Assembly: GCA_016183805.1 (NCBI GenBank)
Contig: JACPDX010000107.1
Span: forward strand, 1 to 39,954
Source of the DNA: Bacteroidota bacterium
GTDB lineage: Bacteria; Bacteroidota; Bacteroidia; Flavobacteriales_E; Vicingaceae
Direction of reading: 5' to 3'
DNA length: 39,954 bases
Shown: piece after piece, positions 1-39,954 of the stretch
How the letters are laid out: each line of letters opens with the position of its first letter
How positions within the stretch are numbered: position 1 is the stretch's first letter
Translations under genes and position numbers: made by a program
The notes under the pieces: model-generated
Seen by the model: the letters and a program-made list of their open reading frames with translations, nothing else
The model's database searches: none
What the model was told of the DNA's origin: nothing

Positions 1-3000
1 GAGGTATATCCTGGTATTGACTGGGTGTGGTACAGCCACCCGCAAAAAGGCTACAAATACGATTTTGTGGTACACCCCGGAGCCGATTACCAACAAATAA
101 AACTACTCTACAAAAGCAAAACACCCATTAAAATTAACCCACAAGGCGAACTGGAACTTTACACCCAATACGGCAACATCAAAGAAAAGACTCCGGTAAG
201 TTTTTATGAAGGCAAAGAAGTAGAAACAAAATTCAAATACAATGAACAAAAACCCATAACCATCAATGGAGACAATGGCTATGAAACAAGTATTTCTTTT
301 CATTTCCCTCAAACCTCAAACCAACCCACTCCCTTTGGGAGGGTTGGGGTGGGACAAACTTCAAACTTAGTAATTGACCCCCAACTCATTTGGGGTACTT
401 TTTATGGGGGAAATGGACTTGATGGTCCAATGTCTGTTGATACTGATAATAATGGGAATGTGTTCGTAGCTGGCTATACTACTGCTCCCAATTTTCCTGT
501 GCAAAGTGGCGGCACTTTCTTTCAGGGAAATAATGCAGGAGGTTATGATGCCTTTATACTGAAATTTGATAACGTGGGTGTTCCGCTCTGGGCAACCTAC
601 TACGGGGGAAACAGCGGAAGTGACGTGAGCTATTCCATCATTACTGACAACAGTGGTAATGTGTTTGTAACTGGCTATACCGGCTCTTCGGATTTTCCAG
701 TGCAGAATGCTAGTACTTTCTATCAGGGAACTACTAATGGAGGAGGTTATGATGCCTTTATTTTGAAATTTAGTAACGCAGGTACCCGTCTCTGGGCGAC
801 ATTTTACGGAGGAGCTGGATATGACTTTAGCAGTTCCATCGTTACTGATAACATTGGCAATGTGTTTGTCATGGGCTATACCGATTCTCCGGATTTTCCA
901 CTTCTGAATCCCGGTGGAAGTGCATTCTACCAAGGTGCAAATGGGGGGGCGGAGGATATCTTTATTTTGAAATTTGATAACTTGGGCAATCGTCTTTGGG
1001 CAACCTATTACGGAGGAAGTGGAAGTGACAGGGGTTATGCCATTACCACCGACAACAGCGGTAATGCTTATATAACCGGAAGAACCAACTCCACCAACTT
1101 TCCTGTTCTGAATCCCGGTGGCAGCACATTCTATCAGGGAACCAATGGAGGAGGGGAAGATGTTTTTATGTTGAAATTTGATAACTTAGGCAACCGCCTT
1201 TGGGCAACTTATTACGGAGGAAGCGGAGATGATAGTGGTTATTCCCTCGCCATTGACAATAGTGGCAATACATTTGTAATTGGAAAAACCAATTCTACCA
1301 ACTTTCCCCTTCTAAACCCTGGGGGCAGCACATTCTATCAGGGAACTAATGGAGGAGGAGAAGATGCTTTTATGTTGAAATTTAACAATTTGGATACCTG
1401 CCTTTGGGCAACCTACTACGGAGGAAGCGGAAATGACTATTATACATTTGGAGGTAGTTACGATAATATGGTTACTTATGATAACCTTGCTATAGACAGC
1501 TGCGGAAATGTGTATGTCTCTTTTGAAACAAATACCAATTCCTTTCCTTACCTGCAAAATTCCTGTGATGCAGGTTATTATGATAATACCTACAATGGAG
1601 GAACTCACGATATATTACTTTCGCTTTTCACTAACACCGGTAGTTTGACGTGGTGTACCTATCTCGGAGGAAATGGGGATGAACGTAGATCTCCTTTAGC
1701 AGTAGATGCCAACAACAACCTTTTTGTGAGCGGAGAATGGACAACAGTGAGCAACTCCGCCACCTACCCTGTAACCGACCTTGGAGGAGGAGCATATTAT
1801 GACCCTACCTTTAATGGGGGAAGTGATGATGGGTCTATGATGAAGTTTTGCAGCAATGCCTGTATATGCTCTTCATCTGTCGGATGTGACCCCTGCCCCC
1901 CAACAGGAAGTAGCACATCTCCATCTATCTGTCTAGGTGACAGTTTGTATGCAGGAGGAGCATGGCAAACCGCTGCCGGAACCTATTATGATACGCTTGT
2001 AAATTCCTGTGGCAGCGACAGCATCATTACCACCAACCTAACGATAAACCCAACCCCAACAGGAACAGACGTACAAACAGCTTGTAATTCTTTTACATGG
2101 ATAGATGGAAATACCTATACTGTAAGTACCAATATCCCTAAAGACACCCTCTCAGCAGCCAATGGTTGTGATAGTATTGTTACGCTTAATTTAACCATTA
2201 ACACGTTTGTATCTGGTACAGATGTAATTACTTCGTGTACACCAATAGTTTGGATAGATGGAAATACCTATTCAGCAAGTACCAATACACCCTCCGACAC
2301 CATAATAGGTGGATCGGTTAATGGCTGTGATAGTGTAGTTACTTTAAATTTAACCATTAACACATTGGTAACAAATACCGATGTACAAACTGCTTGTAAT
2401 TCTTACACGTGGATAGATGGCAACACCTATTCAGTAAGCACCAATACACCTACATTTACTATTGTAAGTGGTGCATCCAACGGTTGCGATAGTGTAATAA
2501 CCTTGAATTTAACTATTAATGCTGCTACTACTTTTACTCAAACTTTTGTGGAGTGTCAAGGATTTTCTATAACTGTAGGAAGCAATGTATATAACACATC
2601 AGGCATTTTTACAGATACCTTAACCACTTCAACAGGTTGCGACAGTATAATAACTACAAACTTAACCATTACGGCTTCTATAACAACAACCAATATATTT
2701 AACAAATGTGAAGGGTTTAGTGTAACCGTAGGGACAAATACATATACTACTACAGGTATGTTCATAGATATAATAAATAACTGCGACACTGTTGTAACCG
2801 ATTTAACAATTAGTAATGCTGACAGTTGCAAACAGTCTATTTTTATTCCTAACGTATTTTCTCCTAATGGAGATAATCAAAATGATGTATTTATTGCCCT
2901 ACTAGTCGGCTTGGAATTAGAAAGTCTAAAAATTTATAACCGTTGGGGCATTTTATTGTTTGAAACAGAAGATGTTAATGAAGGATGGAATGGTAAAACA

Positions 3001-3105
3001 ACATCAGGGAATGACGTTTCAGATGGTACTTATTTTTTTATTTTGAATTACATAAACAACGAAGAAAAACAAGTTGAAACAGGTACGTTAATGTTGCTTA
3101 GATAA
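1..3105 (+). CDS. T9SS-secreted SBBP beta-propeller protein with type B sorting domain (5' partial)
   Basis: The reading frame is open from base 1, so the N terminus lies outside the window. By comparison with the paralog at 3384 about 190 residues, including the signal peptide, are missing. Residues 1 to about 118 are the end of a DUF7948-like domain. Residues about 125-620 hold seven SBBP propeller blades, each marked by WATYYGG-like and ITDNSGNVFVTG-like motifs. Residues about 640-930 are Cys-containing repeats ending in GCDS..TLNLTI, three canonical and three divergent. The last 90 residues are a gliding-type (type B, CHU_C) sorting domain with PNVFSPNGDNQNDVF, IYNRWG and a W.GK motif. 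It should be exported by the T9SS and act at the cell surface; its ligand cannot be inferred. Compared with the paralog it carries an in-frame palindromic repeat at 329-354. No clear terminator follows, and the AT-rich 278 bases before the next gene show no feature I can name. Confidence 0.9.
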   Translation, partial: EVYPGIDWVWYSHPQKGYKYDFVVHPGADYQQIKLLYKSKTPIKINPQGELELYTQYGNIKEKTPVSFYEGKEVETKFKYNEQKPITINGDNGYETSISFHFPQTSNQPTPFGRVGVGQTSNLVIDPQLIWGTFYGGNGLDGPMSVDTDNNGNVFVAGYTTAPNFPVQSGGTFFQGNNAGGYDAFILKFDNVGVPLWATYYGGNSGSDVSYSIITDNSGNVFVTGYTGSSDFPVQNASTFYQGTTNGGGYDAFILKFSNAGTRLWATFYGGAGYDFSSSIVTDNIGNVFVMGYTDSPDFPLLNPGGSAFYQGANGGAEDIFILKFDNLGNRLWATYYGGSGSDRGYAITTDNSGNAYITGRTNSTNFPVLNPGGSTFYQGTNGGGEDVFMLKFDNLGNRLWATYYGGSGDDSGYSLAIDNSGNTFVIGKTNSTNFPLLNPGGSTFYQGTNGGGEDAFMLKFNNLDTCLWATYYGGSGNDYYTFGGSYDNMVTYDNLAIDSCGNVYVSFETNTNSFPYLQNSCDAGYYDNTYNGGTHDILLSLFTNTGSLTWCTYLGGNGDERRSPLAVDANNNLFVSGEWTTVSNSATYPVTDLGGGAYYDPTFNGGSDDGSMMKFCSNACICSSSVGCDPCPPTGSSTSPSICLGDSLYAGGAWQTAAGTYYDTLVNSCGSDSIITTNLTINPTPTGTDVQTACNSFTWIDGNTYTVSTNIPKDTLSAANGCDSIVTLNLTINTFVSGTDVITSCTPIVWIDGNTYSASTNTPSDTIIGGSVNGCDSVVTLNLTINTLVTNTDVQTACNSYTWIDGNTYSVSTNTPTFTIVSGASNGCDSVITLNLTINAATTFTQTFVECQGFSITVGSNVYNTSGIFTDTLTTSTGCDSIITTNLTITASITTTNIFNKCEGFSVTVGTNTYTTTGMFIDIINNCDTVVTDLTISNADSCKQSIFIPNVFSPNGDNQNDVFIALLVGLELESLKIYNRWGILLFETEDVNEGWNGKTTSGNDVSDGTYFFILNYINNEEKQVETGTLMLLR
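329..354. repeat. Short palindromic repeat (CCCTTTGGGAGGG type) inside a coding region
   Basis: The 26 bases contain the palindrome CTCCCTTTGGGAG followed by GGTTGGGGTGGGA. A second copy lies at 18080-18105 and differs at one base. Similar sequences are, from memory, common dispersed repeats in Bacteroidota. Here it is translated as TPFGRVGVG inside the first beta-propeller protein, where the paralog has an unrelated short linker. Confidence 0.8.
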
Positions 3106-3383
3106 TAAAGGAGTAAAGGGTAGAAACATATTAGAATATGAACTTAATTTGTAATAACTATAGACATTTAACAAACGGACTATATTTTATTTAATAGAAT
3201 AACAAGAGGAAAATAATTAGACAAGGAAATTTTATTATACCGTAAAGACAAGAGTACATACCACTAGACAGTTACAAAATTTATAAAACGTGAAAAACAA
3301 ACGATAAAAATACCCAACCTTTTAAAAACACTAACGTCTTACTTATACAGAAAAACATAATGCAAAATTTATAAAAAAAATCT

Positions 3384-6300
3384 ATGAATCCATTCTTTTA
3401 TAACAAACCTAAGCAGTCAAAACAAGTAAACAGATTTATGCTTACAGTTACTGTCGTTACAGCTATTTTGATGCTCTCCGTAATTACCGTTCGGGCAAAC
3501 AATAACGGTACAGGAAATAATGACCCTGCACTGAGTGCCAAAGCAAAAGAATGGCTTGAAAAAAAGAACGAAAACAACTTTTTGGAAAACCAAGGACAGA
3601 TGATGGATATGAAAGGCATTCCTGTACCCTTTGTCCTCTTCAAAGCCGGAGCACCAGGGTTAAACCTGTGGATTACCGAAACCGGTACTATCATGCAAAC
3701 CTTGCATTTACGCAGAGAACCTATACCCGAAAATGAACTGACTGAACGAGATAAAGAAAAAACCAAAAAAACGGGAAAACCCAAAACAAAAAAATATTTC
3801 GACTGGGAGCGAATAGACGTAGAACTGAAAGGAGCGAACATTCAAAAAGAAAACATAATTAAAGAAGGAGCTAGTACTACTGATTTTAATTTCTTTTACG
3901 GTCATTGCCCCGATGGAATTTATGGTGCAAAAGAATACGAGAAAATCACCATTAAAGAGGTATATCCCGGTATTGACTGGGTGTGGTACAGCCACCCGCA
4001 AAAAGGCTACAAATACGATTTTGTGGTACACCCCGGAGCCGATTACCAACAAATAAAACTACTCTACAAAAGCAAAACACCCATTCAAATTAACCCACAA
4101 GGCGAACTGGAACTTTACACCCAATACGGCAACATTAAAGAAAATACACCAATAAGTTTTTACGAAGGCAAGGAAATAGAAACAAAATTCAAATACAACG
4201 AACAAAACCCCATCACCATCAATGGAGATAATGGCTATGAAACAAGCATTTCTTTTCATTTCCCTCAAACCTTAAACCTTGAATCTCGAACTTCAAACTT
4301 GATAATTGACCCTCAACTCATTTGGGGTACTTTTTTTGGAGGGACCTCGTATGAGGGCCCGATGGCAATTGACACCGATGCCAACGACAATGTGTTTGTA
4401 ACGGGGTATCTCGGTTCATCGGATTTTCCTGTGCTGGATGCGGGAACCTATTTTCAGGGAGCTTATGCTGGAGGTAATGATGTCTTTATTCTAAAATTTA
4501 ACAATGTAGGCGTTCCCATTTGGGCTACTTATTACGGAGGAAATGGGACTGATCATGGTTATGGAATTGCCACCGATGCTAGTGGCAATGTGTTTGTAAC
4601 TGGATATACCAATATGTCCCCCACTTTTCCTGTGCAGAATGCAGGCACTTATTTTCAGGGAGCTAGTGGTGGTTTTGAAGATATTTTTATTCTGAAATTC
4701 GACAATGCTGGAAACCGACTTTGGGCTACCTTTTACGGAGGAAATGGAGATGAGAGTTTTGATGGCTCTTCCATTGCCACCGATGCTAGTGGCAACGTGT
4801 TTGTAACGGGAAATACCTCTTCCACCACTTTTCCTGTGCAGAATGGCGGCACTTTTTTTCAGGGAGCCAATGCTGGAGCTACTGATGCTTTTATTTTGAA
4901 ATTTGACAACCTCGGCAATCGCCTTTGGGCTACTTATTATGGAGGAAGTGGGTTTGATTTTGGTTTTGCCATTACCACCGATAACAGCGGTAATTTGTTT
5001 GTAACAGGGGCTACTGGTTCAGGAGATTTACCAGTGCAGAATGCAGGCACTTATTTTCAGGGACCTAGTGGTGGAGATGCTTTTATTCTGAAATTTGACA
5101 ACCTTGGTAACCGCCTCTGGGCAACCTATTACGGTGGAAGCTTAGCTGATGGAGGCTATTCCATCGCCACCGATAACAGCGGTAATTTGTTTGTAGCAGG
5201 TCTAACTAGTTCCATCGATTTACCGGTGCAGAATGCCGGTACTTTCTATCAGGGAACAAATGGAGGTGGTGATGACGCTTTTATTCTGAAATTTGACAAT
5301 GTAGGTAATCGGCTTTGGGCTACTTATTATGGAGGTAGTGGGGTTGAGACGTTTGGTAGTTCTGATAACTTAGCAATAGATAGTTGCAACAATGTATATC
5401 TGAGTTTTGGAACAACTTCCACTAATGTATTAACACAAGCTCCTTGTGATGGAGGATATTTTGACCCCACATATAATGGGGGAGCACATGATATTTTACT
5501 TTCCCTTTTTACCAACACTGGTATCCGACTTTGGGAAACTTATCTTGGGGGAGATGGAGATGATTTTCGTTCTCCGCTTGCAGTGGATAATTCGGGGAAT
5601 CTTTTTGTTTCAGGAGAATGGACATTTGTTACCAGCTCCGCCTCGTGTCCTGTAACCAATCCTGGAGGTGGGGCTTATTATGACGGAACATTTAATGGTG
5701 GTGATGATGACGCATTTATGATAAAATTCCTCACCAATTCCTGTATATGTTCTTCCTCTACATCCACAGGATGTAGTACAGGCACAGATGTTATTACATC
5801 CTGTATATCTATTACTTGGATAGATGGAAATACCTATTCAGCGAGTACCAACACACCAACCTTTACTATTGTTGGTGGTGCTGCTAATGGCTGTGATAGT
5901 ATCGTTATCTTAAATTTAACTATTACTGCTGCTGTTACAGGTACTGATATTATTTCATCTTGTGATAGTTTAACTTGGATAGACGGTAACACATATTTAG
6001 CAAGTACCAATACACCAACCTTTATTATTGTTGGTGGTGCTGCTAATGGCTGCGATAGTATTGTTACACTAAATTTAACCATTAACTCGTTTGTATCAAG
6101 CATAGACGTACAAACCGCCTGCAACAGTTTTACTTGGATAGATGGTAACAACTATACCGCAAGCACCAACACTCCAACTTTTGCCATCGTTGGCGGAGCA
6201 ACTAACGGTTGTGATAGTATAATAACACTGAATTTAACAATCAACTCTTTTGCTTCTGGAACAGATGTTATTACATCCTGTACACCCATCACTTGGATAG

Positions 6301-7850
6301 ATGGCAACACCTATTCAGCAAATACCACTACTCCAAAAGATACTATTATTGGAGGAAGTTTTCAAGGTTGTGATAGTATCGTTACTTTAAATCTGACAAT
6401 TAGCCTCGCTGCTACAAGTACTGATATAATTACTTCTTGTTCTCCTATAACGTGGTTGGACGGAAACACTTATTCGGCAAGTACCACAACTCCAACCTTT
6501 ACTATTGTTGGTGGTGCTGCTAATGGCTGCGATAGTGTCGTTACCTTAAATTTAACTATTACTGCTGCTGTTACAGGTACTGATATTATTTCATCTTGTA
6601 CACCTATTACTTGGATAGATGGAAATACTTATTCAGCGAATATCAATACTCCAACCTTTACTATTGTTGGTGGTGCTGCTAATGGCTGCGACAGTGTCGT
6701 TACCTTAAATTTAACTATTACTGCTGCTGTTACAGGTACTGATGTTATTACATCTTGTACACCTATCACTTGGATGGATGGAAATACCTATTCAGCAAGT
6801 ACCAGTACTCCAACCTTTACTATTATTGGTGGTGCTGCTAATGGCTGCGACAGTATCGTTACTTTAAATTTAACTATTACTTCTGCCGTTACAGGAACAG
6901 ACATTATTACATCTTGTACGCCCATTGTATGGATAGATGGAAATACTTATTCAGCAAGTACCAGTACTCCAACCTTTACTATTATTGGTGGTGCTGCTAA
7001 TGGCTGCGACAGTATCGTTACCTTAAATTTAACCATTACTTCTGCCGTTACAGGAACAGACATTATTACATCTTGTACGCCCATTGTATGGATAGATGGA
7101 AATACTTATACAGCAAGTACCAGTACTCCAACCTTTACTATTGTTGGTGGTGCTGCTAATGGTTGCGATAGTATAGTTACCTTAAATTTAACGATTATTA
7201 CACCAAACACCACAACTAATGTTTATAATGAATGTGAAGGATTTAGTGTAACGATCGGCACTAATACCTATACCACCACCGGAGTATTTACTGATATCAT
7301 CAACAATTGCGATACGGTAATCACCAATTTAACTATCAATTCTGGGCCTCAACTTACTCTTGTCAAAGTAGATGATAATTGTGAAGAAAGTATAGGAAGT
7401 ATCGTTGCTAACGTAGTTTCTTCCAACCCTCCAGTAACCTACATTTGGAATACAGGAAGTACCAATTCTACTATCAGTAATTTACCTGTGGGAGTCTATT
7501 CTGTAATTGTAAACGATGGTTCGGGATGTGCAAAAGCCGACACCATAAATATAGACGACTTAAAAATCGATTGCGACTACTTTGTATATCTGCCCAACGC
7601 CTTTACACCCAATGGAGATGGTAACAACGATATATTTTTTGTACGTGGAAAGGGCATAGAAGCCCTATCCGTAAAAATTTACAACCGCTGGGGCAACAAA
7701 GTGTTTGAAATAAATGATGTAACCCAAGGTTGGGATGGAACATACAAAGGGTCAGAACAAAATACGGCTGTTTTTGTGTATGTATTAGAAGTTACCTTCC
7801 AAAACGGAAAAATAATTACAGAGAGCGGTGATGTGGAGTTGATAAGATAA
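3384..7850 (+). CDS. T9SS-secreted SBBP beta-propeller protein with tandem 53-residue repeats and type B sorting domain
   Basis: Complete 1488-residue paralog of the preceding gene. A signal peptide ends near residue 39 (VRA/NN). A DUF7948-like region spans about 55-305, seven SBBP propeller blades about 312-786, and nine canonical plus one divergent 53-residue repeats about 799-1319 (TGTD.I.SC..ITWIDGNTY through GCDSIVTLNLTI, with paired Cys). A SprB-like repeat (about 1321-1393) precedes a type B gliding sorting domain from about 1399 (PNAFTPNGDGNNDIF, IYNRWGN, GWDGTY). It is predicted to be T9SS-exported and surface-bound, possibly an adhesin. The porP gene starts 30 bases downstream. In Flavobacterium johnsoniae SprF, a PorP relative, serves export of the type B protein SprB, so the neighbour is plausibly the cognate partner. 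Repeat units 7-9 are nearly identical in DNA, indicating recent expansion. The ATG at 3384 fits the signal peptide. Confidence 0.92.
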   Translation: MNPFFYNKPKQSKQVNRFMLTVTVVTAILMLSVITVRANNNGTGNNDPALSAKAKEWLEKKNENNFLENQGQMMDMKGIPVPFVLFKAGAPGLNLWITETGTIMQTLHLRREPIPENELTERDKEKTKKTGKPKTKKYFDWERIDVELKGANIQKENIIKEGASTTDFNFFYGHCPDGIYGAKEYEKITIKEVYPGIDWVWYSHPQKGYKYDFVVHPGADYQQIKLLYKSKTPIQINPQGELELYTQYGNIKENTPISFYEGKEIETKFKYNEQNPITINGDNGYETSISFHFPQTLNLESRTSNLIIDPQLIWGTFFGGTSYEGPMAIDTDANDNVFVTGYLGSSDFPVLDAGTYFQGAYAGGNDVFILKFNNVGVPIWATYYGGNGTDHGYGIATDASGNVFVTGYTNMSPTFPVQNAGTYFQGASGGFEDIFILKFDNAGNRLWATFYGGNGDESFDGSSIATDASGNVFVTGNTSSTTFPVQNGGTFFQGANAGATDAFILKFDNLGNRLWATYYGGSGFDFGFAITTDNSGNLFVTGATGSGDLPVQNAGTYFQGPSGGDAFILKFDNLGNRLWATYYGGSLADGGYSIATDNSGNLFVAGLTSSIDLPVQNAGTFYQGTNGGGDDAFILKFDNVGNRLWATYYGGSGVETFGSSDNLAIDSCNNVYLSFGTTSTNVLTQAPCDGGYFDPTYNGGAHDILLSLFTNTGIRLWETYLGGDGDDFRSPLAVDNSGNLFVSGEWTFVTSSASCPVTNPGGGAYYDGTFNGGDDDAFMIKFLTNSCICSSSTSTGCSTGTDVITSCISITWIDGNTYSASTNTPTFTIVGGAANGCDSIVILNLTITAAVTGTDIISSCDSLTWIDGNTYLASTNTPTFIIVGGAANGCDSIVTLNLTINSFVSSIDVQTACNSFTWIDGNNYTASTNTPTFAIVGGATNGCDSIITLNLTINSFASGTDVITSCTPITWIDGNTYSANTTTPKDTIIGGSFQGCDSIVTLNLTISLAATSTDIITSCSPITWLDGNTYSASTTTPTFTIVGGAANGCDSVVTLNLTITAAVTGTDIISSCTPITWIDGNTYSANINTPTFTIVGGAANGCDSVVTLNLTITAAVTGTDVITSCTPITWMDGNTYSASTSTPTFTIIGGAANGCDSIVTLNLTITSAVTGTDIITSCTPIVWIDGNTYSASTSTPTFTIIGGAANGCDSIVTLNLTITSAVTGTDIITSCTPIVWIDGNTYTASTSTPTFTIVGGAANGCDSIVTLNLTIITPNTTTNVYNECEGFSVTIGTNTYTTTGVFTDIINNCDTVITNLTINSGPQLTLVKVDDNCEESIGSIVANVVSSNPPVTYIWNTGSTNSTISNLPVGVYSVIVNDGSGCAKADTINIDDLKIDCDYFVYLPNAFTPNGDGNNDIFFVRGKGIEALSVKIYNRWGNKVFEINDVTQGWDGTYKGSEQNTAVFVYVLEVTFQNGKIITESGDVELIR
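5778..7340 (+). repeat. Tandem 159-base (53-codon) coding repeats
   Basis: Nine canonical units and one degenerate unit run head to tail with an exact 159-base period; for example GTTACAGG recurs at 6729, 6888 and 7047. The units at 6888 and 7047 are nearly identical at the nucleotide level. Each unit encodes one Cys near its start and one in GCDS, a typical Bacteroidota surface-protein stalk repeat. Copy number is likely to vary between strains. Confidence 0.9.
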
Positions 7851-7880
7851 TTCTAAATAGTGATTTTCAAACTAAAAACG

Positions 7881-8963
7881 ATGAAACTGAAAAAAAAATT
7901 AATCTGTATCCTTTATGTAAGCCTTGCCTGTTGGCTCTCCTTTCCTATGGGGTCGGCTTTCGCCCAAGACATCCACTTTTCACAATTTACCATGACTCCT
8001 TTGCAATTAGACCCTTCACAAGCTGGAAAATTTGGAGGAGACCAACGAATTATCATTAACTACCGTGACCAATGGAGTAGCGTTACCAACAATCCTTTTA
8101 GAACTTATGGGGTTTCTGGTGATATGCATTTGAACAATAAAGCAAAAAAAGATAACTTTTTTGGAATAGGGGTAACAGCTTATAGAGACAAAGCTGGTGA
8201 AATTGCATTAGGAACAACTATTTTAAATGCGACTTTAGCCTACCATATAAAAACAAACGAGTCAAGTTATTTATCAGCAGGAATACAAGCAGGAATAATG
8301 CAAAAAAGTATTGATCCTTCCCAATTGCGTTTTGACAATCAGTTTGATGGGACAGGACATAATGATAATTTTGCTTCAGGCGAAAACTTTGAAAACACTT
8401 CATATTTAAAACCAGATTTTGCCGTGGGGTTGTCTTATTCTTGGGGAACAAATACTTCAGCTCAGGTAATTAGTGATAATGGTTTTGATGGTAAAAAAGT
8501 AAATGTTGGGGCTGCAGTTCATCACGTTGCAAGTCCTAATTTTTCATTTTTAAATGAAAATACGGATAACCTCAATTTTAGATATGTGTTACATACCAAT
8601 ACCTCTTTTGGGGTAGGGGGTGTGAATATGGCAGTGCAACCCTCAGGGTTTATTGCCTATCAGCAAAAAGCCACTGATATTGTACTAGGCTCTTATTTTA
8701 GGTACAATTTAAAAGAAAAATCAAAATACTCGCAGTTTTCTAATGGGGCAGCAATGAGTGTTGGTTTTCATTACCGTTTCGCAGACGCAATAATTCCCTC
8801 TATATTAATAGAAATGGGACCGTTTGCTTTTGGGGTAAGCTACGACTGGAACCTCTCCGGATTATCTGCCGCCTCTAGTGGACAAGGTGGTTATGAATTA
8901 AGTCTTCGCTATATAAACCCTAACCCATTTGGAACTCGAAAATCACAAGCACGGTTTTTTTAG
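7881..8963 (+). CDS. PorP/SprF family type IX secretion membrane protein
   Basis: 360 residues from ATG 7881. A longer frame opens with GTG at 7860, but the ATG gives a clean signal peptide (MKLKKKLICILYVSLACWLS, cleavage after AFA before QDIHFSQF). The mature N terminus QDIHFSQFTMTPLQLDPSQAG followed by YRDQWSSV is the signature of the PorP/SprF family: outer-membrane beta-barrel proteins that work with the T9SS, often each for one neighbouring type B cargo. Alternating hydrophobic strands and a final aromatic (RFF) fit a barrel. It sits 30 bases after the second beta-propeller gene on the same strand, so cotranscription and a cognate cargo relationship are likely but inferred. The family also contains proteins with no demonstrated secretion role. 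Confidence 0.9.
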   Translation: MKLKKKLICILYVSLACWLSFPMGSAFAQDIHFSQFTMTPLQLDPSQAGKFGGDQRIIINYRDQWSSVTNNPFRTYGVSGDMHLNNKAKKDNFFGIGVTAYRDKAGEIALGTTILNATLAYHIKTNESSYLSAGIQAGIMQKSIDPSQLRFDNQFDGTGHNDNFASGENFENTSYLKPDFAVGLSYSWGTNTSAQVISDNGFDGKKVNVGAAVHHVASPNFSFLNENTDNLNFRYVLHTNTSFGVGGVNMAVQPSGFIAYQQKATDIVLGSYFRYNLKEKSKYSQFSNGAAMSVGFHYRFADAIIPSILIEMGPFAFGVSYDWNLSGLSAASSGQGGYELSLRYINPNPFGTRKSQARFF

Positions 8964-8976
8964 TTGAATTATTAAA

Positions 8977-9222
8977 ATGGATGTTAAAAATAACACACAG
9001 AAAGAAGCAATAATTTATAAAGGAGTTGAATATTGTTTCGAGTTTATTAGCGATAAATATATGGTAATAATATACAGTAAAGAACCCACTAAGTTAGAAA
9101 CAGTAAGAATATTAAGAGAAAAAATCTTAAAAAAGATAGGGAAACCATTGATATACAAAAAAATAACATTCTGTTTTAAATTAGATTTGCCCTTATGGTG
9201 CGAGGAGGAGATTAACTATTAA
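8977..9222 (+). CDS. Small hypothetical protein (81 aa)
   Basis: An 81-codon ORF begins 13 bases after the porP stop in the same direction and could be the last gene of that transcript. The product is Lys/Ile-rich, soluble in appearance, without signal peptide or membrane segment. It contains YKGVEYCFEF near the start, KLETVRILREKILKKIGKP in the middle and KKITFCFKLDLPLW near the end. I recognise no family. Base composition resembles neighbouring genes and the start lies at a sensible distance, which favours a real gene. No ribosome-binding site is evident, as is usual in this phylum. Confidence 0.5.
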   Translation: MDVKNNTQKEAIIYKGVEYCFEFISDKYMVIIYSKEPTKLETVRILREKILKKIGKPLIYKKITFCFKLDLPLWCEEEINY

Positions 9223-9263
9223 TTTAGAACTCCTATATTAAAATAGCACATTTGTGTATTATT

Positions 9264-10199
9264 TCAATACCCTTTAGCTCGATAATTTTCTTCCTCATCA
9301 TCGTTGTACATACTGAGGTAATTGTTGTAACGAAAAGCTGCAATTTCATTTTTTGCAACAGCATCCTTAACCGCACATTTTGGTTCATTAATATGTTGGC
9401 AGTTACTATATTGGCAATTATCTAAAATAGCTCGCATTTCTAAAAAATAATGTGATAAATCTGCTTTGTCAAAATCAATTAATCCAAAAGCTTTAACACC
9501 GGGGGTATCAATAATGTGCCCACCAAAACTTAAATCGAACATTTCGGCAAAAGTGGTGGTGTGTTTTCCTTGCTCGTGCATTTCAGAAATAGTACTGGTT
9601 TTCAGGTTTAATGTTGGCTCAATGGTGTTTAGCAAAGTAGACTTACCCACGCCGGAATGACCGGAAATAACAGAAGTCTTGTCTTTTAGAATATTCTTAA
9701 ACTCATCAATATTTTCATTATTTAATGCCGAAACAGCAATACATGGATAACCAATTTTAGTATAAATGTTCATTAAGGTTTTTAATTCGTCCAACTCTAC
9801 CTTATTATATAGGTCAATTTTATTAAACACTAATATGGTTGGAATGTGATAAGCTTCTGCAGAGATTAAAAAGCGGTCGATAAACCCTGTGGTAGTTTTT
9901 GGTTGCGAAATAGTAACAATAAGAACGGCTTGGTCGATATTTGCTGCAATAATGTGCGAATGTTTCGAAAGGTTGATGGATTTGCGGACAATATAATTTT
10001 TTCTATCGGCTATTTCTGTAATTACATTGTTGAGGTTCTCGTCTTGTTTTATCGTAACTACATCACCAACTGCCACAGGATTGGTGGAACGAATTCCTTT
10101 AATCCGAAATTTTCCTTGAATACGGGCTTCAATAACTTCACCATTCTCAAGTTTCACGTTGTACCAACTACCAGTAGATTTTACGACTATTCCTTTCAC
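9264..10199 (-). CDS. rsgA: Ribosome small subunit-dependent GTPase A (RsgA)
   Basis: 311 residues. RsgA is a circularly permuted GTPase that checks late maturation of the 30S subunit in the cytoplasm. The N-terminal third is an OB-fold (KGIVVKSTGSWYNV, with GDVVTIK further on). The G motifs appear in permuted order: NKIDL (G4), SAL (G5), GHSGVGKST (G1) and DTPGVKAFGL (G3). A C-terminal Cys/His zinc motif follows (C..SNCQHINEPKC). Length and order match the family. It is transcribed away from gldA. A TACTTTTG box lies 17-24 bases before the ATG, which would give a very short leader. It is convergent with the small ORF at 8977. Confidence 0.97.
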   Translation of the reverse strand: MKGIVVKSTGSWYNVKLENGEVIEARIQGKFRIKGIRSTNPVAVGDVVTIKQDENLNNVITEIADRKNYIVRKSINLSKHSHIIAANIDQAVLIVTISQPKTTTGFIDRFLISAEAYHIPTILVFNKIDLYNKVELDELKTLMNIYTKIGYPCIAVSALNNENIDEFKNILKDKTSVISGHSGVGKSTLLNTIEPTLNLKTSTISEMHEQGKHTTTFAEMFDLSFGGHIIDTPGVKAFGLIDFDKADLSHYFLEMRAILDNCQYSNCQHINEPKCAVKDAVAKNEIAAFRYNNYLSMYNDDEEENYRAKGY

Positions 10200-10215
10200 A
10201 AAAGATTTAAAAAAT

Positions 10216-10223
10216 CAAAAGTA
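10216..10223 (-). promoter_or_regulatory. Candidate Bacteroidota -7 box for rsgA
   Basis: On the minus strand the sequence reads TACTTTTG, a full match to the TAnnTTTG -7 element of Bacteroidota sigma factors, placed just upstream of the rsgA ATG. No clear TTG -33 element is visible at the usual distance. Confidence 0.45.
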
Positions 10224-10284
10224 AAGAATTTATCTGCTTTAAGTTAAAATCAGTATTTTCGTGGTGTGAAAATAGTTGATGAGG

Positions 10285-10325
10285 TTAGGAGTTTATAAGG
10301 TTGTTAGTAATCTCTAAACTCCTAA
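10285..10325. repeat. 11-base inverted repeat in the gldA leader
   Basis: TTAGGAGTTTA at 10285-10295 is the exact reverse complement of TAAACTCCTAA at 10315-10325, separated by 19 bases. The right part continues into CTTATAACC, partly related to TTTATAAGGTT on the left. It lies 26 bases before the gldA ATG. No T-tract follows, so it is not a typical terminator. It may be a dispersed repeat or a leader hairpin. Confidence 0.55.
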
Positions 10326-10350
10326 ACTTATAACCATCTAAACGATAAAA

Positions 10351-11253
10351 ATGAGTATTGAAGTAAAAAATGTAACTAAAATTTATAGCAACCAAAAAGC
10401 CCTCGATAATGTATCTTTTGTTGTTAATCCTGGAGAAATTGTTGGTTTTTTAGGTCCAAATGGTGCAGGTAAATCAACCATGATGAAAATCATTACCTGT
10501 TTTATTCCTCAAACCGAAGGACAAATTAAAGTGTGTGGTTTTGATGTTACAGAACAACCGATAGATGTAAAACGGCATGTAGGATATTTACCTGAACACA
10601 ATCCGTTGTATTTGGATATGTACGTAAAAGAATATTTAGATTTTACTGCAGGCGTATATAAAATTTCCAATAAAAAAGAACGAATAAAAGAAATGATTGA
10701 AATGGTTGGATTAACCATTGAACAAAATAAAAAAATTGGTGCTTTATCAAAAGGATACCGACAACGAGTTGGTTTAGCTCAAGCTATGATTCATAACCCT
10801 GACGTTTTAATTTTAGATGAACCAACCACAGGTTTAGACCCCAACCAATTAGAAGAAATCAGAAACTTGATTAAACAAATTGGTAAAGAAAAAACCATCA
10901 TGCTTTCAACACATATTATGCAAGAAGTTGATGCCATTTGCGACAGAACCATCATTATTAATAAAGGTAAAATTGTTGCAGACGATTTAACTAAAGATTT
11001 ACATAATATTAAATCGAATGCAATTGTATTAATTGTTGAGTTTGATAAAGAAGTGAATAAATCACAATTAGAAAAAATTGATGGGGTTTTGAATGTGTTG
11101 AACAAAACTTCAAACACTTGGTTTTTAGAAATTACATCCGACAACATTCGAAATAACATTTACCAATTTGCCATGCAAAATGAACTTACAGTTTTAACTA
11201 TTCAAAAGGAAACACAAAGCTTAGAAAGTGTGTTTAAAAATTTAACCAAATAA
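10351..11253 (+). CDS. gldA: ABC transporter ATP-binding protein, GldA-type
   Basis: 300 residues, a complete ABC ATPase. Walker A is GPNGAGKST (about residues 35-43), the signature is LSKGYRQRVGLAQ, Walker B is LILDEPTTGLDP and the H-loop is STHIMQEVD. The stretch GYLPEHNPLYLDMYVKEYL is characteristic of GldA, the ATPase that with the membrane proteins GldF and GldG is needed for gliding in Flavobacterium. No gldF or gldG lies in the window. In non-gliding Bacteroidota the same family is retained, so the presence of T9SS cargo and GldA suggests but does not prove motility. The C-terminal ~80 residues are the usual regulatory extension. The ATG at 10351 follows an 11-base inverted repeat. Confidence 0.88.
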   Translation: MSIEVKNVTKIYSNQKALDNVSFVVNPGEIVGFLGPNGAGKSTMMKIITCFIPQTEGQIKVCGFDVTEQPIDVKRHVGYLPEHNPLYLDMYVKEYLDFTAGVYKISNKKERIKEMIEMVGLTIEQNKKIGALSKGYRQRVGLAQAMIHNPDVLILDEPTTGLDPNQLEEIRNLIKQIGKEKTIMLSTHIMQEVDAICDRTIIINKGKIVADDLTKDLHNIKSNAIVLIVEFDKEVNKSQLEKIDGVLNVLNKTSNTWFLEITSDNIRNNIYQFAMQNELTVLTIQKETQSLESVFKNLTK

Positions 11254-11304
11254 AATAGTTGTAGATAATGTTCAAACAATAAATTTTTCTTTTCTTTGCC
11301 GAAT

Positions 11305-11385
11305 ATTTGTGGAATGATTTGATAGATTGCAACCACGACGATGTTTTCGAACAGGAAATTTAGTCAAAAAAGTGCTAAAACATGT
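11305..11385 (+). promoter_or_regulatory. Candidate SAM-II-like riboswitch upstream of metK
   Basis: A short stem pairs TGTGG (11308-11312) with CCACG (11333-11337), with a terminal T-G wobble. Its 20-base loop contains GATTT and ATTGCAA. This resembles the SAM-II aptamer loop as I remember it (GAUUU...AUUGCAA). An insert follows with a UUCG hairpin (TGTT at 11342-11345, TTCG, AACA at 11350-11353), and then AGTGCTAAAAC at 11371-11381, resembling the GCUAAAA segment of SAM-II. It sits about 75-150 bases before the gene for SAM synthetase, where feedback by SAM would make sense. A weak -7-like TTTCTTTG at 11291-11298 could start the transcript just before it. I did not fold it or test the pseudoknot. 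Confidence 0.55.
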
Positions 11386-11457
11386 ATGCTCTCTTTCAAC
11401 ACATTACCTTCAAATTTTATTTAAGTAATTAGTTTAATCATTTAAAATTTAAATTTA

Positions 11458-12711
11458 ATGTCGTATTTATTTACATCTGAATCAGTATCAGAGGGTCATC
11501 CAGACAAAGTTGCCGACCAAATTTCTGATGCATTAATTGACAATTTTTTAGCATTCGATCCTGAATCAAAAGTTGCTTGCGAAACCTTAGTAACAACCGG
11601 TCAAGTAATCCTTGCCGGTGAAGTAAAATCAAAAGCATATTTAGATGTTCAAGAAATTGCCAGGGAAGTAATTCGTAAAATTGGATATACCAAAAGCGAA
11701 TACATGTTCGAAGCCAACTCTTGCGGTATTTTATCTGCAATTCACGAACAATCGTCCGACATCAATCAAGGTGTTGACCGTAAAAAGAAAGAAGAACAAG
11801 GTGCCGGTGATCAAGGGATGATGTTTGGTTACGCAACTAACGAAACAGACAACTACATGCCATTAGCATTAGATTTAGCTCATGGTATTTTATTAGAATT
11901 AGCTGTTCTTCGTAGAGAAAACAAACAAATAAAATATTTAAGACCTGATGCTAAATCACAAGTTACTTTAGAATATAGTGATGATAATGTGCCTGTTCGT
12001 ATAGATGCAATTGTAGTTTCTACACAACACGATGATTTTGATGCCGAACCTAAAATGTTAGCTAAAATAAAAAAAGACATCGTAGACATTTTAATTCCTC
12101 GTGTAAAAAAGAAATATCCTAAGTATGCTCATTTATTTAACAATAAAATCAGTTACCATATTAATCCAACAGGTAAATTTGTTATTGGTGGACCTCACGG
12201 TGATACTGGTTTAACCGGAAGAAAAATTATTGTGGATACTTATGGTGGCAAAGGTGCTCACGGTGGAGGAGCATTTTCTGGAAAAGATCCGAGTAAAGTT
12301 GACCGTTCTGCAGCTTATGCTACTCGTCACATTGCAAAAAATTTGGTTGCTGCAGGCGTTTGTTCCGAAGTTTTGGTTCAGGTTTCTTATGCCATTGGAG
12401 TTGCTCAACCAATGGGCATTTTTGTTGATACTTATGGTACTTCTAAAGTTAAATTGACTGATGGTCAGATTGCCAAAAAAGTAGAAAAAATATTTGATAT
12501 GCGCCCTTACTTTATTGAGCAACGTTTTAAATTACGTACTCCAATCTATAGTGAAACTGCTGCTTACGGACACATGGGAAGAAAAAACGAAGTAGTTACA
12601 AAAATGTTTAAAAGCCCTGATGGTAAAGAGAAAAAAGTAAAAGTTGAATTATTTACTTGGGAAAAATTAGATTATGTTGCAAAAGTGAAAAAAGAGTTTG
12701 GGTTGAAATAA
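11458..12711 (+). CDS. metK: S-adenosylmethionine synthetase
   Basis: 417 residues. The cytoplasmic enzyme makes S-adenosylmethionine from methionine and ATP. The N terminus has [20 protein letters not shown] with the GHPDK ATP-site motif. [32 protein letters not shown] and the phosphate loop [19 protein letters not shown] follow, all intact. The length is slightly above that of many bacterial homologues, from small internal insertions such as a KKVKVEL stretch near the end. The leader carries a SAM-II-like element, suggesting feedback control. A strong intrinsic terminator follows the stop by five bases, so it is probably monocistronic. Confidence 0.98.
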
Positions 12712-12716
12712 GACCG

Positions 12717-12752
12717 AAGCCCGAGGAAGTATCTTCTTCGGGCTTTTATTTT
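12717..12752 (+). terminator. Intrinsic terminator of metK
   Basis: AAGCCCGAGGAAG (12717-12729) pairs with CTTCTTCGGGCTT (12733-12745) with one G-T wobble and a 3-base loop, followed by a T-rich run. It begins five bases after the metK stop. Confidence 0.9.
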
Positions 12753-12810
12753 CAAACCACAAACATTAAAATTTCGACCGTTAATATAAGTAATAAAAAA
12801 AAATTAACCA

Positions 12811-12834
12811 TTGAATAATTTTTTTTGTAATTTG
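12811..12834 (+). promoter_or_regulatory. Weak candidate promoter for the exbB cluster
   Basis: TTG at 12811-12813 and TAATTTG at 12828-12834 resemble the Bacteroidota TTG / TAnnTTTG pair, but the 14-base spacing is shorter than usual and the -7 box is one base short. The leader to the exbB ATG would be about 60 bases. Confidence 0.3.
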
Positions 12835-12900
12835 GCGACTTAATTCAACATAACAAATTTAAAAACTAAAAAATTTAGATAACAAACAATTAAATAAACT

Positions 12901-13704
12901 ATGAAAAAGTTATTAGCTCTATTAACAATTACAAGCGTTTTAAGCTTTGGTATGTTAAACAATTCAGTTTATGCTCAAGACGAGCCAGCAACTGAACAAC
13001 CAGCAGTAGAAACTCCAGCTCCAGCGAAAGCTGCTCCAGCACCTGAAGAAGTTGCTCCGGCAGATCAATCTTTTACTCAAGTGATTAAACAAAAATTTAT
13101 TGAAGGTGGTCCTGGATTTATGGGTATCGTTTTGGTATGTTTAATTTTAGGTCTTGCAATTGTTATTGAAAGGGTTATTTATTTAAACATGGCAACTACT
13201 AACTCTACAAAATTGTTAAAAAACATTGAAGGTGCTTTAACTTCCGGCGGTGTTGAAGCTGCTAAGGAAGTTTGTAGAAACACCAAAGGTCCTGTGGCAA
13301 GTATCTTTTATCAAGGTTTAGACAGAAGTCATGAAGGTGTTGATATGGTTGAAAAATCAGTGGTTTCTTATGGTGGTGTTCAAATGGGCTTGTTAGAAAA
13401 AGGAATTTCTTGGATTGCTTTATTTATTGCACTTGCCCCAATGTTAGGGTTTATGGGTACAGTAATCGGTATGATTGGTGCTTTTGATGCTATCGCTGCT
13501 GCCGGTGATATTTCTCCAGCTGTTGTTGCCGATGGTATTAAAGTAGCCTTATTAACCACTGTATTTGGTTTAATTGTAGCAATGATATTACAAGTTTTTT
13601 ACAATTACATTGTTGCCAAAGTTGACAGTATTGTTAATGATATGGAAAATGCTTCTATTTCATTAATCGACTTATTAGTAAAACACGATTTATCTAAAAA
13701 ATAA
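12901..13704 (+). CDS. exbB: MotA/TolQ/ExbB proton channel family protein
   Basis: 267 residues. ExbB/TolQ proteins form the inner-membrane proton channel that, with ExbD, powers TonB-dependent outer-membrane transport. Residues 1-25 resemble a signal peptide (cleavage near VYA/QDE). A Pro/Ala/Glu-rich segment (about 26-56) precedes the first membrane helix at about 73-93 (GFMGIVLVCLILGLAIVIER). Two further helices at about 167-190 and 210-232 carry the conserved family core LAPMLGFMGTVIGMIGAF and KVALLTTVFGLIVAM. The extended signal-like N terminus is usual in Bacteroidota members. It is first in a four-gene run (exbB, unknown, exbD, exbD) with gaps of 5 and 17 bases and one stop-start overlap, so an operon is nearly certain. 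tonB is not in the window. Confidence 0.95.
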   Translation: MKKLLALLTITSVLSFGMLNNSVYAQDEPATEQPAVETPAPAKAAPAPEEVAPADQSFTQVIKQKFIEGGPGFMGIVLVCLILGLAIVIERVIYLNMATTNSTKLLKNIEGALTSGGVEAAKEVCRNTKGPVASIFYQGLDRSHEGVDMVEKSVVSYGGVQMGLLEKGISWIALFIALAPMLGFMGTVIGMIGAFDAIAAAGDISPAVVADGIKVALLTTVFGLIVAMILQVFYNYIVAKVDSIVNDMENASISLIDLLVKHDLSKK

Positions 13705-13709
13705 TTATT

Positions 13710-14117
13710 ATGAATAGCAAATTATTTAGTATCATTTTAATGACTCTGTTGGGATTATCTGCTGTTTTAAGCGTTTTATTCTTTGTTGACGTTATTTCAG
13801 AAGGATTATTAATTATGTGGTGTTATGTGTTGTTAGGATTAGCATCAGTAGCAGCTATAGTTTTCCCTTTAATTAATATGGCACAAAATCCAAAAAGTGC
13901 AAAAAATGCTTTAATAGGAGTTGTTGCTTTGGCAATTGTTTGTGGCATTGGTTATGCCTTAGCAGGAAGTGAAGAGTTTTTTACATTAGATGGTAAATTA
14001 TTAGCTGATGCAAGTTCCTCAAAATATTCTGAAGCAGGTTTAATTGCATTTTATATTATGGGTGCGGCTGCAATTATTGCAGTTGTTTATGCCGAAGTTT
14101 CAAAAATGTTAAAATAG
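13710..14117 (+). CDS. Conserved-position membrane protein between exbB and exbD
   Basis: 135 residues with four predicted membrane helices (about 5-27, 33-57, 66-86 and 108-131) and a short polar loop around 90-107 (GSEEFFTLDGKLLADASSSKY). I recognise no named domain. It starts 5 bases after exbB and ends 17 bases before the first exbD. From memory such a small four-helix protein often sits at this position in Bacteroidota exbB-exbD clusters, so it may be an accessory of the ExbB/ExbD motor. The function is inferred from position only. Confidence 0.85.
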   Translation: MNSKLFSIILMTLLGLSAVLSVLFFVDVISEGLLIMWCYVLLGLASVAAIVFPLINMAQNPKSAKNALIGVVALAIVCGIGYALAGSEEFFTLDGKLLADASSSKYSEAGLIAFYIMGAAAIIAVVYAEVSKMLK

Positions 14118-14134
14118 TAAAAAAATAAACTTAA

Positions 14135-14743
14135 ATGGCAAAAAGAGAAATATCTGAAATAAATGCCGGCTCAATGGCCGATATTGCTTTCTTGCTTTTA
14201 ATATTCTTTTTGGTTACTACCACCATGGATACCGATACAGGGTTGTTAAGACGACTACCTCCGCCACCGGAAGATATAAATGAATTAGAAAAAATTGATA
14301 TTAAACAACGTAATATTTTTGAAGTGTTGGTTAACGCAAATGATCAATTGTTAGCTAAAGGTGAATACATTCAGGTAACTGAACTTAAAGAGAAAGTAAA
14401 AGAATTTATCAAAGGCGATCCTAGTAATCCTGAAATGCCTGAATATAAAGACGAAGAAGTGCCAATTTTTGGAACTATCCCTGTATCAAAACAGATTGTT
14501 TCTCTCCAAAATGATAATGGAACAACATATCAGATGTATATTAAGGTTCAAAATGAGTTGATTGCTGCTTACAGAGAAGTAAGAAACGAAAGAGCACTAA
14601 AGGAGTTTGGTAAAAGTTATGATGAGTTGGTAAAACTTTCAGAAACATCCGAAACTATCAAGAATCAAGCAGATGCAATAAAAGCAATTTACCCTCAACG
14701 TATTTCTGAAGCAGAACCTAAAGCTATAGGAGGAGCAAAATAA
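14135..14743 (+). CDS. exbD: Biopolymer transporter ExbD/TolR family protein (first copy)
   Basis: 202 residues. A short cytoplasmic N terminus leads into one membrane helix (about 14-31, MADIAFLLLIFFLVTTTM) with the proton-path Asp16. A Pro-rich stretch (LRRLPPPPE) and a periplasmic domain follow. At 202 residues it is longer than classical ExbD (about 140), with an insertion in the periplasmic part and a C-terminal tail (about 160-202) absent from the second copy. It probably pairs with ExbB at 12901 to drive TonB. Its stop codon overlaps the next start as TAATG. Confidence 0.93.
   Translation: MAKREISEINAGSMADIAFLLLIFFLVTTTMDTDTGLLRRLPPPPEDINELEKIDIKQRNIFEVLVNANDQLLAKGEYIQVTELKEKVKEFIKGDPSNPEMPEYKDEEVPIFGTIPVSKQIVSLQNDNGTTYQMYIKVQNELIAAYREVRNERALKEFGKSYDELVKLSETSETIKNQADAIKAIYPQRISEAEPKAIGGAK
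14728..14733 (+). promoter_or_regulatory. Possible Shine-Dalgarno site for the second exbD
   Basis: AGGAGG lies 9 bases before the ATG at 14743. Bacteroidota genes usually lack such sites, so it may matter for reinitiation at the TAATG overlap. The same bases encode Gly-Gly at the end of the first exbD, so the match could be incidental. Confidence 0.4.
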
Positions 14744-15219
14744 TGTCAAAATTTAGAAAAAATAACAGTAAAGGTCAACCGGCAATTTCTACTGCAGCTT
14801 TACCAGATATTGTATTTATGTTGTTGTTCTTTTTTATGGTTACCACAACAATGCGTGAGACTACTTTAAAAGTTAAGGTTGTAACTCCAAAAGCTACTGA
14901 AGTAGAAAAAATGGAGAAGAAATCGTTGGTAAGCTACATTTATATTGGTGAACCCATTAAATCTTTACAGGGTGCTTTTGGTACAGCCCCACGTATTCAA
15001 TTAAATGATGTGTTTGCGACCAAAGAAGATTTGTTTCAGTTTGTTGAAATGGAAAAAGACAAAAGAGATGAAGCCGAACGTAATATGATTACCTGGTCGT
15101 TGAAAGTAGATCAAGATACCAAAATGGGTATTGTTACCGAAGTAAAACAAGAAATGCGTAAAGTAAACGCCTTAAAAATAAATTATTCTTCTAAGAAAAC
15201 AGATAGAATTGTTGATTAG
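14743..15219 (+). CDS. exbD: Biopolymer transporter ExbD/TolR family protein (second copy)
   Basis: 158 residues. The N terminus is basic, followed by a single membrane helix (about 20-37, LPDIVFMLLFFFMVTTTM) with the conserved Asp22 in PDIVF, the ExbD/TolR proton-path residue, and a periplasmic domain with KVVTPKATEVEKMEKKSLV. It overlaps the first exbD by one base (TAATG), implying translational coupling and matched amounts. Two non-identical ExbD proteins are usual in Bacteroidota TonB motors and may form mixed dimers. A strong two-way terminator follows at 15237. Confidence 0.94.
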   Translation: MSKFRKNNSKGQPAISTAALPDIVFMLLFFFMVTTTMRETTLKVKVVTPKATEVEKMEKKSLVSYIYIGEPIKSLQGAFGTAPRIQLNDVFATKEDLFQFVEMEKDKRDEAERNMITWSLKVDQDTKMGIVTEVKQEMRKVNALKINYSSKKTDRIVD

Positions 15220-15236
15220 TTAATAATCGAAATAAA

Positions 15237-15278
15237 AACAACAAAGCCCACGGTTTAAAATGTGGGCTTTGTTGTTTT
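15237..15278. terminator. Bidirectional terminator between exbD and the aldehyde dehydrogenase gene
   Basis: AACAACAAAGCCCAC (15237-15251) and GTGGGCTTTGTTGTT (15262-15276) form a perfect 15-base stem with a 10-base loop, flanked by A and T runs that serve both strands. It touches the stop codon of the minus-strand gene at 15277, so both converging transcripts can end here. Confidence 0.92.
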
Positions 15279-16719
15279 ATAGTTTTATACAGATATTTTT
15301 TGGCTCGGTAAAAAAGTGTAAAGCTTCAAAACCACCTTCTCTTCCAACACCCGATTGTTTTACTCCACCAAATGGAGTTCTCAAATCACGCAACAACCAA
15401 GTATTCACCCAAACAATACCCACATGTAAATTAGCCGCGACACGGTGTGCTTTTTTAAGATTTTCGGTCCATACGCTGGAAGCTAATCCGTATTTTGTAC
15501 TATTCGCCATCATCAACACTTCTTCTTCAGTTTCAAATGGCATAATCGTTACCACTGGTCCAAATATTTCTTCCTGGTTGGTTCTACAATTAAAAGCCAA
15601 GCCCTCAATAATAGTCGGCTGTAGATAATATCCCTCAGAAAATTTTCCATCTAACAACACCCTATTTCCTCCACACAATATTTTTCCGCCTTCTTGTTTT
15701 GCTAATTCTACATACGACAATACTTTTTCCAAATGTGGTTGTGAAACAACTGCACCAATATTCGTGTTTTCATCAAAAGGATTTCCAATTTTTAGGTCTT
15801 TTACTTTGTCAACAAAAGCTTTTTTAAATTTTTCATAAATTCCTTTTTGAACAAAAATTCTCGAGCCACATAAACAAATTTGTCCTTGGTTTGCAAATGA
15901 TGAATGAACGGTTGTCCGTAAAGCATCCTCAAAATTACAATCATCAAAAATGATGTTTGGGTTTTTACCACCCAATTCCAACGAAAGTTTTTTAAACATT
16001 GGACCTGCGGTAGATATAATTTGTTTTCCGGTTACTGTTCCTCCGGTAAATGAAATAACCGGAATATCCGGATGACTGGTAATTGCAGCTCCAACTTTAT
16101 GTCCCAATCCATGCACAATATTCAACACCCCTTTTGGCAATCCGGCTTCCATACAAATTTCTGATAGCAAATACGCTGTCATTGGAGTTATTTCAGAAGG
16201 TTTTGCCACAACTGTATTACCGACAGCCAATGCAGGTGCTATTTTCCAACTAAATAAATACAAAGGTAAATTCCAGGGTGAAATACAACCGCAAACACCT
16301 ATAGGTTCTCTTAATGTATAATTAATAGCAGTATCTTCCATACTGTGAGATTCTGATGCAAAATGTAAAATAGCAGTAGCATAAAAATTAAAATTGCTTG
16401 CAGCACGAGGAATATCGACAGTTTTAGCCAACTTTAACGGCTTACCATTGTCAATAGATTCTGCTTCTGCCAGTTTATCAAGATTATCTTCAATTAAAAA
16501 AGCTATTTTTTGTAGAATCCTCGAACGTTTTTCTTTTGGAGTTTTACTCCAAGTAGGAAAAGCAGCTAAGGCGGCTTGAGTAGCCAATTGCACATCGTTT
16601 TCATCAGAATCAGGAATAAGAGAATATACTTTTCCGATGGAAGGATTAATATTATCAAGATAATTACCACTAATTGGAGCAATCAGCTCTCCGTTGATAT
16701 AATTTCTAATTTTTAACAT
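15277..16719 (-). CDS. Aldehyde dehydrogenase, 2-aminomuconate/2-hydroxymuconate-semialdehyde dehydrogenase-like
   Basis: 480 residues, a full-length NAD-dependent aldehyde dehydrogenase. The catalytic Cys is at 282 (QGQIC) and the general-base Glu at 248 (LELGGKNP). The cofactor site is marked by SPWNLPLYL, KPSEITP and FTGGT. The C terminus TPFGGVKQSGVGREGGFEAL, preceded by WVNTWLLRDLR, resembles ALDH8-type and bacterial 2-hydroxymuconic/2-aminomuconic semialdehyde dehydrogenases, which oxidise ring-cleavage products. In flavobacteria this enzyme usually belongs to tryptophan (kynurenine) catabolism. No other pathway gene is next to it here, so the substrate is inferred from family resemblance only. 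It is 54 bases downstream of the CopD-like gene and probably cotranscribed with it. Confidence 0.9.
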   Translation of the reverse strand: MLKIRNYINGELIAPISGNYLDNINPSIGKVYSLIPDSDENDVQLATQAALAAFPTWSKTPKEKRSRILQKIAFLIEDNLDKLAEAESIDNGKPLKLAKTVDIPRAASNFNFYATAILHFASESHSMEDTAINYTLREPIGVCGCISPWNLPLYLFSWKIAPALAVGNTVVAKPSEITPMTAYLLSEICMEAGLPKGVLNIVHGLGHKVGAAITSHPDIPVISFTGGTVTGKQIISTAGPMFKKLSLELGGKNPNIIFDDCNFEDALRTTVHSSFANQGQICLCGSRIFVQKGIYEKFKKAFVDKVKDLKIGNPFDENTNIGAVVSQPHLEKVLSYVELAKQEGGKILCGGNRVLLDGKFSEGYYLQPTIIEGLAFNCRTNQEEIFGPVVTIMPFETEEEVLMMANSTKYGLASSVWTENLKKAHRVAANLHVGIVWVNTWLLRDLRTPFGGVKQSGVGREGGFEALHFFTEPKNICIKL

Positions 16720-16773
16720 TTTTTATTTTTCAAGAATTGAGGTAAAAATATTCATTTTTATAAATTAAAAGCG

Positions 16774-17214
16774 TTAGATAATTGCCAGCCTAAAGCTTAA
16801 TCCAGTAATAACAAATAATATTGCCACTAGTGTTACCATAAAAATATGAACTGCTAACGAAATTGAGTTTTTCTCCGATAAATTTGGAATTAATCTAAAT
16901 CGGGCATCAAGAGCAAGCAATACTGTTATAATCAGCAAAATCAACTTTATGCCCACATGTGTTGAAACGTGATTGGAGAAAGAAAACCATTCAGAAACAT
17001 TCGGTAACAAGGAATAAGCTAAATAAATTCCCGTTATCACTTGAATAATTAAAGCAGGAATTCCAATTTTTTCAAAATTTTCTTCAAATTCGGTTAAAGC
17101 CTGAATATTTTTTGTTTTTAAGATTTTTGGTAAAACAACAATTGCCAAAATTAAATGTCCTCCAGTCCAAACGGTTGCAGCTAAAACATGAAGAACTAAA
17201 AAGAAAGAATGCAT
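16774..17214 (-). CDS. CopD-like four-helix membrane protein
   Basis: 146 residues with four membrane helices and little else. The first helix contains the motif LHVLAATVWTGGHL, with a His and a WTGGH typical of the CopD/DUF2269-like group of heme- or copper-associated integral membrane proteins. Further His residues (SNHVSTHVG, VHIF) sit near or in later helices and could bind heme or metal. The function is not known from the sequence; it may be a small inner-membrane redox or copper-handling protein. A TACCTTTG promoter box lies about 30 bases upstream, and the dehydrogenase gene follows after 54 bases. Confidence 0.7.
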   Translation of the reverse strand: MHSFFLVLHVLAATVWTGGHLILAIVVLPKILKTKNIQALTEFEENFEKIGIPALIIQVITGIYLAYSLLPNVSEWFSFSNHVSTHVGIKLILLIITVLLALDARFRLIPNLSEKNSISLAVHIFMVTLVAILFVITGLSFRLAII

Positions 17215-17239
17215 AAATTTTATTTAGTTTTTGAAAAAT

Positions 17240-17247
17240 CAAAGGTA
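17240..17247 (-). promoter_or_regulatory. -7 box for the CopD-like gene
   Basis: The minus strand reads TACCTTTG, a full TAnnTTTG match, 26-33 bases before the ATG at 17214. It is divergent from the box at 17270 with only 22 bases between them, so the two promoters probably compete or share control. No obvious TTG at -33. Confidence 0.5.
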
Positions 17248-17269
17248 ATCTTTATTGTCAGATTTATTT

Positions 17270-17277
17270 TACATTTG
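17270..17277 (+). promoter_or_regulatory. -7 box for mtgA
   Basis: TACATTTG matches TAnnTTTG fully and lies 31 bases before the mtgA ATG. A TTG at 17255 is too close to be a normal -33 element. Confidence 0.5.
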
Positions 17278-17308
17278 CATTCTAGTCAACTCAAGTTGAT
17301 GTCATAAA

Positions 17309-18064
17309 ATGAAGAAAATCTTTTCTTGGATTTGGAAAATTTGCCTTAAAGGTTGTCTTTGGTTTTTAGCAATAAGTATAGTTTTAGTGATATTGTTTAG
17401 ATGGATTCCCATCTACATTACTCCATTAATGGTTATCCGTTGTGTCGAACAAAAAATGGATGGTAAAGCCATGAAATTAAAAAAAACATGGAAACCATTG
17501 GAAGAAATCTCTCCCGATTTACAACTGGCTGTAGTTTGCTCTGAAGATCAAAATTTTTTAAAACATCATGGTTTTGATTTTGGTGCCATCGAAAAAGCCT
17601 TAAAACATAACGAAAAAAGCAAGAAAAAACGTGGAGCAAGTACCATTAGCCAACAAACCGCTAAAAATGTTTTTTTGTGGCCCGGCAGAAGTTGGATAAG
17701 AAAAGGTTTTGAAGTCTATTTTACTTTTTTAATAGAAACGATATGGAGCAAACAACGCATCATGGAAGTTTACTTAAATATTGTTGAGCTTGGAGATGGT
17801 ATTTACGGAGCAGAAGCTGCTTCTCAAGAGTTTTTTAATAAATCGGCTATTAAAATAAGCAAACAACAAGCAGCAACCCTAACCGTTGTATTGCCTAGTC
17901 CTTTAAGATATAATGCCAAACGACCGGGTAATTATTTAAATGGTAGAATAAGTTGGACGCTTCAACAAATGCGTTTTTGGGGTGGAAAATTAGACTACGA
18001 CAAAGAAAAAAAGAAAGAAGAGAAAGAGAAGAAATCCGAAGCCAGAAGACGGAAGTCCGAATAA
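17309..18064 (+). CDS. mtgA: Monofunctional biosynthetic peptidoglycan transglycosylase
   Basis: 251 residues. MtgA is an inner-membrane family-51 glycosyltransferase that polymerises lipid II into glycan strands in the periplasm. One N-terminal membrane helix (about 13-34) is followed by the GT51 core: the catalytic Glu in SEDQNFLKHHGFD, then RGASTISQQTAKNVFLW, IETIWSKQRIMEVYLNIVE and GIYGAEAASQEFF, all intact. The last ~23 residues, a Lys/Glu run ending EARRRKSE, are not part of the family. They are encoded by A/G-rich simple sequence plus GAAG..CCGAA-type repeat sequence running straight into the palindromic repeat at 18080, so the tail looks like repeat DNA that moved the stop codon. Confidence 0.95.
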   Translation: MKKIFSWIWKICLKGCLWFLAISIVLVILFRWIPIYITPLMVIRCVEQKMDGKAMKLKKTWKPLEEISPDLQLAVVCSEDQNFLKHHGFDFGAIEKALKHNEKSKKKRGASTISQQTAKNVFLWPGRSWIRKGFEVYFTFLIETIWSKQRIMEVYLNIVELGDGIYGAEAASQEFFNKSAIKISKQQAATLTVVLPSPLRYNAKRPGNYLNGRISWTLQQMRFWGGKLDYDKEKKKEEKEKKSEARRRKSE

Positions 18065-18079
18065 CTAATAACTATCTCC

Positions 18080-18105
18080 CTCCCTTTGGGAGGGCTGGGG
18101 TGGGA
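18080..18105. repeat. Short palindromic repeat (CCCTTTGGGAGGG type) between convergent genes
   Basis: Second copy of the 26-base element at 329-354, 25 of 26 bases identical, here in the 49-base gap between the converging mtgA and DUF2480 genes. The palindrome could help end transcription from both sides. Confidence 0.8.
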
Positions 18106-18113
18106 ACTACCAA

Positions 18114-18617
18114 CTATCTTTTATACAACGGCACTGCCGAACAAGCTTCTCCAAACATAATTGTTTTAGCATATTCTTGCAACCGATAAGTAAAATCTAC
18201 AAAAACAGTTTCAGGAATAGGAAATTTACCACAACCTTTAACTATTACTCCTTTATCTTGGTAAATAGAAAAATCGTGAGCATTTAATATGTCTTCAAAA
18301 ATAGATTTTTCCAAATCTGTTGTATTTCCTAAAACAACCTTTTTGGCAAAAGGTTTAAGTTGTGAAGAAACCAACATGTATGCCCACAAAGGAACAATAG
18401 CATCAGAAGAACAAACAATTGCAACATACTTATCTTGGTAAATTTTCCAATCGTTATTTTTAATAAATTCTCTGAATGTTTTTTCAATTAATACAAAACC
18501 TTCATGAAGACACGCTGCAATATCAAAAATAACTCGATCACCTTGTGGATAAAAATCGTCGAGATTAATTTGTACTAAGCCACTTTTTTCTACTCTATTT
18601 ACAATATCGTTTTCCAT
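18114..18617 (-). CDS. DUF2480 family protein
   Basis: 167 residues from ATG 18617. An in-frame ATG at 18638 exists, but family members as I remember them begin MENxIVNRV, matching the 18617 start. The protein is soluble, with SGLVQINLDDFYPQGDRVIFDI, LHEGFVLIEKTFREF and a central AIVCSSDAIVPLWAYMLV. The C-terminal half has VIVKGCGKFPIPETVFVDFT followed by MFGEACSAVPLYKR, with several Cys. It is a widely conserved, uncharacterised cytoplasmic protein of Bacteroidota. It is divergent from the dehydrogenase gene at 18692 and convergent with mtgA. Confidence 0.85.
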   Translation of the reverse strand: MENDIVNRVEKSGLVQINLDDFYPQGDRVIFDIAACLHEGFVLIEKTFREFIKNNDWKIYQDKYVAIVCSSDAIVPLWAYMLVSSQLKPFAKKVVLGNTTDLEKSIFEDILNAHDFSIYQDKGVIVKGCGKFPIPETVFVDFTYRLQEYAKTIMFGEACSAVPLYKR

Positions 18618-18648
18618 GTTACCCTCAAAATTACTCACTTTAATTTAT

Positions 18649-18656
18649 TAATTTTG
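18649..18656 (+). promoter_or_regulatory. -7 box for the ALDH7-type gene
   Basis: TAATTTTG is a full TAnnTTTG match, 36 bases before the ATG at 18692, giving a leader of about 30 bases. No TTG is present at the expected -33 distance. Confidence 0.5.
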
Positions 18657-18691
18657 TATCACAATTTTTTTAATATCATAAATTCGAACCC

Positions 18692-20248
18692 ATGTCAGAT
18701 ACATTAACAACTCAAAGCTTTGGAATTAAAAGTGTTTTAGCAGAACTAGGAATAAAAGAAAATAATTTTGGTGCCAGCACAGGATTAAAACATAAAATGA
18801 CCAATGGTAAAAAAATTGAATCGTTTTCTCCGGTTGACGGAACATTAATTGGAAGTGTAAATGCTGCAACTGTCTCAGATTATGCTGCTGTAATGCAAAC
18901 TGCCGAAGAGGCTTTTAAAGTTTGGAGACTAATGCCGGCTCCAAAACGTGGCGAAATTGTTCGTCAGATGGGCGATGAATTACGTAAATACAAAGAACCA
19001 CTTGGTAAATTAGTTTCTTACGAAATGGGAAAAAGCCTGCAAGAGGGTTTGGGTGAGGTTCAGGAGATGATAGATATTTGTGATTTTGCTGTTGGTTTAT
19101 CTCGTCAGTTATACGGTTTAACCATGCACAGTGAACGTCCAAAACATAGAATGTACGAACAATGGCACCCGTTTGGAACAATAGGAATTATTTCTGCTTT
19201 CAACTTTCCTGTAGCGGTATGGAGCTGGAATGCTGCATTGGCTTGGGTTTGTGGTGATGTTTGTATCTGGAAACCTAGTTCGAAAGTGCCGATGTGTGCC
19301 ATTGCTTGTCAAAATATTATTGCTGATGTGTTAAAACGTAACAATGTGCCGGAAGGGGTTAGCTGTGTAGTTATTGGTAACGAATCAGGCGATTTAATCA
19401 ACAACGATAAACGAATACCTTTGGTTTCTTTTACTGGTTCTACAAGAATTGGACGACACGTATCTAAAACGGTTGCAGAACGTTTTGGAAATACCATTTT
19501 AGAATTAGGTGGAAACAATGCTATTATTGTTTCTGAACATGCTGATTTAAATATGGTATTGGTTGGTGCTGTTTTCGGAGCCGTTGGAACTGCCGGTCAA
19601 CGTTGTACTTCAACACGACGATTAATCATCCACGAAAGTGTTTACGATAAAACCATTAACGTATTGAAAAATGCTTACGGACAATTAAAAATTGGAAACC
19701 CTTTAGATTCAAATAACCACGTAGGTCCATTAATTGACAAAGGTGCTGTTCAGGATTATTTAAATGCCATTGAAAAGGCAAAATTAGAAGGTGGAAAAAT
19801 ATTAGTTGAGGGTGGAGTTTTAACTGGTGAAGGATACGAAAGCGGATGTTATGTAAAACCTTGTATTGTAGAAGCTAAAAATGAATTTAACATCGTACAG
19901 GAAGAAACTTTTGCACCGATTTTATATGTAATGAAATATAAAACCATTGAAGAAGCTATTGCCATGCAAAATGGAGTTCCACAAGGATTGTCATCAGCAA
20001 TTTTTACCAACAGTATGCGTGAAATGGAATTGTTCCTCTCTCATGCAGGTTCAGATTGCGGAATAGCCAATGTTAATATTGGAACATCAGGAGCTGAAAT
20101 TGGTGGTGCCTTTGGTGGTGAAAAAGAAACTGGTGGCGGACGTGAATCTGGTTCTGATGCATGGAAAGCATATATGAGAAGACAAACCAACACCATTAAT
20201 TATTCCGATAGCTTGCCTTTAGCTCAAGGAATTAAGTTTGATTTTTAA
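18692..20248 (+). CDS. amaB: ALDH7-type aldehyde dehydrogenase, probable L-aminoadipate-semialdehyde/piperideine-6-carboxylate dehydrogenase
   Basis: 518 residues, an NAD-dependent aldehyde dehydrogenase of the antiquitin (ALDH7) type. The catalytic Cys is at 305 in GTAGQRCTSTRRL, the ALDH7 hallmark. The general-base Glu is at 271 in LELGGNNA, and the cofactor site has SAFNFPVAVWSWN, KPSSKVP and FTGSTRIG. The C-terminal AFGGEKETGGGRESGSDAWK is also ALDH7-like. Family members oxidise alpha-aminoadipate semialdehyde in lysine breakdown and pipecolate use. No lysine aminotransferase lies alongside, so the pathway rests on family resemblance. A terminator-like palindrome follows 17 bases after the stop. 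Confidence 0.9.
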   Translation: MSDTLTTQSFGIKSVLAELGIKENNFGASTGLKHKMTNGKKIESFSPVDGTLIGSVNAATVSDYAAVMQTAEEAFKVWRLMPAPKRGEIVRQMGDELRKYKEPLGKLVSYEMGKSLQEGLGEVQEMIDICDFAVGLSRQLYGLTMHSERPKHRMYEQWHPFGTIGIISAFNFPVAVWSWNAALAWVCGDVCIWKPSSKVPMCAIACQNIIADVLKRNNVPEGVSCVVIGNESGDLINNDKRIPLVSFTGSTRIGRHVSKTVAERFGNTILELGGNNAIIVSEHADLNMVLVGAVFGAVGTAGQRCTSTRRLIIHESVYDKTINVLKNAYGQLKIGNPLDSNNHVGPLIDKGAVQDYLNAIEKAKLEGGKILVEGGVLTGEGYESGCYVKPCIVEAKNEFNIVQEETFAPILYVMKYKTIEEAIAMQNGVPQGLSSAIFTNSMREMELFLSHAGSDCGIANVNIGTSGAEIGGAFGGEKETGGGRESGSDAWKAYMRRQTNTINYSDSLPLAQGIKFDF

Positions 20249-20265
20249 ATTTATTTAGAAATATT

Positions 20266-20302
20266 AGACCTAACAGGTTTCAAAAACCTGTTAGGTCTTT
20301 TT
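20266..20302 (+). terminator. Terminator / Bacteroidota GACCTAACAGG palindrome
   Basis: AGACCTAACAGGTTT (20266-20280) and AAACCTGTTAGGTCT (20284-20298) form a perfect 15-base stem with a CAA loop followed by a run of T. It functions as an intrinsic terminator for the dehydrogenase gene. The same palindrome is, from memory, a frequent dispersed element in Bacteroidota genomes. Confidence 0.9.
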
Positions 20303-20327
20303 GTTACAATAAAAATTAGTAACTTTA
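20301..20327 (+). promoter_or_regulatory. Candidate promoter of the DUF3108 gene
   Basis: TTG at 20301-20303 and TAACTTTA at 20320-20327, spaced by 16 bases, approximate the Bacteroidota TTG / TAnnTTTG pair with one mismatch. It overlaps the T-tract of the preceding terminator. The leader to ATG 20383 would be about 50 bases. Confidence 0.4.
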
Positions 20328-20382
20328 GTTGTTGTTATGTGGCATAGTCTTTGAACCTACACAATTGACAAATTTTAAAGTT

Positions 20383-21207
20383 ATGAAATCAAAATATTTA
20401 ATATTCGGATTAGCCGTTCTAGCTATGTTTTCTGCTTTTATTACTCAAGAGCAAGAGGCTATTGCTCAAATTTCAGAAACTAAAAATAATGAGCTTAGAA
20501 CTATTGATGTTACTGCATTTAAACCTGGCGAAGTTTTAGAGTACCGTTTACATTACGGTGTAATAAATGCAGGGGTAGCAAGACTTGAAGTAAATAAATT
20601 CGACAAAAAAATTGATGGTCGAGAGGTGTTTCATATTGTTGGAACCGGACAATCGAAAGGAGCATTTGATTGGTTTTTTAAAGTAAGAGACCGATACGAA
20701 ACCGTTTTTGATGCTGAAGGAGCATTTCCTTGGGCGTTTTTAAGAGATGTAAACGAAGGTGGTTACAAGATTAAACAAAACTATAAATTTGTTCAAAAAC
20801 AAAATAAAGTAATCAACGAAAAAGGAGTTGAGTTTGAAGCTCCTGAAGGAATTCAAGACATGTTGTCGTCTTTTTATTACGCCAGAACAATAGATTTTAC
20901 CAAAGCTAAAGTGGGTGAAATTTTTACTATTTGGTCGTTTGTAGATGATGAAATTTGGCCTTTGAAAATAAAATTTGCCGGTCGGGAAACTGTAAAAGTA
21001 GAAGGAAGCAAATTCAGAGCCATGAAATTTCACCCGGTAATTCAAACAGGTCGTTTGTTTAAAAACGAAACAGATGTTAGTGTGTGGATATCGGACGACA
21101 TCAATAAAATTCCATTATTAGCCGAAGGTAAAGTAATGGTAGGTTCTGTAAAAATGGAATTAACCAGTTACAAAGGTTTGGCTGGTCCAATTTCTAAGGT
21201 GGATTAA
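20383..21207 (+). CDS. DUF3108 domain-containing exported protein
   Basis: 274 residues from ATG 20383. A frame opening at 20329 is rejected because only the later ATG gives a signal peptide (MKSKYLIFGLAVLAMFSAFI, cleavage near AIA/Q). The mature part matches DUF3108: FKPGEVLEYRLHYGVINAG, GAFDWFFKVRDRYETVFD, FSPE-like EGIQDMLSSFYYAR and IWPLKIKFAGRETVKV. The family is periplasmic and uncharacterised. In relatives, as I remember, it is often next to an M23 peptidase gene; here such a gene lies 7.1 kb downstream, beyond the block at 21208-28199. The last 19 bases of the gene, encoding ...SKVD and the stop, recur exactly at 28200-28218. Confidence 0.9.
   Translation: MKSKYLIFGLAVLAMFSAFITQEQEAIAQISETKNNELRTIDVTAFKPGEVLEYRLHYGVINAGVARLEVNKFDKKIDGREVFHIVGTGQSKGAFDWFFKVRDRYETVFDAEGAFPWAFLRDVNEGGYKIKQNYKFVQKQNKVINEKGVEFEAPEGIQDMLSSFYYARTIDFTKAKVGEIFTIWSFVDDEIWPLKIKFAGRETVKVEGSKFRAMKFHPVIQTGRLFKNETDVSVWISDDINKIPLLAEGKVMVGSVKMELTSYKGLAGPISKVD
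21189..21207 (+). repeat. Left 19-base direct repeat (3' end of the DUF3108 gene)
   Basis: AATTTCTAAGGTGGATTAA includes the last codons and stop of the DUF3108 gene. An identical copy is at 28200-28218. Together they bracket the protease and paralog array. Confidence 0.9.
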
Positions 21208-21208
21208 A

Positions 21209-21242
21209 GAAAAAAGTAGGAAAATATTTTCCTGCTTTTTTC
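21209..21242. terminator. Bidirectional terminator after the DUF3108 gene
   Basis: GAAAAAAGTAGGAAAA (21209-21224) pairs with TTTTCCTGCTTTTTTC (21227-21242) with one wobble and a 2-base loop. A and T runs allow termination on both strands. It begins two bases after the DUF3108 stop, just inside the left border of the block. Confidence 0.85.
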
Positions 21243-21251
21243 TTTATCGTC

Positions 21252-21442
21252 ATTGCTGGCTTGACCAGCAATCTTCTCATTGTTATCATTCTGAACGATG
21301 TTTGTTCAAAAATCGTTTTCGGTTTTTGTAAACAAACGAAGTGAAGAATCTGTTGAAAACAAGACTACTAATATAAAACAAATTCTTCATTTCATTTTGT
21401 TGTTCCCGAATACTCGGGAAACAAAATATCATTCAGAATGAC
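21252..21442. repeat. Cluster of palindromic repeats, MITE-like
   Basis: ATTGCTGG (21252-21259) and CCAGCAAT (21265-21272) form a small perfect palindrome. A larger inverted repeat follows: TCATTCTGAACGAT (21286-21299) against ATCATTCAGAATGA (21428-21441), 13 of 14 matching. It has inner paired arms (GAAGAATCTGTT against AACAAATTCTTC) and a CCCGA/TCGGG hairpin. Such REP-like units are typical intergenic elements in this phylum. There is no ORF in the 248-base gap. Confidence 0.75.
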
Positions 21443-21455
21443 AGAAAATAGACGC

Positions 21456-23033
21456 TTACTGAAACTTAATATTTAAAGCTTCTTCAATTTTGGTATAAGG
21501 TATGGCAAAACCAACCCCTTCAATTCCATCACCAATCATTTTTGCAGTAATAATTCCGTATAACTTACCGTCTTTGCTAATTAATGCTCCACCGCTGTTA
21601 CCTCTGTTAATGCTGCCATCGGTTTGTATAAAGGTTTGACCATCTACTTTACGTATGGTAGAAATAATTCCTTTAGAAACCGACATGCTATAATCATCAA
21701 TGTTAGATGCTCCAATAGCATAAACTTCTTGTCCTATTTCTATAGCAAGGGTTTTATCTAACCCAAATAGATAATTAAGTGTGGTATCAATTTTTAGTAA
21801 AGCCAAATCTTCTTTTAAATTAGCCACAATTAGCGTGGCTTTGTGTTGTGTCGAATCGTTTAGCTGTACCGTTATTGAAGTGTCGTTGTTGGCTATTACA
21901 TGGCTGTTGGTAATAATATAACCGTTGTTTGAAACAATACAACCGCTACCGTAACCATCTTTAGTAATGATGGTTACTACTGCTTTTACTGCTTCCGGAA
22001 GCGTTTTAACTATATTGGCAGAGTTGGGTATTACCACTTCGTTGGTCACTTTTTTCTGCTCAACCACTTCCCCTTTATAATTGGTTAATGCAGTTTGTAC
22101 CTCACTATCAATTAAAAATTTGGCTATAGCATCTTCTATCACATCGTTTCGTTGTAGCGAATTTAACCCTTCTTGAAATGAATATGAGCGACTCCAGTTT
22201 GCTGAAGCATCAATTTGTTTATCTATCAACGATTTGTTGTTGAAATTGTTGATTAAGCTTAAATTGGCTTTTACATTTATTTGTTTTGCACTACCTATAA
22301 CATTCTCTTCAAACGAGGTAATGTTTACCCCTAATTTTAAATCCGATATTTTGTTTTTAAAAAAAGTATTGTTGGTATCTCTTAAATTAAAAGGGTCTAG
22401 AATAGTTGGTTTGGGCTGTTCATAATCTTGCAATTTTACCACCATCGAATCCTTAAATGTTTTTTTAACTCCGCCTTTTTTATCCAAAAAGTTTTGATAG
22501 TTGGAATACGTGTAAGAACTTCTGTTTTGTTTTGGTACGGCTATGCTATAGTCAATTGCTTGAATAAAAGTCTGGTTGGGGTTGCGTTGAGGCAATGGTA
22601 AAGGTTCGGGGACGGTAAACGATTTTTCGTAATATTTCCAAGGACCAACAAAAGGACCAATCCAACCAAACAAACCCACAAAAAAAATGGGAGCATTTAA
22701 TTTGCCGTTATCTTGTGTAAACAACAATACATCGGCTACAGCAGGTATTAAAACATCAATTATTTTAAGGTAATTAAATTTAGTAGGGTTAATTACTTTG
22801 CTTTGTGTTCGGTGTTTTTTGCGTGATGCAGAAATAATATACCCTTGCTCTCTGTTTCTTACGGTGTAGGTGTTGTTTTTATTTTCTTTTACTAATGAAC
22901 CATTCGAAATGGCTCGTACCTCTACAAGGTCGCTTTCAGCAGTTTTATCGAAACGAACTTTACGTTCTTTCATTAAAATGGCCGAACACGAAAACAAAAA
23001 TGGCAAAAATAATATGATAACTTTCACTTTCAT
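21456..23033 (-). CDS. Lipoprotein with C-terminal trypsin/DegP-like serine protease domain
   Basis: 525 residues. The N terminus MKVKVIILFLPFLFSC is a lipoprotein signal with Cys16 as the lipidation site, so the protein is membrane-anchored outside the cytoplasm. Residues about 17-340 match no family I know; they include hydrophobic stretches around 85-135 and a basic segment SRKKHRTQSK. From about 345 there is an S1C-like protease domain with catalytic His378 (TNSHVIA), Asp409 (KEDLALLKI) and Ser480 (GNSGGAL), all intact. The protein ends soon after the protease fold, so the PDZ domains of DegP/HtrA are absent. Its ATG overlaps the stop of the preceding paralog as ATGA, implying coupled translation. 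It is the last gene of the five-gene array; its substrates may be the array proteins or their ligands, which is inference. Confidence 0.9.
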   Translation of the reverse strand: MKVKVIILFLPFLFSCSAILMKERKVRFDKTAESDLVEVRAISNGSLVKENKNNTYTVRNREQGYIISASRKKHRTQSKVINPTKFNYLKIIDVLIPAVADVLLFTQDNGKLNAPIFFVGLFGWIGPFVGPWKYYEKSFTVPEPLPLPQRNPNQTFIQAIDYSIAVPKQNRSSYTYSNYQNFLDKKGGVKKTFKDSMVVKLQDYEQPKPTILDPFNLRDTNNTFFKNKISDLKLGVNITSFEENVIGSAKQINVKANLSLINNFNNKSLIDKQIDASANWSRSYSFQEGLNSLQRNDVIEDAIAKFLIDSEVQTALTNYKGEVVEQKKVTNEVVIPNSANIVKTLPEAVKAVVTIITKDGYGSGCIVSNNGYIITNSHVIANNDTSITVQLNDSTQHKATLIVANLKEDLALLKIDTTLNYLFGLDKTLAIEIGQEVYAIGASNIDDYSMSVSKGIISTIRKVDGQTFIQTDGSINRGNSGGALISKDGKLYGIITAKMIGDGIEGVGFAIPYTKIEEALNIKFQ

Positions 23034-24178
23034 TCGAACTTAATTCCTTCAATTAATTCTTTTGCTTTGTTGCAGTTATAGTAGGTAAATCCAAAAGTTG
23101 ATTTTCTATGGTTTTTTAAATTGTCATCAATTATATTTTTTAAATCCGTACAATCTTTAAAATATTTGTCAAGCAAAGGATCTAAATTTCCACCTCCTTC
23201 AACTTCCTCAATTACAGAATTGCTTTTTCTATCATAAACACCAATCTTGAATTTTTGATTTGCCCAATGAATAGATGTCGGATATTTTACAAATAAGACA
23301 AAATTATTGTTAAAGGCTTTAATTTCAACCACATGGTATTTTGTGTCAGAAACTTTAATAGGAGCATATAGCTTATTATCAAGTAGCAAATATTTAATCG
23401 TTTCACCAAGCACATTAACTGTTTTAAATATATTACCATCTAAATTGTAACTAAAATATTTTGCAAATTCAACTATATAGTAATTCGACGGTACTTCTAT
23501 TTTTTCTCCAGTGGTAGTTACATAAAAATCTTTCTTTTCGACCACTTTAACAAGGTCTTGATTTACTTCACTGCTTTTTACTGTTTTATTGGTAAATAAA
23601 TCCGGTGCATTGTTGCAGTTGTAGTAATTTATTCCGTCGTAGAAAGTTGTGTATTTTTCGATGTTTTTATATATGGCTTCATTTAAATTAGCACAATCTT
23701 TAAAATACTTTAGTACATTTTCTTTATAGATTTGTTTATTTTTTTCACTGACTTTATTTGTGGTACCATTCACGAACTTTATTTCATCAGTATTAACAAA
23801 ATTAAACTCTCTATCAAGTATATTTAAGTGATCTCCACTACTGTATAATTTACCCGTCAATACATATTTATCATTAAAAGCAACAATATACTGTAACGAT
23901 CTGAAATTTCGTTTTGGGTTGATGGGAATATTTATCAAAATAGACCCTCCTAAAATCATAATTTTAATATTTTTTATACTTTCATTTTCATTTTTATTCC
24001 TTTCATTTTTATACTGTATGGTTTTCCCATCATCATAAAGTTCTTCACCATGAATGTTAACTTTAGTGCCATCCATTTTAATAAAATAATTTCCGTTTTG
24101 TGCCTTAACCATAATTGCCAATAAAACAAAGGCACTTAATAAAAATGCTGTTTTAAGTTTTTGTGTAAAATTTTTCAT
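23030..24178 (-). CDS. Secreted two-module protein of unknown family, array copy 4
   Basis: 382 residues. The signal peptide (MKNFTQKLKTAFLLSAFVLL, cleavage after VKA before QNG) matches copies 1 and 2 nearly residue for residue. Two related modules of about 170-190 residues follow. Each starts with a D/TGxK(V/I) strand segment, has AFN(D/N)xxVL and DRxxN in the middle, and ends YFKDC...L...N...YYNC. The second module closes with ELIEGIKFE. The two Cys per module are conserved across the array and could form a disulfide. No T9SS sorting domain is present, so it should stay periplasmic or leave by another route. Its stop overlaps the protease start (ATGA). The family is unrecognised. Confidence 0.85.
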   Translation of the reverse strand: MKNFTQKLKTAFLLSAFVLLAIMVKAQNGNYFIKMDGTKVNIHGEELYDDGKTIQYKNERNKNENESIKNIKIMILGGSILINIPINPKRNFRSLQYIVAFNDKYVLTGKLYSSGDHLNILDREFNFVNTDEIKFVNGTTNKVSEKNKQIYKENVLKYFKDCANLNEAIYKNIEKYTTFYDGINYYNCNNAPDLFTNKTVKSSEVNQDLVKVVEKKDFYVTTTGEKIEVPSNYYIVEFAKYFSYNLDGNIFKTVNVLGETIKYLLLDNKLYAPIKVSDTKYHVVEIKAFNNNFVLFVKYPTSIHWANQKFKIGVYDRKSNSVIEEVEGGGNLDPLLDKYFKDCTDLKNIIDDNLKNHRKSTFGFTYYNCNKAKELIEGIKFE

Positions 24179-24190
24179 TTGATATATTTT

Positions 24191-25348
24191 TTAATGTTGA
24201 TTGATATGATATTTTGAATTTATCATGAAATCATCATAATTATCCAGCAACTTCTTTGTGCCGCAATTATAATATGTAAATCCAAATGTAATATTTCTAT
24301 TAAGTTTTGTGTTTTCCTTTAAATAACCTATAATTGTAGGGCAATCTTGAAAATATTTATTTAGTACTAAAGCTAAATCAGCTGTTTCTATATCTCCTTC
24401 GATTAAGTTCATTTCTCTATCATAGATATAACATTTTTCAACTTTATCATCATTGCCCCATAACCCTGCCAATAAATATTTTTCAGTAAAAGCAATAATT
24501 TCCAAAAGCTTACTTTTATTTTTACTAATATTTAATCGCAAGAACAATCTATCACCACTAACAATTATCTTGAATTTATTAGGTGTTGCATAGCTCTCTA
24601 CTTTAGATTCTTTTTTAGGATAATAAACGAAATTGGTCGAATTTGGAGCTGGTAGTGGACCTCTACGATAAAACATAATTTTCTCATTAGTTTCCTTATC
24701 TATTCCGAAACCGACAATTCCATATTCATCAGTTGGAATGTCTTTATCTATCTCTTTAATTTCTACAACTTCCTCATTTAATTTATTCGTGAATAAATCT
24801 TTAGCATTTCCACAGTTAACATAATTCACGTTTAGCTCTATTTTTTTTCCATCTTCTATATTTTTCATAAGTAACTCAAGAAATTTTGGACAATTTTTAA
24901 AATACTCGGCAATCGGTTTAAAATTCTCCTTACTTTCTTTAATCTGGTTTTTTGTAAAAACCATAATCTCTATTCCCCCCTTAACTAAGTTAAAATCCCT
25001 ATCCCAAATGTAAACTGTTGATAAAAATTCATGAGTAGTTAAAACATACTTATCATTAAATGCAAGTATTTTCTGAAGTTTATTAACACCTTTCGTTGTC
25101 GCTAAAGACATATAAACCTCTGGTCCATTTACAACTAGTTTAACGTCTTCATTTTTTAAATTAACTGTTTTTTTCTTTTCATTTTCATAACTAACCACTC
25201 TATCTCCAATTAAAAGATAATTACCATAAAAAATGATTTTTTCTCCTTTTTTTGTAATGGCGAAATTGCTAGATTCTTGAGAATAAAAATTATATGATGT
25301 TAGTATTAATATTACACAAATAAATAAGTGATTTTTAAAATTTTTCAT
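24191..25348 (-). CDS. Secreted two-module protein of unknown family, array copy 3 (most divergent)
   Basis: 385 residues with its own signal peptide (MKNFKNHLFICVILILTSYN, cleavage near FYS/QES), unlike the near-identical signals of the other copies. Two modules are still visible. The first has TKKGEKIIFYG, AFNDKYVL, WDRDFNLV, YFKNCPKFLELL and VNYVNCGNAKDLF. The second has AFTEKYLL, YDREMNLI, YFQDCPTIIGYL and GFTYYNCG. The C terminus (YDDFMINSKYHINQH) lacks the EGIKFE ending of the others. It is separated from copy 4 by 12 bases. The divergence suggests an older duplicate or a different partner. No enzymatic motif was seen. Confidence 0.83.
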   Translation of the reverse strand: MKNFKNHLFICVILILTSYNFYSQESSNFAITKKGEKIIFYGNYLLIGDRVVSYENEKKKTVNLKNEDVKLVVNGPEVYMSLATTKGVNKLQKILAFNDKYVLTTHEFLSTVYIWDRDFNLVKGGIEIMVFTKNQIKESKENFKPIAEYFKNCPKFLELLMKNIEDGKKIELNVNYVNCGNAKDLFTNKLNEEVVEIKEIDKDIPTDEYGIVGFGIDKETNEKIMFYRRGPLPAPNSTNFVYYPKKESKVESYATPNKFKIIVSGDRLFLRLNISKNKSKLLEIIAFTEKYLLAGLWGNDDKVEKCYIYDREMNLIEGDIETADLALVLNKYFQDCPTIIGYLKENTKLNRNITFGFTYYNCGTKKLLDNYDDFMINSKYHINQH

Positions 25349-25367
25349 AATATAAAACGTAATTAGG

Positions 25368-25403
25368 TTATTCTATAAATTGTTTCAAAACTTTTACTTT
25401 CAT
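25368..25403 (-). pseudogene. Vestigial protease start: 11-codon ORF overlapping the end of copy 2
   Basis: At the end of copy 2 the stop and a new ATG overlap as ATGA, exactly as at the real protease gene (23030-23033). The frame reads MKVKVLKQFIE and stops. The real protease begins MKVKVIILF. The surrounding 51-base spacer is repeated, with one visible base change, after copy 1. It looks like the stub left when a paralog-protease unit was duplicated and the protease part lost. Confidence 0.55.
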
Positions 25404-26491
25404 TCGAATTTAATTCCTTCAATAAATTCTTTTGAGTTGTTGCAGTTGTAATAAGTTATACCGAGTGATTTTTCAATTTTACAACCATCAAAATATTTTT
25501 TTAGAAATATTGAAACATCAGTATTTTCAGTGGGCATTTCATCAATAATCGAATTTGTTTTTCTATCATAAATACCAAAAGCGTTTCTTTTTATTTCTAA
25601 TGTTCTTTGACTTGTTTTATATTTTCCAAACAACACATAATCATTATTAAAACAAATAATTTCAACCATGTAGTCTTTGTCATCAACTTTTATAGGTGCA
25701 CAAATTTTGTTGTCAAAATAGGCATACTTAATTTCACTAGCAGGTTTAGATTGTGTTTCATAAATGGTGTAGCCTTTACTGTATTTAAAATTTTCGTTTA
25801 AGGTTATCAAATGATAACCTTCAAATTCTTTTTTTACTCCTTTGGTATCAACAAAAAAGGGATGTATTTCCTTCTTTTGAACAACTTGAGATTTTGCTGC
25901 ATTTTTTTCAATAGGTTTATTGGTAATCAAGTCTGTAGAACTTCCGCAGTTGTAATAGTCTATATCTTCAAAAGCAGCTCGACCTTCATCCATATTTTTA
26001 TGACAAGTCTCATTTAGCTCATTACAATCTTTAAAATAAATTGCAAAATTTTCATCATATTGTTTCTTTTTTAATTTTATGCCGGATTTTGATTTCACAG
26101 CAAATAAGGCGACTACTCCTTTGTTTATTCTATTAAAATCTCTATCATACAGATAATGATATATACCGTCACTAAGAGAATATTCCGCTATAAAATAGTT
26201 ATCATTATAAGCGATAACTCGAACAAGAGAAGATTTTTTATTTTTTGATATATATACTGCTTTTCCAAATACTAATAATTTCACTTCATCTTGATAAATT
26301 TTTGTTTCTTTCCAGTTTTCATCAGTATAATATATCCAACCATCAAATGAAGCTTTTTCTCCGTACATCTTCACTACAGTACCATCATGTTTTACAAAGT
26401 AATTTCCACTTTGTGCCTTAACCGTAATTGCCAATAAAACAAGGGCACTTAATAAAATTGCTGTTTTAATTTGTTGTGTAAAATTTTTCAT
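25400..26491 (-). CDS. Secreted two-module protein of unknown family, array copy 2
   Basis: 363 residues. The signal peptide is MKNFTQQIKTAILLSALVLL with cleavage after VKA before QSG. Module one has HDGTVVKMYGE, AYNDNYFI, YDRDFNRI, YFKDCNELNETC and IDYYNCGSSTDL. Module two has TKGVKKEFEGY, CFNNDYVLF, YDRKTNSI, KKYFDGC and a shortened end GITYYNCNNSKEFIEGIKFE. The linker between modules is Lys-rich and polar. It is one of four tandem paralogs on one strand, with 51-base spacers on both sides that are almost identical to each other, so the duplications are recent. The function is unknown. Confidence 0.85.
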   Translation of the reverse strand: MKNFTQQIKTAILLSALVLLAITVKAQSGNYFVKHDGTVVKMYGEKASFDGWIYYTDENWKETKIYQDEVKLLVFGKAVYISKNKKSSLVRVIAYNDNYFIAEYSLSDGIYHYLYDRDFNRINKGVVALFAVKSKSGIKLKKKQYDENFAIYFKDCNELNETCHKNMDEGRAAFEDIDYYNCGSSTDLITNKPIEKNAAKSQVVQKKEIHPFFVDTKGVKKEFEGYHLITLNENFKYSKGYTIYETQSKPASEIKYAYFDNKICAPIKVDDKDYMVEIICFNNDYVLFGKYKTSQRTLEIKRNAFGIYDRKTNSIIDEMPTENTDVSIFLKKYFDGCKIEKSLGITYYNCNNSKEFIEGIKFE

Positions 26492-26510
26492 AATATAAAA
26501 CGTAATTAGG

Positions 26511-26546
26511 TTATTCTATAAATTGTTTCAAAACTTTTATTTTCAT
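26511..26546 (-). pseudogene. Vestigial protease start: 11-codon ORF overlapping the end of copy 1
   Basis: Same arrangement as at 25368-25403: an ATGA overlap at the end of copy 1, frame MKIKVLKQFIE, then a stop. It differs from the other stub by one base (GTA to ATA) and sits in the duplicated 51-base spacer. Confidence 0.55.
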
Positions 26547-27763
26547 TCGAATTTAAATCCTTCTATAAATTCTTTGGAGTTGTTGCAGTTGTAGTAAGTT
26601 ATACCAAAAACCGATTCCCTATGGTTTTTTATATTATCATCGATTAACTTTAATAAATCAGGACAATCGCCAAAATAATTTTTTATAAACGGAAGTGTAT
26701 TTTCATTTGTTTTTTCAACAACCTCATTTTTTAATCTATCATAAATTTGAAAACCTATATAAGATGTACCTTTCTTCTGGTTCATTTTCTGTATATCTAT
26801 CAAAACATAGTTGTTATTAAAAGCAAATATTTTAGATAGAATTCTTTGTCCATCTTGTTTAACTGGGCCATAGATTGTATTTTCATAATAAATGTACTTA
26901 ACTTCTTCAGTAGGTACAGATTCTGTTTTGAAAGAAGGTATATTGTTGAATATTGTGAGTTTAGTACGATACTTAAATATTGGGTTTAATGATTCAATTC
27001 TAGAGTGCTTTTCTTTTTTAAATGCTAATTTATCATTATTTAGAATAACCATCTCTATCTTTTCTCCTTTAGTATTAACATAGAAATCTATTTTTTGCTT
27101 TTCTATCTTATTTTCTAGTTGTGTAATTGGATTTATATTATCGCTATTAATCTTTTTATTTGTTAATAAATCTAAGGAATTTCCACAGTTATAATAGTTT
27201 ATACCTTCATGGGCAGCTATTACATTATCTACATTTTTGAGCATTGCTTCATGTAATTCAGGACATTCTTTAAAATATTTAAATACTTTTTCGTTTAATA
27301 TTTCTCTCTTTTCATCTTCATATTTTTGTTGGCGTTGCTTCAAAACAGTAAAACGAATCTCTTTATCCAGAATAAAGTTAAAATTTCTATCAAATAAGTT
27401 TAACCAAGTATAATCTGAATTTTGACCATGATAGGTTTTCCCTGCTAAGACGTAATTATCATTGAATGCAACAATGTAATATAAAGAAGTTGATTTACTT
27501 TTTGGAGAACCAGGTAAGCTCATAAGAACAGATTTACCCATAACCAACAATTTAATGTCTTTATCTTTCATTTTTGCATCTTTCCCATTTTCATCCACAT
27601 ACTCTACCTCTCCATATCGGTATGTAGCAGCAGCTCCGTAAATGTTAATTTTAGTCCCATCATTTTTAATAAAATAATCGTTTTGTGCCTTAACCGTAAT
27701 TGCCAATAAAACAAGTACGCTTAATAAAAATGCTGTTTTAAGTTGTTGTGTAAAATTTTTCAT
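26543..27763 (-). CDS. Secreted two-module protein of unknown family, array copy 1
   Basis: 406 residues, the promoter-proximal and longest member. The signal peptide is MKNFTQQLKTAFLLSVLVLL with cleavage after VKA before QND. Module one has KNDGTKINIYGAAATYRYG, AFNDNYVLAG, FDRNFNFI, YFKECPELHEAM and INYYNCGNSLDLL. Module two has TKGEKIEMVIL, AFNNNYVLI, YDRLKNEVV, YFGDCPDLLKLI and GITYYNCNNSKEF, ending EGFKFE. The inner part of module two (LNPIFKYRTKLTIFN) is longer than in the other copies. A good Bacteroidota promoter lies 46 bases upstream, so the array is probably one five-gene transcript ending with the protease. The function is unknown. Confidence 0.86.
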   Translation of the reverse strand: MKNFTQQLKTAFLLSVLVLLAITVKAQNDYFIKNDGTKINIYGAAATYRYGEVEYVDENGKDAKMKDKDIKLLVMGKSVLMSLPGSPKSKSTSLYYIVAFNDNYVLAGKTYHGQNSDYTWLNLFDRNFNFILDKEIRFTVLKQRQQKYEDEKREILNEKVFKYFKECPELHEAMLKNVDNVIAAHEGINYYNCGNSLDLLTNKKINSDNINPITQLENKIEKQKIDFYVNTKGEKIEMVILNNDKLAFKKEKHSRIESLNPIFKYRTKLTIFNNIPSFKTESVPTEEVKYIYYENTIYGPVKQDGQRILSKIFAFNNNYVLIDIQKMNQKKGTSYIGFQIYDRLKNEVVEKTNENTLPFIKNYFGDCPDLLKLIDDNIKNHRESVFGITYYNCNNSKEFIEGFKFE

Positions 27764-27808
27764 GGTATAAAATTTAAAAATTGTATTTTAATATTTTTTT
27801 ATAATGGC

Positions 27809-27838
27809 TAAATGTATCAAATAAATGGCTTGAGTCAA
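27809..27838 (-). promoter_or_regulatory. Promoter of the paralog-protease array
   Basis: On the minus strand a TTG -33 element (27836-27838) and TACATTTA -7 element (27809-27816) are separated by 19 bases, matching the Bacteroidota TTG / TAnnTTTG arrangement with one mismatch. It lies 46 bases before the ATG of copy 1. Confidence 0.55.
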
Positions 27839-28016
27839 CCAAATGTTTCATTTTTCTCTTAAACGGTCGTTTTTGAGCGGTTTTTGTGCAAAAAATGGCT
27901 GTTTTTGGTTTTTGAGTTTATTTAAATTCAAATGAAAAAATTGCTTCCGAAAGGTCGGCAAGACACGAAAAAAAGATTTTATTGGTTTTCAGAGAAAAGT
28001 GAGCCATTTTTCCTTT

Positions 28017-28180
28017 TGTCACTTCAAGTGCTGATGAAGAAGGGGTCTATCAAGAAGTGTATTTTTTTGAGTTCTCGATATGGTTTAATTCCATTATCAC
28101 TTCATTAAACCTACTCGAACTGACAGCAGCATCATTTGTCACTTCGAGTAGCGTAGTTTTTACGGAGCGTATCGAGAAGT
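28017..28180. repeat. Three related REP-like units (TGTCACTTCGAG...ATCGAGAAGT)
   Basis: Unit A (28017-28058) and unit C (28137-28180) are direct, and unit B (28072-28125) is inverted. The units share outer segments TGTCACTTC(G/A)AGT and (C/A)AGAAGT. Units B and C are head to head, so their outer ends TTCTCGATA and TATCGAGAA can pair over about 100 bases. Their interiors differ. This repeat type is, from memory, widespread in Bacteroidota. Confidence 0.7.
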
Positions 28181-28199
28181 TAATTTACAACCGCAGGTA

Positions 28200-28218
28200 A
28201 ATTTCTAAGGTGGATTAA
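28200..28218 (+). repeat. Right 19-base direct repeat
   Basis: An exact copy of 21189-21207 (AATTTCTAAGGTGGATTAA), here not preceded by the rest of the DUF3108 frame. It is followed after 35 bases by the terminator-like hairpin at 28254. Confidence 0.9.
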
Positions 28219-28253
28219 GGTTTAACATCAATTTGTTTAAAACAAAATTCGTT

Positions 28254-28288
28254 ATAAGGCGTTGAATAACTTCAACGCCTTATTTTTA
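28254..28288 (+). terminator. Strong terminator-like hairpin upstream of the M23 peptidase gene
   Basis: ATAAGGCGTTGAA (28254-28266) and TTCAACGCCTTAT (28271-28283) form a perfect 13-base stem with a TAAC loop, followed by TTTT. It ends about 20 bases before the ATG at 28307, with no plus-strand gene directly upstream. It fits best as the original terminator of the DUF3108 gene, displaced by the inserted block. A leader attenuator for the peptidase gene is the alternative. Confidence 0.75.
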
Positions 28289-28306
28289 TGTTTCCAAATC
28301 AAAAGC

Positions 28307-29551
28307 ATGCAGAAAAAAAATAAAATCATTCTTGTCGTTATTTCCATTCTAATCATAGTTCTTTCCTTTTGTTTTGTAAATCAATATGTTGTAGTTGATG
28401 TTCCTGAAGTTGTTCAACAAGATAGTGTTCCAGTGCCTACTTTTGAGTTTGGAATGAGAACAGACACTTTCTCTATACATAAAGGCGAAATAAAACCGAA
28501 TGAAATTATTACCAGCCTTCTTTTAAAGTTCAACATTCCCCAACAACAGATTTATGAAATGGTAAATAAATCTAAGGGTGTTTATGATATTGAACGAAAC
28601 TTTATTGCAGGAAAAAATTACACTTTTTTTTGTACAAAAGACTCGCTAAACAATCCTCAATGTTTTGTTTACGAACCCAACTCTTTAGAATACATCGTTT
28701 TCGATTTACGTGATTCTATCCAGGTTTATAAAAAGAAAAGACCCATTAAAACTGAAATAAGAACGGCTTCAGGAGTGATTACTTCTTCGCTCTATAAAAC
28801 CTTGCAAGACGCCAATATTTCGCCGGTTTTAGCCATCGAACTTTCCAATATCTTTGCCTGGACGATAGATTTTTATCGCATCCAAAAAAACGATTGGTTT
28901 AAGGTAATTTATGAAGAAAAATTTGTTGATAACAAATCGGTTGGCGTTGGAAAAATAATAGCCGCACAATTTAACCACTCAGGCAAGGAGTTTCAAGGAC
29001 ATTATTTCGTTCATGATGGAATTGCTGATTATTTTGATGAAAAAGCGAACAGTGTAAAAAAAGCATTTTTAAAATCGCCATTAAAGTTTGGTCGCTTAAC
29101 ATCAGGGTTCACCATGAAACGGTTTCATCCCGTACAAAAAATTAACAAGGCACATTTGGGAACCGATTATGCAGCACCTAAAGGTACTCCAATTTTAGCA
29201 ACTGGTAATGGAGTAGTAGTGGAGTCGGCTCATGGTATTTTTAACGGAAATTATGTAAAAATAAGACACAACAATACTTACACTACTCAATACCTTCACA
29301 TGAGTAAAAGAGCGGTTAACAAAGGTGAAAAAGTAAAACAAGGCGATGTAATTGGTTATGTAGGCAGCACTGGTTTAGCAACTGGCCCTCACGTTTGTTA
29401 TCGTTTTTGGAAAAACGGGAAACAATCGAATCATCTAAAAGAAGATTTTCCAACAGCAGAGCCTATTCAAAAACAATACAGGGATAGTTTTAATGTGGTA
29501 CTTCAAGAAAATATCAAAAAATTTGAAGAAGTAGTTATTAAGGGAAAATAG
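28307..29551 (+). CDS. M23 family peptidoglycan metallopeptidase
   Basis: 414 residues from ATG 28307. An upstream TTG in frame at 28262 is rejected because it lies inside the hairpin. One N-terminal membrane anchor (about 5-24, IILVVISILIIVLSFCF) precedes a LysM/OapA-like region (about 50-110) and a central domain. The M23 endopeptidase domain occupies about 265-400, with metal-site His283 and Asp287 in HLGTDYAAP, His331 in QYLHMSK, and GPHVCYRFW. The last motif has His362 followed by Cys364 where most M23 enzymes have HxH. It probably trims peptidoglycan cross-links in the periplasm. A 16-base inverted repeat follows directly after the stop. Confidence 0.92.
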   Translation: MQKKNKIILVVISILIIVLSFCFVNQYVVVDVPEVVQQDSVPVPTFEFGMRTDTFSIHKGEIKPNEIITSLLLKFNIPQQQIYEMVNKSKGVYDIERNFIAGKNYTFFCTKDSLNNPQCFVYEPNSLEYIVFDLRDSIQVYKKKRPIKTEIRTASGVITSSLYKTLQDANISPVLAIELSNIFAWTIDFYRIQKNDWFKVIYEEKFVDNKSVGVGKIIAAQFNHSGKEFQGHYFVHDGIADYFDEKANSVKKAFLKSPLKFGRLTSGFTMKRFHPVQKINKAHLGTDYAAPKGTPILATGNGVVVESAHGIFNGNYVKIRHNNTYTTQYLHMSKRAVNKGEKVKQGDVIGYVGSTGLATGPHVCYRFWKNGKQSNHLKEDFPTAEPIQKQYRDSFNVVLQENIKKFEEVVIKGK

Positions 29552-29604
29552 GTTGGAAGACCGAAGTAGGAAGATGGAGGCACTTCGGACTTCGGTCTTC
29601 CAAC
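29552..29604. terminator. Inverted repeat between the M23 gene and rlmN (terminator-like)
   Basis: GTTGGAAGACCGAAGT (29552-29567) pairs perfectly with ACTTCGGTCTTCCAAC (29589-29604) around a 21-base loop, starting at the peptidase stop. No T-run follows. The GAAGACCGAAG wording resembles the repeat sequence at the end of mtgA, so it is likely a dispersed repeat that may also act as a terminator. Confidence 0.6.
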
Positions 29605-29620
29605 ATCCAACTTCTTTATG

Positions 29621-29628
29621 TACCTTTG
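29621..29628 (+). promoter_or_regulatory. -7 box for rlmN
   Basis: TACCTTTG is a full TAnnTTTG match ending only 7 bases before the ATG at 29636. Transcription would start at or next to the start codon, suggesting a leaderless mRNA and favouring ATG 29636 over ATG 29618. Confidence 0.6.
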
Positions 29629-29635
29629 CAAATAC

Positions 29636-30688
29636 ATGAAAGTTTTGCCAAATATTAAAAGTTTAACCAAAGAAGAACTCAAAAATTTCTTTGTTGAGCA
29701 TGGCGAAAAACCATTCAGAGCCAACCAAGTTTACGAATGGTTGTGGAAAAAACAAGCCACTTCGTTTGATGTAATGTCGAACATTTCTAACCCGATAAAA
29801 GAGCTTTTAAAACAACATTTTGAAATACATTCGGTAACCATTGCCGAATTACAAATCAGTTCTGATAGAACCATTAAAAATGCTTTTAGATTGCATGATG
29901 GTAAAATTACAGAAGGCGTTTTAATTCCTTCAAAAACAAGAATGACCGCCTGTATTTCATCTCAAGTGGGCTGTAGTTTAACTTGTACGTTTTGTGCTAC
30001 AGGAAAATTAGACCGATTGAGAAACATTGATGCCGACGAAATTTTTGACCAGGTTGCACTGATTAAAAAACAAGCAGAAGAACATTATAAAACACCATTA
30101 ACCAACATCGTTTACATGGGAATGGGCGAACCTTTATTAAATTACAGCAATGTGTTAAAATCGGTTGAATTGATTAGTTCTGAAGAAGGATTAGGGATGT
30201 CACCAAAACGGATAACCGTTTCTACCGCAGGAATTGCAAAAATGATAAAAAAACTAGGCGACGACCAAGTAAAATTTAATCTGGCTTTATCGTTACATGC
30301 TGCAACAGACGAAAAAAGAAGCAAAATTATGCCAATAAACGAAACCAATACGTTAGAAGCATTAGGCGAGGCATTGGTTTATTTTTACGAAAAAACGGGA
30401 AGCAGAGTAACTTTTGAGTACATTATTTTTAAGAATTTTAACGACAGCATTGAAGATGCGAAAGATTTAGCTGAATTTTGCAAACTAGTATCTTGTAAAA
30501 TCAACATTATTGAATATAACCCAATTGATGATGCCCAGTTTGAGAAGGCAGACCCTAAAAAAACAGATGATTTTGCACGGTTTTTAGAAGAAAAATGCAA
30601 ATTGGTTGTTAATGTTCGCAGAAGTAGAGGAAAAGATATTGATGCCGCTTGTGGTCAGTTGGCGAATAAAAACAAAGCAGTAAACTAA
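29636..30688 (+). CDS. rlmN: Dual-specificity RNA methyltransferase RlmN
   Basis: 350 residues from ATG 29636, chosen because a promoter box lies between this ATG and the one at 29618. RlmN is a radical-SAM enzyme that methylates C2 of an adenine in 23S rRNA and in some tRNAs. The radical-SAM cluster motif CSLTCTFC gives Cys113, Cys117 and Cys120. NIVYMGMGEPLLNY and RITVSTAGI are family motifs. The second catalytic Cys is Cys339 in DAACGQL. The N-terminal accessory helix bundle has FRANQVYEWLW. Length and motifs are normal. pyrC starts 11 bases downstream and is probably cotranscribed. Confidence 0.97.
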   Translation: MKVLPNIKSLTKEELKNFFVEHGEKPFRANQVYEWLWKKQATSFDVMSNISNPIKELLKQHFEIHSVTIAELQISSDRTIKNAFRLHDGKITEGVLIPSKTRMTACISSQVGCSLTCTFCATGKLDRLRNIDADEIFDQVALIKKQAEEHYKTPLTNIVYMGMGEPLLNYSNVLKSVELISSEEGLGMSPKRITVSTAGIAKMIKKLGDDQVKFNLALSLHAATDEKRSKIMPINETNTLEALGEALVYFYEKTGSRVTFEYIIFKNFNDSIEDAKDLAEFCKLVSCKINIIEYNPIDDAQFEKADPKKTDDFARFLEEKCKLVVNVRRSRGKDIDAACGQLANKNKAVN

Positions 30689-30699
30689 AGAGATAAAAC

Positions 30700-32046
30700 A
30701 TGGGAATTTTTCTAAAAAATGCCAAAATTGTAAACGAAAGAAAAATCGTTTCAGGCCATATTTTAATTGAAAACGAAATTATTGCTAAGATTTTTAAGAT
30801 AGATGATGATGTTACTTCTTTCGAAAAAACAAACAAAGTGATTGATGTAAAAGGTCATTATTTGTTGCCGGGCTTAATCGACGACCAAGTGCATTTTCGT
30901 GAACCGGGGTTAACACATAAAGCGACCATAAAAAGCGAATCTAGAGCTGCTGTAGCTGGAGGAATTACTTCATTTATGGAAATGCCCAACACTGTTCCAA
31001 ATACGCTTACCCAAGAATTGCTTCAAGATAAATACGACATTGCAGAAAAAACCTCCTATGCAAACTATTCATTTTACATGGGAGCATCCAACGACAATAT
31101 TGAAGAGGTGTTAAAAACCAATCCTAAAACAGTTTGTGGAGTAAAAGTTTTTATGGGATCATCAACCGGTAATATGTTGGTGGATAATGCAGAAACGTTG
31201 GAAGAATTATTCTCAAAATGCAAATTACTCATTGCTGCACATTGCGAAGATGAAACTACCATCAAAGCGAATATGGCAATTTATAAAGAAAAATATGGTG
31301 AAAATATTCCTATCGAATGTCACCCTGAAATACGAAGCGAAGAAGCCTGTTATAAATCATCAGCATTTGCTATCCAGTTGGCTAAAAAGCACAACACGAG
31401 GTTTCATCTATTTCATCTTTCAACTGCTAAAGAAATAGAGCTTTTAGAAAATAAAACACCTTTAAAACAAAAACGAATTACAGCCGAAGCATGTGTTCAT
31501 CATTTATGGTTTAGCGATGAAGACTATAAAACCAAAGGTAACTTTATCAAATGGAATCCGGCAATTAAAAAAGCTTCGGACAGAGATGCCATTTTACAAG
31601 GAATTATCGATAATAAAATTGATATCATTGCTACTGACCACGCTCCACATACGTTGGAAGAAAAACAACAAAATTATTTTAAAGCTCCATCAGGTGGTCC
31701 TTTGGTTCAACATGCGTTGGTTGCACTATTGGAACATTATCACAACGGTAAAATTAGTTTAGAGAAAATAGTAGAAAAAACAAGCCATGCGGTGGCCGAT
31801 TGCTTTAATCTCGAAAACCGGGGTTTTATCCGCGAGGGTTATTTTGCCGATTTGGTTGTTGTAAATTTGAATAACCCTTGGACGGTTGAAAAATCGAATA
31901 TTTTGTACCAATGTGGTTGGTCGCCTTTTGAAGGAACAACTTTTAAAAGTAAAATACTTAAAACATTTGTAAATGGAACGCTGGTTTACGATAATGGAAC
32001 ATTTGATGAAAATTATCGGGGAAAACGGTTGAGTTTTAATAACTAG
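30700..32046 (+). CDS. pyrC: Dihydroorotase
   Basis: 448 residues. Dihydroorotase closes carbamoyl-aspartate to dihydroorotate in pyrimidine synthesis in the cytoplasm. The amidohydrolase metal motifs are VHFREPGLTHK (His65, Arg67), the carboxylated-Lys segment GVKVFMGSSTGNM, AAHCED, LFHLSTAKE and ATDHAPHT. The first His of the usual HxH motif is Gln (DDQVHFRE), which I remember as common in Bacteroidota dihydroorotases. The aspartate-loop region FKAPSGGPLVQHAL is intact. It starts 11 bases after rlmN. Its stop is followed immediately by a palindromic element. Confidence 0.95.
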   Translation: MGIFLKNAKIVNERKIVSGHILIENEIIAKIFKIDDDVTSFEKTNKVIDVKGHYLLPGLIDDQVHFREPGLTHKATIKSESRAAVAGGITSFMEMPNTVPNTLTQELLQDKYDIAEKTSYANYSFYMGASNDNIEEVLKTNPKTVCGVKVFMGSSTGNMLVDNAETLEELFSKCKLLIAAHCEDETTIKANMAIYKEKYGENIPIECHPEIRSEEACYKSSAFAIQLAKKHNTRFHLFHLSTAKEIELLENKTPLKQKRITAEACVHHLWFSDEDYKTKGNFIKWNPAIKKASDRDAILQGIIDNKIDIIATDHAPHTLEEKQQNYFKAPSGGPLVQHALVALLEHYHNGKISLEKIVEKTSHAVADCFNLENRGFIREGYFADLVVVNLNNPWTVEKSNILYQCGWSPFEGTTFKSKILKTFVNGTLVYDNGTFDENYRGKRLSFNN

Positions 32047-32218
32047 CTGATGTTACGCAAAATAGCCCCAAAAGGGGCGAGATATCGGTAGAAATATACA
32101 ATTACCCCATTTTTTAGCTCTGTAGGAGCGTAATATTTCGCCCCGATGGGGCTAAAATAATTTTCTGTCAATAATTTCTACCAATATTTTGCTCCTACGG
32201 AGCATTGCGTAACATGAG
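32047..32218. repeat. Palindromic MITE-like element with terminal inverted repeats
   Basis: The ends CTGATGTTACGCAA and TTGCGTAACATGAG are inverted repeats with one mismatch. Inside are TAGCCCC(A)..GGGGCGA and its inverted counterpart CGCCCCGATGGGGCTA, two GGTAGAAAT/ATTTCTACC segments, and GCTC..GTAGGAGC palindromes. The element begins at the base after the pyrC stop and ends 8 bases before the stop of the converging gene. It has no ORF. It can fold into large hairpins and probably ends both transcripts. Confidence 0.8.
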
Positions 32219-32226
32219 TAACTAAT

Positions 32227-35200
32227 CTATCTGGTTACCACTACCAACTTTCCTTTTTGTTGAATAGTTTTATTATTCAATTCATAAAAATAAACACCCG
32301 AACTCAAATTAGATATAGTTAGTGTTTCTTTAGTTGAGGTTAAATTTTTTGTAAGTACCACCTGACCACTTATTGTTGTTAAAGTTAAAGTTGTTCCGGT
32401 TAAATCTTGCCCTTCTAAAACTAAAACATCTTTGGCAGGATTTGGATAGAGAGCAATGCTATTATTGTTCGAAAGATTATTTATACTTGTAGAAAAATCC
32501 AATGTAAATACTTCGTTTGTTGAGCAGCCGTTTGCATCAATTACGATTACTTCATAAACTCCGGCAGTTAAGTTCACTAAATCTTCTGTTGTTTCTCCAT
32601 TGTTCCAATTGAATTGGTAAGGACTTACACCTCCAATTACCGTTAAATCGATTGCTCCATCATTTGAAAAAGAACTTGGAGTTGTAACTGCAGAAGAAAC
32701 AAACACCGGAGTTGGATTACTGATGACAATGGTATCAACAGTTATCCCACAAGTCAACGATTGATCGGAAATTTGTAAATAATATGTTCCGGCACCAAGG
32801 TTATTGATAATGGTAGTATCATTTGTCGAATTAAAAGAAGTTACTGTTCCAATATCATTATTCAAATTAAAAGTCCAAGGACCGTTACCTGAAGTTTGTG
32901 AAATAATTTCTCCATTGGTAGCGTCAAAACAAGTTGGAGCAACAACTTCTTTAGCTTTGTTGTTCCAAAGGTGTAAAATGAAACGTGCAGTATCGGTAGC
33001 ACTTGTATGATAAAAAGTATAAGAACTGTTGGCAATTACATCCGTTTTTGTTCCGGTTACCAAATCCTCTAAAACAGCACATGATAAATCGATTAAATTA
33101 GTTTTAGTAAATGTTAACGTTGTTATTCCGTTTGTATTTGACAATACTTTTACAGGCATGGTAATATTTTGCCCTAAATTGTAACTGTTTACAGAATACT
33201 CATTTGTTGAATTTAGTAGTGCAATGTAAGGCATATCAACATCAGCACTAGCTATTTTTAATGCATCAAAATCTGCATCAAAATTTTCGGTTGCACCATC
33301 AATAAAACGTAAAATGGCTTCATCGTATTTAGTTCCTTTTTGTACTCCAAATGTTAGTAATTGTTGGTCAGACACTGCATCACGCATAAAATCTTGATCA
33401 ACTGCTGATTTACAGTTTTCTGTAATTTGAACTACAGGTGATGCGGTATTGGTTTGTACCCAAAAAGCTTGAGAAGAAGAAATATAACGAGAACCACCAT
33501 TTGTTCCAATTCCAAACACATAGGAGGCAAATTGCTGGATTTGTGGATTCCAAATGTAAATTGCAGCGTTAATCCCTGTTTTTGTCCAATTAGGAGAATC
33601 CCAATCAATAGTACTTGGATAGGGATTTCCAACCATATTCCATCCATCATCTGCAGAACCAGCACTACTCGTAAAAGTTACTGGTAAATTAATATTTCCT
33701 TTATTAGCTGGCCCAACCACATCAATAGTGAATGCTTGTGTTCCTATACTTGTATCACCTGCCCATACCCACAAGCCTTGACCAGGGCTCACATTGTTAG
33801 TAATATTTGAAGCAGCAACATAACCGCTGTCCTGTACTCCTGGAACTGTTTCATCGTAAAAATAAATATTTACCCAAGGATTAGAAACAGATGGCCAGTT
33901 TGGGTATTGACTTCCGGCAAATCCACTAGTAATTATATTATCATCCCAATCAGCAAGAGTGGTTCCAGATACTGCTGTAGTTAAAAATCTCCAATTTGTT
34001 GCTCCTGCTCCAATATAGCGTTGCATGGTAATGTCTCCTGTAATATCAGCACCAGCAGGAATAGAAGCAATTCTTGCTGTACCATTAATGTCAGATAGTA
34101 AAGTAAAAGTTTGGCTATTGGTTGCAAAAGTTCCAACGGATAGCGTTAGCGTTCCTATTAAATTTTGAGCATTAGTTAAACTTGCTCCAGCAGCATTGTT
34201 TAAAGTAATGTTGTTGAAATTGGTTACCGTTGTCCCACCTATTGTTTGTGCGGCAGAACCATTAAAAGTAACTGTTCCACTTTGAGCAATAAAATTTCCA
34301 TTATTAGTCCAGTTTCTACCAATGTTAACCGCATAATTATTTGTTGTAATATCTAAAATTGCAGTAGAATTAATAGTTAAATCATTAGTAGTAGATACAT
34401 TTCCTCCCAATGTTTTTGTTCCCGAACCGTCTAAAACCAAATTATAAAAAGTTTCTCCTGTAGTTTTTGTAATACTTTGGTTAGTGCCATTAAAAGTAAC
34501 TGTTCCAGTTCCCGGCGTAAATGTACCATTGTCTAACCAATTACCTCCTAAGGTAAGGTTTAGGTTGTTTGTATTTAATGTTCCTGAGCTTATTGTTACA
34601 TCATTGGTAACTGTTAAAGAATTGGTAGTTAAAAACCCGGTTGCATTAGCACTGTTAATTAACAAGCTTCCCACTTGTGCACTTGAATTAATGCTCATTA
34701 TTTGACCTGCAGGAGTCAACGTATTTCCAATTTGTAAAGTTCCGCCTGTTACAGCGCTACTTGAAATATCTAATACAGTATAACCTAAATTTTGGGCACC
34801 CGAACCTCCTTCCCGTTGAATAATAATAGTGCCTCCACTCATGTTAAAGGTAGAACCGGCTCCATCAATATGAAAAGGAGCAATAGTTGTAGAAGTTGAC
34901 GAAACTGTTGGTAAGGTTAAAGTTCCTCCTGATATGGTAAAATTTGCTAAAGTATTAATGTTTGCAGAATAATATTGTCCGGCAATGTTTACTACTCCTC
35001 CATAAATCTGAAAAACTCCTCCATTTGAGGCCACATTTTCGTTAGCTGCATCGCCAACATTTACAATACCTGAATTAACAATTAAATTCCCTGAAAGAGA
35101 AATACCTGCAGGGAACGACCAAGTGGTTAATGAACTGTTACACTCGATTCCGGAGTTGCTATTAATTGTTGCTAAAGCCGTAAAAGGGGTTAACGAAACT

Positions 35201-36801
35201 GTTGCAGGAGTGGAAAGTTTAAATGTACCGCTATTTAATGTAAGAAAGTTGGTGGTAGCAACACTAAAGGATGAAGTGGTGATATCCAAAACATTGGCTA
35301 GTGACGAACCCATGTTTAGAGTAATTCTATTAAAATTTGTTGTTCCTCCAGTTCCCGAAACAGTTTGATTGCCATTTTTATTAAAAGTAACATTAGCAAA
35401 ACTATTGCCATCAGAAGCAAAATTGAGTATACCGTTATTCGTAATATTTCCGGTTAGTGTAACATTATGAGTTGCTGTTGAACCAGTATTGGCAATAAAC
35501 TGTCCACCTCCGTTTATAACAACATCATTATTTACGGTTATAGTTCGAGCAGTATTATTATTTCCAATTCGTAATATACCGGATGCACCTTCTCCAACAG
35601 TTAGGTTATTGCATACAGAAGTTGCATTAATGGTAATGGTATGCCCATCACGTATGGTAACATTATCGGCAGCAGTTGGTATGCCACTAGGAGACCAGCT
35701 TCCGGTAGTATTCCAATTACCATTACCTGTAGATACTTTATTACCGGCGGCATTGGTTGCTTGTGAGCCTGTTAATTCGGAACTAATATAACCCACCGTT
35801 ACAGCATACAGTTTCCAATAATAAAGCGTTCCTGGCAATAAACCTGATGCAGCATAGCTAGTCGAATTTGCAGCTGTTTGTGTAACAAAATAGAAATTCA
35901 CATTATCGACAGAATTATACAACACATACCCAACTTCATTGGTACACCAATTGGTCCAATTTACAGTCATACCTGTTTGTGTAATTGCAGTAAAAGACAA
36001 ACTACCCGACGGAGAAGCAGGAGTAGTTGTTGGAGGTGTAAAGGTAATTTGAGAATTGTTTGCCGGTAAAGTGCTTAAGTTGTTTCTTGGAGTATTACTG
36101 AATGTATTGGTATTAGCTGTTTGCTGCGTTTTTAAATTGGCTGTTGTATTAGATGCAGTTTGACTGTTAATACCACAAGTGTACGACCATGCTGCCGTGC
36201 CCGGTGTCATGGTTCCGTATATGTATTCGATTACTCCTGTTGTTTCATACAATTTTACCTGAAAATTTAAACTGGGAGTGGTATTTCCGAAAACAGCCAT
36301 GTTAATCCATTCAATGGTTAATACCCTATTTGGTGCTGTTCCTGTTGTTAAATATTTTATACTGTTGCCTAACGCATCGACACCTCCCTGAGCTGTCATA
36401 TCATCATAAAGAGGAGCCAAAGCAGGGTAGGTTCTGTTAGCTGCATTAGTATTCGAAAAAGCTGTATTACTGTATCCAAAAGCTCCTGTCGTAGGTCCGC
36501 CATCAGCAGTAGAGGTTGAAAAATCAACATATCCATTCGTGGAAACATTAAATTGAGAATAACGAGTACCATTGTACCAAAAATCAAACCCTATATCAGT
36601 AGCAACACTTCTATTATCATCTTGTGAATATGCTCCATTATTTCTCCAACTGGCTATTGCATTTCCTGTTGTTGATATGGAGTTATAGGTAATTGTTGTT
36701 GTTCGGGTGGTAGTATAATTTGCAATATTTTGAGCTGTTGAATGTTGAGAAAGTATAATTTCTAACAAGACTAAGAGACTAAATAATGTAAAGTTTTTCA
36801 T
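32227..36801 (-). CDS. Large T9SS-secreted surface protein with type A sorting domain
   Basis: 1524 residues. The signal peptide (MKNFTLFSLLVLLEIILSQH, cleavage near STA/Q) precedes a nidogen-like or jelly-roll segment (about 40-250, IGFDFWYNGTRYSQFNVSTNG). A fibronectin type III-like domain covers about 257-330. A long Asn/Thr/Gly-rich beta-helix region spans about 350-915, opening with GNWNTTGSWSPSGIPTAADN and continuing with TLTLGGN/TVTFNG-type repeats. A central domain with NMVGNPYPSTIDWDS and two SprB-like repeats (about 1284-1437) follow. The end is a type A (Por secretion tail) sorting domain, SIALYPNPAKDVLVLEG to KGKLVVVTR. It should be exported by the T9SS and anchored or released at the surface. 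Composition suggests adhesion or structure, with no enzyme motif. It is divergent from tex; the 260-base gap shows no strong promoter match. Confidence 0.93.
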   Translation of the reverse strand: MKNFTLFSLLVLLEIILSQHSTAQNIANYTTTRTTTITYNSISTTGNAIASWRNNGAYSQDDNRSVATDIGFDFWYNGTRYSQFNVSTNGYVDFSTSTADGGPTTGAFGYSNTAFSNTNAANRTYPALAPLYDDMTAQGGVDALGNSIKYLTTGTAPNRVLTIEWINMAVFGNTTPSLNFQVKLYETTGVIEYIYGTMTPGTAAWSYTCGINSQTASNTTANLKTQQTANTNTFSNTPRNNLSTLPANNSQITFTPPTTTPASPSGSLSFTAITQTGMTVNWTNWCTNEVGYVLYNSVDNVNFYFVTQTAANSTSYAASGLLPGTLYYWKLYAVTVGYISSELTGSQATNAAGNKVSTGNGNWNTTGSWSPSGIPTAADNVTIRDGHTITINATSVCNNLTVGEGASGILRIGNNNTARTITVNNDVVINGGGQFIANTGSTATHNVTLTGNITNNGILNFASDGNSFANVTFNKNGNQTVSGTGGTTNFNRITLNMGSSLANVLDITTSSFSVATTNFLTLNSGTFKLSTPATVSLTPFTALATINSNSGIECNSSLTTWSFPAGISLSGNLIVNSGIVNVGDAANENVASNGGVFQIYGGVVNIAGQYYSANINTLANFTISGGTLTLPTVSSTSTTIAPFHIDGAGSTFNMSGGTIIIQREGGSGAQNLGYTVLDISSSAVTGGTLQIGNTLTPAGQIMSINSSAQVGSLLINSANATGFLTTNSLTVTNDVTISSGTLNTNNLNLTLGGNWLDNGTFTPGTGTVTFNGTNQSITKTTGETFYNLVLDGSGTKTLGGNVSTTNDLTINSTAILDITTNNYAVNIGRNWTNNGNFIAQSGTVTFNGSAAQTIGGTTVTNFNNITLNNAAGASLTNAQNLIGTLTLSVGTFATNSQTFTLLSDINGTARIASIPAGADITGDITMQRYIGAGATNWRFLTTAVSGTTLADWDDNIITSGFAGSQYPNWPSVSNPWVNIYFYDETVPGVQDSGYVAASNITNNVSPGQGLWVWAGDTSIGTQAFTIDVVGPANKGNINLPVTFTSSAGSADDGWNMVGNPYPSTIDWDSPNWTKTGINAAIYIWNPQIQQFASYVFGIGTNGGSRYISSSQAFWVQTNTASPVVQITENCKSAVDQDFMRDAVSDQQLLTFGVQKGTKYDEAILRFIDGATENFDADFDALKIASADVDMPYIALLNSTNEYSVNSYNLGQNITMPVKVLSNTNGITTLTFTKTNLIDLSCAVLEDLVTGTKTDVIANSSYTFYHTSATDTARFILHLWNNKAKEVVAPTCFDATNGEIISQTSGNGPWTFNLNNDIGTVTSFNSTNDTTIINNLGAGTYYLQISDQSLTCGITVDTIVISNPTPVFVSSAVTTPSSFSNDGAIDLTVIGGVSPYQFNWNNGETTEDLVNLTAGVYEVIVIDANGCSTNEVFTLDFSTSINNLSNNNSIALYPNPAKDVLVLEGQDLTGTTLTLTTISGQVVLTKNLTSTKETLTISNLSSGVYFYELNNKTIQQKGKLVVVTR

Positions 36802-37061
36802 GTGTATAAAAATTCTTGCCCCTTCGATTAACTACGTTTAATATAGTTATGTTTGTAGTATAAACTAAACGTCTGTCTGCACTTATTCAAATTTAACTCC
36901 CGAATTGGGTAATAAATTTAACATTTAGACCAACGAGAAATTAACAACGATAAGTGAATACATTAACATAACTAAAGTGTAAAATTACTGAAAAATCAGG
37001 CCATATCAATACGTATAAATACTTAATAAAGTTGCATATTTATGTTTAAAAACATCAATAA

Positions 37062-39188
37062 ATGTTCAAAGAAAATCATATAACTATAATTTCTAAACAG
37101 ATAACGGTTACTTCTAACCAAATAAAAAACACGCTAGAACTACTGAATAATGGGGCAACCATTCCGTTTATTGCCCGATACAGAAAAGAGGCAACCGAGA
37201 ATTTAGATGAGGTTCAAATTGCCGCTATTCAAGAGGCCCACCAGCGAATTTTAGAGTTTGAAAAGAGAAAAAAAATCATCCTATCTTCTATTGCTGAACA
37301 AGGAAAGCTAACAGAAGAATTACAAGCAAAAATTGAAAGTTGTACAGATATCAAGGAGTTAGAAGATGTTTACCTGCCTTACAAACTAAGAAAAGAAACC
37401 AAAGCTGATAAAGCTATTGCTTTAGGGCTAGAGCCGTTAGCTAAAATTTTAATGGCTCAAACGGGAGGTAACTTTTCTACTATCGCTCAAAAATATACCA
37501 ACTCAAAAGTTCCTGATGTTGATGATGCCATTAATGGTGCAACAGATATTGTTGCTCAATGGATAAATGAACGCATTGTCATTCGACAAAAAATTCGTGG
37601 ATTATTTTGGCGAACAGGAGTAATGCATTCCAAATTAGTAAAAGGTAAAGAACAAGAAGCCGAAAAGTTTAAAGATTATTTTGATTTTCAGGAATCTATC
37701 AAAAAAATAAAATCGCACCGAGTATTAGCTTTGCTTCGTGGTCAGGAGGAGGGGTTTTTAAAAGTAGCTATTGAACCTGATAAACAAGAAGCGTTAATCA
37801 TTATAAAGCAAACCATTATTAAACCTAATTCGCCTTTTGAGCAGGAGTTGGAAACCGCTATTAAAGAAGCTTATGCTCGTTTAATTAAACCTGCAATAGA
37901 AACAGAAATACGAAACGAATTAAAAGCTCAAGCAGATGTTGAAGCCATAAAGGTTTTTGCTGAAAATTTACGGCAATTATTGTTGCTGCCACCTTTGGGA
38001 GGAAAACGTGTTTTGGCTATCGACCCTGGCTTTAGAACAGGATGTAAAATAGTTTGTTTAAACGAAAATGGTGATTTGTTGCACAACGAAACCATTTATC
38101 CTCATGCACCACAAAACGAAACAAAATTGGCTCAGAAAAAAATTGCCACACTTGCTAATCAATATAAGATTGAAGCCATAGCCATAGGCAACGGAACAGC
38201 CGCACGAGAAACGGAAAATTTTATAAAAAACACTGGTTTTACAACCGATGTAAAAGTGTTTGTGGTAAACGAAGCAGGAGCATCTATTTATTCAGCTTCA
38301 AAAGTTGCTCGGGAGGAATTTCCTGATTATGACGTAACTGTTCGAGGTTCGGTTTCTATTGGTCGACGATTGATGGATCCATTGGCTGAATTGGTAAAAA
38401 TTGACCCAAAAAGTATTGGTGTAGGGCAATATCAGCATGATGTTGACCAAAAATTGTTGCAACAACAGCTCGATTTGGTGGTGGAAAGTTGTGTAAACAA
38501 AGTGGGAGTTGATTTGAATGTAGCGAGTAAATATTTGCTGACCTACATTTCGGGTATTGGCTCGCAATTGGCTGAAAATATTGTTAATTATCGAAAAGAA
38601 AACGGAGGATTTACTTCGCGTGAAGAGTTAAAAAAAGTACCCAAACTTGGTCCAAAAGCTTATGAGCAAGCCGCAGGGTTTTTACGTATTTCAGCTGCTA
38701 AAAATCCATTAGACAATAGTGCTGTTCATCCTGAGCGATATAAAATAGTAGAGAAAATTTGTAAAGACGCCAAAACTTCGGTCGAACAATTGATTGGAAA
38801 CGAAGCATTAATCAACCAAATAAATTGGGGAAAATACGTGGATAATACCATTGGCGAATTAACGCTTGCCGACATTAAGCAAGAATTGCTAAAACCCGGT
38901 AGAGACCCACGAAAAGCTGCCAAGATATTTGAATTTGACAAAAACATCAAATCTATTAACGATTTACAGATAGGTATGAAAATACCCGGAATCATTAATA
39001 ATGTTACCAACTTTGGAGCTTTTGTAGATATTGGTATTAAAGAAAATGGGCTAATTCACATTTCCAACTTAGCTGATGAGTACATTGCCAGCCCTTCGGA
39101 AGTGGTAAGTTTACACCAACACGTTTTTGTTAAAGTGTTAGAAATAGATAAGGAACGTAAACGAATTGGGTTGAGTCTGAAAGATTAA
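37062..39188 (+). CDS. tex: RNA-binding transcription accessory protein Tex
   Basis: 708 residues. Tex is a cytoplasmic nucleic-acid-binding protein tied to transcription. The N-terminal helical domain has PFIARYRKEATENLDE and YLPYKLRKETKADKAIA. A YqgF/RNase H-like domain (about 320-450) has VLAIDPGFRTGCK and NEAGASIYSASKVAREEFP. A helix-hairpin-helix region follows (NVASKYLLTYISGIGSQLAE), with VGQYQHDVDQKLL before it. The C-terminal S1 RNA-binding domain (about 640-708) has GIINNVTNFGAFVDIG and GLIHISNL. Length is slightly below the usual 720-780 because the tail after the S1 domain is minimal. Its stop codon overlaps that of the converging asparaginase gene. Confidence 0.97.
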   Translation: MFKENHITIISKQITVTSNQIKNTLELLNNGATIPFIARYRKEATENLDEVQIAAIQEAHQRILEFEKRKKIILSSIAEQGKLTEELQAKIESCTDIKELEDVYLPYKLRKETKADKAIALGLEPLAKILMAQTGGNFSTIAQKYTNSKVPDVDDAINGATDIVAQWINERIVIRQKIRGLFWRTGVMHSKLVKGKEQEAEKFKDYFDFQESIKKIKSHRVLALLRGQEEGFLKVAIEPDKQEALIIIKQTIIKPNSPFEQELETAIKEAYARLIKPAIETEIRNELKAQADVEAIKVFAENLRQLLLLPPLGGKRVLAIDPGFRTGCKIVCLNENGDLLHNETIYPHAPQNETKLAQKKIATLANQYKIEAIAIGNGTAARETENFIKNTGFTTDVKVFVVNEAGASIYSASKVAREEFPDYDVTVRGSVSIGRRLMDPLAELVKIDPKSIGVGQYQHDVDQKLLQQQLDLVVESCVNKVGVDLNVASKYLLTYISGIGSQLAENIVNYRKENGGFTSREELKKVPKLGPKAYEQAAGFLRISAAKNPLDNSAVHPERYKIVEKICKDAKTSVEQLIGNEALINQINWGKYVDNTIGELTLADIKQELLKPGRDPRKAAKIFEFDKNIKSINDLQIGMKIPGIINNVTNFGAFVDIGIKENGLIHISNLADEYIASPSEVVSLHQHVFVKVLEIDKERKRIGLSLKD

Positions 39189-39954
39189 TTCGTCAACTCC
39201 CCTCTCAAATTCTCTTGTAAAAGTTTAGCGGTTTCTTGGTTGGTTAAACCTAATCCAAGCACATACATTAGTTTGGTAACAGCCGCTTCGTAGGTCATGT
39301 CTTTACCACTAATTACACCCATTTTATTAAAAAATGAACTTGTTTCGTATTTGCCTTGTTCTACCGCACCACCTTGACATTGGCTAATGTTTAAAATAAC
39401 TATTCCGTTTACAATGGCTTTGGTTAATAAATCGATAAACCAACTTTCGGTAGTAGCATTTCCGGCTCCAAAAGTTTCTAAAACAATTCCTTTTAGGTTT
39501 TTAGCACCAATTACTGCCTCTACAAATGCAGGAGAAATTCCGGGGTATATTTTAAGTGTGGCAATATTGTTGTCTAAATTCAGGTTCAGTTTTAAATCGG
39601 CGGTATGGATTGTTCTTATCAGTGGGTAATTAAATTTTAAGTTTACTCCAGCCTCTGCCAACACAGGATGATTGGGAGATGTAAATGCTTTAAACTCCTC
39701 AGCACTTGTTTTGGTTGCTCTGTTTCCACGATACAAGTTGTATTCAAAATAAATGGAAACTTCGGGCACAACCGATTTTCCGTTCAGTTGAGTGGTAGCA
39801 ATTTCTATGGCAGTCAATAAATTTTCTTTAGCATCGGTACGCAACACGCCAATAGGTAATTGTGAACCAGTAATGATAACGGGTTTGTTTAAATTTTCCA
39901 GCATAAAACTCAATGCAGAAGCAGTGTAAGCCATGGTGTCAGAACCATGAAGGA
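39185..39954 (-). CDS. ansA: Type I (cytoplasmic-type) L-asparaginase, 5' partial
   Basis: The frame runs off the window, so only the C-terminal ~255 residues are present. The upstream codons continue the frame through LHGSDTMAYTASALSFML, the second catalytic motif of asparaginases (usually HGTDTM), with Asp-Thr intact. VIITGSQLPIG and the Lys motif RTDAKENLLTA follow, and the C-terminal domain has GIVLETFGAGNA and SQCQGGAVE. The enzyme hydrolyses asparagine to aspartate and ammonia. The absence of export cannot be checked because the N terminus is missing. Its stop overlaps the tex stop by two bases of sequence, so no intergenic terminator exists here. Confidence 0.95.
   Translation of the reverse strand, partial: LHGSDTMAYTASALSFMLENLNKPVIITGSQLPIGVLRTDAKENLLTAIEIATTQLNGKSVVPEVSIYFEYNLYRGNRATKTSAEEFKAFTSPNHPVLAEAGVNLKFNYPLIRTIHTADLKLNLNLDNNIATLKIYPGISPAFVEAVIGAKNLKGIVLETFGAGNATTESWFIDLLTKAIVNGIVILNISQCQGGAVEQGKYETSSFFNKMGVISGKDMTYEAAVTKLMYVLGLGLTNQETAKLLQENLRGELTN

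Follow-up and report, generated by a model that had tools for sequence, protein, structure and literature searches.

Dispersed palindromes and 7-bp satellites as a probable source of translated linker DNA in a DUF7948 beta-propeller protein and its relatives in the Bacteroidota

Introduction

Rickettsia palindromic elements (RPEs) are described, in excerpts of two reports, both between genes and in frame within unrelated conserved genes; a guanylate kinase bearing such an element was translated and active, with an altered affinity for its substrate (PMC10969869, PMC2229807). The same excerpts give the elements a length of 105-150 bp and terminal inverted repeats. Palindromic repeats have also been reported in Wolbachia, going by the title of one paper. 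A second described system is the heptanucleotide repeat TAACTGA of Beggiatoaceae, Cyanobacteria and five Bacteroidetes which, in the excerpted account, is mostly intergenic and sometimes translated, with the reverse orientation giving the heptapeptide LSVISYQ (PMC4679880). According to that excerpt, no forward frame of TAACTGA is free of stops, and where the repeat is translated this is mostly at the ends of proteins. REP/RAYT systems also consist of short dispersed palindromes, mostly intergenic, which are mobilised by RAYT (Y1) transposases, and an extract of their description places a GTAG- or CGTC-type tag beside the palindrome (PMC3733652). A miniature inverted-repeat element (MITE) with a minisatellite in Porphyromonas gingivalis, likewise known here from an extract, combines an inverted-repeat element with tandem repeats in a Bacteroidota genome (PMC4596501).

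The locus described here resembles the RPEs in that its palindrome is mostly intergenic (14 of 19 copies) and gene-internal in two unrelated genes, where it is read in the same frame, and in that insert-free homologues exist. It differs in its shorter palindrome (~34-70 bp), in the use of several frames and both orientations, and in the participation of tandem heptads. By description, RPEs would appear to be the closest precedent in mode of action. With the heptanucleotide repeats it shares tandem 7-bp units in excess over shuffled sequence; in contrast to TAACTGA, the units are stop-free, differ by genome, and are found within conserved enzymes and, repeatedly, in a single linker. Searches of an open-access library that lacks most subscription journals listed no description of translated palindromes or heptads in Bacteroidota enzymes, which is weak evidence of absence. 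We consider it highly probable that the linker studied here is translated repeat DNA, and that it is one case of a recurrent process in which dispersed palindromes and heptad satellites are captured in frame where the protein tolerates them.

Results

The window and its two paralogous genes

The window analysed is a stretch of 39,954 nucleotides that comprises the entire contig C37 (JACPDX010000107.1) of a 109-contig, 3.47 Mb assembly of a Vicingaceae bacterium (GCA_016183805.1; G000 below). Its features are collected in Table 1. A Pfam search placed PF25778, PF06739 and PF13585 above cut-off in both proteins of the paralog pair. The type IX secretion domain and two homologues of named origin, a Flavobacteriales and a Bacteroidia MAG, point to the class Bacteroidia. 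The first frame is open for 1034 codons, the insert included, and TPFGRVGVG is read in frame between SFHFPQTSNQP and QTSNLVIDPQL. The initial annotation, in which a palindromic repeat was held to be translated within a beta-propeller protein, is borne out on this point.

Table 1. Positions of the paralog pair, its linkers and the palindrome copies in the window.
Feature	Position	Strand	Evidence
DUF7948 + SBBP beta-propeller repeats + CHU_C (type IX secretion) protein, 5' end missing at contig start	1-3105	+	ORF list, Pfam
Left heptads CAAACCT CAAACC, adjoining the palindrome	310-322	+	Sequence; below the length of the 16-base heptad pattern
Translated palindromic repeat CCAACCC-A-CTCCC-TTT-GGGAGGGTTGGGGTGGGA, peptide TPFGRVGVG	321-354	+	Approximate matching, translation, fold
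Right heptads CAAACTT CAAACTT, peptide QTSNL	355-368	+	Sequence; below the length of the 16-base heptad pattern
Second DUF7948/SBBP/CHU_C protein, paralog of 1-3105	3384-7850	+	ORF list, Pfam
Paralog linker, five degenerate heptads, peptide QTLNLESRTSNL, without palindrome	4266-4300	+	Sequence; period-7 score 14/17
Intergenic palindrome copy, 25/26 bases identical	18080-18105	+	Approximate matching, alignment

The paralogs share 95.1% identity across the 309 nt that precede the linker, and the palindrome difference between them is consequently judged to be recent. The end of another contig, C15, is formed by 51 bases identical to window positions 1-51, and C15 carries the matching N-terminal part. 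Thus, the N-terminus of the window's first gene probably lies on C15. The 51-base overlap falls within the duplicated gene; the assembly probably broke at the paralog pair. Other inverted repeats, unlike the palindrome and mostly between listed ORFs, were seen at window positions 29552-29604, 15235-15278, 20246-20318 and 10279-10331.

Copies of the palindrome in the genome and in relatives

A 29-base query (positions 325-353), allowing up to 3 mismatches, had two matches in the window, whereas 100 shuffles gave none. The second site lies between ORFs 17309-18064(+) and 18114-18638(-). It had been taken for the same 26-base repeat as the linker copy; the copy is indeed present, while its identity is not complete, a single base separating 329-354 from 18080-18105. 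Genome-wide (3.47 Mb), the 18-base pattern CCCTTTGGGAGGGTTGGG returned 19 copies at up to 2 mismatches, against none for the reversed control. The palindrome spans ~34 bp in the window and ~60-70 bp in full copies.

Copies were classed as genic or intergenic with ORFs defined simply, by an ATG start and a minimum of 90 aa. On this basis, 14 of the 19 are intergenic and two are gene-internal, namely the window linker and a PD40/OmpA protein (assigned by Pfam) on contig C15; the remaining three fall at ORF ends, two as C-terminal ends of antisense ORFs (L001, L014) and one as a possible N-terminal extension (L011). The PD40/OmpA gene and the window gene are unrelated, and both read the repeat in the same frame from nearly identical DNA (PPIGRVGVGQTSN). 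On C15, a 243 kb contig, the translated copy lies ~4.5 kb from the end, and the two-hairpin form of the palindrome is translated as NPPLTSRVLGKGNLPPIGRVGVGQTSNFKLETSN. The tripeptide TSN at the linker junction of the window gene is heptad-encoded, and TSN follows the palindrome in the C15 protein too. These matches uphold the proposal of an in-frame capture of an intergenic repeat between domains, to which a contribution of heptads has to be added. For the N-terminal half of the PD40/OmpA protein, the non-self matches listed (25 genomes) all start at residue 117 or beyond, and no insert-free ortholog was found among them. Heptads adjoin palindromes elsewhere in the genome as well (L008, L011 and L016). 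With its flank, the palindrome is stop-free in two of three forward and two of three reverse frames.

Half of the intergenic copies (7 of 14: L002, L003, L007, L009, L010, L016 and L017) share a position, the 18-base core ending 19-34 nt before a same-strand ATG with its G-rich end facing the gene. This placement may reflect a role in the 5' leader, or insertion that is tolerated there. Separately, a half-repeat at G000 C5:3694 (L147) is translated in the opposite orientation, as AILPSREGSGG, within a response-regulator/SpoIIE-type protein. Gene-internal matches at 2 mismatches in L082, L084, L086, L088 and L092 were judged to be due to chance and were left out.

Palindrome matches were carried by 13 of 40 relatives, at 13 places in the same-genus genome G002 and at one to three places elsewhere; in the same search of 40 relatives none was found in G001 or G003. 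The control pattern matched two of the relatives, once each.

Heptads in and around the linker

The linker of the second paralog had been described as unrelated to that of the first. This description does not hold, as the linker consists of five CAAACTT-like heptads (CAAACCT-TAAACCT-TGAATCT-CGAACTT-CAAACTT), the kind that brackets the palindrome in the first gene. A 16-base CAAACTT pattern was found at 67 genome sites at up to 2 mismatches, the window tracts being too short to count; the reversed pattern gave 38 sites, although it is nearly the same heptad and hence no clean control. At up to 1 mismatch there were 11 distinct places, all of which were inspected: seven are intergenic and four coding, the latter being the C15 protein together with L036, L045 and L052 (these three described by eye). 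By eye, the CAAACTT heptads of L045 and L052, two different G000 proteins, encode the end of signal-peptide-like starts (TLNFKLQTSNLQAQD and TLNFELQTSNLYAQD).

Because 7 leaves a remainder of 1 on division by 3, all three frames of a heptad array encode one and the same heptapeptide, and if one of them lacks stops then so do the others. Heptad arrays should therefore be unusually easy to tolerate. CAAACTT (QTSNFKL) is stop-free in one orientation only, and all seven coding cases (both window linkers, C15, L036, L045, L052 and L245) lie in that orientation. The unit GGAACCC (EPGTRNP) is stop-free in both orientations, in which coding cases number 7 and 4. A perfect ACTTTAA array is closed by stops, and the linker of relative G120 accordingly relies on variant units.

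DUF7948 linkers across homologues

To compare homologues across the linker, 60 distinct linkers were collected from the sampled sequence with a profile built from 12 DUF7948 sequences. The strand that flanks the linker and the IDPQL motif are conserved around it. The motif GRVGVG occurred in a single linker of the 60, that of the window's first gene, and the same peptide encoded by different codons in none, so that the outcome named as refuting in the initial annotation did not arise.

Period-7 structure was scored as the best self-match out of 17 in a 60-nt window, with upstream windows of the same genes as controls. Of the 60 linkers, 6 reached a score of at least 13/17, whereas none of the 418 control windows did so (Fisher 3e-6; a post hoc test, framed after the linkers had been viewed). 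Four of the six come from relative G029, and the remaining two are a G120 linker (13) and that of the window's second paralog (14). The window's first gene, in which the palindrome interrupts the heptads, scores 10/17; 50 of the 60 linkers fall below 11.

The DUF7948 linker of homologue L153 (66% identity) contains a different palindrome, translated as SPLPSRGVGSE. This palindrome is uncommon in its own fragmented assembly (one match at up to 3 mismatches; in another count, 4 against 3 for the control), and its standing as an abundant family of that genome is unsupported by these counts. The linker of L154 (48% identity) has neither palindrome nor heptads, and L154 and the second window paralog both lack the palindrome insert. 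In L192 the linker shows an 8-bp unit by eye. Heptads were also present in the linkers of L309 and L311, DUF7948 genes of G029 by Pfam that were found by the heptad pattern and stand outside the 60; further repeat-like peptides upstream of the linker seem to be present in these two (LPAGKAG and LPGRAGEG). AlphaFold2 modelling of the DUF7948 region from a 4-row alignment gave a mean pLDDT of 43. From the alignment gaps, we infer that the linker is a surface loop.

Repeat units by lineage

Relative G029 uses GGAACCC as the unit in its L187 linker. This pattern has 46 overlapping sites (~32 places) in G029, none in G000, two in G044 and three in G120, the control giving 0, 0, 0 and 1, respectively. 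Inspection of 12 of the ~32 G029 places, best matches first, put 11 in ORFs and one between genes. The 11 comprise four DUF7948 linkers, four SprB-type repeat proteins (an assignment for which Pfam was run on one of the four, L300), DnaG, MetH and one C-terminal end. GGAACCC is thus mostly coding in the inspected places and may spread between genes.

At up to 1 mismatch in the sampled sequence, the CAAACTT pattern gave two arrays in 400 kb of G000 and none in 334 kb of G029, 141 kb of G044 or 61 kb of G120, all of which are small numbers. Period-7 arrays of any unit, compared with the mean of first-order shuffles, numbered 25 against 2.6 in G000 (400 kb), 25 against 0.2 in G029 (334 kb), 4 against 0.2 in G044 and 5 against 0.0 in G120, whereas 200 kb of E. 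coli K-12 yielded none against a shuffle mean of 0.4. The G000 count leans high, since its sample is a non-random set of contigs already seen as matches; 6 of its 25 arrays are CAAACTT-type, like the tracts already searched for. By the same comparison of array counts with shuffles, periods 8, 10 and 11 were weaker than period 7. The arrays of G000 are 22 intergenic and 3 in ORFs; those of G029, 16 and 9, with two of the nine in PriA; those of G044, 2 and 2. All five of G120 lie in ORFs, which says little at 61 kb sampled.

The distribution of GGAACCC bears on an alternative in which replication slippage creates the heptads locally, at sites that tolerate them, and the palindrome alone is dispersed. 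For bacterial heptanucleotide repeats, a preference of slippage for 7 nt has been proposed (Mrazek 2007, as cited in an excerpt of PMC4679880). Set against it, the one unit recurs in DnaG, MetH, SprB-type repeats and several DUF7948 genes of G029 and is absent from G000, a pattern that suggests copying between sites. We regard birth by slippage as unlikely, and capture of dispersed units of both kinds as the better reading.

Repeat DNA inside conserved proteins of relatives

Conserved enzymes of the relatives were found to hold inserts at the position of the repeat peptide when aligned with homologues of known structure. GuaA of G120 carries a net insert of 22 residues relative to 1gpm. In PriA of G029, 34 unaligned residues stand against 2 in 8fak (net ~32), and the insert contains inverted heptad arrays that pair. 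HutU of G033 has two such inserts relative to 6uek, of 41 residues against 8 and 48 against 7 (net ~33 and 41). The GC content of insert and gene is 64 and 44% in GuaA and 57 and 42% in PriA, while the two HutU inserts stand at 55 and 62% against 51%. In DnaG and MetH, heptads lie where the alignment has a few extra residues. ValS, BioA and IcmF hold repeat DNA with no clear net insertion on alignment.

Folding energies were compared with those of windows drawn from the gene concerned, and these windows may overlap the insert. Only 1 of 200 such windows folded as low for GuaA, PriA, the second HutU insert and the C15 protein; the figure was 2 of 200 for L147 and 5 of 200 for L094. Folding was less exceptional for the first HutU insert (20/200), L097 (30/200) and IcmF (9/200).

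Folding of the palindrome and candidate movers

Three full copies of the palindrome fold with z-scores of -2.1, -7.5 and -8.7, whereas the window copy folds no better than its own shuffles (z -0.66); an RNA role for the window copy is therefore unsupported. The full copies tested pair end to end when folded. A repeat variant with CCCC...GGGGTGAGT ends was seen in L137, L140 and L142 of G000, and two of these, L137 and L142, form the very stable three-way junctions (z -7.5 and -8.7). Rfam gave no match at gathering score in nine copy-bearing loci, and a known structured RNA was rejected on this basis; L137, L140 and L142 were also without a match.

Captured palindromes might instead have been kept as mRNA hairpins acting in pausing, stability or processing, as opposed to merely tolerated peptides. 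The two three-way junctions are in keeping with this, as is the position of seven of the 14 intergenic copies shortly upstream of a same-strand ATG. The score of the window copy argues against it, as do the plain heptads that fill the same linker in other genes. Retention as a hairpin seems to us improbable, and somewhat more so than slippage; for the window linker we retain capture as tolerated coding sequence.

G000 contains one PF01797 (Y1 transposase) gene (L117, C9:8796-9140). In contrast to REP/RAYT systems, this sole Y1 gene is not flanked by the palindrome, which is absent at up to 4 mismatches from its 3.3 kb locus; a Y1/RAYT transposase was accordingly rejected as the mover. By eye, other short palindromes lie near L117, perhaps a separate REP family.

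Discussion

In this genome and in its relatives, we propose, genes take up dispersed repeats of two kinds: a GC-rich palindrome (~34-70 bp) and 7-bp satellites in tandem. A repeat would persist where the frame in which it is read contains no stop, the net change in length is a multiple of three and the site tolerates other residues. The stretch from the last strand motif of DUF7948 to the IDPQL motif ahead of the propeller would act as a recurrent acceptor. In the window, the palindrome sits within the heptad-encoded linker of one paralog, and may either have arrived in that copy or have left the other after duplication. The repeats would have been copied in, with transposition, template switching or gene conversion as candidate routes. 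The repeat families, the open in-frame reading across them, their recurrence and the inserts at repeat positions relative to solved homologues are direct observations. Proteins with translated repeats would presumably be made, with near-neutral effect. The interpretation in the initial annotation is supported, and from the sequences it would extend to palindrome and heptad satellite DNA together, with captures recurring in the linker and in other proteins.

Two remaining alternatives concern the reality and the age of the insert. With the first gene truncated at the contig start and its paralog nearly identical (95.1% over 309 nt), the insert might stem from a collapsed paralog or from misassembly at the edge of the contig. 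We consider this very improbable given the 1034-codon frame open across the insert, the near-identical repeat translated on C15 and the similar cases in other genomes. That the peptide is an old, conserved DUF7948 feature whose likeness to an intergenic repeat is coincidental can practically be dismissed: the flanking strand and IDPQL motif are conserved, but GRVGVG is confined to one linker of 60 with no homologue among them encoding it in other codons, the genome has 18 other copies of the repeat, one of them in the same frame of an unrelated protein, and a short-period amino-acid repeat cannot yield a 7-bp DNA period.

In-frame capture at tolerant sites may have a more general form, which we put forward tentatively and at less than even odds. 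Lineage-specific heptad satellites and palindromes could constitute a standing supply of frame-neutral linker peptides that overwrite certain permissive sites again and again, most of all the DUF7948-propeller junction of type IX-secreted surface proteins, each lineage writing in its own repeat dialect. The linker would then diversify fast by repeat copying as opposed to point mutation. It is predicted that lineages with different satellites write the same linker as different peptides, and the DUF7948 family partly shows this.

The setting, larger genomes of another phylum than that of the RPEs and a second class of repeat that, once open in one frame, is open in all, suggests that protein insertions arise more widely through in-frame recruitment of repeat DNA. 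Inserts such as QTSNFKL, EPGTRNP and PPFGRVGVG in enzymes of this kind are suggested to be repeat DNA and not functional motifs. New protein segments thus seem to arise recurrently from repeat DNA in these bacteria.
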